From positions 1-41,017 of the forward strand of contig JAPPHD010000092.1 in NCBI GenBank assembly GCA_028821125.1: a stretch of 41,017 nt of DNA, in the 5' to 3' direction. Both the position numbers and the translations under genes were made by a program. The stretch's first letter is position 1, and every line of letters begins with the position of its first letter. This stretch comes from Gammaproteobacteria bacterium (GTDB lineage Bacteria; Pseudomonadota; Gammaproteobacteria; Pseudomonadales; Azotimanducaceae). The notes below the pieces were generated by a model. That model made no database searches. It worked only from the letters and a program-made list of their open reading frames with translations, and was not told the origin of the DNA. Shown here one piece after another: positions 1-41,017 of this stretch.

Positions 1-566
1 ATTACTCCCCGAGTGGAACTATACGATCAAACCCTCCCGCAGTCCGGATCGTCTCTAAATGTGAAGTTATTTTTGCGCGGCCCCTAAGGGCTCAAGTTCA
101 GTCCGCGAGTTCTTCAGAGGCTTGACCCCGCCCACCGGCGTCGAAAAACCGTCGCGGCGTCACACAGTCGACTCAACCAGCAGAACCGACGATTGACGCC
201 GCAGTCTTACCCCCACCTGCTTAGACACTACCGGGAATTGGCGAAGAGGGAGGAAACGGAACCAAACAGATTTGGCCCCACTGCGTTTCCGGTCGCCACA
301 CTCAAAACAACAAGAGCGAGCAAACGATCTCGTCAACGCCGCCGCGTGCAAACAACGTCGCGCATTGCACCGGGAAACGGAACCCGCTCAACCTCTCGAA
401 ATCGATTCAATCCTTACCAGTTAGCGAGCGATTCAGGGTCGCTCACATCGTGAAATCGAGACAAGATTCCATACCGTTGCGAACAAACTTGGACACGTTT
501 TGGACACGTTTTGGACACGTTGCATTCGAGAGCGCCTCGAAATACACTGTAACTGTTTGATTTTAT
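1..566. other. gene-poor left edge, possible island end
   Basis: I recognise no protein gene here. Short open frames on both strands look random, and those nearest 560 are shadows of the adjacent tRNA. The only clear structure is the triplicated 11-bp repeat at 489-521. This is the side on which an element integrating into the 3' end of the tRNA-Gly would lie, so it could be an island end, but no integrase gene is visible in these bases. Confidence 0.5.
489..521 (-). repeat. three tandem 11-bp repeats downstream of tRNA-Gly
   Basis: The unit TTGGACACGTT occurs three times with an 11-bp period (GGACACG at 491, 502 and 513). On the tRNA strand it reads as successive AACGTGTCCAA units, about 45 bp beyond the encoded CCA end. 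Eleven bases is close to one helical turn, so a protein binding each unit would sit on one face of the DNA. Short direct repeats beside a tRNA 3' end are typical of integrase arm-type sites; this assignment is inference. Confidence 0.6.
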
Positions 567-642
567 TGGAGCGGGAAACGGGATTTGAACCCGCGACCCC
601 AACCTTGGCAAGGTTGTGCTCTACCAACTGAGCTATTCCCGC
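567..642 (-). tRNA. tRNA-Gly (GCC anticodon)
   Basis: The complement of this stretch starts GCGGGAATAGCTCAG and ends GGTTCAAATCCC..TTCCCGC followed by T and an encoded CCA (complement of 567-569). The 7-bp acceptor stem pairs GCGGGAA with TTCCCGC, the D arm is AGCTCAGTTGGTAGAGC, and the anticodon loop TTGCCAA gives GCC, which reads glycine codons GGC and GGU. All arms are intact over 76 nt, so the gene looks functional. Confidence 0.97.
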
Positions 643-759
643 CCGGATGCGTGATGTGCATCGAATGTGCAGACGGCGCATTCTAATGCAAGTCGGGCAA
701 TGTCAAAACCCTGAGCCACCGGCAGGCGCGCCTTCTACCCGGCGCCATGGCTGGTCGGG

Positions 760-1218
760 CTAGGACTCCGCCTGCTCCTGCACGGAGGCCGGCACTGCGG
801 TGACACGGTTCTCGACCGCGGCGAGTCGTTCACGAATGGCCGCCTGCCCCTGCTGAAGACTTGCTAACCTGATGTCCAACCTGTCTTCCACCCGTTTGAA
901 TTCGCCGCTGAGTTTTGCGTCCACCGCTTTGATTCCGTCGCTGAGTTTCGCATCCACCGCTTTGATTTCGGCGCTGAGTTTCATATCCACCGCTCTGATT
1001 TCGCCGGTGAGTTTCAAATCCACCGCTCTGATTGCGCCGGTGAGCTTCAAATCCACTGCTCTGATTTCGTCGCTGAGCCTCGCTTCAAATCGCTCGATCT
1101 TCCTGTCCAGCCACGCAGCCTGACCGAATACAGCCAGGAGTACGGTTACGCCCACGGCGATAATCGCAAGCAGTTCGGCGCTCGGTTTGCGGGACGGCAT
1201 TTCGGTTGAAGCGCCCAT
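760..1218 (-). CDS. small membrane protein with 11-residue coiled-coil repeats
   Basis: The 152-residue product has one hydrophobic segment near the N-terminus (LLAIIAVGVTVLLAVFG, about residues 15-32) followed by six or so degenerate 11-residue units of the type LTGEIRAVDMK, then a more ordinary helical tail. Eleven-residue (hendecad) periodicity predicts a long, nearly straight coiled coil projecting from the membrane. I chose ATG 1218 because AGGA lies 8-9 bases upstream; ATG 1200 has no ribosome site. No enzymatic motif is present and I do not recognise a named family, though tail-anchored or apolipoprotein-like scaffold proteins look similar. Function unknown. Confidence 0.7.
   Translation of the reverse strand: MGASTEMPSRKPSAELLAIIAVGVTVLLAVFGQAAWLDRKIERFEARLSDEIRAVDLKLTGAIRAVDLKLTGEIRAVDMKLSAEIKAVDAKLSDGIKAVDAKLSGEFKRVEDRLDIRLASLQQGQAAIRERLAAVENRVTAVPASVQEQAES
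905..1078 (-). repeat. 33-bp tandem repeats inside coiled-coil gene
   Basis: About five imperfect copies of a 33-bp unit (GCTGAGTTT..ATCCACCGCT..TGATT) run head to tail and encode the 11-residue protein repeats. Copies differ by a few substitutions and no frameshift. Such arrays can change copy number by slippage while keeping frame. Confidence 0.85.
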
Positions 1219-1499
1219 GGTTTGAATCCTACTCCCCCCAGACGGTTGCCGCCAATGAGGCGTTTTCCCGATTTCGCGTGAGCTTTCACCCACAAGTTCA
1301 GGTACGTGCTTCGTTCGTTCGCCGAATGCGGCTGACTTGGCGCCTTCCGGCGACTGCCGGAGGCCGTACATTCAGACGGACTCGCCAACAGAACTTCATG
1401 CCCCGATCAACGGAACGGCCGAGATCTCGAACGCATGGCCCGCCCGGAGGAAGTCAGCTTCCGGCCTTCGCTATCTTTGCCTGCGGATACTTGCGGATT

Positions 1500-2573
1500 C
1501 TAAATCGGCAGACGCCGCATCATGTGCCAGGCGAACTTCACGAAAGCCATGGGCCCGCTGAACTCCTTGACGTGCGGAGAGGGAAAGTACGCCCCGGGCC
1601 AGCCGATGACCGCCCGGCGGAACGAGGGCCGCTCGAAGGCATGCTCCGCGTATTCCACCACCCGGGGGCGGTCCGGACCCTGTTCCCAGAAATGGCCCAT
1701 GCCGAGCCACTTGAGGCGATAGAGACTGTTCGTCCACATGATGTCGGCCAGGGTAAAGGCATCGCCCAGAACCCAGGATTCCCCGTGGCCTTCAAGCTGC
1801 GCTTCGAGCGCCCCGACGTGTTCGTCCATTGCCCTGTGCGCGGCACGCATGGAATCCGCGTCGTAGACGAATTTGTCGGCGCTCGCCTCCTTGGTGATCT
1901 TGGCCCGGTAGGCCGCCTGCAGTTCCACGTCGTCGCCGGCCTCGGCCATCATGGCTTCAACGGCGGCGATCTTCCTCCCATGCACATCCTTGATGTTCTT
2001 GCGCAATGCGGCCGGACGATTGTCGCTGTCCGGATGGGCTCCATAGAGCGCAGCCACATGGGGCGCCCGGTCGACCCGGTCGACCTGTGCGCGCACCTCA
2101 TCGGCCGTCGCCTCGGGCATGAGCGGCTCGCCCTCGGCCCATTCCCGGTCCAGGTATTCGCAGATGTTCGCCGAATCGACCACCACCGCCTGCTTTTCGT
2201 GATCCACCAGGGTCGGCACCACGCAGGGGTCGAACCCTTCGGTGGTTACGGACGAAGCACCCGTGTAACCGTCAACCAACCTGGCGTTCGGTGCTCCCTG
2301 CAGGCGCATGCGCACATACTCCGGGCGATAGTTCTCGGGTGTGCCGCCACCGACGGGCATGATGTTCATGTCGTGGGAGCGGAACGGGATGCCGCGCTCG
2401 AACAGCACTGCGCGCACCTTGAAGGAGCAGAGGGATGGGGCGGAGTGATAAACCTCGAATCTCGGCGAGGCTTCACGGGAGCCGTTGCCGGTGCCTATCG
2501 TGGTCTCGCGCCGCGGATGGGCGAGAACTTCGTTGGCGGAGGCAACGAGACTTGTGAACGAATGAACTGTCAT
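1500..2573 (-). CDS. glutathione S-transferase family protein, PcpC/LigF-like
   Basis: The 357-residue product has an N-terminal thioredoxin-fold GST domain starting near residue 39 (FEVYHSAPSLCSFKVRAVL) and an all-helical C-terminal domain with the usual LGDAFTLADIMWTNSLYRL signature near residues 264-290. The SxCSxKxR pattern matches the active-site region of tetrachlorohydroquinone reductive dehalogenase (PcpC) and lignin beta-etherases (LigF), which use glutathione thiolates on aromatic substrates. It is longer than typical GSTs (about 220-260) because of a long N-terminus and an insertion between domains. ATG 2573 is preceded by AGAGGAG at good spacing. Substrate unknown. It is transcribed away from the mutase operon. 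Confidence 0.85.
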   Translation of the reverse strand: MTVHSFTSLVASANEVLAHPRRETTIGTGNGSREASPRFEVYHSAPSLCSFKVRAVLFERGIPFRSHDMNIMPVGGGTPENYRPEYVRMRLQGAPNARLVDGYTGASSVTTEGFDPCVVPTLVDHEKQAVVVDSANICEYLDREWAEGEPLMPEATADEVRAQVDRVDRAPHVAALYGAHPDSDNRPAALRKNIKDVHGRKIAAVEAMMAEAGDDVELQAAYRAKITKEASADKFVYDADSMRAAHRAMDEHVGALEAQLEGHGESWVLGDAFTLADIMWTNSLYRLKWLGMGHFWEQGPDRPRVVEYAEHAFERPSFRRAVIGWPGAYFPSPHVKEFSGPMAFVKFAWHMMRRLPI

Positions 2574-3083
2574 GCTTCAAGGCTCCTCTTGTTCGATCGG
2601 TGGATTCCCGGGTGTTCGAACCGTCCCGAAGATTCCGGACCAAGGCGTACAGAACAACGAGTGCGTTGCTGCCCGAGTCCAAGTCAAAGAATCTGTACCC
2701 GTACTCAGTTTACCGCCAAGGAATGCGACGCGCTCGCCGGCCGCATGACGCACTCCTTGGTGGCACTTGGCATCAGCGAGCGGATCTAGGCGGTGGGCAC
2801 TGACACCATTACGACCCGGATGCTGGGGCTGCGGGACCAGGTCTCGGCACTGCTCCTCGACGGCTGGCAGTCGGCCGGAAGACCGCGCATCCGGCAAGGT
2901 GCCAGCGCGGCCGGCGTTTGCGGCACTGCTTCGGCAAACCATCCGCCAACCGCGAAATCGCGCGTGAAAGACGATGTTAAACTCCACGACGCCGGCTTCG
3001 GATTTAGGCTCCGTGTTGTACCAGGGTCCGCGCGGGCGGGACGTCGCTTCCGGGACAGCCGCATCGCAATTCGGAAACTTCGC
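2574..3083. other. 510-bp divergent intergenic region
   Basis: This gap separates the divergently transcribed GST and crotonase genes, so it must hold both promoters. Open frames cross it on both strands but show no recognisable domain and no good ribosome site, and I see no repeat, RNA or cobalamin-riboswitch fold in it. It may contain decayed sequence. Confidence 0.4.
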
Positions 3084-3860
3084 ATGAGCGACCCATTCGA
3101 GCACCTGATCGTTTCTGAACGCTCCGGCCTTCTTTCCGTAACCGTCGATCGGGAAGAGAAGCGCAACGCGCTGAGCCTGGAGGTTCTCGGGGAGATACGC
3201 GCCCTGTTCGAGTCCTGCTCCGAGGACCGCACCATCAAGGCCGCCACCATTACCGGAAAGGGGGAGAAGAGCTTCGCCGCCGGCGGCGACCTCAGGGAAC
3301 TGGATTCCGTTCGAACCGTTGAAGACAGCCGGCTGATGTCCGAGTCTGGGAGAACGGCACTGGATGCGATCAGGAACTTCCCCGTTCCGGTGGTCGCCGT
3401 CCTCAACGGCACGGCCCTTGGCGGGGGCGCGGAACTCGCCATGGCCTGCGATTTTCGCCTGGCCACGCCGAACGCAAGCATCGGCTTCCTGCAGGGAACA
3501 CTGAACATCACCACGGCCTGGGGAGGCGGGCCGGACCTTATCGAGCGCATCGGGTCCGCGCCGGCTCTCCGGCTGATTGCGACAGCGAAAGTCCTGAAGG
3601 CGCCGGAAGCCCTGGAGATCGGTGTCGTCGATGCCTTGGCGGACGAGTCCCAGGCGCTCGATGCTGCCGTTGGCAACTTCATGGAACCCATGCTCGCCAG
3701 ATTGCCTCACGTTCTCAGAGCCATGAAAGCCTTGAGGCTCGCGGCAAAGAAGCGGGTTCTGGATGGCCTGGCAGAGCTGGAAACAGGGTATTTTGTCGAC
3801 TGCTGGACAGACGATGCGCATTGGGAGGCGGCCGATGCCGTGCTGGGTGGAAGAAAGTGA
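3084..3860 (+). CDS. enoyl-CoA hydratase/isomerase family, ethylmalonyl-CoA decarboxylase-like
   Basis: A 258-residue crotonase. The oxyanion-hole segments are FAAGGDL (about 64-70) and GGGAELAMACD (113-123). One crotonase acid is present (E117), but the region that carries the second glutamate in true hydratases reads FLQGTLNITTAWGG (135-148), lacking PEV. A similar pattern (..GIIPSWGG) occurs in ethylmalonyl-CoA decarboxylase ECHDC1, which removes side products of acyl-CoA carboxylation, so a decarboxylase or lyase role is more likely than hydration. The stop codon overlaps the GTG start of the mutase (GTGA), indicating translational coupling and a shared substrate or product. I chose ATG 3084 because upstream sequence lacks family similarity. 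Confidence 0.85.
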   Translation: MSDPFEHLIVSERSGLLSVTVDREEKRNALSLEVLGEIRALFESCSEDRTIKAATITGKGEKSFAAGGDLRELDSVRTVEDSRLMSESGRTALDAIRNFPVPVVAVLNGTALGGGAELAMACDFRLATPNASIGFLQGTLNITTAWGGGPDLIERIGSAPALRLIATAKVLKAPEALEIGVVDALADESQALDAAVGNFMEPMLARLPHVLRAMKALRLAAKKRVLDGLAELETGYFVDCWTDDAHWEAADAVLGGRK

Positions 3861-5470
3861 ACAAGCCTGTTGAGACTACCGCGCCCCGGAGAAACCACAG
3901 AACAATAGGAGGTATGGACGTTCCCCCGGTCGTCACGGCGGACATGGTGAACTCCGCCGATCCCGGGGTGCCCGGACAGGCGCCGTACACCCGGGGCATC
4001 TTCAAGGACGGCTACCGGGGCAGGCTCTGGACGTTCCGGCAATACTCCGGGTTCGGAACCGCCGAGGGCACCAACGAAAGATACCGGTTCCTGCTGGAGA
4101 AGGGCTCCACCGGGCTGTCGGTCGCCCTGGACCTGCCCACCCAGTGCGGCTACGACCCCGACGATCCCATGTCGGCCGGGGAAGTCGGCAAGGTCGGCGT
4201 GTCGCTGTCGAACCTTGCCGAGGCCGAGATCCTGTTCGACGGCATCGATCTCGGCAGTATTTCGACGTCAATCACCATCAACGGCTCCGCGGCGATCGTC
4301 TACGCCATGTACGTCGCGGTAGCCGACAAGACCGGGGTTCCGAGAGCGGCCCTCACGGGCACCATTCAGAACGACATCCTCAAGGAATACTGTGCCCGGG
4401 GCACCTGGATCTTCCCGGTCAGGCCGTCCATGCGGCTGATCGCCGATACCATTCTCTACTCGAACGAGCACACGCCCCGCTTCAATCCCATCAGCATCGC
4501 CGGCGCGCACGTGCGCGATGCGGGTGTCGATGAGGTGGAGGAACTCGGCTACACGCTCGCCAACGGGCTCGCCTATGTGGATGAACTGGTGGCCCGGGGC
4601 GCCGATCCCAACCGGTTCGCCCGGCGGCTGAGCTTCTTTTTCTACGTACACATGAATTTTTTCGAGGAAATCGCCAAGTTTCGCGCGGGCCGCCGCCTTT
4701 GGGCGCGGCTCCTCAAGGAACGGTATGGCGTGACCGACCCCAAGGCATTGATGTTCCGCTTCGGCGTCGTGTGCGGCGGCTCATCGCTTACGGCCGCCCA
4801 GCCGTACAACAATATCGCCCGCGTGGCCATCGAAAACATGGCTGCCGTCTTCGGGGGAGCCCAGTCGGTATTCACCTGTGCCCACGACGAGGCCTACCAG
4901 ATTCCCACCGAGTTCAGCGCCGAGACCGCGTTGCGAACCCAGCAGATCCTTGCCTACGAGAGTGGTATCGACAAAACCGTCGATCCCCTGGGGGGAAGCT
5001 ATTACGTCGAATGGCTGACGGAGAAGATGGAGCAGAAAGCCGAGCAGGTCATCGGCGAACTCGAACAGTACGGCGGTGTCGAGAAATGCATCGAGGACGG
5101 GTATCTTCAGGCACGGATCGCAGCAAGCGCCCGGGAACGGAAAGTCAGAACCGACAACGGTGACCGGGTCGTCGTCGGAGAAAACGCGTTCCGCAGCAAT
5201 GGCGACGGCGAGAATGAGTTCGGGGAGGTTTTCCGGTTCGACCCCGCTGCCAGCGGCAAGGTCATCGAAAAACTGGAGCGGGTCAGGCAGACAAGGGACA
5301 ACGCCGAGGCAGATCGCTGTCTGTCGGCCCTCGAGAAGGCGGCATCGGGCAACTCGAAAAACCTGTTGCCGTACCTTGTTGAATGCTGTCATGCCTATGC
5401 GACCGTCGGCGAGATGGTGGGCCGGCTCAAGAATCAATGGGGTGAATTCAGGGAGCCCGTGCGGCTCTGA
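3857..5470 (+). CDS. B12-dependent acyl-CoA mutase large subunit, non-canonical active site
   Basis: The 537-residue protein aligns with the TIM-barrel part of methylmalonyl-CoA mutase and lacks a B12 domain, which is encoded next door. Substrate-carboxylate residues are retained: TFRQY (59-63; Tyr89 in the Propionibacterium enzyme) and YCARG (Arg near 181; Arg207), as are TIQND and the catalytic His near 218. Isobutyryl- and 2-hydroxyisobutyryl-CoA mutases carry Gln at the Arg position, so a dicarboxylic acyl-CoA is expected. Unusually, the HTQT motif of all these enzymes (His328, Gln330) reads GVVC near 303-306, and Asn366 is Cys. Start GTG 3857 overlaps the previous stop; ATG 3914 is an alternative but its AGGAGGT abuts it. 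Confidence 0.9.
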   Translation: MNKPVETTAPRRNHRTIGGMDVPPVVTADMVNSADPGVPGQAPYTRGIFKDGYRGRLWTFRQYSGFGTAEGTNERYRFLLEKGSTGLSVALDLPTQCGYDPDDPMSAGEVGKVGVSLSNLAEAEILFDGIDLGSISTSITINGSAAIVYAMYVAVADKTGVPRAALTGTIQNDILKEYCARGTWIFPVRPSMRLIADTILYSNEHTPRFNPISIAGAHVRDAGVDEVEELGYTLANGLAYVDELVARGADPNRFARRLSFFFYVHMNFFEEIAKFRAGRRLWARLLKERYGVTDPKALMFRFGVVCGGSSLTAAQPYNNIARVAIENMAAVFGGAQSVFTCAHDEAYQIPTEFSAETALRTQQILAYESGIDKTVDPLGGSYYVEWLTEKMEQKAEQVIGELEQYGGVEKCIEDGYLQARIAASARERKVRTDNGDRVVVGENAFRSNGDGENEFGEVFRFDPAASGKVIEKLERVRQTRDNAEADRCLSALEKAASGNSKNLLPYLVECCHAYATVGEMVGRLKNQWGEFREPVRL

Positions 5471-5538
5471 TGCATTCGGTGCCGTAACCAACTGATCCCC
5501 GATCATCCGTTGGTTCCCGCACCGGGGCGGAGAAAACC

Positions 5539-5934
5539 ATGCCACTGCAGGGAAAACGCATCCTGGTCGGCAAGCCCGGCCTCGACGGCCACGATGCCGG
5601 CGCCAAGATCATCGCCCTGACGCTCCGCGATGCCGGCGCCGAAGTCATCTACACCGGCTTGCGGAAAACGCCGGATTACATCGCCCGCGTCGCGGTTGAC
5701 GAAGACGTCGATGCGGTGGGCTTGAGCGTCCTGAGCGGCAGCCACAAGGAACTGGTGGGCCTCACCCGTGAGAAACTCGATGAGTTTGGGGCCGGAGACA
5801 TCCCGATATTCCTCGGGGGCACCATCCCGAAACAGGACTACCAGGAACTCGAAAGCCGCGGCGTTGCCGCTATTTTCACCGCGGAAATGCCGCTTGACCA
5901 AGTTGTCGCAACGATTGAACGCATATTGCGATGA
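5539..5934 (+). CDS. B12-binding subunit of acyl-CoA mutase
   Basis: This 131-residue protein is a stand-alone cobalamin-binding Rossmann domain. It shows all three hallmarks: DGHDAG (16-21), whose His18 is the lower axial ligand to cobalt; SVLSGSH (63-69); and GGTIP (93-97). In classic methylmalonyl-CoA mutase this domain is fused to the C-terminus of the large subunit; in isobutyryl- and hydroxyisobutyryl-CoA mutases it is separate, as here. It starts 68 bp after the mutase stop, with GGAG ahead of the ATG, and must pair with that subunit to form the holoenzyme. Confidence 0.95.
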   Translation: MPLQGKRILVGKPGLDGHDAGAKIIALTLRDAGAEVIYTGLRKTPDYIARVAVDEDVDAVGLSVLSGSHKELVGLTREKLDEFGAGDIPIFLGGTIPKQDYQELESRGVAAIFTAEMPLDQVVATIERILR

Positions 5935-6054
5935 CTCCTCCCCGGGTCGAGCCGAGGCGCTACGCGACACCCCTACGCCCGAAACCGGGCACGCGCCGGG
6001 CAGTCCGTCAGCGGGAAGGATTTTCCGCCGGCACGCAGTGGAGCCAACCGGGCC

Positions 6055-6945
6055 ATGACGTTTGACGGGTCCAACCGCGCCGTCCTGGCCAAAGCGGTTA
6101 CCAGCGCTGCCAGGGCCGGCGTAGAGCAGATTCTCGCCCAGGATCTCTCACCGGAACACGAAGCCCGGCGGATCGGGTTCACGGGCCCTCCGGGGTCGGG
6201 GAAAAGCACGCTCATCGCAAGCTGGGCCGAGCATCGACTGAAGAGCGACAGAAGCGTGGCCGTCCTGGCGATCGACCCTTCAAGCCCGATCAGCCAGGGG
6301 GCGATTCTGGGCGACAGGATCCGCATGGGCTCCATGGACACGCGCGAGAAGTTCTTCATCCGTTCCGTTGCAAGTACGCGCCTGCACGACGGCCTGTGCC
6401 ACAACGCCCTCGGTATCCTGAGTGTTTTCGACCGCTGGGGTTTCGACGACGCGGTTCTTGAAACCGTGGGTGTCGGGCAGACGGAATGCAACATTCGATT
6501 CATCACCGGCACCGTGGTGCTCGTGCTGCCTCCGAATTCCGGCGACGTCATCCAGGCCATGAAGGCGGGCATCATGGAGATCGCCGACATCCATGTGGTG
6601 AACAAGTGCGACCTGCCGGGATCCCGCACCCTGGCCAGGGAACTGAACAGCGTGCTTGCCATGCGCAGCGGAGCATCCACCTGGAGCCCGAAGGTGATCG
6701 AGGTGTCTTCGACCGCCGGAAGCGGGCTCGGCGAACTCGATGCCGCAATCGATGAACATTACCTCTGGTACCGGGAGAATTCCGATCGCAAGACCATTCT
6801 GCGAAAAAGGATCGAATACCAGCTTGCGGAAACTGTCAGTCACCAGTTCGAATCGCTCCTTCGCGACACGGACCTGGACAGGTTCCAGAGCCTGGGCGCG
6901 GCCTACACCGAGCTGCTGTCCGGATTGAAGCAACCGGACGGATAG
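6055..6945 (+). CDS. meaB: MeaB/ArgK-family GTPase, mutase chaperone
   Basis: A 296-residue G3E-type P-loop GTPase. Motifs: Walker A GPPGSGKST (44-52), the ETVGVGQTE motif diagnostic of MeaB, and NKCD as the G4 base-recognition motif (usually NKAD). MeaB proteins load adenosylcobalamin into mutases and protect the radical enzyme from inactivation. Here it completes the crotonase-mutase-B12 subunit-chaperone operon, about 120 bp after the B12 subunit. It is slightly shorter at the N-terminus than typical MeaB (about 320-330). Its presence supports an active adenosylcobalamin mutase. Confidence 0.93.
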   Translation: MTFDGSNRAVLAKAVTSAARAGVEQILAQDLSPEHEARRIGFTGPPGSGKSTLIASWAEHRLKSDRSVAVLAIDPSSPISQGAILGDRIRMGSMDTREKFFIRSVASTRLHDGLCHNALGILSVFDRWGFDDAVLETVGVGQTECNIRFITGTVVLVLPPNSGDVIQAMKAGIMEIADIHVVNKCDLPGSRTLARELNSVLAMRSGASTWSPKVIEVSSTAGSGLGELDAAIDEHYLWYRENSDRKTILRKRIEYQLAETVSHQFESLLRDTDLDRFQSLGAAYTELLSGLKQPDG

Positions 6946-6947
6946 CG

Positions 6948-7121
6948 CCCGATTCCTTCATGGGGCTGGCCAACTCCAGGCTGGCGCCCTCGCCCGGTGG
7001 TGTCTTCATCGTTCGCGGCGAAGGGGTCGTCGGAGCCGTCGGCGTGTCCGGTAACCCGCCCGACCGCGATGAAGCCCGTGCATCGGCGGGCATCGAGACG
7101 GCTGGCCTGCAATCGGGCGCG
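6948..7121 (+). pseudogene. remnant of GlcG/HbpS-like (DUF336) protein
   Basis: The frame through ATG 6960 encodes LAPSPGGVFIVRGEGVVGA followed by VGVSGNPPDRDEARA and AGIETAGL, which matches the C-terminal third of GlcG/HbpS-type heme-binding proteins (pattern GGVPL..G.VVGAIGVSGG.P.QDE..A.AG). The preceding two-thirds of the domain (about 80-90 residues) are missing, and the mutase operon ends directly upstream. I read it as the 3' stub of a deleted gene. It could still be translated as a short peptide, but a fold is unlikely. Confidence 0.55.
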
Positions 7122-7180
7122 TTGGCTACGGCGGCAAGCGTGTATGATCGCGTATCCACTCGTCGTCTTCGGTGCAGCAC

Positions 7181-7927
7181 ATGTTGGCAAGACTTTTCGC
7201 CGGTGTTTTCGCGTGCCTTCTCCCGTTGAGCCTGTCCGCTGCAACCTGGACAGTCGAGTCGCTCGCTGAAGCGCTTGCAGAGCGCCCGGCAGAAGACCGC
7301 GCGCGCGACACCGCGCGCCAGCCGGCGGAGGTGCTGGTGGCCGCCGGCATCGAGCGCGGCATGACGGTCATGGACCTGGCGTCGTCAGGCGGCTGGTATG
7401 CGGAAGTCCTGTCGGTCGCGGTCGGCGACGAGGGCCGGGTGTACGCGCAAAACGCCCCCGAATTTCTCGAGTGGGACAACCGCCGTTACGACAAGGCCAT
7501 CACCGCCCGACTGGCCGGTGGCCGGCTCGCCAACGTGCAGCGCATCGATGCCGCGATTGGAAACACGGGGCTTGCAGCCGGCAGCCTCGACGCCGCCCTG
7601 ACCGCGCTCAATCTGCACGACTACTACTATCTGGACAGCGAAGAGGTCGCGGTGCAATTTCTGAGCGGGGTCGGGAACCTCCTGAAACCGGGCGGATTCG
7701 TCGTGATCATCGACCATCACGGCGCCGAGGGCGCCGACAACGCGGCCCTGCACCGAATGACCGAGGATCTGGCCCGCAAGGTCATAGAAGCTGCGGGGCT
7801 CGATATAATCGCTTCACCGCAAACGCTGCGCCGGCCCGACGACGACCTCACGCTCATGGTCTTCGAGCCGGAAATTCGCGGCAAGACCGACAGGTTCGTC
7901 CTGGTGGCGGCAAGGCCCACCCAATAG
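7181..7927 (+). CDS. exported class I SAM-dependent methyltransferase-like protein
   Basis: The product (248 residues from ATG 7181; GTG 7172 is possible) begins with a signal peptide (MLARLFAGVFACLLPLSLSA, cut near ATWT). The mature part has a Rossmann methyltransferase core: VMDLASSGGWYAEVL as motif I, a region resembling the acidic motif II, and a late LLKPGGFVVIIDH strand. Periplasmic methyltransferase-like proteins of this type are widespread and uncharacterised; S-adenosylmethionine is not normally periplasmic, so the true ligand is open. The start lies in the gap after the DUF336 remnant with only a weak ribosome site. Confidence 0.8.
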   Translation: MLARLFAGVFACLLPLSLSAATWTVESLAEALAERPAEDRARDTARQPAEVLVAAGIERGMTVMDLASSGGWYAEVLSVAVGDEGRVYAQNAPEFLEWDNRRYDKAITARLAGGRLANVQRIDAAIGNTGLAAGSLDAALTALNLHDYYYLDSEEVAVQFLSGVGNLLKPGGFVVIIDHHGAEGADNAALHRMTEDLARKVIEAAGLDIIASPQTLRRPDDDLTLMVFEPEIRGKTDRFVLVAARPTQ

Positions 7928-8028
7928 CGTCCGCACACGGCTCGCACAGGCGACTCGACCTGGCGCCCGCACCGGACAAGTCAGCCCCGTCGACAGGCCG
8001 CAATAGAACCGTGGGAGTGTCCTGAAGC

Positions 8029-8358
8029 ATGTTCCACATGTTGTCCTGCTTCAACCTGAAACCGGGCGCGACGGTGGACGAGTTTCGCCGGGCCGTTGCC
8101 GAATTCAATGCGCACCTCGAGAAACTCGATCTCGTCCATTCGGCGGGCCCGGTTGGCCGCAGGCGGACCGACACCATCATGGATACCGACAGCGAACGCG
8201 ACCACGAGTATTTTTTCATCATGACATTTCGCGACCGGGCCCAATGCGACCGGGCGGTGGAACACATCTATTCCCTGACGGAGCCGGAAGACGCAGTCCA
8301 CAAGGCCGTGTACGCTAGGATCAAGGACCAGATCTTCATTTGCTGGGAAGATATCTGA
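8029..8358 (+). CDS. DUF6614-like small protein (Dabb-type fold)
   Basis: A 109-residue protein beginning MFHMLSCFNLKPGATVDEFR, with a centre RDHEYFFIMTFRDRAQCDRA and end KDQIFICWEDI. The pattern (hydrophobic first strand, EF helix, FFxMxFRDxxxCDRA) fits the dimeric alpha-beta barrel (ferredoxin-like) superfamily, and I recall it as DUF6614. Such proteins are stand-alone dimers, some enzymatic on polyketide-like or hydrophobic substrates. GGGAG lies about 13 bases upstream of the ATG. It follows the methyltransferase by about 100 bp. Confidence 0.75.
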   Translation: MFHMLSCFNLKPGATVDEFRRAVAEFNAHLEKLDLVHSAGPVGRRRTDTIMDTDSERDHEYFFIMTFRDRAQCDRAVEHIYSLTEPEDAVHKAVYARIKDQIFICWEDI

Positions 8359-8455
8359 GCGATGCCCGGATTTTGCCGCCGCGTCGGCAACATTCGTGTA
8401 CTCAATGGTTGCGGCGCGTGGCCTCTTTTGGAACTCTTGTCGCCGATTGGGTTGG

Positions 8456-9865
8456 ATGAACACTGCTGTGCCTGAATCGATGTCAGACAGTCGCCTCGAG
8501 CGGGTCAGTTTCTGGTTTGACTCACTGGACCCGACCCCGGAACCGGAACCGCCGGAGGAACTGCCCGCCAGGGTCGATGTCGCCATCGTCGGCGGCGGCT
8601 TCACCGGCCTGTGGACGGCCTATTACCTCAAGTACCTGCAGCCCGACCTCGACATCGCCGTACTGGAGGCAACGACCGTCGGCTTCGGCGCCAGCGGCCG
8701 CAACGGCGGCTGGTGCATGGGCACCGCCGCGGGCGTCGAAGACCTGCTCGCGGACCCCGCCACGCGCGACTCCGGCACCCGCGTGCTGCGCAGCATGATG
8801 GCCACCGTGGATGAAGTCGCCCGCGTCTGCCAGGCGGAGAACATCGACTGTCACTACGCCAAGGGCGGTACGCTGGCGGTCGCATACGCGCCGTTTGCCG
8901 TCAGGCGCCTGCAGGCGGAGGCAGAGGCCTACGCCGCGCGCGGGCTTGCCGACTATTGCCACTGGCTGCCGGCCGAAGAGTCCAGGCGGCGCATCAACTG
9001 CACCCGCAACCACGGCGCCATCTACACGCCCCATTGCGCGGCCATCCACCCGGCGCGCCTGGTGCGAGGTCTCGGCGAGGCCGTACGCCGGCGCGGCGTG
9101 CGCGTATTCGAATCCACGCCCGTTCTTGACATTCAGGGCAACACCGCCACCACCGCCCGGGGCACCGTAACGGCCGATGCCGTACTCCGCGCCACCGAGG
9201 GCTACACGGATTCCCTGGCCGGCCACAAGCGGCGGCTGATCCCGCTCTATTCCATGATGATCGCCACCGAACCATTGCCCGAGGCCGCCTGGGAGGAGAT
9301 CGGCCTGGGTCAGCGCGAGACGTTCGACGACCGGCGGCGCATCACCACCTACGGCCAGCGCACGGCTGACGGGCGCCTGGCGTTCGGCGGGCGCGAGGGT
9401 TACCTGTTCGGTTCGAGGCGAAAGCCCTTCATCACCCCCGACGAAACCCGGTTTACGGAGCTGGAATCCGCGCTCAGGGACATGTTTCCGGTACTCGAGG
9501 GCTACGACATCACGCACCATTGGGGCGGCCTGATGGGCGTACCCGTCGAATGGCGGCCCTACGCCTATTTCGACCGGTCCACGGGATTCGGGGCCGCCGG
9601 CGGCTACGTGGGCGAAGGTGTCGGGGCTTCCAACCTGGCCGGGCGCATCATGGCGGACCTGGTTCTCGAGCGTGATACCGACGTCACCCACCTGCCCTGG
9701 GTGGACGACCGACCGGAAAAGTGGCCCCCGGAACCGCTACGCTGGTTGGGCGCCAAGGCGATGACCACGTTCGGCAACCGGGCCGACCGGGTCGAGTTGA
9801 CCAGGGGCAGGCGTTCGGCGTTCTGGGGCCCGCTGTTCAAGTACGCCGCGCGCCAGGTCTTCTGA
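8456..9865 (+). CDS. FAD-dependent oxidoreductase (DAO / PuuB-like)
   Basis: About 469 residues. The N-terminal dinucleotide fold VAIVGGGFTGLWTAYYL (about 43-59) is followed by GFGASGRNGGWC, a signature of gamma-glutamylputrescine-oxidase-like amine oxidases of the DAO family; the GWC cysteine region is where some relatives link FAD covalently. The C-terminal GGYVGEGVGASNLAGR segment closes the FAD site. These enzymes oxidise secondary or primary amines to imines. ATG 8456 and ATG 8480 (MSDSRLERVSFW) are both possible starts; neither has a strong ribosome site. No polyamine genes lie nearby, so the substrate is unknown. Confidence 0.88.
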   Translation: MNTAVPESMSDSRLERVSFWFDSLDPTPEPEPPEELPARVDVAIVGGGFTGLWTAYYLKYLQPDLDIAVLEATTVGFGASGRNGGWCMGTAAGVEDLLADPATRDSGTRVLRSMMATVDEVARVCQAENIDCHYAKGGTLAVAYAPFAVRRLQAEAEAYAARGLADYCHWLPAEESRRRINCTRNHGAIYTPHCAAIHPARLVRGLGEAVRRRGVRVFESTPVLDIQGNTATTARGTVTADAVLRATEGYTDSLAGHKRRLIPLYSMMIATEPLPEAAWEEIGLGQRETFDDRRRITTYGQRTADGRLAFGGREGYLFGSRRKPFITPDETRFTELESALRDMFPVLEGYDITHHWGGLMGVPVEWRPYAYFDRSTGFGAAGGYVGEGVGASNLAGRIMADLVLERDTDVTHLPWVDDRPEKWPPEPLRWLGAKAMTTFGNRADRVELTRGRRSAFWGPLFKYAARQVF

Positions 9866-9946
9866 AGACCGGCGCTCGGAGTCTGTGTGTCAGGCGGGTT
9901 CGGAACTCGACTCGTGGGCGGCGCGATGTGGAACTATTGCCCCGGA

Positions 9947-10528
9947 CTAGATCACGATTTCTATCGTGGCTGCGGCGCTGCCGTCCCCAATGCGCTTCAG
10001 GCTCACCGTCTGCAGCGCCGCCTTCGCTGACCGGGAAAGACCCCGAGCGCCGCCGAGTTCCGCGAAGTACATCTGGCTGGTGAGCAATTCGCGCTCGCCC
10101 TGCCAGACCTTGTAATGGATGTGCTGAGCCGGGCGCGCTGCATATCGTCCGGGGACATAGGTGCGGAACCGGAACCGGGCATTGGCGTCCGTGGTGGCTT
10201 CGCCCCAGTAGAGAAAACCGTCCATGAGCCTGTCCTGGCCGCCATCGCGCGGGTGCTTGTACCGGCCGTTGGGATCCGCTTGCCAGATATCGACCAGCAC
10301 GCCGGAACGCGGACTGCCGTCCGTCGCCAGTACGCGGCCGCTCAAGTGCAGCACCTCGGCACGGGGCTCCCCGACAATCAGGTCGGTGGCCCCGATACGT
10401 GGCCCTCGCGGATAGAACGGCCCGGTGAAGTCGCGCGGCGTTTTCCGGCGCTCGGCAGCGGCGGCGCCCGGAACGCGGGACAGTACGCCGACGGCAACCA
10501 CTGACCCCAGAACGCTGCGGCGGTTCAT
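9947..10528 (-). CDS. exported intradiol ring-cleavage dioxygenase-like protein
   Basis: 193 residues. The N-terminus MNRRSVLGSVVAVGVL..AAAA looks like a Tat-type signal (twin Arg, moderately hydrophobic core, AxA cleavage region). The mature part matches protocatechuate 3,4-dioxygenase-type cores: TGPFYP (35-40), DIWQADPNGRYKH (80-92) and YVPGRYAARPAQHIHYKVW (124-142). The likely Fe(III) ligands Tyr90, Tyr129, His136 and His138 are all present. The family opens catechols between the hydroxyls. Secreted single-domain versions are common and mostly uncharacterised. It is convergent with the FAD oxidoreductase and alone on this strand. Confidence 0.88.
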   Translation of the reverse strand: MNRRSVLGSVVAVGVLSRVPGAAAAERRKTPRDFTGPFYPRGPRIGATDLIVGEPRAEVLHLSGRVLATDGSPRSGVLVDIWQADPNGRYKHPRDGGQDRLMDGFLYWGEATTDANARFRFRTYVPGRYAARPAQHIHYKVWQGERELLTSQMYFAELGGARGLSRSAKAALQTVSLKRIGDGSAAATIEIVI

Positions 10529-10703
10529 CTCCTGTTGTTCCTCGGCATTGCTGCCAGAAGAATCATACGCCCAAGTCGGGCCATCCAGTAGGCCTGTAGC
10601 TCAGCCTGCCAGGGAAGATTTCCCACCGTCATTTCAGCCATTGCCCATAGCAGGTGAGCTGGCACCTGCGAGACCCTGCGGTAGATCAAACAGGGGGCAG
10701 TGC

Positions 10704-10886
10704 ATGCAGCAGGGCGTGCAGCGGGGCAGCGTCGAGGGGGAGCGCGCGCTCATGGAACGGCTACTGCGGCGACGGTTCGGTTTCCTGTCGCCGGCGGTCG
10801 CCGATGCGGCGGTGGCCTGCGTATCGGCGGCCGACTGTCTGGCACGCATCCGGCAATCGCTCGAAGCGGCAGATCCTACCGCCTGA
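10704..10886 (+). pseudogene. C-terminal remnant of a DUF4351/Rpn-type protein
   Basis: The 60-residue frame contains RGSVEGERALMERLLRRRFG and LSPAVADAAVACVSAADCLA. This resembles the short C-terminal DUF4351 tail (GE..LLLRQL.RRFG.L...) found after Rpn/PD-(D/E)XK transposase-like nuclease domains. The nuclease domain is absent upstream, so this is most likely a decayed fragment. The rest of the gap between 10529 and 10968 shows nothing I recognise. Confidence 0.4.
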
Positions 10887-10968
10887 ATCCGGCATACGGT
10901 GTTATCGGATCGACATCGATACCCCGATGTGCTGAAATTTTTTCCGTTCGAGTTGGAAGGGATGCGCA

Positions 10969-12072
10969 ATGCACCTGCGCGAGGACATCCCCGAACGCCT
11001 GCGTCCGGCTGCGGAAGCGGCGCTGTCGTGGGTCAACGATGTCCGCGGAACAAGCTATGAGTTGACCGGGCTGGTCGATGTCGACGAAGCCGGGAATGCC
11101 GATGAACCCTTCGATGTCGGGCTCGTTCTGTGCGACGGCGAGATCTGCATGCGCGAGCAGGTGCGCGTGCTGCCGGAGGACGGGGCGTACCGCTTCGATT
11201 TCGTCGCCGGGGCCGCACCCGACATCCCGCCGCTGCTCGACCCTCCCGAGGGAATTCGCTCGGCATGGCTCGACCGGCAGTTGCAGAACCATGAATTCGC
11301 GGTCCTCCTCTACTATCGCGGCCTGTGGTGACCCCCCTGCCGCTTCGAGTTGCGAAGCTATGTAAAGTCCGGCGTGCTCGAGGAGATTCGCGCGGCGGGC
11401 GGCGAGCTGTTCGCCATCACCAGCGAACCGCAGACGCTGGCGACGGAGGCGGAAGTGGAGTGGCAGACCGGCTACCCCGTGATCGGCGACCCCCACCACG
11501 AGATCCGCAAGGCCTGCAAGGAGAGAGGCTGGCTGGATGTCTTCTACAACGAGAACTACGGCCACCTGCGCAACCGCCCCTGGGCGAGCCACCCGAAAGG
11601 TTACTATCAGCCTGCGGTGCTGGCCGTGCACAAATCCGGGCGCATCCTCTACCGCTGGCGGGACGTGCCCAAGTACAGCACCATGAGCGGCGCCGGCGCC
11701 CGGCCGGAGGCGGCCTACACCTGGAAGAAGATACACGCGGCCATGCACAGCGTCGAAGATGCGGCGCCCGACCGGGAGCCCGTGCTGGGGGCGGAGAACG
11801 TTTCCTGGCCCCGGTTCCTGCTCATCCTGACGGCACATGGCTGGTTTCTCAGGCCCAAGGCATTTCCGTTGAGCCGTGCGGGAGACCCCGAGCGGGTCAG
11901 CCCGCGGGCGATGCTGAAGCGCGTGTACGGGTTCCTGGCGCTATGGCTCGTGCTCCTTCTCGTTATGCCGATTGCCTGGTTCGGTGCTGCCGTGGCGCTG
12001 TGGCTTGCAGTGCTGACGCCCGGCCTGATCGAGATCCATCGGCAGTTCCAGAACGAACCTGATCCGTATTGA
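10969..12072 (+). CDS. putative membrane selenoprotein, peroxiredoxin-like UxxC protein (UGA = Sec121)
   Basis: Two open frames, 10969-11331 and 11332-12072, lie in the same phase, separated only by TGA at 11329-11331. Read through, they give 367 residues. The junction reads FAVLLYYRGLW-U-PPC-RFELR, matching the active site of AhpC/TSA-type peroxiredoxins (FYRGxWCPxCRxEL), with UGA where the first Cys is expected. The second frame alone would begin after this motif and miss half the thioredoxin fold. A SECIS-like hairpin follows. Downstream, ITSEPQTLATEAE..YPVIGDPHHEIRKA continues the fold; residues 319-354 form two hydrophobic helices near the C-terminus. The N-terminal 95 residues are an unrecognised domain. 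Start ATG 10969 follows GGAAGG. Function is inferred: thiol/selenol peroxidase or reductase anchored in the membrane. The alternative is a nonsense-mutated gene. Confidence 0.82.
11342..11358 (+). promoter_or_regulatory. putative bacterial SECIS hairpin
   Basis: GCTTCGAGTTGCGAAGC forms a perfect 6-bp stem (GCTTCG with CGAAGC) closed by a 5-nt loop AGUUG. The loop begins 17 nt after the UGA. Bacterial SECIS elements lie inside the coding sequence just after UGA, with a small apical loop about 16-37 nt downstream and a G in the first two loop bases; this one meets each criterion. SelB would bind the loop to deliver Sec-tRNA. Confidence 0.72.
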
Positions 12073-12205
12073 CGCCGGGAACGCGAGCCCGGGGTTCCGC
12101 CGTCGTGCGACCCGCAGGACAGGTATACCCCATGTACCGCTCTCTCCCCAAAAGGGACGTTCTCTGTCCGATCACGCATCCGCACTCGTGATCGGAGCTA
12201 CATAT

Positions 12206-12223
12206 TAATCAATTGATCATTTA
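12206..12223 (+). promoter_or_regulatory. regulon operator site A (P450 promoter)
   Basis: TAATCAATTGATCATTTA, with a perfect ATCAATTGAT core, lies 47-64 bp upstream of the P450 ATG. It matches site C (18882) at 15 of 18 positions. Probable TetR-family operator; the regulator encoded at 14614-15243 is the natural candidate. Confidence 0.6.
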
Positions 12224-12269
12224 TGTATCGGGCATTAGAATCCCGGTTTCCGTTTCCGCCTCGAGCAAC

Positions 12270-13484
12270 ATGAAACAGCTAAGCGAACTTGACCTCCCGC
12301 AGATCGACCTCTTCGACCCCGAGTACGCGCGGGACCCACACGCAACGTACCTGGCAGCCCGCGAAAAATCGTGGATAGCGCAGTATCAGTTCGGCTACCT
12401 GTTGCTCGATTACGAGTCGATGCGGGATTTCCTGCGCGACGACGAACGCTGCCGCGAACCCAACCTGGACCTGGTGCGGATGTGGAACGCAAAGGATACG
12501 GCCTTTGAGCGCTTTACCGCCCATCAGCTCGTGGCATTACGGGGAGAAGAGCATCACCGGATAAGGAGGCTGGTTGCTCCGGCGTTCACGCCCATGGCGG
12601 CGGACAGGCACCGACAATTCATGCGGGAAACCCTCGAAGAGATCATCGACGGCGTGAATGGGCAGCATCGCGAATTCACCGAACTGTCCGCACGATACCC
12701 GATTACCGTGATGTGCCGGCTGATCGGCGTGCCGATCGAAGACGTCAGCCACTTCGCCGACTGGCTGGAGCCACAGGAAGCCGCGTTCGGCCAGGACGCC
12801 TCGATGTTGCCCGCAATCGATCACGGGCTCGTGAACATGTACGAATACGTGACACGGCTGATCGATGCGCGCCGGGGGGCGGGAGACCATCCGCAGGACC
12901 TCTTGCAGGATCTCGTGGAAATCGCTCACGAGGGCGACCGTCTCGACGACGAAGAGCTGCGTACGCTCCTGGTTCTCCTGCTCGGGGCCGGCTACGACAC
13001 CACCAAGAACCAGCTCAACCTGATCATGAAGATGCTGATCGACCATCCGCAGGAGCATGAGAAGCTTGACCGCAACCCGAAACGGGTAAAACGCCTGATC
13101 AACGAGTCACTGCGCCTGAGAAACGCCATCGGCTGCCTGCACCGCCTGAACGATGTCGACATCGAGTATCGCGGCGTTCTCATTCCCGCAAACACCTTCA
13201 TGAGCTTTCCGGTCACCTTCTATGGCTGGGACAGCGACCATGCGAGCGATCCCGACCGATTCGATCCCGAGCGAAGCGATGCACCGCCCGTCATCGCATT
13301 CGGCCAGGGCATCCACATCTGCCTCGGGCAGTTCCTCGCCCGGGCGCTGCTGGAAGAGGCGCTGCCGATCCTGGCGCGCAGAATCCGCAACCCGCGCCTG
13401 AACGGAGACATCGTTTGCCGCCCTCCCATGGGCATCTGGGGCTACAAGTCGCTGCCGGTCGCCTTCGATGCCATCGCCGCTTGA
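12270..13484 (+). CDS. cytochrome P450
   Basis: A 404-residue soluble bacterial P450. The I-helix oxygen-activation motif is GAGYDTTK, the K-helix ExxR is ESLR, and the haem loop is FGQGIHICLG with the axial ligand Cys351. It inserts one oxygen atom from O2 into a hydrophobic substrate, using electrons from a ferredoxin/reductase pair not found in this window. The open frame extends upstream to 12213, but that part overlaps operator A and has no family similarity, so I place the start at ATG 12270 (MKQLSELDLPQIDLFDP). It resembles the second P450 at 21468 throughout and begins a plus-strand pair with the lipocalin-like gene. Confidence 0.93.
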   Translation: MKQLSELDLPQIDLFDPEYARDPHATYLAAREKSWIAQYQFGYLLLDYESMRDFLRDDERCREPNLDLVRMWNAKDTAFERFTAHQLVALRGEEHHRIRRLVAPAFTPMAADRHRQFMRETLEEIIDGVNGQHREFTELSARYPITVMCRLIGVPIEDVSHFADWLEPQEAAFGQDASMLPAIDHGLVNMYEYVTRLIDARRGAGDHPQDLLQDLVEIAHEGDRLDDEELRTLLVLLLGAGYDTTKNQLNLIMKMLIDHPQEHEKLDRNPKRVKRLINESLRLRNAIGCLHRLNDVDIEYRGVLIPANTFMSFPVTFYGWDSDHASDPDRFDPERSDAPPVIAFGQGIHICLGQFLARALLEEALPILARRIRNPRLNGDIVCRPPMGIWGYKSLPVAFDAIAA

Positions 13485-13536
13485 TCCGGCAGGCGCCTGA
13501 ACGGCACACACGACAGCATTCGAGGAGGAACACGCG

Positions 13537-14544
13537 ATGTCGTCATTCGTACCTGAAGGCTTCGAACCCGCCCATGACATGAACCACGTACGGCCCGACG
13601 ACACGCCGAACTGGACGGAGAGCTATGCATTCTGGGCGTACTGGGAGAACCACTACCTGTACATGCACTTTCAGCGGCATCCCGACGACAGCAGCTTGTG
13701 GAGGGGTTACATCACGGTCAACGGGGATGACGGCAGCATAATCGCCTCGCACGGCTTCGGGCGGGAGCACTCGGTATTCGGCCCCGGCTACCAGCAATGT
13801 CACGCGATGTGCGAAAGCCCCTTCGAGTCCTACCGCGTCAAGGTCGACACCATCGGCCAGAGAAGCGACTGGAAATCCCTGAGGGCCGCGCCGCTGCAGA
13901 GCCTCGACAACAATATCGTGCCGCTGAAGCTGGATCTTCAACTGTTATCCGTATCCGCCACCTATGCGCCCATGCGGGGGCAGGCCGCCACGCATTCCAA
14001 CGCGAGCTGGACGCACTTCACGCCCTGCCATGCCCTGGGTTATATCACTATCGGCAATGAGCGAACGTTCATCGACGGAGCGGGTTACCGTGATCATTCC
14101 GCCGGGGTGCGCTCGTTCGACGCCATGCGCTCGGGCTACATGCTGACCGGTGTTTTTCCCAGTGGACGGAGTTTCATGGCGATCGGCGTCGGCACAACCC
14201 AGGAACACGGTGCGACGACGTTCATGGGAGTGGGGGGCGTGACCGTTGACGGCAAGGTGGCTTACGGCTCGAAGATCGATGTGCCGGAGCAGACGATTTC
14301 CTTGCCGATTCCGTGCAGCGATCTGGGCGCCATACGCTTCGAGAGCGAGCATGGTGAGTCCACCATCAATCTCAGAACCACCAATCAGGGCGTGGTCTTC
14401 GCCCTGTTGCCGCCCAACTTCGAATCGATCGGTCTACCGCAAGGTCTCAAGACCCGCCTTTTCTACCACGAGTGGCGCCTGGACATGGAGTGGGACGGAG
14501 AACGGGGCACCGGCGGTTGGGAGCCCTGCATTCTGACCGAGTAG
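13537..14544 (+). CDS. CrtC/lipocalin-like protein (DUF7064/7065 type)
   Basis: 335 residues, beta-rich, no signal peptide, no transmembrane segment. Features include HFQRHPDD near the N-terminus, SWTHFTPCHALGYITIG in the middle and the C-terminal FYHEWRLDMEWDG. The overall plan (two lipocalin-like halves, aromatic-rich) matches the hydroxyneurosporene-synthase/AttH superfamily that PGAP-type annotation places in DUF7064/DUF7065. A second member lies at 27884. Members cluster with steroid or terpenoid catabolic genes, and CrtC itself hydrates an isoprenoid double bond, so binding or hydrating a hydrophobic substrate is plausible but not shown. GAGGAGG precedes the ATG; 52 bp separate it from the P450. 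Confidence 0.7.
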   Translation: MSSFVPEGFEPAHDMNHVRPDDTPNWTESYAFWAYWENHYLYMHFQRHPDDSSLWRGYITVNGDDGSIIASHGFGREHSVFGPGYQQCHAMCESPFESYRVKVDTIGQRSDWKSLRAAPLQSLDNNIVPLKLDLQLLSVSATYAPMRGQAATHSNASWTHFTPCHALGYITIGNERTFIDGAGYRDHSAGVRSFDAMRSGYMLTGVFPSGRSFMAIGVGTTQEHGATTFMGVGGVTVDGKVAYGSKIDVPEQTISLPIPCSDLGAIRFESEHGESTINLRTTNQGVVFALLPPNFESIGLPQGLKTRLFYHEWRLDMEWDGERGTGGWEPCILTE

Positions 14545-14613
14545 GAACCGCAACAGTCAGGCCCTGTAACGGAACGATGCCCTGGCGCCGGGAAACCCCG
14601 TGCCGGAGGCGGG

Positions 14614-15243
14614 CTAGGTTTTCACGGGCGTGATGAGTTCGCCCCGCAACAAGTCGGTCAGGCCCCTGATGCACGCTTCATGGGCGGAAACCGAAGATTC
14701 GACGGCGTGGTGGCTGATTCCGAAGTTGAGCACCGACAACACGGCCCGCAGTTCCCTTTCCCTGGCCGGGTCTATTTCTCCCGTGCTGATCCCCAGCTCG
14801 GCCAGCTTGCGAAAGATGTCGCGCCACTCCTGGTCGTAGCGGACTTCGGCGATCTCGGGGTGCCGAACGCCCTCCTGGCGGACGACAGCGTTGAACCTGG
14901 CGATATCGGGATCGCCCTTGTGGAGTTCGAATATCCCCTGGGACATTTCGATCCATGCCTCGGTCAGGCTTGTAGCCTCCTCCATCACCTTTCTGGCAAC
15001 GCCCAGGATCTTCGCCTGCACTTCGTGGTGAACGGTAATGAACAGGTCGCTCTTGTTCTTGAAGTAATAGTAGATCGTGGCCGCGGTAACGCCCGCCTTC
15101 TCGGCGATATCGCGATTGGACGTGCTGCGGAAACCCGTGGAGCCGAAGCACGCTTTCGCGGCCGCCAGTATGTTTGCCCGGGTCGCCTCGCTGTCACTGG
15201 CAACGGGCCTTCCGAGTTCTTTGGTTCGTGCTTTTCTGGCCAA
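14614..15243 (-). CDS. TetR/AcrR-family regulator, probable regulator of the catabolic island
   Basis: The N-terminal DNA-binding domain is canonical: TRANILAAAKACFGSTGFRS, TSNRDIAEKAGVTAATIYYY, then FKNKSDLF. The C-terminal helices form a ligand pocket. Of two TTG candidates, 15243 (LARKARTKELGRP) has GGGAG 8-9 bases upstream and gives 209 residues; 15312 has none. No ATG is available upstream of the domain. Operator site B lies 127-144 bp upstream, suggesting autoregulation, and related sites lie in five other promoter gaps. The inducer is presumably the island's substrate or its CoA ester; this is inference. Confidence 0.9.
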   Translation of the reverse strand: MARKARTKELGRPVASDSEATRANILAAAKACFGSTGFRSTSNRDIAEKAGVTAATIYYYFKNKSDLFITVHHEVQAKILGVARKVMEEATSLTEAWIEMSQGIFELHKGDPDIARFNAVVRQEGVRHPEIAEVRYDQEWRDIFRKLAELGISTGEIDPARERELRAVLSVLNFGISHHAVESSVSAHEACIRGLTDLLRGELITPVKT

Positions 15244-15369
15244 GGTCCGGCTCTCCCGATCGATTGCTTTCAGACCCAGACTGCAGGCTGGGGAAAGATT
15301 CCGGTGTTGCAACGACGAGAAGACGACAACCGGATTCGTTCGGCTTCTCGCATCGCTGTATGACGCTCG

Positions 15370-15387
15370 AAATTGATCAGTCGATTC
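15370..15387 (+). promoter_or_regulatory. regulon operator site B (TetR promoter)
   Basis: AAATTGATCAGTCGATTC shares 13 of 18 positions with the reverse complement of site A. It sits in the 259-bp gap between the crotonase stop and the TetR start, so it probably mediates autoregulation. The rest of this gap shows no gene. Confidence 0.5.
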
Positions 15388-15502
15388 ATAGTACTGAATC
15401 TACCGGCCCGGAACCAGCGCAACTCCGGTTGCCCTTCCGTCAAAACGCCGCGACAGGAGCCGCCGCCGTCAATCAGCGCGCTGGCGCCGGTGGCAGTACC
15501 CG

Positions 15503-16294
15503 CTATTTCTCCTCCCCCGTCCAATCGGGGCGCCGCTTTTCCAGGAAGGCGCTCACGCCCTGCCGGAATTCCCTGCTACCAATCAGTTGGGCGCCCAAAC
15601 GGTCGCTGACTCGCTGCGCATCGCGCAGTGCCGGTATGTCCCGCGTTTCGTTGACGATTCTCTTGCTGACGGCACAGGCCAGGGGCGAGTTCCCGACGAT
15701 CTCCGCGGCCAGTTGCCGTGCCTCGCGCATGAGCGAGGCGCCATCGACGACGCGATTCACCAGGCCGAGAGCGCAGGCTCGCTCCGCCGGGATTTTCCGC
15801 CCGGTCAGTATCATCTCCATCGCGATCTTGTCACCCACCTGCCGGGGAAGCCGTATCAGTCCCCCAGCTCCGGCATAGGTTCCCGCCTTCACTTCGGGCA
15901 GGGAAAACGTGGCGTGCCCCGCGGCAACCACAAGGTCGCAGGCCATGGCGATCTCGAAGCCACCGCCCGCCGCAGCACCGTTGACCGCGGCGATTATGGG
16001 CTTTTCGCGATCGAACCGGCTGGTGAGCCCGGCAAGGCCGGTCGGCGGGATTGCAAAGCTCCCATGCTCCGATGCATATCTGAAATCGTTGCCGGAACAG
16101 AAAATCCGGTCGCCCGCTGCACCGAGAATCGCGACCCGCAGCGACTCGTCGCCTTCGAACTCCGTCCACACAAGGTCGAGAAACTCGTGTTCCACGGGAG
16201 TCAGCGAGTTCCCTCGTTCGGGGCGGTTGAACGTGACCTCCAGGATGAGGCCGTTCTTCTCGACGAGGCATGTCTCGATGGAAGCGGATGTCAC
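15503..16294 (-). CDS. enoyl-CoA hydratase/isomerase
   Basis: A 263-residue crotonase with a complete hydratase site: oxyanion-hole segments FCSGNDF (65-71) and AAAGGGFEIAMACD, and both catalytic acids, Glu114 and Glu134 (SLPEVKAGTYAGAGG). Unlike the crotonase at 3084, it should hydrate a trans-2-enoyl-CoA in beta-oxidation-like steps. The start is GTG 16294 with AGGGA 7 bases upstream. It ends the minus-strand run LLM monooxygenase, ADC-like, SRPBCC, crotonase; the 108-bp gap before it may hold an extra promoter. Confidence 0.9.
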   Translation of the reverse strand: MTSASIETCLVEKNGLILEVTFNRPERGNSLTPVEHEFLDLVWTEFEGDESLRVAILGAAGDRIFCSGNDFRYASEHGSFAIPPTGLAGLTSRFDREKPIIAAVNGAAAGGGFEIAMACDLVVAAGHATFSLPEVKAGTYAGAGGLIRLPRQVGDKIAMEMILTGRKIPAERACALGLVNRVVDGASLMREARQLAAEIVGNSPLACAVSKRIVNETRDIPALRDAQRVSDRLGAQLIGSREFRQGVSAFLEKRRPDWTGEEK

Positions 16295-16402
16295 GTTGCA
16301 TCCCTGTCGACGGACTGATTCACGGACAAACCGCCTGACCCGACCTGATCATGAATGAACGACCGTGGTCGGCCAGTGTGGTGGCAGGTCCCGGTCAAGC
16401 AC

Positions 16403-16882
16403 TCAACCGGACTTTTCGAGATTGAACTGCAGGCCCTTGATCACACCCAGGTGGGCGGCGTTGATGATGTTCTTGGCCCGCAGCATTTCCATGTCGGCGG
16501 CGAGGTCGAATCGCGCGGTGATGGTGACCTGGCATTCACTATCTGTAATCGGGTCCACGTCCGTGGTCGCCAGGTAGTTGCGCACACCGGCAGGCCCGAT
16601 GCCTTCGATGTTGTAATAGTAGTGCATCGCCTCGTCGTCCTGGTGCAACAGGGTCTCGCGGACGATGCCCATGCGCTCGTCCCTGAAATGGAACACCCGG
16701 GTACGCGGCGTGCTGCCGGGTTGCCCTTCGAGTTCCACCCTGTTCACGCTCAGCGGCCCCGAAGCCGATTCGCCCGTTCTCAACCGATGGGTGTTGTGCC
16801 AGTCTGTCAGCACATCCCACACCTGCTCGGCGGGCGCCCTGACGATGTCCTGGTTGATGATTCTCGCTCGACGGAAACTCAT
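16403..16882 (-). CDS. SRPBCC (START/Bet v1-like) ligand-binding protein
   Basis: 159 residues with the SRPBCC hallmark start ARIINQDIVRAPAEQVWDVL and TDWHNTHRLRTG, alternating strands, and a long C-terminal helix (LRAKNIINAAHLGVIKGLQF). The fold forms a deep hydrophobic cavity used by polyketide cyclases, lipid carriers and ring-hydroxylase components. No catalytic residue is obvious. Only 2 bp separate it from the ADC-like gene's stop, so they are co-translated. It probably binds or isomerises an intermediate of the island's pathway. Confidence 0.85.
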   Translation of the reverse strand: MSFRRARIINQDIVRAPAEQVWDVLTDWHNTHRLRTGESASGPLSVNRVELEGQPGSTPRTRVFHFRDERMGIVRETLLHQDDEAMHYYYNIEGIGPAGVRNYLATTDVDPITDSECQVTITARFDLAADMEMLRAKNIINAAHLGVIKGLQFNLEKSG

Positions 16883-16884
16883 GG

Positions 16885-17631
16885 TTACGCTACCTTCCGG
16901 GTGCCGTGGATCGCGGACTTGACCGGGTCCTGCATGAAACGAACCGGCGGGAGCGTCATGGTCAGGTCCGCTCCCGCACCGATGACGGGAAACCCCGGCT
17001 TCGCATCCCCGAGGTTCCAGAATTCCGGGTCGAAGTTCTCCAGCACGGGAGCGCCCCGCAGAACGCCCAGCGTCGTAATGGCGGGTTCTACCTGGAGCAG
17101 CAACGCCTCGCCGTCGACCATGCCGGCATTCATGTTCGCTATGTGTTGCAGATCGGCGGCGTTCAGCGGTTGAGGCAGACTCATGTGCCCTTTCAACACC
17201 GGTCTCCCGTCAACGGCCACTTCGGCCGACCAACGGTTGTTGAAGCGCTTGAAGTCGATGCTGCCGGCAACCGGGCGATACGCCCACCCGGAGCTCAGCC
17301 TGCGCCTTGCTTCGTCGGTACCGTCGATGACGCTGTTGGTCTGCAGGGCACGAATTCGCACTCCGGCGCGGCAGGTCAATCGAACCTGCGCCAGCCGGAA
17401 CGGTCCGGCCGGGCCGTCATCGACATCCCAGACCTGCAGGTTGACGACAACAGGATCGGTGGGATGCAAACCCGGCGGGAAAAAGTCGGTACGGTACCCA
17501 TCGCCCACCAGTAGCTCGTAGTTGAGCTGCAGCCAGCTTAACCGCCCCAGTTCCAGCGGCTCCAGGTTCTCGACATCGACATCGGGCGCGCCATTGAACA
17601 CCTCATCGATGCTTCGGTTTCCCCTCAGCAT
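16885..17631 (-). CDS. acetoacetate decarboxylase-like protein lacking the Schiff-base lysine motif
   Basis: 248 residues with the ADC-like fold: early YELLVGDGYRTDFFPPGLHP and a strand pair PVVVNLQVWDVDD. In true decarboxylases a motif near the middle (E...GxPK) carries the Schiff-base Lys; here the equivalent region reads GTDEARRRLSSGWAYRP and has no lysine. It therefore probably binds or isomerises a ligand without decarboxylating, as in other non-canonical ADC-like enzymes. ATG 17631 overlaps the TGA of the flavin monooxygenase (TGATG); a GTG one codon earlier is also possible. The two products are coupled. Confidence 0.75.
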   Translation of the reverse strand: MLRGNRSIDEVFNGAPDVDVENLEPLELGRLSWLQLNYELLVGDGYRTDFFPPGLHPTDPVVVNLQVWDVDDGPAGPFRLAQVRLTCRAGVRIRALQTNSVIDGTDEARRRLSSGWAYRPVAGSIDFKRFNNRWSAEVAVDGRPVLKGHMSLPQPLNAADLQHIANMNAGMVDGEALLLQVEPAITTLGVLRGAPVLENFDPEFWNLGDAKPGFPVIGAGADLTMTLPPVRFMQDPVKSAIHGTRKVA

Positions 17632-18779
17632 CACGCCACTTCCAGCTTCACGCCCACCTTCAGGTCGTCGCGCCCCTTGCCGAACGCCGGCATCACTTCT
17701 TTCGCGAACAGGCGGAGGCTTTCCAGAACCTCTTCATGGGGAATGGCGTCCACACAACTCAGCAGGAAATTGATGCCGTCGACTCCGGCCGACTCCCATT
17801 TCCGGATCGCGGCGATGATGTGCTCGGGGTCGCCTATCGTGACTCCTTCCGGCAACGGCTTTACCTTGGCCGGGTCGTCTTCCGGCCTGGACCTGGCTGG
17901 ATCGCTTCTGCCGGGGGACTTGCCGGGAGCCAGGTTCCCCAGCGACCGGTAAGCCGAGGAAGGAAAGACTTCCCGGCTCCAGAGCTGATTGGTATTGAGA
18001 AAGCTGAACCGGTTGATGAAGTTGCGGCCCACCTTCGAGGCGTAGCCGATGTCCTCGTGGCAGAACAGGTAGTTCATGGAATGGACCTTGTCGGTGACCA
18101 CCTCTCCCACAGGATCGCAATTCGCAATCACCTCGCGGTATTTCTCGACGGTACGTTCCTGGGCCGCAAAGGACTGGGCGGATACGCCGAGGCAACCGAG
18201 GCCTCGCTTTGCCGCCTCGAGTTCCGTGCCGGGGCTGGTGACCGCAACCCACATCGGCGGATGCGGCTTCTGGACCGGCTTGGGGATGACGTTGCGCGCC
18301 GGCATCCTGAAAGAGACACCGTCGAAACTGAACGAGTCCTGTGTCCACATCCTGGGAATCGCCTGCACATACTCATCCCAACTCACCTTGGTGATATCGG
18401 GTTCGTTGCAGAAGCCGCCCAGTTCCGTCCAGGTGGACGAACGTGCGGTGCCCAGTTGCAGGCGCCCCCTGGAAAGAATGTCGAGGGCCGCGGCGCGTTC
18501 GGCTATGCGAACCGGGTGGTTGACACCCGGAACGCATACGACGGCGCCGTGGCACAGGCCGATGCGCTCGGTCTGCATGGCAAGCGCCGTTAGGAACAGC
18601 TCCGGGGCCGACGAGTGGGAATATTCCTCCAGGAAGTGATGCTCGACGACCCAGGCGTTATCGAAGCCCAACTCGTCCGCCAACGTCGCCTGCGCCAGCG
18701 CGTCGAAATAAGCGGCGGACTCGCTCTCCCGCGTAAACGGACGCGGAACGGACAACTCGAAAAAAACGCCAAACTCCAT
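17631..18779 (-). CDS. LLM-class flavin-dependent monooxygenase (luciferase-like)
   Basis: 382 residues. The N-terminus MEFGVFFELSVPRPF and the segment DELGFDNAWVVEHHFLEEY match bacterial luciferase alpha chains, including the EHHF motif that carries the active-site His pair. SRGRLQLGTARSS and HPPMWVAVTSPGTELEAA are the usual flavin/phosphate-contact regions. The family uses reduced flavin and O2 for Baeyer-Villiger, hydroxylation or desulfonation chemistry. A loop near residues 290-315 rich in Pro, Arg and Ser is unusual. Start ATG 18779 has AAGGAA at good spacing; the longer frame (18800) does not. First gene of a four-gene minus-strand unit. Confidence 0.9.
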   Translation of the reverse strand: MEFGVFFELSVPRPFTRESESAAYFDALAQATLADELGFDNAWVVEHHFLEEYSHSSAPELFLTALAMQTERIGLCHGAVVCVPGVNHPVRIAERAAALDILSRGRLQLGTARSSTWTELGGFCNEPDITKVSWDEYVQAIPRMWTQDSFSFDGVSFRMPARNVIPKPVQKPHPPMWVAVTSPGTELEAAKRGLGCLGVSAQSFAAQERTVEKYREVIANCDPVGEVVTDKVHSMNYLFCHEDIGYASKVGRNFINRFSFLNTNQLWSREVFPSSAYRSLGNLAPGKSPGRSDPARSRPEDDPAKVKPLPEGVTIGDPEHIIAAIRKWESAGVDGINFLLSCVDAIPHEEVLESLRLFAKEVMPAFGKGRDDLKVGVKLEVA

Positions 18780-18881
18780 AACGGTTTCCTTGTGGCACAC
18801 CTTACCGGCGCCGGGGCTCGATGCCTCCGGTTACACCTCGGCAGGACGTTATCGAGGCGAATATAGCACAGGGGCTCTTTT

Positions 18882-18899
18882 TAATCTATTGGTCAATTA
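18882..18899 (+). promoter_or_regulatory. regulon operator site C (flavin monooxygenase operon)
   Basis: TAATCTATTGGTCAATTA, about 100 bp upstream of ATG 18779. It has a near-symmetric TAATYKA..TCAATTA layout and matches site A at 15 of 18 positions. It lies in the 145-bp gap between this operon and the convergently placed 3' end of the kinase gene. Confidence 0.58.
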
Positions 18900-18924
18900 T
18901 CGGCCCGGCCCATTCCGCGGGCGA

Positions 18925-19623
18925 TCAGGCACGAGGCCGTGGATAGCGCTCCCGCAGGCGGTCGAACGCCGTGCCCGGGCCCTCGCCCAACCGCTGTTCG
19001 ATCCGCTCGCAGACCTCGTCCGGACTATTCCTGGTCGTGTCGATCGCCAGGTCGTGGATATCGTTTGCGTAACTGGCTTCATAGAACCAGGGCGTCAGTT
19101 TCTGCATGGTTTTCGCGATGACCTGGAACGCGCTCTCCTCCTCACTTCGCGCCGCCTCTTCCATGGTGTCCGGCATATGCACCTGCCGGGTGGCCTGGCG
19201 CTCCATCAACACGTCGTATGGAGGCTTCAGATTGACGAGCAACACGGGAAGCCCGTCGAGGCGCCATGCGCAATCCTGCAGAAACGGGGGGTCGAGAAAC
19301 AGCAGGTGATCCACCACCAGGTTCTGGCCGGCTCGCGAAGCCGCGGCGATCATGTCGTGAAACGCCCGGATGGCGCTCCAGCCGAAGTCGCCGAAGCCGC
19401 AGCGGAACGGACTCTCCGGATCGTCCGGATCTTCATGGAAGTGATACATCCCTTCCTGCGTTCTCTCGCCGAACATCGAGAACTTGCCCGGAAACATGGC
19501 GCCGAGAAGATTGTCGATGCCGAACATCAGGTAAGGGGCACTGGCGCGCTTGGCGAATGTGGCCACGGTGGTTGTCTTTCCCGCCGCGGAAGTACCGCCG
19601 ACGATGACGATCTGACCTGGCAT
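18925..19623 (-). CDS. P-loop kinase, chloramphenicol phosphotransferase-like
   Basis: 232 residues from ATG 19623, which is preceded by GGAGG; the longer frame to 19686 lacks support. Walker A is GGTSAAGKTTT (9-19). The layout resembles chloramphenicol 3-O-phosphotransferase: P-loop, then APYLMFGIDNLLGAM, NLVVDHLLFLDP, LLVNLKPPYDVLMERQATR. In CPT an Asp near the P-loop (GVDS) abstracts the proton from the acceptor hydroxyl; here GIDN keeps it. Antibiotic resistance is one reading, but in an oxidative island a kinase that phosphorylates a hydroxylated pathway intermediate is as likely. It is transcribed divergently from the Rieske oxygenase. Confidence 0.78.
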   Translation of the reverse strand: MPGQIVIVGGTSAAGKTTTVATFAKRASAPYLMFGIDNLLGAMFPGKFSMFGERTQEGMYHFHEDPDDPESPFRCGFGDFGWSAIRAFHDMIAAASRAGQNLVVDHLLFLDPPFLQDCAWRLDGLPVLLVNLKPPYDVLMERQATRQVHMPDTMEEAARSEEESAFQVIAKTMQKLTPWFYEASYANDIHDLAIDTTRNSPDEVCERIEQRLGEGPGTAFDRLRERYPRPRA

Positions 19624-19691
19624 TCCTTCTACCTCCTTATCCGTGCCGCCCCGCTGAGTGTCGCAGGAAATCCCCGGCCGGGCCAACGATT

Positions 19692-19713
19692 TAATTGATC
19701 GAGCGATATATTA
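19692..19713 (+). promoter_or_regulatory. regulon operator site D (kinase / Rieske divergent promoter)
   Basis: Imperfect palindrome with half-sites TAATTGAT and ATATATTA separated by CGAGCG, in the 196-bp gap between two divergent genes. Its first 18 bases match the reverse complement of site A at 12 positions. One site here could repress both the kinase and the Rieske-P450-LuxE-like operon. Confidence 0.52.
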
Positions 19714-19819
19714 TTTACACCCTGTCGTCAAGTTGCTATATTGATGCCGGGGACCTTGTATCGGGAAGGTCGAAACGCGCCCCTGGCGCCGATGCACCAA
19801 TCAATCAGGCAAGCCGGAC

Positions 19820-21238
19820 ATGAAAGACAGCGCATCCGTTGACAGCGGTTACCCCAACATCAATCTCGGGCCGGGCGAGTCCGTGCAATCGATCATCGCC
19901 AGGGACACCCACCCTGCCGCGGCGCCGTACCGCACCACCTCCTGGGTGGACATGGGCAACGAGGACCTCTCCATAGACCGGTATACATCCAGGGAATGGC
20001 ACCGGCGCGAGAAGGAAACGGTCTGGAACAGGACCTGGCAGGTTGCCTGCCGCCTTGAGGACATCCCGGAGGTCGGAAGCTACATCGTCTATGACATCTG
20101 CGACGACAGCGTCATCGTCGTGCGGACAGGCGCCGACACCGTGCAGGCCTACGTCAATGCCTGCCTGCACCGCGGCAATGCCCTGTGCCTGGACCAGGGG
20201 CGGAAGAACGAGTTCCGCTGCCCGTATCACGGCTTTACCTGGTCGCTGGAGGGCCAACTGAAATACGTTCCCGGCGCCTGGGATTTCGATCACCTGAATC
20301 GGGAAGAATTCTGCTTGCCCGAAGTTAGAATCGATACCTGGGGCGGCTTCGTCTTCGTCAATCTCGACGACGACTGCGCCCCGCTCGGCGACTACCTCGA
20401 GTTGCTTCCCCAACACGTGTCCGGTGAGGAATTCGAGAAGCGCTACAAGGCCGGTCACGTCTCGCAGGTTGTTCGCTGCAACTGGAAAATCGCGCTGGAA
20501 GCCTTTATCGAAGGGTTTCACGTGCCGGAAACGCACTACGAAAAGGATGAGCAGCACAGGATCGACCCCAACGGAATCGCCGCGTTTTCTCACGACACCA
20601 AAGTTCAGTACGACGTCTGGGCCGACAGCAGGCATATCAACCGCCTGATCCTGGTGGACGGGGTGCCCAGCCAGTATGTCGCGAACAAGGTCAACGAGCA
20701 GCAGGTGGTCGACGCCATGCTGCGGCGCCTCCCCGAGGAAATGCGGCCTCGGGTCGAAGAGGGGCAGCGTGCGCGCGATGTCCTGGGCGATTTCAACCGC
20801 AAGGCCTTTTCCGAACGATACGGTGTGGACCTGAGCGAGGCGAGTACCTTCGATGTCATGGACCAGGTGCAGTACAACATCTTTCCCAACTTCACGGTCT
20901 GGCCCACGCCTTTTGCGCCGCTGTGCTACCGCTTCAGGCCCTGGAACGATTCCCCCGACGAATGCCTTTTCGAAATCTGGATGCTGCATCCCGTACCGAC
21001 GGACGGACGCGACTACCAGGTGATGGCGGAGCGGAGAATCGGCGAAAACGACCTTTGGGCCGACCAGAAGGAAATGGGCGTCTACGGGCCCGTCATCGAC
21101 CAGGACATTCCCAATCTCTCGCGCATGACGAAGGGACTGAAAGCGACCCGCAAGAAAGGGGTCACGCTGGCGCGGTACCAGGAGAGCCGGATCCGCCAAT
21201 ACATGAAGACACTGGAAGAGTACCTGAACGGCGCATGA
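19820..21238 (+). CDS. Rieske aromatic-ring-hydroxylating oxygenase, alpha subunit
   Basis: 472 residues. The Rieske [2Fe-2S] ligands are Cys115, His117, Cys134 and His137 (CLHRGN and CPYHGF). The mononuclear iron site follows in EAFIEGFHVPETH with His234 and His239; the third ligand is expected near the VMDQVQYNIFPNF segment. The enzyme adds one or two hydroxyls to a ring or removes a methyl group, using ferredoxin electrons. There is no beta-subunit gene beside it, as in alpha-only oxygenases such as steroid 9-alpha-hydroxylase (KshA) and carnitine oxygenase. It leads an operon with a P450 and a LuxE-like ligase and lies next to operator D. Confidence 0.93.
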   Translation: MKDSASVDSGYPNINLGPGESVQSIIARDTHPAAAPYRTTSWVDMGNEDLSIDRYTSREWHRREKETVWNRTWQVACRLEDIPEVGSYIVYDICDDSVIVVRTGADTVQAYVNACLHRGNALCLDQGRKNEFRCPYHGFTWSLEGQLKYVPGAWDFDHLNREEFCLPEVRIDTWGGFVFVNLDDDCAPLGDYLELLPQHVSGEEFEKRYKAGHVSQVVRCNWKIALEAFIEGFHVPETHYEKDEQHRIDPNGIAAFSHDTKVQYDVWADSRHINRLILVDGVPSQYVANKVNEQQVVDAMLRRLPEEMRPRVEEGQRARDVLGDFNRKAFSERYGVDLSEASTFDVMDQVQYNIFPNFTVWPTPFAPLCYRFRPWNDSPDECLFEIWMLHPVPTDGRDYQVMAERRIGENDLWADQKEMGVYGPVIDQDIPNLSRMTKGLKATRKKGVTLARYQESRIRQYMKTLEEYLNGA

Positions 21239-21467
21239 CCACCGATCGTTCTTTGCCGTGACCGTTCGCGAACGGTCCCGACCGACGCCAGGCAACGGCA
21301 TCTGTCGTGTATGCGGCGTAAACGATGCAGACCCGGGCAAGACGCCTGACCAAGCGTCGTCTCCGACCAACGAGAGGGCGGTCGTCGGCTTGACCGTCGA
21401 CTCATTGGTAAACCTTGTCCGAGAACAAGAGGTCTGGACGCGCGGGCAATCAGGCAATTGAAGCACC

Positions 21468-22685
21468 ATGAACATCGCTGAACTGACACTGCCGGAAATC
21501 GACATCACAAGCCCGGCGTTCGCCGAAGACCCGTTCCCCCAGTACAGGGAGGCCATCAAGCAGCACTGGCTTGCCAGGACAGCCGTCGGCTATGTGGTGC
21601 TCGGCTTCGACGACATGAGGGACCTGCTCCTCATGGACGACAAGCTGGACACCCCCAACAAGGCGATCACCACCCTGATGGGCGCCGATGACAGTACCTG
21701 GGGCAAGTGGAACAACCGGTTCATGCTGGCGCTTTCCGGCGATGACCACAAACGCATCCGCGATGTGGTGGCACCCACCTTCACCCCGCGCAACGCTGAA
21801 CTGCACCGGCCGATCATGAAGGACACGGTAAACGGCCTGCTCGACGACTGGGCCGCAAGGGACCGATTCGACTTCACCGAGTTTGCCTCGTTCTTCCCGA
21901 TCAGCGTCATGTGCCGGCTCATTGGGGCGCCCGTGGACATCGTGCCGGTGATCAAGGACAAGCTCGAGGCAATGGGTACCGGCTTCAGCCTGAATCCGGA
22001 CATGTTGCCGGCCCTGGATGACGCGCTCGAGTACATGCTGGACTTCGTCGAGCGACTCTTCGAAGAGCGCGAGGCCAACCCCCCGCAAGATGCCCGTGAC
22101 AAGGACCTTCTGGACCAACTGCTGGAGTTCACCGGCCATGAAGACGGCCTGACCCGGCAGGAAATGATCGACCTGATCGTTCTCCTGTTCGGCGGCGGTT
22201 ACGACACGTCCAAGAACCTGCTCAACATGATCGTCAACATCCTGCTCGATCGCCCGGAGGATTGGAAACGGCTGGCAAGTGACGAGCAGTTCGCCAAGGC
22301 AATCATCAACGAGACGCTGCGCTATGCCAGCGTCATAACCACCTATCGGATCGCGAGGGAGGAATTCGTCTACCGGGACCTGACCGTTCCCGAGGGAACC
22401 ATGCTGGTTTTTCCGTTGCCGCTGGCGGGCCGCGACGCTTCCATCTTCAGCGACCCGAACGGCTTCGACCCCGGCCGGAAACCCGAGGCGCGTCATTACG
22501 CGTTCGGGCGCGGCATCCACATCTGCCTGGGCCAGTTCATAGCACGGGTTCAGATCGAGGTTGCCCTGCCGATCATCGCTTCGCGGCTTCCGAATCTCGC
22601 GCGCGACGGAGAATTCGGATGGCGTCCTTTCCCCGGCATCTGGGGGCCCGCCTCCCTACCGGTTTCGACGGGCAACGTCTCCTGA
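21468..22685 (+). CDS. cytochrome P450
   Basis: 405 residues with I-helix GGGYDTSK (the usual AGxDT reduced to GGYDT), ExxR as ETLR, and haem loop FGRGIHICLG with ligand Cys353. It shares start, length and many segments with the P450 at 12270 (for example FPISVMCRLIGAPV versus YPITVMCRLIGVPI), so the pair are paralogues probably acting on successive or related intermediates. It lies 229 bp after the Rieske oxygenase; that gap shows no gene, and the following LuxE-like gene begins 20 bp after its stop. Confidence 0.93.
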   Translation: MNIAELTLPEIDITSPAFAEDPFPQYREAIKQHWLARTAVGYVVLGFDDMRDLLLMDDKLDTPNKAITTLMGADDSTWGKWNNRFMLALSGDDHKRIRDVVAPTFTPRNAELHRPIMKDTVNGLLDDWAARDRFDFTEFASFFPISVMCRLIGAPVDIVPVIKDKLEAMGTGFSLNPDMLPALDDALEYMLDFVERLFEEREANPPQDARDKDLLDQLLEFTGHEDGLTRQEMIDLIVLLFGGGYDTSKNLLNMIVNILLDRPEDWKRLASDEQFAKAIINETLRYASVITTYRIAREEFVYRDLTVPEGTMLVFPLPLAGRDASIFSDPNGFDPGRKPEARHYAFGRGIHICLGQFIARVQIEVALPIIASRLPNLARDGEFGWRPFPGIWGPASLPVSTGNVS

Positions 22686-22705
22686 GAACGCCAGAGGTTT
22701 ACACC

Positions 22706-24139
22706 ATGAACAGACCGGAACAGTTTCTTGACGATTATGACCTTCGGACAGAGGCCATCAAATTCGGCGATGACCCAAATGAGTACTTCGGTCGCTCTGA
22801 AGCCAACATGCACACCATACCAAGAGAGCGGTTGGCATCGCTGCATGAGGAGGTGCTGAAGTATCGGTTTGATTCGCTCGTCGACAAGATACCGATGCTT
22901 CAGCAGCTTGCAGCCAAACAGGGCATCGAACGGTTGGACAGCATCGACGACGCGGTGCCCCTGCTGTTCGAACACACCATGTACAAAGCCTACCCGCCTT
23001 TTCTGCTGGAACACAGCCGCTTCGCCGACATCAACAGATTCATTTCCAAGCTCACGAGTATCGATATCAGCGATGTCGATGTCTCTGATTGCAAGACCAT
23101 CGATGAATGGCTCGACGTCCTCGACACGGAAACCGATCTGTATCTGACCCTCTCATCGGGCACGACCGGGACGATGTCATTCATCCCCGCATCCCGGCGC
23201 GAATGGGACAAGCGGTTTACACAGATCGCCTCGGTGGTCAGGGACAGAACAAACGAAGGAGACGAAGACGTTTACTGCATTTTTCCGTACTTTCGCAGGG
23301 GCGGCCCCATGCGCGTGAACGATTACTTCGTAAAGGACGTTCTGGACGGCGATGAAAGCCGTTTCATCCCCGCCTTTCCCCAGCGCCTGAGTGCCGACGT
23401 GCTTTATCTGACCGGAAGGATTCGTTCGGCGAAGGCCAAGGGCAAGCTCGACAGTCTGCAAATCAATCCGGCACTGTTGGAGCGGGTCAAGGAATTCGAA
23501 GAGCTGCAGAACAATATGCCCAAGCTTCTGGGCGAGTTTTTCACGCGCACCTACGAGGAGTTCAAGGGCAGACGCCTCTTTTTCGCCGGTACCTGGTCGA
23601 TGCTCCACACCTGGGCCAGGCAAGGGCTGGAAAAGGGCCTGGAGGGCGTTTTCGCCCCCAATTCGTACGTCCAGGGCGGCGGCGGATCAAAAGGAGTGAC
23701 GCCGCCGGAAAACTGGCAGGAGGACGTGTGCCGGTTCATTGGAATCGACAAGCTACACATGGCTTACGGAATGAGTGAGGTTTTTACACTTAATTATCAG
23801 TGTGAATACGATCGCTATCACCTGTCGCCTGTTGCCATTCCATTCGTTCTCGACCCGGACACCAGCAAGCCGTTGCCGCGTACCGGGCGCCAGACCGGGC
23901 GGGCGGCCTTCTTTGACGTTGGTTCCGAGACGCGCTGGGGCGGCTTTATCACTGGTGACGAAATAACGGTGAACTGGAGCGACTATTGTCCTTGCGGACG
24001 GCAAAGTCATTTCATCGAAGGTGAAATTCAGCGCTACAGTGAAAAGCGGGGTGGTGATGACAAGATCACCTGCGCGGCCACGGAAAGCGCTCACAACGAA
24101 GCGATGGACTACCTGACCAGCCTGGAAACTGACGGGTAG
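22706..24139 (+). CDS. LuxE/PaaK-family acyl-activating enzyme
   Basis: 477 residues of the adenylate-forming acyl-protein synthetase family. TLSSGTTGTMSFIP (about 148-161) is the phosphate-binding loop, HMAYGMSEVF corresponds to the YGxTE-type adenylate motif, and a CPCGR knuckle lies near the C-terminus, as in PaaK/LuxE relatives. LuxE activates a fatty acid as acyl-AMP and transfers it to LuxC for reduction to aldehyde. A LuxC-like reductase lies at 32381 in the same island. ATG 22706 is preceded by AGAGG at good spacing. The substrate acid is unknown; an acyl-CoA ligase role is possible. It is the last gene of the Rieske operon. Confidence 0.82.
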   Translation: MNRPEQFLDDYDLRTEAIKFGDDPNEYFGRSEANMHTIPRERLASLHEEVLKYRFDSLVDKIPMLQQLAAKQGIERLDSIDDAVPLLFEHTMYKAYPPFLLEHSRFADINRFISKLTSIDISDVDVSDCKTIDEWLDVLDTETDLYLTLSSGTTGTMSFIPASRREWDKRFTQIASVVRDRTNEGDEDVYCIFPYFRRGGPMRVNDYFVKDVLDGDESRFIPAFPQRLSADVLYLTGRIRSAKAKGKLDSLQINPALLERVKEFEELQNNMPKLLGEFFTRTYEEFKGRRLFFAGTWSMLHTWARQGLEKGLEGVFAPNSYVQGGGGSKGVTPPENWQEDVCRFIGIDKLHMAYGMSEVFTLNYQCEYDRYHLSPVAIPFVLDPDTSKPLPRTGRQTGRAAFFDVGSETRWGGFITGDEITVNWSDYCPCGRQSHFIEGEIQRYSEKRGGDDKITCAATESAHNEAMDYLTSLETDG

Positions 24140-24213
24140 TCAGTCACGTTTGCTGTTCGCTGCCGGGCAGCCAGGCTTCTCCCTTAGCGCGGCCAGGGGC
24201 TGAAGCAGAATCA

Positions 24214-25200
24214 CTACCGGCGCGGGTCAAAGATTGCACGCCCGATCGTCTGCCTGTCGGCAAGTTTCAGCAGCCCCTGAGGGAGCGCATCGAACCCGAT
24301 GACATCGTCAACCAGCGGTTTGAGTCTGTTATCCAGAAGCATCTGGTAGAGCGCCTGGTAACAGCGCTCAAACTGCATATCATCGCGCCCTCGATAGCCG
24401 CCCATATGGACGCCGGTCAGTGAATAGTTCTTCACCAGGGCATGATTCATCGGAGCGGCCGGTATCCTGCCCGAAGCAAACCCGATGACCAGGTACTTGC
24501 CCTCCCAGGCAACCAGCCGCCGCGCCACGTCAAAGTAGTCGCCCCCGACCGGGTCGTACACCACATCGACGCCCCGGCCGTCGGTCAGGTCCATGACGCG
24601 CCGGTACAGGTCTTCGGCGTTGTAGTCGATGGCCTCGTCTGCGCCGACCCGAATGCAGGCTTCGGTTTTTTTCCCGCCGCCGGCAGCGGCAATCACCCGG
24701 CAGCCGTGCACCTTGGCAAGATCGACCGCCGCCGAGCCGACGCCGCCGGCAGCGGCAAGCACCAGCACGGTCTGGCCCGGCTGGAGTTCCCCGCGCAGGT
24801 GCAGTCCGAACCAGCCGGTGCCGTAGGTCATGTGAATCGCAGCGGCCTGCATGCAATCCACGCCTTCCGGAATCAGGTTGGCGCCGGCCGCCGCGATCAG
24901 GCACTCATCGCCATACCCGCCACTGCCGCGGTGGCTGACTCCGATAATCCTGTCGCCTGCCTTGAAGGGCGCGTCTGCACCAGTCTCCAATACAGTTCCG
25001 GCCGCTGTCATGCCGGGCGTAAACGGCAGCTCGAGTTTCACCTGGTAGCTGCCCTGGCACTGCAGAATGTCCGCGAAGTTGAGGTCCGCTGCCTCGACGG
25101 CGATCCGGCAGGTTCTGCCGGAGACTTCAGGCAGAACGACGTCCCGGACCTGCAACTTGTCCCAGGGGTTTCCAAGTTCGGTCATTTGCCAGGCTCTCAT
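24214..25200 (-). CDS. zinc-independent MDR oxidoreductase (NADPH:quinone reductase-like)
   Basis: 328 residues with the MDR groove domain (EAADLNFADILQCQGSYQ, LPFTPGMTAAGTV) and NADPH fold AAAGGVGSAAVDLAK (149-163). The Cys/His residues of zinc alcohol dehydrogenases are absent, placing it with quinone oxidoreductase/enoyl reductase types that reduce an activated C=C bond. It follows the decayed Old Yellow Enzyme gene on the same strand, another C=C reductase, and may replace its activity. ATG 25200 has GGGGGAAAG upstream. It converges on the LuxE-like gene across 74 bp, which holds no obvious terminator. Confidence 0.9.
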   Translation of the reverse strand: MRAWQMTELGNPWDKLQVRDVVLPEVSGRTCRIAVEAADLNFADILQCQGSYQVKLELPFTPGMTAAGTVLETGADAPFKAGDRIIGVSHRGSGGYGDECLIAAAGANLIPEGVDCMQAAAIHMTYGTGWFGLHLRGELQPGQTVLVLAAAGGVGSAAVDLAKVHGCRVIAAAGGGKKTEACIRVGADEAIDYNAEDLYRRVMDLTDGRGVDVVYDPVGGDYFDVARRLVAWEGKYLVIGFASGRIPAAPMNHALVKNYSLTGVHMGGYRGRDDMQFERCYQALYQMLLDNRLKPLVDDVIGFDALPQGLLKLADRQTIGRAIFDPRR

Positions 25201-25257
25201 GCTTTCCCCCGCGTACTCTCGCCGAAATCACCGGATTCAGTGGTATTGAATCACAAT

Positions 25258-26089
25258 AAGTGCTGAGATCGATCTGCACGCCGAGCCTGAACAGCTTGGA
25301 CTCCAGCCAGGCCGCAACATCGCCGATGGCCGCACGGAAGGGCGCCTTCCTGGCCAGGCGCAATTTGCCGCCGAGGTCCTTGTCGGCTTCGCAGAGAATA
25401 ACCTCGTGTCCGCGCAGGGCCGCAATCCGGGCCGCCTCCATACCCACGGGAAAGCCCGCACCGACTTCCTCGCGCACGGCAGCCAGGACTTCGAGCAGCA
25501 GCCGCATGCGGTTTTCCAGGGGGCCGCCATAGTCGTCGGTGCGCCGGTTCGTGATGGGCGACAGGAACTGCTGGATCAGGTAACCGTGCGCGGCATGGAC
25601 CTCCACGCCATCGATGCCGCCCTTCCTGGCCGCGCCTGCCCCCAGCACATAGCTGTCGATCGCTTCGGTGATCATCGATCGCGTCATGGGCCGGGCCGCA
25701 ATGCCCAGCCGGGGGCTCGGAATATCCGATGCCGACCAGGGGGCGCTGCCGTCCAGCGGTTTCGCGTGATGCCCTCCGTGCCAGAGCTGCTGGAACAAGC
25801 GCATGCCGTGCGGCCTGATTCTCTCCACCAGTTGCCGATAGCCTTCGACCAGCCCGGGGTTGATCGCCATCAGGGGCGCCGGGCTCGAAGGGTGGCCCGA
25901 GCAGATCTCCAGTATCGTCAGGCCGACGCCGCCGCGGGCGCGGGCTTCGTGATAGGCAATGAGCCTTTCGCTGACCCCGCTCTTGGCATCCATGCCCAGC
26001 ATCGTGACGTGGGCCGTGCGAACGATCCGGTTGGGAATAGTGACCTGCCCGATGCGCAACGGCGAAAGCGCGTTGGGGAACGACGTCAT
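25258..26089 (-). pseudogene. Old Yellow Enzyme-type oxidoreductase, internally deleted and truncated
   Basis: Residues 1-215 match the FMN barrel of 2,4-dienoyl-CoA-reductase-like enzymes (NALSPLRIGQVTIPNRIVRT, FQQLWHGGHH, GVEVHAAHGYLIQQFLSP, DDYGGPLENRMR), ending abruptly at GAGFPVG. The next residues, MEAARIAALRGHEVILCEA, belong to the C-terminal NAD(P)/FAD domain, where they normally follow GGGPAG. About 170 residues, the end of the barrel and the iron-sulfur and FAD segments, are therefore missing in frame near 25440. Family similarity stops again near 25260, losing the remaining C-terminus. A working enzyme is very unlikely. ATG 26089 overlaps the previous stop (ATGA). Confidence 0.8.
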
Positions 26090-26586
26090 CGACGCAGGAT
26101 CCCGTAGCTCGGGTCCTGCCGGTCCCTGGTTCCCCGGCTGAAACGGTCCTCGTACTTCCAGGGGGCGCGCGGCGGGCAGGAGGTGATGTCGACGACCACC
26201 CTCCGGTCGAGGATTTTCCATTCCCCGTCACGGCGTTCGAAAACGTCGATGTAGCGCCCATAGGAATGTTCCTCGACCTTCGACCCTTTCGGAACGTGCA
26301 GCGAGAAGAAATAGGACTCGACATTCGCCCGTTCGCCATCGAGCTCGATCAGGGTATTGAGTATCTGGTGCTGGCAGGCTTCGATGCCGGCCATGCCCCT
26401 TTCCACCCTGTCCATCACCTCGTGGGCATTGCCGCGATAGGGTCCGTGCTCATCCGTGGCATCGGGGTGATAGGCGCTTTTGGCCAGCTCGATGTCGTAG
26501 CGGTCTATGCCCCGCGCGTAACGGGCCAGCGCTTCCCGGATTTCGAGTTTCGCTAGCACCTCTTCCAGATTTCCCGGGCTGCCCAC
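26086..26586 (-). CDS. SnoaL/NTF2-like protein
   Basis: 166 residues with the SnoaL-like cone: helix LEEVLAKLEIREALARYARG, then IDRYDIELAKSAYHPDATDE and late strands SYGRYIDVFERRDGEWKILDRRVVVD. The RYARGxDRxD and H-P-DA motifs are common in the subgroup found with steroid- and aromatic-degrading genes; members isomerise or dehydrate, or only bind ligand. GTG 26586 is preferred because AAGGAG lies 8 bases upstream; TTG 26592 would be too close. Its stop overlaps the start of the OYE pseudogene, and it is divergent from the kinase-like gene across operator E. Confidence 0.85.
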   Translation of the reverse strand: MGSPGNLEEVLAKLEIREALARYARGIDRYDIELAKSAYHPDATDEHGPYRGNAHEVMDRVERGMAGIEACQHQILNTLIELDGERANVESYFFSLHVPKGSKVEEHSYGRYIDVFERRDGEWKILDRRVVVDITSCPPRAPWKYEDRFSRGTRDRQDPSYGILRR

Positions 26587-26652
26587 TGCCAATGCTCCTT
26601 CATTCGTCCGTCGACGCTTACCCTATCAAGGGCAGCTTTCGCTGCATAGAAA

Positions 26653-26670
26653 TAATTGATTGATTAGTTG
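26653..26670 (+). promoter_or_regulatory. regulon operator site E (SnoaL-like / phosphotransferase divergent promoter)
   Basis: TAATTGATTGATTAGTTG in the divergent gap between GTG 26586 and GTG 26773. The left half matches the consensus TAATTGAT exactly; the right half is weaker. Placement in a divergent gap fits control of both transcription units. Confidence 0.48.
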
Positions 26671-26772
26671 ACCTGGGCAGACCCGCCGGATAGATTCCCG
26701 GGGCAAGCAGTTCGGCCCGTTGCTTGCGTCGGCTGCAACAAAGACCTCCTTTACGCTCAGGAACACATCGCC

Positions 26773-27864
26773 GTGGTTGATACAAACACTAACATGGAAA
26801 ACGCCATCCGGTCGGCAATGACGGCTCTGAAACCGGACTTCGAGGAAGTTGGCCCGGAACGGATCAAAGCGCTCCTCGAAAGTCAGCCCGAGACGGAAGG
26901 CGAGGTCGAGGTATTCGACACCGTCGGTGGTGGAGCAGGCGCCGGCGCGTCCAGCGGCATCGTGATTTTCAGCGCCAGGGTGAACGGCGCCACCAACGAT
27001 TACGTTCTGCGATACGCACCGTACAACAACGAACTCCGCATTTTTGCCGAGTACGATATCGCCAACCAGTTTCACCTCCACAGGATCCTGAGTGAACGAG
27101 GACTGCCGGTTCCAGAACCGGTTGCCTGCGATGCGAATAGCGACTGCCTCCCCCTGCCGGGCTTCATCATGGAGCGGGTCGACGGTGAAGTTCCAGACAC
27201 CTCGGCCTACACGACGGGATTGTTCGCCAAGGCAAGCGAGGCCCAACGCGCGAAAATGCACGATGGAATCTTCGCTGCACTCGGACAGGTCCATTCCGTC
27301 GACTGGCAACGTCTCGGCCTGGAGAAATACTGCTGCAGCGCGGGCGGCCGAACCCCCATTGAGAGGTACCTGAACTGGTATTGGAAAACCGCGGAATGGT
27401 CGGGTTTCCCGTCCATCGATCGACTGCAGCGTTGCCGCCAATGGCTTTTCGACAATCAGCCCTCCTACCACTCCGGCGAATGGACCCTCGTTCACGGCGA
27501 TGCGAACCTAGCCAATTACATGTTCAGGAACGACAGGCTCGTAGCGATTCTGGACTGGGAACTGGCGGGAATCGGCAGCCCTTCCATGGACATCGCCCTG
27601 CAGGTCAACTTCAACGAATATTGCCGCATGGCCGCCCCGCCCGACGTCCAGAACTTGATCCCGACCGAACAGGCGTGGAAAACCCGCTATGAGAAGGTAA
27701 CCGGGCGCCGCCTGGCCGACTACGACTATTTTCGAAAACTCATGTGCTTTACCGGCCTTATCATTCTTACGTCAATGAACCGGGGCGTACCGGAAGCGCA
27801 CAAGGCCGCCCATGCACAAGGGTACGAGTGGCTCTGGGCAATCGTGGAGAGCGGCTGGAACTGA
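26773..27864 (+). CDS. APH-family phosphotransferase (ACAD10/11-like)
   Basis: About 363 residues of the aminoglycoside/choline kinase-like fold. Nucleotide-loop region GGGAGAGASSGIVIFSARV, Brenner motif LVHGDANLANYMF (catalytic Asp in HGDxN), and metal-binding ILDWELAGIGSPSMDIA. The subgroup is common in lipid and steroid catabolic islands beside acyl-CoA dehydrogenases; related human ACAD10/11 kinase domains phosphorylate 4-hydroxyacyl-CoAs so that the hydroxyl can be eliminated. A similar role on a hydroxylated intermediate is plausible. GTG 26773 has AGGAA 9 bases upstream; ATG 26794 is the alternative. Followed 19 bp later by the lipocalin-like gene. Confidence 0.87.
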   Translation: MVDTNTNMENAIRSAMTALKPDFEEVGPERIKALLESQPETEGEVEVFDTVGGGAGAGASSGIVIFSARVNGATNDYVLRYAPYNNELRIFAEYDIANQFHLHRILSERGLPVPEPVACDANSDCLPLPGFIMERVDGEVPDTSAYTTGLFAKASEAQRAKMHDGIFAALGQVHSVDWQRLGLEKYCCSAGGRTPIERYLNWYWKTAEWSGFPSIDRLQRCRQWLFDNQPSYHSGEWTLVHGDANLANYMFRNDRLVAILDWELAGIGSPSMDIALQVNFNEYCRMAAPPDVQNLIPTEQAWKTRYEKVTGRRLADYDYFRKLMCFTGLIILTSMNRGVPEAHKAAHAQGYEWLWAIVESGWN

Positions 27865-27883
27865 TCAACAGGAAAGACAGCAA

Positions 27884-28879
27884 ATGACCTACAACGAGAG
27901 TTGGAACCGCCCACATCAACCAACTGACGCGGAAAACTGGCAGGAAAGCGATTGTTACTGGTTTTACGATTCCGAAAACCAGGTCGGCGGCTATCATCGG
28001 ATCGGCCAATACCCGAACCGGGGAACCGGCCAGGTTCTGACCTTCGCGTTCAAGAAGGGCGGCCGGTGTTTTCGCCTGATCAAGGAATACCAGCACATCG
28101 AGTGCGCACGAACCGAGACGGGGCAGACTGTCGGATCTTCGGCAGTGCAAAGCCTGGGCGACGGCCGCATCAACTATTCCTGGGCAGAACCCGACGGCGG
28201 CGCGAGCCTGGAATTTCACCAGCCGTTTTACACCCCCCGCAACTGGACGAAGGAAGTCAGCGAGCACGAAGGAGGGTCGTCCGTTCATGACAGCATGAAT
28301 GCCGACGGACACCTGGAGGTGGCCGGACGACTGAAAGGGCGCCTGCGCCTGGGCGACGAGGAATACGCCGTCGATGCCCTGGCCCACCGCGACCGTTCCT
28401 GGGGCCCGCGCGACTATATGGTTGCCAGGCAGCACAGAATGGTAACCGGAACCCTGGGCGAGCATCTGTCCTGGGTTGCCATGATCGTGCAGATGGAGAA
28501 CGGATTCGTGGCGAAAGTGGGTTACGTCGCACGCAACGGCGAAACCACCGACATCACGGACCTGAAGGTTCTGACCGAATTCGACTGGGATGGATTTACC
28601 GTCAGCGGATTGCGTGCGCAGCTTGCCCTAGAGGACGGCAGCCAGTTGGAACTCGACGGAATCGCCGCCCAGGGGTTCCAGTTTTTCACGAAGGGCTGGG
28701 CGGCAACGTCCCATCACTTCATCGAGGTCGAGCGGGACGGAACGCGAGGATTCACGATTCTGGACGCCACCAACCGGCCGGCCAAGGGCTTCTACGTTCC
28801 CCCACAGAATGAAGTGAGCCTCATCCGGGCCAGCGACGGGCTCTGCGATTCAGCGGACTATTCTGAGCTTCGGTGGTAA
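27884..28879 (+). CDS. CrtC/lipocalin-like protein (DUF7064/7065 type)
   Basis: 331 residues, no signal peptide. It contains the family's ALAHRDRSWGPRDYMVARQH motif and the paired beta-rich halves seen in AttH/CrtC-like proteins. It is a distant paralogue of the protein at 13537. AGGAAAG precedes ATG 27884, 19 bp after the phosphotransferase, so the two form an operon under operator E. Probable role: binding, or hydration or dehydration, of a hydrophobic intermediate; no biochemical assignment can be made from sequence. Confidence 0.75.
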   Translation: MTYNESWNRPHQPTDAENWQESDCYWFYDSENQVGGYHRIGQYPNRGTGQVLTFAFKKGGRCFRLIKEYQHIECARTETGQTVGSSAVQSLGDGRINYSWAEPDGGASLEFHQPFYTPRNWTKEVSEHEGGSSVHDSMNADGHLEVAGRLKGRLRLGDEEYAVDALAHRDRSWGPRDYMVARQHRMVTGTLGEHLSWVAMIVQMENGFVAKVGYVARNGETTDITDLKVLTEFDWDGFTVSGLRAQLALEDGSQLELDGIAAQGFQFFTKGWAATSHHFIEVERDGTRGFTILDATNRPAKGFYVPPQNEVSLIRASDGLCDSADYSELRW

Positions 28880-28939
28880 CCGTCGAGCAACTTCACTATT
28901 TTTGCCAACCTCGCTGGATTCATTCGTGCGCAGGCCCGG

Positions 28940-29701
28940 CTAAGGAACAGTGGCGCCGCCATCGACCTTGATGGACTGGCCGACCAGGTAGCTCGAACGG
29001 TTCGAGGCCAGGTACAGAATCGCATCGGCAATTTCGCGGGGTTCCGCGTATCGCCCGAACGGATGAGCCGCCTCGGCCATCTCGTGGAGTTCGGGGTTTC
29101 TTTTTCGGTGCTCGATGAGCATCGGGGTCAGCACCGGACCGGGAGCGACGGCATTGACGCGCACGCCCTGCCTGACGACCTCCAGCGCAACCGATCGGGT
29201 CAGTCCGAGCACGGCGTGCTTGCTCGCGACGTAGAACTGCATCCCGGCAGAGCCGATCGAGTCGGACATGGCCGAGGTGTTGACTATTGCGCCCTGCCCC
29301 CGCCCCAGCATGTGTTTCAACTCGTATTTCATGCATAGCCACACGCCCTTGACGTTCGTGTCCATGACCCTGTCGTAGGTTTCCACGGTCTGCTCCACCA
29401 GGGGAGTCACTTCCTGCTCGACGCCGGCATTGTTGACGGCAACCTGTATCGCTCCGAACGACTTGACGGCCGTGTCCACCATCGCCTCCACCTGGTCTTC
29501 CCGGGACAGGTCGCAATCGACGGTCACGGCGGTGGCGCCGATCTCTTCCACAAGCTGCAGCGATTCGCGATTGGCTTCGGAATTGATGTCCACCAGCACG
29601 AGATCCGCACCCTCTTCCGCGAAGGCGAGCGCCGTTGCACGCCCGATGCCGGAACCGGCGCCGGTAACTATTACCCCTTTTCTTCTGAACTCACTCGCCA
29701 T
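28940..29701 (-). CDS. short-chain dehydrogenase/reductase
   Basis: 253 residues, classical SDR: cofactor motif TGAGSGIGRA, VDIN after strand 2 (Asp favouring NAD(H)), NNAG, catalytic Ser in NTSAMSD, and YVASK holding the Tyr and Lys. The C-terminal GQSIKVDGG is typical. It interconverts a secondary alcohol and ketone. GGAGGA lies about 9 bases before ATG 29701. It is divergent from the CoA ligase across the gap containing site F and convergent with the lipocalin-like gene. Confidence 0.92.
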   Translation of the reverse strand: MASEFRRKGVIVTGAGSGIGRATALAFAEEGADLVLVDINSEANRESLQLVEEIGATAVTVDCDLSREDQVEAMVDTAVKSFGAIQVAVNNAGVEQEVTPLVEQTVETYDRVMDTNVKGVWLCMKYELKHMLGRGQGAIVNTSAMSDSIGSAGMQFYVASKHAVLGLTRSVALEVVRQGVRVNAVAPGPVLTPMLIEHRKRNPELHEMAEAAHPFGRYAEPREIADAILYLASNRSSYLVGQSIKVDGGATVP

Positions 29702-29900
29702 CGATCCGTGTCCTCCGTGGTTCCATCCGACTTGTCAACGCAGCCACCGCAAACGCAGGCAACCAGATCCTGCCTCCGGTTCGGTTATCATCTCGACGTG
29801 CCACGACAAGCCGCATGATGTCGACGCGCAGTAGTTTTCACGTTAGACCGCTGTCTCGACGTGCCGAGAAGAATCCGGCTCCCTGGCTGGAATGATAATA

Positions 29901-29918
29901 TAACAACTGGTTAATTTA
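29901..29918 (-). promoter_or_regulatory. regulon operator site F (SDR / CoA ligase divergent promoter), weak
   Basis: TAACAACTGGTTAATTTA, about 50 bp upstream of the ligase ATG. The GGTTAATT half resembles site C's GGTCAATT, and it matches site A at about 12 of 18 positions. It is the weakest of the six but is an isolated AT-rich island in the 263-bp divergent gap, as the others are. Confidence 0.38.
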
Positions 29919-29964
29919 ATAGCGCCGTGGTAGCCTGTTCCCATCCCTCAGCCTTGTCGATCCG

Positions 29965-31542
29965 ATGACTCGTCCGACCCTTCGACACCCTGCGGCAAAC
30001 CCGTTTTCCGGTTGGGACATGGGAACGCTCCTGGACCAGCAGGCAAGGATCCGGGCGCACCACCCGTTCCTTGTCTGGGAATCGTTCGAGTTGCCCGGGC
30101 GGCTATGGACCTACCGGGAGTTTTCCGAGGCAACCAGGCGGCTGGCTGCCGGAATGGCCGATCGCGGCATCGGCAAAGGCGATTTCGTACTCGTTCACCT
30201 GGAGAACTGCCCGGAATTCCTGCTGAGCTGGTTCGCGTGCGCCAGATTGGGCGCCGTCGCGGTAACCACCAATACCCGGTCTGCAGGCGCCGAACTGAAT
30301 TACTACGCCGGTTTTGCAGGCGTCAAAGCGGCCATTACCCAGCCGAAATTCGCCGCCCTGGTCGCCGAAAACTGCCCCGACCTGCAATGGCTTGCCGTGA
30401 CCGAATCGGACGCCGGCATCCCCGCCAGCGCCACCGTCGCCCCGGATCAGGCATTCGCGGCTCTGCACGCCGATTCCGAACCGCCCGACCGGGTCGTCGA
30501 CCCGACGGCGCCGCTGTGCGTGATGTACACATCCGGTACCACATCCCGGCCGAAGGGCGTGGTCTGGACCCACGCCAACGGGCTGTGGGCTGCCCGCGCC
30601 GGCGCCTTCAGCGAAGGACTGTTGTCGACCGACGTGCACCAGACGATGCTGCCGCTGTTCCACATGAACGCCATGTCCTGCCAGGTACTGGCGTCCCTGT
30701 GGGTCGGCGGCACAGTCGTGCTGCAACCCCGGTTCTCGGCAAGCCGGTTCTGGGACGTGGCCCTGCGGCACGGCTGCACCTGGAGTTCAGTCGTGCCCTT
30801 CTGCGTGAACGCGATAAAGGATCAGGAGGTGCCGGAGCACCGGTTCCGAACCTGGGGCGTGGGCATCAACGGCATTTACGACAGGAAATTCAAGGTTCGC
30901 TCGCTGGGCTGGTGGGGCATGACCGAAACCGTGAGCCTGGGAATCGTGGGTTCGGTGCTCCACGATGACACGCCCTTCTCTCTGGGACGCCCGTCACCGC
31001 TCTATGAGATCGCCGTACTGACACCGGAGGAAACCGGCGTGGAACCGGGCGCAGCCGGCGAACTGCGAATCCGCGGCATTCCCGGCGTTTCCATCTTCGA
31101 TCGCTACCTGAACAACGAGGCGGTCACGGAGTCGAGTTTCGATGACGCGGGGTTCTTCATTACCGGCGACCGGGTACGGGCGAACCCCGATGGCACCCTG
31201 TCGTTCGAAGACCGGATCAAGGACATGCTCAAGGTCGGGGGCGAAAACGTCAGCGCCGCCGAAGTCGAACGGGTGATTCAATCGCTGCCGGGCGTCTCCG
31301 AGGCCGCGGTCGTGGCAAAGCCAGACAGGATGCTGAACGAAGTGCCGGTAGCCTTCGTGCTCGCAGGCGGTGAACAGGACCCCACGAAACTCAAAAGCGA
31401 GATCGAAGGCGCCTGCGAACGATCTCTGGCGGACTTCAAACGGCCGCGGGAAGTGCGCATCGTAGACTCGCTGCCACGTGCCAATCTGGAAAAGATCGCG
31501 AAAGCGAAACTGCGCGAACGACTGCTTGAGGAAGCCGGGTAG
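29965..31542 (+). CDS. acyl-CoA ligase (ANL family, CaiC-like)
   Basis: 525 residues of an adenylate-forming CoA ligase. A3 loop MYTSGTTSRPKGVV, A5 WWGMTETV, A7 FFITGDRV, A8 hinge DRIKDMLKVGGENVSAAEVE, and A10 LPRANLEKIAKAKLRE with the catalytic Lys (the usual GK is EK here). Overall order is closest to crotonobetaine/carnitine-CoA ligases. It activates a carboxylate for CoA-dependent breakdown. No good ribosome site precedes ATG 29965; a leaderless transcript or nearby alternative start is possible. Convergent with the downstream SDR. Confidence 0.9.
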   Translation: MTRPTLRHPAANPFSGWDMGTLLDQQARIRAHHPFLVWESFELPGRLWTYREFSEATRRLAAGMADRGIGKGDFVLVHLENCPEFLLSWFACARLGAVAVTTNTRSAGAELNYYAGFAGVKAAITQPKFAALVAENCPDLQWLAVTESDAGIPASATVAPDQAFAALHADSEPPDRVVDPTAPLCVMYTSGTTSRPKGVVWTHANGLWAARAGAFSEGLLSTDVHQTMLPLFHMNAMSCQVLASLWVGGTVVLQPRFSASRFWDVALRHGCTWSSVVPFCVNAIKDQEVPEHRFRTWGVGINGIYDRKFKVRSLGWWGMTETVSLGIVGSVLHDDTPFSLGRPSPLYEIAVLTPEETGVEPGAAGELRIRGIPGVSIFDRYLNNEAVTESSFDDAGFFITGDRVRANPDGTLSFEDRIKDMLKVGGENVSAAEVERVIQSLPGVSEAAVVAKPDRMLNEVPVAFVLAGGEQDPTKLKSEIEGACERSLADFKRPREVRIVDSLPRANLEKIAKAKLRERLLEEAG

Positions 31543-31582
31543 CTCGCATGGAATGCGCAATTGAGGTGCTCTGGCCAGATCC

Positions 31583-32380
31583 CTAGCTCGGGTCTTTCGG
31601 CACCATTCCCGAGACGAACGCCAGGCGCAGGGAAAGCGGCAAATGCCTGACAAACCTGAAGATCCAACGGCAGGCCGTATTCGGAATGCTCACGGCTTTC
31701 CCCTTTTCCAGATCCCGCAATGAACCGGCCACACAGTCTTCGGCCGATTGAATCATGACGCCGGGAGTCGGCGTTTCGTCGACGCCTGCCACCTCATTGA
31801 ATTCCGTCGGCACCGGCCCGGGGCACAGAACCTGAACCCGCACGCCCGTGCCCTTGAGTTCGCCGTACAGGGATTCGGTGAAGGTGATGACACCCGACTT
31901 GATCCCGCTGTAGGTTGCGAAGTAAGGGGCGGCATTGAAGCCACCTACCGAGGAAACGTTGATGATGTCGCCCTTCGACCGCGCCAGCATTCCGGGCAGT
32001 ACGGCGCGCGTCAGCATCACGAGCGCAACCATGTCCACGTTGAGTTCCTGCTCGATGCGCGCCGCATCGACCGACGCGAACGCGCCGTTGGTGCCGAAAC
32101 CCGCCGAGTTGACGAGTGTATAGACGCGATCGAGAGACCCCAGGTATTCCGCAAGCGCGCGGGTCGCCGTCTGGTCTGAAAGATCGACCGCCCTGATCTC
32201 CACGGCGACGCCGAACCTTTCCTCAATCGTTTTCGCCAGTTTTTCCAACCGCTCGCGGCGCCTGGCGACGATGATGAGATCGGAGCCGCGGCCGGCGAGC
32301 CGCTCGGCAAAGCAGGCGCCGATTCCCGAGGAGGCTCCCGTGACGGCCGCAATTGGTTTGTTTGACGTGTCGCCCTCCAT
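31583..32380 (-). CDS. short-chain dehydrogenase/reductase (DltE-like)
   Basis: 265 residues. TGASSGIGACF cofactor loop, ARRRERLEKLA after strand 2 (Arg favouring NADP(H)), NSAGFG, Ser in NVSSVGG, and YSGIKSG with the active Tyr and Lys. The C-terminal region lacks the GG..VDGG end of classical SDRs and instead has hydrophobic RWIFRFVRHLPLSLRL, as in long-chain or membrane-associated SDRs. Its ATG directly follows the TGA of the LuxC-like gene, so it is translated with it and may reduce or oxidise the same aldehyde-derived chain. Confidence 0.9.
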   Translation of the reverse strand: MEGDTSNKPIAAVTGASSGIGACFAERLAGRGSDLIIVARRRERLEKLAKTIEERFGVAVEIRAVDLSDQTATRALAEYLGSLDRVYTLVNSAGFGTNGAFASVDAARIEQELNVDMVALVMLTRAVLPGMLARSKGDIINVSSVGGFNAAPYFATYSGIKSGVITFTESLYGELKGTGVRVQVLCPGPVPTEFNEVAGVDETPTPGVMIQSAEDCVAGSLRDLEKGKAVSIPNTACRWIFRFVRHLPLSLRLAFVSGMVPKDPS

Positions 32381-33838
32381 TCAATCAGCCCAGGGCGGCG
32401 GATGAACCCCGCGATCGAGGGCATCGCAGTTCTCGTCCACGATCCATTTGGTCATGCGCCGGATCGGCTCGATGCCGTCCTGCGGACCCCCGGCGGAATC
32501 CGCGAGCACCGCGTAGCCGAGCGAGACGATCCGCTGTGCGCCGTACAGTGGCAGAACGTCCTCGAGTTCCCGCTTGAACGCCTCGGGGTAGACACCGACG
32601 GTCTGCGTATAGGCATCCACATCGGCAGCGACCTCGTCGATGCTGTCTACCGGTATGAAATTGGCGACGCGATTGTCGAGGCTGGCATCGAAGGAGACGG
32701 CTTCCGGAAGCTGTGAGACGATGATGGCGCCCTCGTCGTCTTCGCCGCCGATGACGTTGTACCAGTCTTCCTGGAATCGAAGCGCCTCCACATTCGATTT
32801 CAGCTCGGCATCGACGCTCTTCGGCTTGGTGCTGAAGCGCTCCGGCAGGGCCATCATCGCGCGATAGGCCAAATCGCCGAATCGGTTTGCCTTCTCGAGC
32901 CCGGCGCTTTCGGTTCCGGTCAGCAGGTAGACCTTGCGCGCGTTCACGCAACCCACCTGGTTCAGGCCGCCGATGTCCGCCGCCACACGCACCGCCGCAG
33001 CCTGCATCGACTCTTCGGTGTTGAAGGTCTCCGCGCCGATGACGCTGATACTGCGCTTGGGATCGAGGGAAATGAGTTCCAGGCCGGGTTGAATGTACTT
33101 CGTGACGTGCTTGACGGATGCGAATCCACCCCAGGCCAGGATTTTTTCGATATTCGCCGGCATATAGAACCTGCGCTCGAACGACTCATCGCCACCTTTC
33201 CAGTAGGCAACGCTCAGATGCTTCGTGACCGGATGATCGGGCGCGTATTCGCACAGGCTGCGCACCACCGCCGCTGCGGTGAACGGATCGTTCGACGGGC
33301 TCTTGATGATGGCATCGCCACGGGTCAGGGCGCTGCGCGCAATCGTCATGGCCGAGACCAACGGCGAGTTGCCGGCGACGATGTGCAGGCTCCGAGCACC
33401 GAACGCCCGGATCGAGCAGACCCTGCCGTTGGGCTTGGGCGTTCGCACCCAGCCGTCGAAATAGACCCGTTCGCCTTCGATCATGTCTTCGAGCAGGTCC
33501 CGTGAAAAAAAGTGGTTCAGCGCTTCGTACTCATCGTCCAGGATTGGGGGCGTGACCGGCGCCGTGTCGTAGGAGAGCTCTCTCGCCTGCCGCAGATGCG
33601 GATTGGTTCCCACATCGAGCCGTTTGCCGAACCCGACCAGGAAATCGATGATTTCTTCGGTCTTCAACGCGTGGATGTCCTTGAAGTTTCCAAGGCCCCG
33701 CAACGGCAGTTGATCGACGAACCGGTGTACGTCAGGCGTCCGGAAAGAGCATCCGCCACCCCGGCCGGCAAATTCGACCAGGTCGGATTCGATGATCTTT
33801 CCCCTTACGATCAAGGGAATGACGGGTGTCTGAATCAT
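32381..33838 (-). CDS. LuxC-like acyl-CoA/acyl-protein reductase
   Basis: 485 residues of the LuxC family (aldehyde-dehydrogenase superfamily). The catalytic thiol is Cys297 in GGLNQVGCVNARKVYL; HIVAGNSPLVSAMTIARSAL and KSPSNDPFTAAAVVRSL form the cofactor side. LuxC accepts an acyl group on this Cys from LuxE and reduces it with NADPH to an aldehyde; outside bioluminescence, relatives work on other acyl chains and may run in reverse. A LuxE-like partner lies 8 kb away in the same island. GGAGGAG precedes ATG 33838. No convincing regulon operator precedes it. Confidence 0.88.
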   Translation of the reverse strand: MIQTPVIPLIVRGKIIESDLVEFAGRGGGCSFRTPDVHRFVDQLPLRGLGNFKDIHALKTEEIIDFLVGFGKRLDVGTNPHLRQARELSYDTAPVTPPILDDEYEALNHFFSRDLLEDMIEGERVYFDGWVRTPKPNGRVCSIRAFGARSLHIVAGNSPLVSAMTIARSALTRGDAIIKSPSNDPFTAAAVVRSLCEYAPDHPVTKHLSVAYWKGGDESFERRFYMPANIEKILAWGGFASVKHVTKYIQPGLELISLDPKRSISVIGAETFNTEESMQAAAVRVAADIGGLNQVGCVNARKVYLLTGTESAGLEKANRFGDLAYRAMMALPERFSTKPKSVDAELKSNVEALRFQEDWYNVIGGEDDEGAIIVSQLPEAVSFDASLDNRVANFIPVDSIDEVAADVDAYTQTVGVYPEAFKRELEDVLPLYGAQRIVSLGYAVLADSAGGPQDGIEPIRRMTKWIVDENCDALDRGVHPPPWAD

Positions 33839-34187
33839 GAGCGTTCTCCTCCCATGAAGCGATCGGGCAGCACCATTGAAAATCGCGCCATCGATACAAT
33901 GAGTCCTGCATCGCGTGAGGCCGGTTGCGAGCTATTGTTCAACCGCCTCCCGGCGCGGCGACAATGGCCAGCGCCTGCGTCAGGCAAAATACCAGAAACG
34001 ACCGCATGGCGATCGAGTAAACGCCTGCGGCCATGGGAACATCCACGCATTACATTCCCGATCGGGAACTTTTTATACAACATCCGTCTCGAGGTCTCGA
34101 TTTATTCCCGTTCGGTAACAAATTGGTCCTTTCGGCGTTGAAAGCAGCTAGTATTCCCGATCGGTAACACTAGATCGCAGGAACGCT
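33839..34187. other. 349-bp divergent gap between LuxC-like and HipB-like genes
   Basis: The left 200 bp show no gene or repeat that I recognise and presumably hold the LuxC-like promoter. The right 135 bp hold three palindromic operators of the HipB-like regulator. A weak look-alike of the catabolic operator (TAACAAATTGGTCCTTTC, 34116) overlaps the second of these. Confidence 0.5.
34054..34167 (+). promoter_or_regulatory. three palindromic operators of the HipB-like regulator
   Basis: TTCCCGATCGGGAA (34054-34067, perfect), TTCCCGTTCGGTAA (34105-34118) and TTCCCGATCGGTAA (34154-34167). The third is extended by outer arms CTAGT and ACTAG (34148-34173). Start-to-start spacing is 51 and 49 bp, close to five helical turns, so three dimers would sit on nearly the same face. 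Multiple evenly spaced palindromes ahead of hipB are known in HipBA autoregulation; this set has its own core sequence. Confidence 0.8.
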
Positions 34188-34409
34188 ATGGCCGTTTCCG
34201 TGCAGCAAGTTGGCCAGACGGTCAGGGGCGTGCGCAAATCGCTGGGCGTGACACAACGCCAACTCGCAATGGCGGCCGGTACGGGCATGCGGTTCATTAT
34301 AGATCTCGAGAAGGGCAAGCCGACCTGCCAACTCGGCAAGACGCTTGCGGTCCTGCATACCCTGGGTATCGAGGTCGTGTTCAACAAAGCCGGTCAAGAT
34401 GCCGATTGA
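34188..34409 (+). CDS. HipB-like XRE-family antitoxin/repressor
   Basis: 73 residues: VGQTVRGVRKSLGVTQRQLA and AGTGMRFIIDLEKGKPTCQL form a Cro/CI-type helix-turn-helix, and LGKTLAVLHTLGIEVVF is the short beta-terminated tail of HipB-like proteins. AGGA precedes ATG 34188. Three palindromes upstream are the likely autoregulatory sites. Its stop overlaps the TTG start of a HipA-like stub (TTGA). With the toxin gene broken, it may now act only as an orphan repressor. Confidence 0.87.
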   Translation: MAVSVQQVGQTVRGVRKSLGVTQRQLAMAAGTGMRFIIDLEKGKPTCQLGKTLAVLHTLGIEVVFNKAGQDAD

Positions 34410-34600
34410 CCGCCACGCGCGTTCTCGACGTCTTCCTGCACGGACGCCTCGCGGGCCGGCTCTTTCTGCGTAACAGTGGCCTGACATCATTCCGACACGG
34501 GGAAGCATGGCTCGACCGCAACGATGCGGTCCCGCTTTCGCTGTCGCTACGACCGGATCCCTATCCTCACCGGGATTGCATGCCGCTTTTCGGCGGCGGA
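34406..34600 (+). pseudogene. HipA N-terminal fragment
   Basis: VLDVFLHGRLAGRLFLRNSG followed by SFRHGEAWLDRNDAVPLSLSL and MPLFGG is the N-terminal subdomain 1 of HipA kinases. In intact HipA, the LLPEG segment and a kinase domain of about 300 residues follow; here the similarity stops near 34600 and the frame closes at 34747, after which the RES gene comes from the other strand. Free-standing subdomain-1 proteins exist (HipS in HipBST), but these are followed by hipT, which is absent. Truncation is more likely. Confidence 0.7.
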
Positions 34601-34668
34601 ATGCGGTGGTGGCTTTTGGCGAGAAGGGCGTTCGGGCGGGACGCGAATCGAATGCCGCTTTGGTGCAG

Positions 34669-35307
34669 TCAAAGCAGCGTATATCCGATCTCCTCAACGA
34701 CAATGCGCAGTGCATCCAACAGGGCGGGGTCGCCCAGCGCACGGTGAAACCCTGGCGCTCGCGGGAAGGCACCAGCACCTTGGGCGCGCTCATAGAGGGC
34801 GATAGCGGGCCGGCCAGTCAACGACGACCTGTAATAGACGCCTTGAATCGCCGGGAAGGAGTCATAGAAACCGCGCGACCAGTTCTGTGCATGGGAATAC
34901 GGCCCAGCCGCGAGTTTCGATGAGGCGCCTGCACGGACGGGAAAGGTGTCCGTGATGTCGAGCAGGCGCACCTCGCCCTGCAACGCAAAGGCAACCAGCC
35001 AGGGCTGGCGCCGAAAGCGGTTGACCCGGCGCCGGTTGCGTTCGAAACACTCGGCCACCACGGTTGCGATGTCTGTGGCCGCATAGAGAATGCCGCGACT
35101 CTGGAAGACCGGGTCTCCCTGCCCGTCGGGGAGGTGGTGGTCGAAACGCGACAATGGGCCGTAGTGCCGAAACGCGTTCCAATGTGTCGGATAAGCCCCG
35201 CCTCGCCAATATACCCGGAACAGGAGTTGACCGGGCACCACGGTAATCAGCGCCGGGTCGAGTCGACTGAGCCGGGCAAGGTCCGGCGCCCGGGGTAGTT
35301 TGGCCAC
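34669..35307 (-). CDS. RES-domain toxin (NAD+ phosphorylase/hydrolase type)
   Basis: About 212 residues from GTG 35307. The RES fold appears as LLFRVYWRGGAYPTHWNAFR, then GILYAATDIATVVAECFERN, SHAQNWSRGFYDSFPAIQGV and YYRSSLTGRPAIALYERA; conserved Arg, Tyr, Glu and Ser positions of the family are visible. RES toxins such as MbcT and Res degrade NAD+. The gene directly follows its partner antitoxin on the minus strand, antitoxin first, as usual for res-xre modules. The exact start is uncertain: the frame is open upstream to 35463, inside the antitoxin gene. Confidence 0.82.
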   Translation of the reverse strand: MAKLPRAPDLARLSRLDPALITVVPGQLLFRVYWRGGAYPTHWNAFRHYGPLSRFDHHLPDGQGDPVFQSRGILYAATDIATVVAECFERNRRRVNRFRRQPWLVAFALQGEVRLLDITDTFPVRAGASSKLAAGPYSHAQNWSRGFYDSFPAIQGVYYRSSLTGRPAIALYERAQGAGAFPRAPGFHRALGDPALLDALRIVVEEIGYTLL

Positions 35308-35336
35308 GATCTCGGGCGTACGGCGGGGTTTGGGCG

Positions 35337-36017
35337 CTACAGGCGGTGCGCAAGCGCAACGACTTTCTTGACGGCTCCACCCGAGCGAAGCCACGCCAAT
35401 GGCGACATGACCGCTTCGGTTTCGCCTCCCGCGAACAGGTCTGGATCGGCCTGCGTGTACCACTCCTGGACTTCCACAGGGTGCAGGTCCGGGCTTAGCG
35501 CCGCATTCACCTTGGTGATGTTCGCGACCAGGGGGCCGCTTCGTTCAAACTGGAAGATGGGGATGAGCCGGCGGTTGTTCAGCAGAAAGCTGTAGAGCGT
35601 TCCGCGGGCGATCATCTGCCTGACTTGATTCTCCGGCATGCCCAGCCGGCGCGCCACCTCCCCTGTCGTCAGGCTGGTCTTGACGATGGCGGCGTATTGC
35701 AAGGCCGTCTCGGCGATGGGGTCGCGTTCGGTCACCGCGTACAGATCGACGCCCCCGTCGCGAAGAACCGCTTGTTCGTGTTCCGTCAGTTCCTCCGTTG
35801 ACGACCCGTAGAGCACCGCGGGCATGTCGTCCAGAACCAACTGCAACGCTTCGTTCAGTTGCTCAGCCGTCGCCTGCTGCATACCGCGCATCGAGAGATA
35901 GTGGGCAAGCAGCTCGCGGATTTCGCCACCGGCATCGGCATCGTTTGCTGTTGGAGCGGTGCGCACGCCTACGGTCTGTTTGGGGTGTTCGCGCTGCGTT
36001 TGAGGCGTCTCGGACAT
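35337..36017 (-). CDS. antitoxin partner of the RES toxin
   Basis: 226 residues. An N-terminal low-complexity part is followed by an excisionase/MerR-like helix-turn-helix, TTGEVARRLGMPENQVRQMI, with GTLYSFLLNNRRLIPIFQF, and a C-terminal VQEWYTQADPDLFAGGETEA and SPLAWLRSGGAVKKVVAL segment. That C-terminal arrangement resembles the toxin-neutralising region of Xre/MbcA-type partners. ATG 36017 is preceded by a CCCGGAA stretch; the longer frame to 36338 runs into an unrelated integrase remnant. An inverted repeat around a TATAAT box upstream suggests autoregulation. Confidence 0.75.
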   Translation of the reverse strand: MSETPQTQREHPKQTVGVRTAPTANDADAGGEIRELLAHYLSMRGMQQATAEQLNEALQLVLDDMPAVLYGSSTEELTEHEQAVLRDGGVDLYAVTERDPIAETALQYAAIVKTSLTTGEVARRLGMPENQVRQMIARGTLYSFLLNNRRLIPIFQFERSGPLVANITKVNAALSPDLHPVEVQEWYTQADPDLFAGGETEAVMSPLAWLRSGGAVKKVVALAHRL

Positions 36018-36032
36018 TTCCGGGCTGAGATC

Positions 36033-36068
36033 TTGGAGCGGTTTGTAAATTATTATATAGCGCTCCAA
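36033..36068 (-). promoter_or_regulatory. promoter with flanking inverted repeat, RES antitoxin
   Basis: TTGGAGCG (36033-36040) and CGCTCCAA (36061-36068) form a perfect 8-bp inverted repeat with a 20-bp AT-rich spacer. On the minus strand the spacer contains TATAAT, a consensus -10 box. A repressor dimer or tetramer bound at the two arms would bracket the promoter, as expected for an autoregulated toxin-antitoxin operon. Confidence 0.6.
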
Positions 36069-36203
36069 AAATATGACAACCAAATCCCATGAAGCACTGC
36101 TCGAATGCAAGATGATCGAGGGCGCCCTGAACGCCGCCGCGGAGCTCGCCGTAGAATAGTTGGGCGATGGCGTCGAACACGCCCGGGACGGCAATCGCGG
36201 GCC

Positions 36204-36338
36204 GGAGGGGGCGTTCTCAAGCGCCCTCTCGCGGGCCATGTCCAGCGTGATCTCCGGGTAGGATCCCAGCCCCAGGGTGGTCTTTCCGCCGTTGATGCGT
36301 ATGCTCTGCCGGCGGGACCTGTGGTAGCCGCACAGCAT
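36204..36338 (-). pseudogene. tyrosine integrase N-terminal fragment
   Basis: RQSIRINGGKTTLGLGSYPE and ITLDMARERALEN match the arm-binding DUF4102-type N-terminal domain of P4-like integrases (pattern R..R..G....LGLGSYPEVSLAEARE.A). Only about 45 residues remain; the catalytic domain is gone. It lies directly upstream of the RES module, indicating that the toxin-antitoxin genes arrived with, or in, an integrative element. The remaining bases between 36069 and 36376 show no other gene. Confidence 0.7.
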
Positions 36339-36391
36339 CCGGTTACCTGGTTTTCAGCGATGCGATACGCAGAAGAATGAAGGGACCATCG

Positions 36392-38053
36392 ATGAGTGAC
36401 GTCAACCTACCGAGCGAAACAATCCCGGCGACCATCGCCGCGAACGTCACCGCCCATCCCGACAACCTTCTGCTGGTCAGCGACGAAGTGCGTTTGACTT
36501 ACCGCGAGGCAGACGCCCGTTCGCTGTCCCTGGCCAGAGCGCTACTGGCCTCCAATGTCGGAAAAGGCGCCCGCGTTGGATTCCTGTTTCCCAACGGCGT
36601 CGATTTCGTGCTGGCCTTCCTGGCGATCACGCGGATCGGGGCGCTGGCCTGCCCGTTCAATACGTTCATGAAGCCCCCGGAACTCGCCCACCAGCTACGC
36701 CACAGCGATGTCCAGTTGCTGCTCACCACGCCGGAGTTCCTGCGACAGGACTACATCGCCAACCTCGAGGTGGCGCTGCCCGAACTCTCCCTTGCTCCGT
36801 CGGGGACCCATTCGGGAACCCATTCGGGAACCCATTCGGGGACCCATTCGGGAACCCATTCGGGAACCCTGACAATGCCCACCGCGCCGTACCTGCGTGA
36901 GATCGTGGTCGCGGCCCCGTCCGCACCCCCCTGGGCAAGCACGCTCGAGAGCCTGCTTGCCCGGGGCGACGGAGTTGACGAATCGATCGTGCAAGCCGTC
37001 GAAGACAGCGTTTCGCCGGCGGACTGGCTGTGCATGCTCTACACCTCCGGCAGCACCGCCGCGCCGAAGAGTGTCGTCCACACCCAGAACGCCTTTCTCC
37101 GCCGGCAGAGAACCATTGCCCGGGCGTTCGGCTACGCGCCGGGCGACCTGCTCTACGGCCCCATGCCCTGGTTCTGGCTGGGAGGTATTTCGCACCTTCT
37201 GTGCGGCTTTCTGAGCGGCGCCGGCCTGCTGTTCGAACAGCGCTTCAATCCCGCCGACACGCTCGCCCTGCTCGAACGCGAGCGTGCCACGCACGCCACC
37301 GGATGGCCGCACTACGCCGCTGCGATGAAGGCCGATCCCAGTTTTTCGAGCCGGGACCTGAGCAGCCTGAGGGGCGGCAACCTCTACGACTACCTGGTCG
37401 ACCCCACGCGCGACAGCACACACTACGCCGGCGGCATCGGCATGACCGAGACCGCCGGCCAACACTGCTTCCAGACGTACGAAAAGCTGCCGGAACGGCT
37501 CTACGGGGCAACGGGGGCACTCTCGGACGATGTCGAACACCGCATCGTCGACCCGGAAACCGGGCAGATCCTGCCCGACGGGGAGATCGGGGAACTCCAG
37601 GTTCGCGGTTTCTCCGTCATGCAGGGCTACTACAAGCGGGAACGGGAAGAAACCTTCGAGCCGGACGGGTTCTTCCCCACGGGCGACCTCGGGGAGATTC
37701 GGGAAGGGTTCTACTTCTTCACCGGCCGCCTGGGCAACATGATCAAGACCTCCGGAGCCAACGTCAGCCCCCCCGAAGTCGAAGCCGAGGCGCGCAGCAT
37801 CCCAGGCGTCAGGGAGTGCATCGTCCTGGGCATCCCCGACCCCGAACGAGGCGAACTCGTCGCTGCTGCAATCGTTCCCGAACCCGGCGCATCACTCACC
37901 GCCGACGACATCGTCACTGCGCTGAAGCCGAGGTTGTCAGTTTTCAAGTTGCCGAAGGTCATCCGCTTTCTCGCCGTGGGGGAGATTCCCTCCCTACCGA
38001 CGGGGAAGCTCGATCAACGAGGCCTCAAGCGATTGCTTGCAAACGGAACCTGA
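36392..38053 (+). CDS. acyl-CoA ligase (ANL family) with internal SGTH repeat
   Basis: 553 residues. A3 LYTSGSTAAPKSVV, A5 IGMTETAG, A7 FFPTGDLG, A8 GRLGNMIKTSGANVSPPEVE, A10 LPTGKLDQRG with the catalytic Lys. Residues 137-159 are a (SGTH)5SGT run from a 12-bp tandem repeat, between LPELSLAP and LTMPTAPYLREIV, a variable surface loop of the N-terminal domain, so the enzyme is probably still active. ATG 36392 is preferred over ATG 36377 because AAGGGA lies 6 bases upstream. It activates a carboxylate with CoA; substrate unknown. Transcribed towards the SMP-30-like gene. Confidence 0.9.
   Translation: MSDVNLPSETIPATIAANVTAHPDNLLLVSDEVRLTYREADARSLSLARALLASNVGKGARVGFLFPNGVDFVLAFLAITRIGALACPFNTFMKPPELAHQLRHSDVQLLLTTPEFLRQDYIANLEVALPELSLAPSGTHSGTHSGTHSGTHSGTHSGTLTMPTAPYLREIVVAAPSAPPWASTLESLLARGDGVDESIVQAVEDSVSPADWLCMLYTSGSTAAPKSVVHTQNAFLRRQRTIARAFGYAPGDLLYGPMPWFWLGGISHLLCGFLSGAGLLFEQRFNPADTLALLERERATHATGWPHYAAAMKADPSFSSRDLSSLRGGNLYDYLVDPTRDSTHYAGGIGMTETAGQHCFQTYEKLPERLYGATGALSDDVEHRIVDPETGQILPDGEIGELQVRGFSVMQGYYKREREETFEPDGFFPTGDLGEIREGFYFFTGRLGNMIKTSGANVSPPEVEAEARSIPGVRECIVLGIPDPERGELVAAAIVPEPGASLTADDIVTALKPRLSVFKLPKVIRFLAVGEIPSLPTGKLDQRGLKRLLANGT
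36800..36869 (+). repeat. 12-bp in-frame tandem repeat in CoA ligase
   Basis: Five complete copies and one partial copy of TCGGGRACCCAT (R = G,A,A,G,A,A), starting at 36800, 36812, 36824, 36836, 36848 and 36860. Each unit encodes Ser-Gly-Thr-His. Near identity suggests recent expansion by slippage; any change in copy number keeps the frame. Confidence 0.95.
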
Positions 38054-38240
38054 CCGGTGATCACCTCCGGCTTACCGTTCGCGTAGTGTGGCCCCTGTAG
38101 CAGTTTTCGCGCCGAAGTTCGGGATTCGCAATTCCGGGCACGCGGTTCCATACAAGTCGGGAACCCGGAGTGCAGGGACGAGGACGCACAGCAAACAATA
38201 CCCGCTCTCGGCGCCCGATCGAAACCATCAAAGTGGGCTG

Positions 38241-39083
38241 TCAGGCCGGCCAACCGCTGCCCGGAACATCGACCTCCACGGTTTCGATCTTCGACTTGCG
38301 TACCCGGGCGAGTTCTTCCGGGCCCGCGTTGATCGTTGTCGGAATATAGAGCGTCTTCCGGTCCGCCCCGCCCAGCATGCAGGCCACGGCGAGGTTCTCC
38401 GTCACCTCGACCCGGTCCAGGACCTCGCCGCCGTCGGCAACGCGGAGCACACCGCCGGTTCCGGCCGCGACCCAGACGGCTCCTTCGGCATCCATGCAGA
38501 TGCCGTCGGGCGTACCCTCGACCTCGGCCCAGACGCGCCGGTTGTGGAGGTTCCCTGAGGCGTCCCGGTCGAACGCCGTCAGGCGTCCCCCGACGGTCTC
38601 AGCCACAACCAGCGTACGCCCGTCGGCCGAGATCGCGCACCCGTTCGGGAAATCGAGATCTTCGGCAGCGACGCTGACCGAGCCGTCCGCGTCCACCCTT
38701 GCGAGTTTTGCCGGCTTCGGCGTATCGCCCCAGGCCGCCCCGAAGTTGCCCACGTAAGCCCTCCCCTCGCCGTCGACCACCATGTCGTTGCAATGGTAGG
38801 TGGCGATGCGGCTGAGGTCGGCATGCTCCCTGAGCCCGTCCGGGTCGAGCCGCATGAGCGTGCAGTCGGTCATCGATACGACCAGCAGGCGCCCGTCGGG
38901 GAGCCAGCCGAGGCCGGAAGGTTCCCCGGGAACCTCGACCACTGCCTCGAGCGAGCCGTCACCGGTTACACGATAGACCGTATGGGCGTGAAAGTCGGAG
39001 AACCAGAACGCGCCGTCGTGCCAACGCGGGCTTTCCGCAAAGGTGAAGCCGCTCTTCCATACCGAAGCCTTGCGTGAATTCAA
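38241..39083 (-). CDS. SMP-30/gluconolactonase-family protein
   Basis: 280 residues, six-bladed beta-propeller of the SMP-30/regucalcin family. Seen are FAESPRWHDGAFWFSDF with the metal-binding Glu, NDMVVDGEGRAYVGNFG with the central Asn/Asp, NGCAISADGRTLVVAET and TPDGICMDAEGAVWVA with the catalytic Asp. Such enzymes hydrolyse lactones using a bound divalent metal. A lactone opened downstream of Baeyer-Villiger chemistry by the flavin monooxygenase would be a fitting substrate, but that link is inference. The start is TTG 39083, backed by GGGAGGT 6 bases upstream. Confidence 0.88.
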   Translation of the reverse strand: MNSRKASVWKSGFTFAESPRWHDGAFWFSDFHAHTVYRVTGDGSLEAVVEVPGEPSGLGWLPDGRLLVVSMTDCTLMRLDPDGLREHADLSRIATYHCNDMVVDGEGRAYVGNFGAAWGDTPKPAKLARVDADGSVSVAAEDLDFPNGCAISADGRTLVVAETVGGRLTAFDRDASGNLHNRRVWAEVEGTPDGICMDAEGAVWVAAGTGGVLRVADGGEVLDRVEVTENLAVACMLGGADRKTLYIPTTINAGPEELARVRKSKIETVEVDVPGSGWPA

Positions 39084-39442
39084 GGATTACCTCCCAACCT
39101 GTCCGTTATACCCACCGGATTGTGCACAATTCCCAATCGCACTCGGCTGTTCTCCAAACGTCGGCGGGCTACAGTGTTTCGAAGCATCTTTTGCCGCCCC
39201 GCGCCGACTTGCCTGCCACGGGCTGGGAGAAATGGGGTCCAGATAAACGGAGTCAGAGTCAAATTGCCAGCAATTTGACTCTGACCCCTTTTTATATCCG
39301 ACACCGACTGTCCTGCCATGGGTAGCGGTGATTGAATACCTGGCAGGATATTATCAAGCTGCCACAAATTTGCAAAATTCGATAGCTATTGTAATTTACG
39401 TGCGGTAATTTAACGCCAATAGAACAAAAATTTTTGATTTCC
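39084..39442. other. 359-bp divergent gap with REP-type palindrome
   Basis: The gap separates the SMP-30-like gene and the acyl-CoA dehydrogenase pair. It holds the palindrome at 39252-39285 followed by an AT-rich stretch near 39340-39440, where the dehydrogenase promoter probably lies. No gene is visible. Confidence 0.6.
39252..39285. repeat. REP-type palindrome (GTCAGAGTCAAATTGC hairpin)
   Basis: GTCAGAGTCAAATTGC, a 2-nt loop CA, then its exact complement: a 16-bp perfect stem. I recall the same GGGTCAGAGTCAAATT core as a dispersed intergenic repeat in many proteobacterial genomes, of the REP class mobilised by RAYT transposases. The CCCCTTTTTA on its right would also let it act as a terminator on the plus strand. 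No RAYT gene is in the window. Confidence 0.75.
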
Positions 39443-40516
39443 ATGGAGTACTGGCTCACCGAGCAACAGCAGCTCGTTCAGTCGGGTTTTCACGACTTTC
39501 TGGCCGGTGAATGCCCTCCCGCGCGAGTGCGTACCGCCTACGACACCGACCGGACCTTCGATGAAGACCTGTGGAAGGAGTTCGGGCAACTCGGCTTCAC
39601 CGGAACCTGCATCCCCTCCGAACAGGGCGGTTCGGGCCTGGGCCTGATGGAAGCGGCCCTGATCTCGGAGGAACTCGGGCGCCACGCCGCGCCGCTGTTC
39701 CTGGAGGGTCACACCCTGGCCGGGCTTGCCATCGCGCTCGGAGGCACAGCGTCCCAACAGGAACGCCTGCTTCCCGGGCTGGCGGCGGGCGAGCGCATCG
39801 GCAGTGTGGCCCTGTCAAGCGAAGGAAACGGTACGGCGTGGTGCGATTGGCAGGTCGAACCCGGCGGCAGCAATACGGCATCGGTGGAAGCGGTTCCCCT
39901 GGGCGACGTTGCACAGGTGCTCGTTATCGGCTGCGCGAACGGGCAGCTTGGCGTGCTGGAAACGCAGCGGGCAAATGTCAGTGCCAGCAACTCCAACTGC
40001 ATCGACCGAAGTCGGAACATTTTCGAGGTCTCCTTCGAGGAGGCCGCCGTGGAAGCCCTTCCCCATCTCCCCGGCGAGGCGCTCGGCAGTGCTTCGCTCG
40101 TCCTGCTGTCGGCAGACGCCTTCGGCGCCGCCGACCGGCTGCTGGAGTTGACCGTCGAGTACGCGAAAACGCGCGAGCAGTTCGGCCAGCCCATCGGCGG
40201 GTTTCAGGCCGTCAAGCACCAGCTCGCCGATTACGCCCTGGCCGCGGTTACCGCGCGCGGGCTCTTCTGGAAGGCGGCCGGGGAATTCGATGAGAATCCG
40301 GAATCGGCGGCAAAAAGCGCTGCCATGGCGAAGGCGCACATCACCGACCAGGCCATGCATATCGCCCGGGGAGCCGTCGAACTGCACGGCGGCATCGGAT
40401 TCACCTGGGAGAGCGACGTGCAGCTCTATTTCAAGCGCGCGCTGTTCGACCGCACCTATCTGGGCACGCCACAAGTACACCGAGAGCGCTGCGCCGAACT
40501 GTCCGGGTGGAGTTAG
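39443..40516 (+). CDS. acyl-CoA dehydrogenase
   Basis: 357 residues with the three-part ACAD plan: N-terminal helices (YWLTEQQQLVQSGFHDFLAG), LGFTGTCIPSEQGGSGLGLM, a beta middle, and a C-terminal bundle with TREQFGQPIGGFQAVKHQLA and ELHGGIGFTWESDVQLYFKR (FAD contact). It is shorter than typical 380-400-residue members and its middle domain is degenerate, features often seen in the FadE/ChsE-type subunits that work as heteromers with a second ACAD, encoded immediately downstream. ATG 39443 is the first good start; the ribosome site is weak. It desaturates an acyl-CoA at the alpha-beta position. Confidence 0.9.
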   Translation: MEYWLTEQQQLVQSGFHDFLAGECPPARVRTAYDTDRTFDEDLWKEFGQLGFTGTCIPSEQGGSGLGLMEAALISEELGRHAAPLFLEGHTLAGLAIALGGTASQQERLLPGLAAGERIGSVALSSEGNGTAWCDWQVEPGGSNTASVEAVPLGDVAQVLVIGCANGQLGVLETQRANVSASNSNCIDRSRNIFEVSFEEAAVEALPHLPGEALGSASLVLLSADAFGAADRLLELTVEYAKTREQFGQPIGGFQAVKHQLADYALAAVTARGLFWKAAGEFDENPESAAKSAAMAKAHITDQAMHIARGAVELHGGIGFTWESDVQLYFKRALFDRTYLGTPQVHRERCAELSGWS

Positions 40517-41017
40517 TGAGCAATCCGTACGGGCTCGAATACGACAACCTCCGGCAACGCGCCAGGGAGTTCTGCCGGTCGAGCTGGCCGCTTGCCGGGG
40601 AAGAAGCCGAACTCCCCCATCGCCGGCAGGTCATTCTCTGGCAGCAGCGCGCCATCGAAGCCGGCCTGCTGCACCGTTCGTTCCCGCGCGAGTACGGCGG
40701 CGGCGGCCTGCCCCAGGACCTCCGGGCAGACATGGTGATCAAGCGCGAGTTCGCACAAAGCGACGTGCCCTACCTGGAGAGCACCCCCAACGGGCCCATG
40801 TTCCTGGTGCCGGCGCTGCTGGAATGCGGCACCGAAGAGCAGAAGCTCGAGTACATCGCGCCGACTCTCACGGGAGAAATGGACTGGTGCCAGGGGTACA
40901 GCGAGCCGAACGCCGGCAGCGACCTGGCTTCGCTGACTAGCCGCGCCGAACGGACGCCGGACGGCTGGGTGATCAACGGCCAGAAAATCTGGACGAGCAA
41001 CGCGCACTGCACCAACA
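40516..41017 (+). CDS. acyl-CoA dehydrogenase, partial at window edge
   Basis: GTG 40516 shares its G with the TAG stop of the preceding gene (TAGTG), so the two are translationally coupled. The 167 residues present include LLHRSFPREYGGGGLPQDLR and the middle-domain signature DWCQGYSEPNAGSDLASLTS, INGQKIWTSNAH, the FAD- and substrate-contact strand region of ACADs. The rest lies beyond the window. Adjacent overlapping ACAD genes are the hallmark of heterotetrameric enzymes such as the ChsE and FadE pairs of steroid side-chain degradation; whether this pair is heteromeric is inference. Confidence 0.9.
   Translation, partial: MSNPYGLEYDNLRQRAREFCRSSWPLAGEEAELPHRRQVILWQQRAIEAGLLHRSFPREYGGGGLPQDLRADMVIKREFAQSDVPYLESTPNGPMFLVPALLECGTEEQKLEYIAPTLTGEMDWCQGYSEPNAGSDLASLTSRAERTPDGWVINGQKIWTSNAHCTN

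Follow-up and report, generated by a model that had tools for sequence, protein, structure and literature searches.

A gene split by an in-frame UGA in a gammaproteobacterial contig most likely encodes a membrane-anchored selenium-containing redox protein

The stretch of DNA analyzed here, referred to as the window, comprises 41,017 nt from a Gammaproteobacteria bacterium of the Azotimanducaceae (assembly GCA_028821125.1, contig JAPPHD010000092.1, positions 1 to 41,017, forward strand). Two reading frames on its plus strand, which appear as separate genes under the standard code, are most likely one gene (10969-12072) for a membrane-anchored selenium-containing redox protein of 367 residues. 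Judged from sequence comparison, recoding of the UGA at 11329-11331 as selenocysteine (Sec) at residue 121 is nearly certain, and the product is very probably a membrane-anchored oxidoreductase. Equally strong is our confidence in the explanation as a whole, i.e., a single Sec-recoded, membrane-anchored thiol/selenol oxidoreductase built around a thioredoxin-fold core with a UxxC motif.

The original prediction was that two open reading frames lie in the same frame and are parted only by the TGA at 11329-11331, and read-through translation bears this out: when the TGA is taken as a residue, 10969-12072 is a single frame of 367 residues that contains the motif YYRGLW-U-PPC-RFEL and ends with a stop TGA at 12070-12072. 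As foreseen, the gene is split when read with the standard code, translation table 11 yielding a 120-aa frame (10969-11331) and a 240-aa frame with a TTG start (11350-12072). It also holds true that the downstream half lacks any start codon ahead of the motif: its earliest is the TTG at 11350, which resides within the loop of the hairpin described below. Direct inspection revealed GGAAGGG (10955-10961) 7 nt upstream of the ATG at 10969. As the gene itself ends with TGA, read-through would have to be confined to the inner codon.

In principle, the inner TGA may be a real stop. It could then stem from a nonsense mutation or from faulty assembly, or it could separate two genes with re-initiation downstream; the standard code as well as the available TTG at 11350 would agree with this reading. 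The distribution of the codon argues against it. Within the same taxonomic family (150 genomes, including that of the window), the protein family is present at 31 places in 29 genomes. Thirty of these places, the window's included, cover the site and each contains exactly one in-frame TGA, the exact position of the codon at the motif having been checked for 28 of them; the remaining place (G139:C566) starts downstream of the TGA site. A wider scan of species-representative genomes found 120 loci, of which 80 were kept. Codon 121 is TGA in 79 of them and TGT, encoding cysteine, in a single one (L107, from a Myxococcota genome). The scan could detect Cys forms, as it used two peptide patterns and one of them required a cysteine codon at this position. 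By their record titles, the 80 loci stem from Pseudomonadales, other Gammaproteobacteria, Alphaproteobacteria, Myxococcota/Deltaproteobacteria and Bryobacterales (Acidobacteriota), along with a few bins titled Opitutales (two) and Verrucomicrobia, Chloroflexi, Dehalococcoidia and Spirochaeta (one each). Some of these last bins may be assigned to the wrong taxon; G525, the genome with the 'Spirochaeta' locus, was returned by a search restricted to the phylum of the L107 genome. In that phylum, 24 of 282 genomes gave a match at E<=1e-30, and 27 matches extend over the motif, of which 26 carry TGA, the non-TGA case being the L107 gene itself. Of 369 genomes of the class, 59 had some match at E<=0.001; a full-length match was found in the window's genome only, and the other matches listed are confined to model positions 61-258. 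Two of 72,556 plasmid records matched, in the core only, and these are named peroxiredoxin-like family protein and alkyl hydroperoxide reductase.

The same codon recurs in 79 of 80 loci assigned by title to several phyla, and the TGA is thus neither strain-specific nor an error. The homologue search proposed with the prediction yielded many full-length Sec homologues and one full-length Cys homologue. A few members may have decayed or be wrongly assembled, as L126 and L128 contain one further stop each inside the match and the match to L093 is in two pieces; these are the loci among the 80 that would be in line with a real stop. This reading is nevertheless contradicted by the shared codon, by strong protein conservation downstream of the TGA in the member alignment, by a hairpin conserved beyond coding needs and by the one unbroken frame of the Cys homologue L107. 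We regard it as very improbable.

The hairpin GCUUCG-AGUUG-CGAAGC starts 10 nt past the UGA (11342-11358) and has a stem of six base pairs (11342-11347 with 11353-11358) and the loop AGUUG (11348-11352). It is the minimum-energy fold of a 36-nt stretch (-8.2 kcal/mol, z -2.57), while for 54 nt of the window sequence a different fold is predicted to have the lowest energy. For comparison across the family, 111 items were reduced to 89 distinct ones by counting identical 180-nt stretches once; the same-family set and the wider scan overlap in part, as they share contigs. Four loci had been dropped beforehand: L033, which starts past the motif, L071, which has an unreadable base in codon 124, L101, which has Arg124, and the non-member L130. 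The 89 include the non-member L038 and the Cys form L107, and leaving these out gave 87 distinct TGA genes. All six pairs are present in 84 of the 87, five pairs in two and three pairs in one, and the loop, in which bacterial SECIS elements are expected to have a G at one of the first two bases, reads AGUUA or AGUUG in 86 and AAUUA in one. The hairpin belongs to the predicted minimum in 75 of the 87 genes at 54 nt and in 80 at 40 nt. When synonymous codons were resampled 1000 times within each protein according to its own codon use, complete stems were expected in 3.8 genes on average and in 11 at most, compared with the 84 observed. Six pairs also occur at 13 of 14 further TGA places, three of which share one 36-nt string; the 14 include the first hit at L173, an adjacent gene for a different, Prx-like protein, and the count is 12 of 13 without it.

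Codon usage is constrained most tightly from +4 to +9 relative to the TGA, with the least synonymous variation at +4, +5, +6 and +9. Arg125 is encoded by CGC and Glu127 by GAG in 86 of 87 genes each, Leu128 (codon +7) exclusively by TTA or TTG, and the codon for Arg129 follows its pairing partner. Elsewhere between -20 and +39, codon entropy is at least 0.85 bits for residues with two codons and at least 1.18 bits for those with three or more. The four main types of codon 126 pair with matching codons 129-130 and form the compensatory sets UUC-CGA-AGC, UCC-CGG-AGC, CUC-CGA-GGC and CGC-CGC-GGC. When the first base of codon 126 is T, residue 130 is serine in 50 of 56 genes and glycine in six; when it is C or G, residue 130 is glycine in all 31. 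The identity of residue 130 is set by the first base of codon 126: the RNA hairpin ties residues 126 and 130 together, which makes it a clear case of RNA structure dictating the choice of amino acids. In terms of sequence variation across the family, the SECIS-type hairpin is constrained beyond coding needs. A simple scan of the window returned five places that combine a UGA with a hairpin, the one reported here and four others (+9673, +34921, -38601 and -26230), which may be due to chance.

A check for selA, selB, selC and selD, likewise proposed with the prediction, found all four in the genome of the window. Contig C142 carries, side by side, the genes for SelA (518.5 bits), SelB (385.5 bits) and tRNA-Sec (75.8 bits; ARAGORN, anticodon TCA). 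SelD (277 bits) is the C-terminal part of a 727-aa Ndh-SelD fusion, the N-terminal part of which is a pyridine nucleotide-disulphide oxidoreductase (domain matches Pyr_redox_2 and AIRS; L165:2416-4599 on contig C33, minus strand). This protein has CGGC, i.e., cysteine, at the likely SelD active site, and it fits the marine Ndh-SelD fusion type reported in PMC2398784. A gene for a phage-type integrase (L039:13720-14592) begins about 170 bases past the tRNA-Sec gene on contig C142. It matches Arm-DNA-bind_3 and Phage_int_M, gave no match to a catalytic domain and is perhaps truncated; its position suggests selC as the insertion site of an integrated element. Among the same-family genomes that carry the gene, 20 of 29 have a tRNA-Sec above the Rfam cut-off, and ARAGORN detected a tRNA-SeC in four of the other nine. 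Since 96 of 121 non-carriers also have a tRNA-Sec above the cut-off, the trait is widespread in this taxonomic family and co-occurrence with the gene does not discriminate. Among 14 genomes that hold loci from the wider scan, 13 have a tRNA-Sec above the cut-off, the exception being that of L060; these 14 include the L107 genome, and that of L051 is the same contig as one same-family genome.

Some bacteria reassign TGA, and a tryptophan codon directly precedes the TGA of the window gene. One may therefore ask whether the codon is read as another amino acid, e.g., tryptophan, through a code change or a suppressor. We consider this even less probable than a real stop. In 38 of 90 distinct family members, that of the window among them, the frame ends with TGA as its own stop, which shows that read-through is site-specific. 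In addition, the Sec machinery is present, the sole substitution seen is cysteine and a SECIS-type hairpin follows the codon. Recoding as Sec is clearly the preferred reading.

The Cys homologue L107 is encoded by one uninterrupted frame with TGT at the position of the Sec codon. In the tree of 65 members, it adjoins a Sec member (support 100/99) and sits inside larger Sec groups. A change from Sec to Cys is the simplest reading of this nesting, which is a single case at one locus. The fourth pair of the L107 stem is a C-C mismatch. However, single mismatches in the stem also occur in the TGA genes L035, L108 and L187, so that the mismatch in L107 is no more than suggestive of decay. The L107 genome still holds a tRNA-Sec (64.8 bits). 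An exchange of Sec for Cys in a genome that keeps tRNA-Sec is a natural experiment on the role of Sec.

At the protein level, an alignment and a tree were built from 65 members chosen for diversity and length. Cys55, Cys60, Trp120, Sec/Cys121, Arg125, Gln214-Pro215, Trp230, Gly291, Phe293, Trp326 and Pro334 are invariant. Cys124, which completes the UxxC motif, is present in 64 of the 65. In L101, arginine replaces Cys124 (UPPR) and the second cysteine is absent, which is an error or a real variant. The AlphaFold model of the window protein (mean pLDDT 90.9, pTM 0.86) consists of three parts: an N-terminal domain with a helix and four strands (residues 1-80, 10969-11208) that carries the invariant Cys55 and Cys60, a thioredoxin-fold, AhpC/TSA-like domain (residues about 100-258, 11266-11742) with U121-P-P-C124, and a C-terminal membrane module (residues 280-359, 11806-12045) comprising helix 280-290 with a conserved GWF and a hairpin of helices 312-332 and 335-359. 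A UxxC thioredoxin fold, an unknown N-terminal domain and two C-terminal helices had been proposed from the DNA, and Pfam, AlphaFold and hydropathy analyses support this arrangement. Pfam AhpC-TSA matched all 65 members and Redoxin 53 of them at E<=0.01, the window protein reaching 28.3 bits against AhpC-TSA (PF00578), which is above the gathering score of 26. No Pfam or NCBIfam model was seen to span the whole protein in any of the 65. Matches to NCBIfam models were weak and, where scores were shown, far below the cut-offs. A match of fatty acid desaturase (PF00487) to residues 250-349 (20.3 bits, gathering score 29.7; nine of 65 members at E<=0.01) was dismissed as a chance match to a hydrophobic region, and DUF3040, TctB, Yip1 and CopD, each found in one of 65 members, were also taken as chance.

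The N-terminal domain alone (residues 1-97) was predicted with a pLDDT of 80.3, and Foldseek returned no match to it in the PDB at E<=0.001. Its weak matches include cystatin/monellin-type folds (adhiron, TM 0.55/0.66, E 0.75), and with matches of this strength 'cystatin-like' is a lead only. For the whole protein, the best Foldseek matches in the PDB are AhpC chains (E about 1e-5). True peroxiredoxins carry threonine in their motif where the family has Sec, and the peroxidatic motif PxxxTxxC/U was not found in the window protein, which has YRGLWUPPC instead. The original description as peroxiredoxin-like holds for the scaffold, with one nuance: by weak alignment, the active site is of the UxxC type of thioredoxin and ResA, not TxxC or TxxU as in true peroxiredoxins. 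'Peroxiredoxin-like' describes the scaffold; peroxidase activity is a separate, putative matter.

The active site raises the question whether the protein, while being a selenoprotein, is a periplasm-facing thiol:disulfide oxidoreductase of the ResA/TlpA kind, acting in disulfide reduction and cytochrome c maturation and not on peroxides or lipids. Profile alignment placed U121 on the N-terminal active-site cysteine of ResA (WCEPC), with a weak E value of 0.08, and ResA-type NCBIfam models matched 24 of 65 members at E<=0.01. The window protein, on the other hand, scores 16.6 bits against a cut-off of 170 for ResA (NF002854), and its best structural matches are the AhpC peroxiredoxins. ResA is anchored N-terminally and periplasmic. 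In the family, no member of the 65 has a hydrophobic window (Kyte-Doolittle >1.6) within its first 250 residues, whereas 64 have one in their C-terminal part. The 32 residues ahead of the first membrane helix have a mean net charge of +4.3 in the 65 members. Under the positive-inside rule, a positively charged flank stays in the cytoplasm, and the protein body therefore probably faces this compartment, charge and hydropathy being the basis of this assignment. Taken together, a periplasmic enzyme of the ResA/TlpA kind appears rather unlikely, and we retain the cytoplasm-facing, membrane-anchored oxidoreductase as the preferred reading.

For this enzyme, the following course can be proposed. SelB with Sec-tRNA would bind the hairpin 10 nt past the UGA at 11329, allowing insertion of Sec at position 121. 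The C-terminal helical hairpin would hold the thioredoxin-fold domain on the membrane, probably on its cytoplasmic face. In thioredoxin-fold selenoproteins with UxxC, Sec attacks and the second cysteine resolves. The selenolate of Sec121 would thus attack an oxidized substrate, the membrane module suggesting that this is membrane-borne. Our first choice is a lipid or organic hydroperoxide, a tentative assignment to which we give well under an even chance, and our second choice is a protein disulfide. Cys124 would then resolve Sec121 as a selenenylsulfide, followed by re-reduction by the cytoplasmic thiol pool, with Cys55 and Cys60 as candidate relay pair. A bolder version of this idea would see a nearly obligate Sec membrane peroxidase family of environmental bacteria, a counterpart in function of the selenoenzyme GPX4 that mends lipid hydroperoxides in situ, in which the conserved module (GWF, Arg318, Trp326, Pro334) presents the lipid to Sec121, Cys55 and Cys60 relay electrons, and the covariation of residues 126 and 130 fixed by the SECIS element serves the RNA structure rather than the enzyme. 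We deem this version quite improbable.

Gene neighborhoods were inspected for partners. Clustering of the open reading frames in 81 neighborhoods (80 loci and the window) revealed no conserved operon: clusters taken to be real neighbors recur in at most 12 loci, with varying distance and strand. The most widespread clusters (52 and 24 loci) were rejected as operon partners, as they overlap the gene itself on its opposite strand and were interpreted as antisense shadows. As neighboring genes are not conserved, substrate and reductant have no genomic support. In the window, nine neighbors were scanned. Pfam matches were obtained for MeaB, a DAO-type oxidoreductase, a dioxygenase, a cytochrome P450, TetR, an enoyl-CoA hydratase and a luciferase-like gene, and two of the nine gave none.

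Further candidate selenoproteins and family-related sequences came to light. Directly upstream of the family member at L173 (G692:C17) lies a short Prx-like UxxC candidate (minus strand, about 2633-3106; 157 aa from MAEK; FYRGHWUPFC) with its own six-pair hairpin, so that two selenoprotein genes would be adjacent. Short AhpC/TSA-like frames (about 164-181 aa) with one in-frame TGA are found in several same-family genomes (G031:C39, G130:C115, G137:C128, G092:C15, G033:C116, G061, G041, G122 and others) and probably represent the known short Prx-like UxxC selenoprotein. The 400-aa frame L038 (G031:C174; YRSAVW-U-PPCR) is weakly family-like, has a different downstream hairpin and is perhaps another unannotated selenoprotein. 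The membrane module by itself was seen at G092:C38:32079-32276 (residues 299-364, 32%) and G032:C117:709-777 (residues 344-366, 61%), which are either remnants of family genes or instances of the module in another protein.

How does the family relate to known systems? The recoding mechanism and the core are of kinds already known. A 2026 catalogue (PMC13188914) comprises 119 prokaryotic selenoprotein families and subfamilies, among them Prx-like thiol:disulfide oxidoreductase (PF00578, UxxC/UxxU), Redoxin UxxC and peroxiredoxin-like UxxS (cd02970); the latter two are also AhpC/TSA-type selenoproteins, which differ from the window family in Sec motif or domain assignment. No entry name or domain identifier in its table, which gives names, domain identifiers and motifs only, fits the three-part architecture, and the word 'transmembrane' is absent from its main text. 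The broad class of Prx-like UxxC proteins in the catalogue would, however, take in the core of the family. A literature search returned no paper on a 'UPPC' selenoprotein or selenocysteine. As far as the searched literature goes, with Haft and Tolstoy 2025 compared by catalogue rows only, the full-length, membrane-anchored and nearly Sec-only family appears undescribed.

It has to be considered whether we are simply dealing with the Prx-like UxxC class long known from the ocean surveys as 'Prx-like 1', the surveys having counted it without recording the full architecture. The match to Pfam AhpC-TSA and the UxxC motif fit that class, and the GOS survey (PMC2398784) binned 225 Prx-like 1 UxxC sequences by domain; on this description, the set may well contain reads from the window family. 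The class as described there, however, is defined by core and motif and has 2,740 Cys homologues, whereas the family reported here is nearly Sec-only, and the survey's text on fusions names Prx-like 3/Unknown_3, with CxxC and three cysteines in the added domain, not the CxxxxC of the present family. Of the four Prx-like classes in the same survey, three (Prx-like 1, Prx-like 3 and the UGC form) have far more Cys homologues than Sec forms, and in Prx-like 2 the two are about equal in number; SelW-like and UGSC proteins are rich in Sec. We treat identity with Prx-like 1 as a serious possibility that falls somewhat short of an even chance.

Among other relatives, the SelL-related model NF040769 shows weak similarity in the core (38 of 65 members at E<=0.01), but three members score 15.7 to 18.8 bits against a cut-off of 120, the window protein did not match it at E<=10, and the model has 173 positions compared with 367 residues. 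ResA/TlpA proteins share a WCxPC-type motif that aligns with WUPPC of the family, in which the hairpin is C-terminal and no N-terminal anchor was seen. The 2-Cys peroxiredoxin AhpC is alike in fold and differs by its TxxC peroxidatic motif. The Prx-like thiol:disulfide oxidoreductase selenoproteins (PF00578, UxxC; Zhang and Gladyshev) have in common with the family the AhpC/TSA-type thioredoxin fold, the UxxC motif and the SECIS-type hairpin downstream. Beyond these features, the window family adds an N-terminal domain of about 95 residues with an invariant CxxxxC and the C-terminal membrane hairpin, and it has one Cys form in 80 loci. With Sec as nearly the sole form, selenium looks close to required for the function of the protein.
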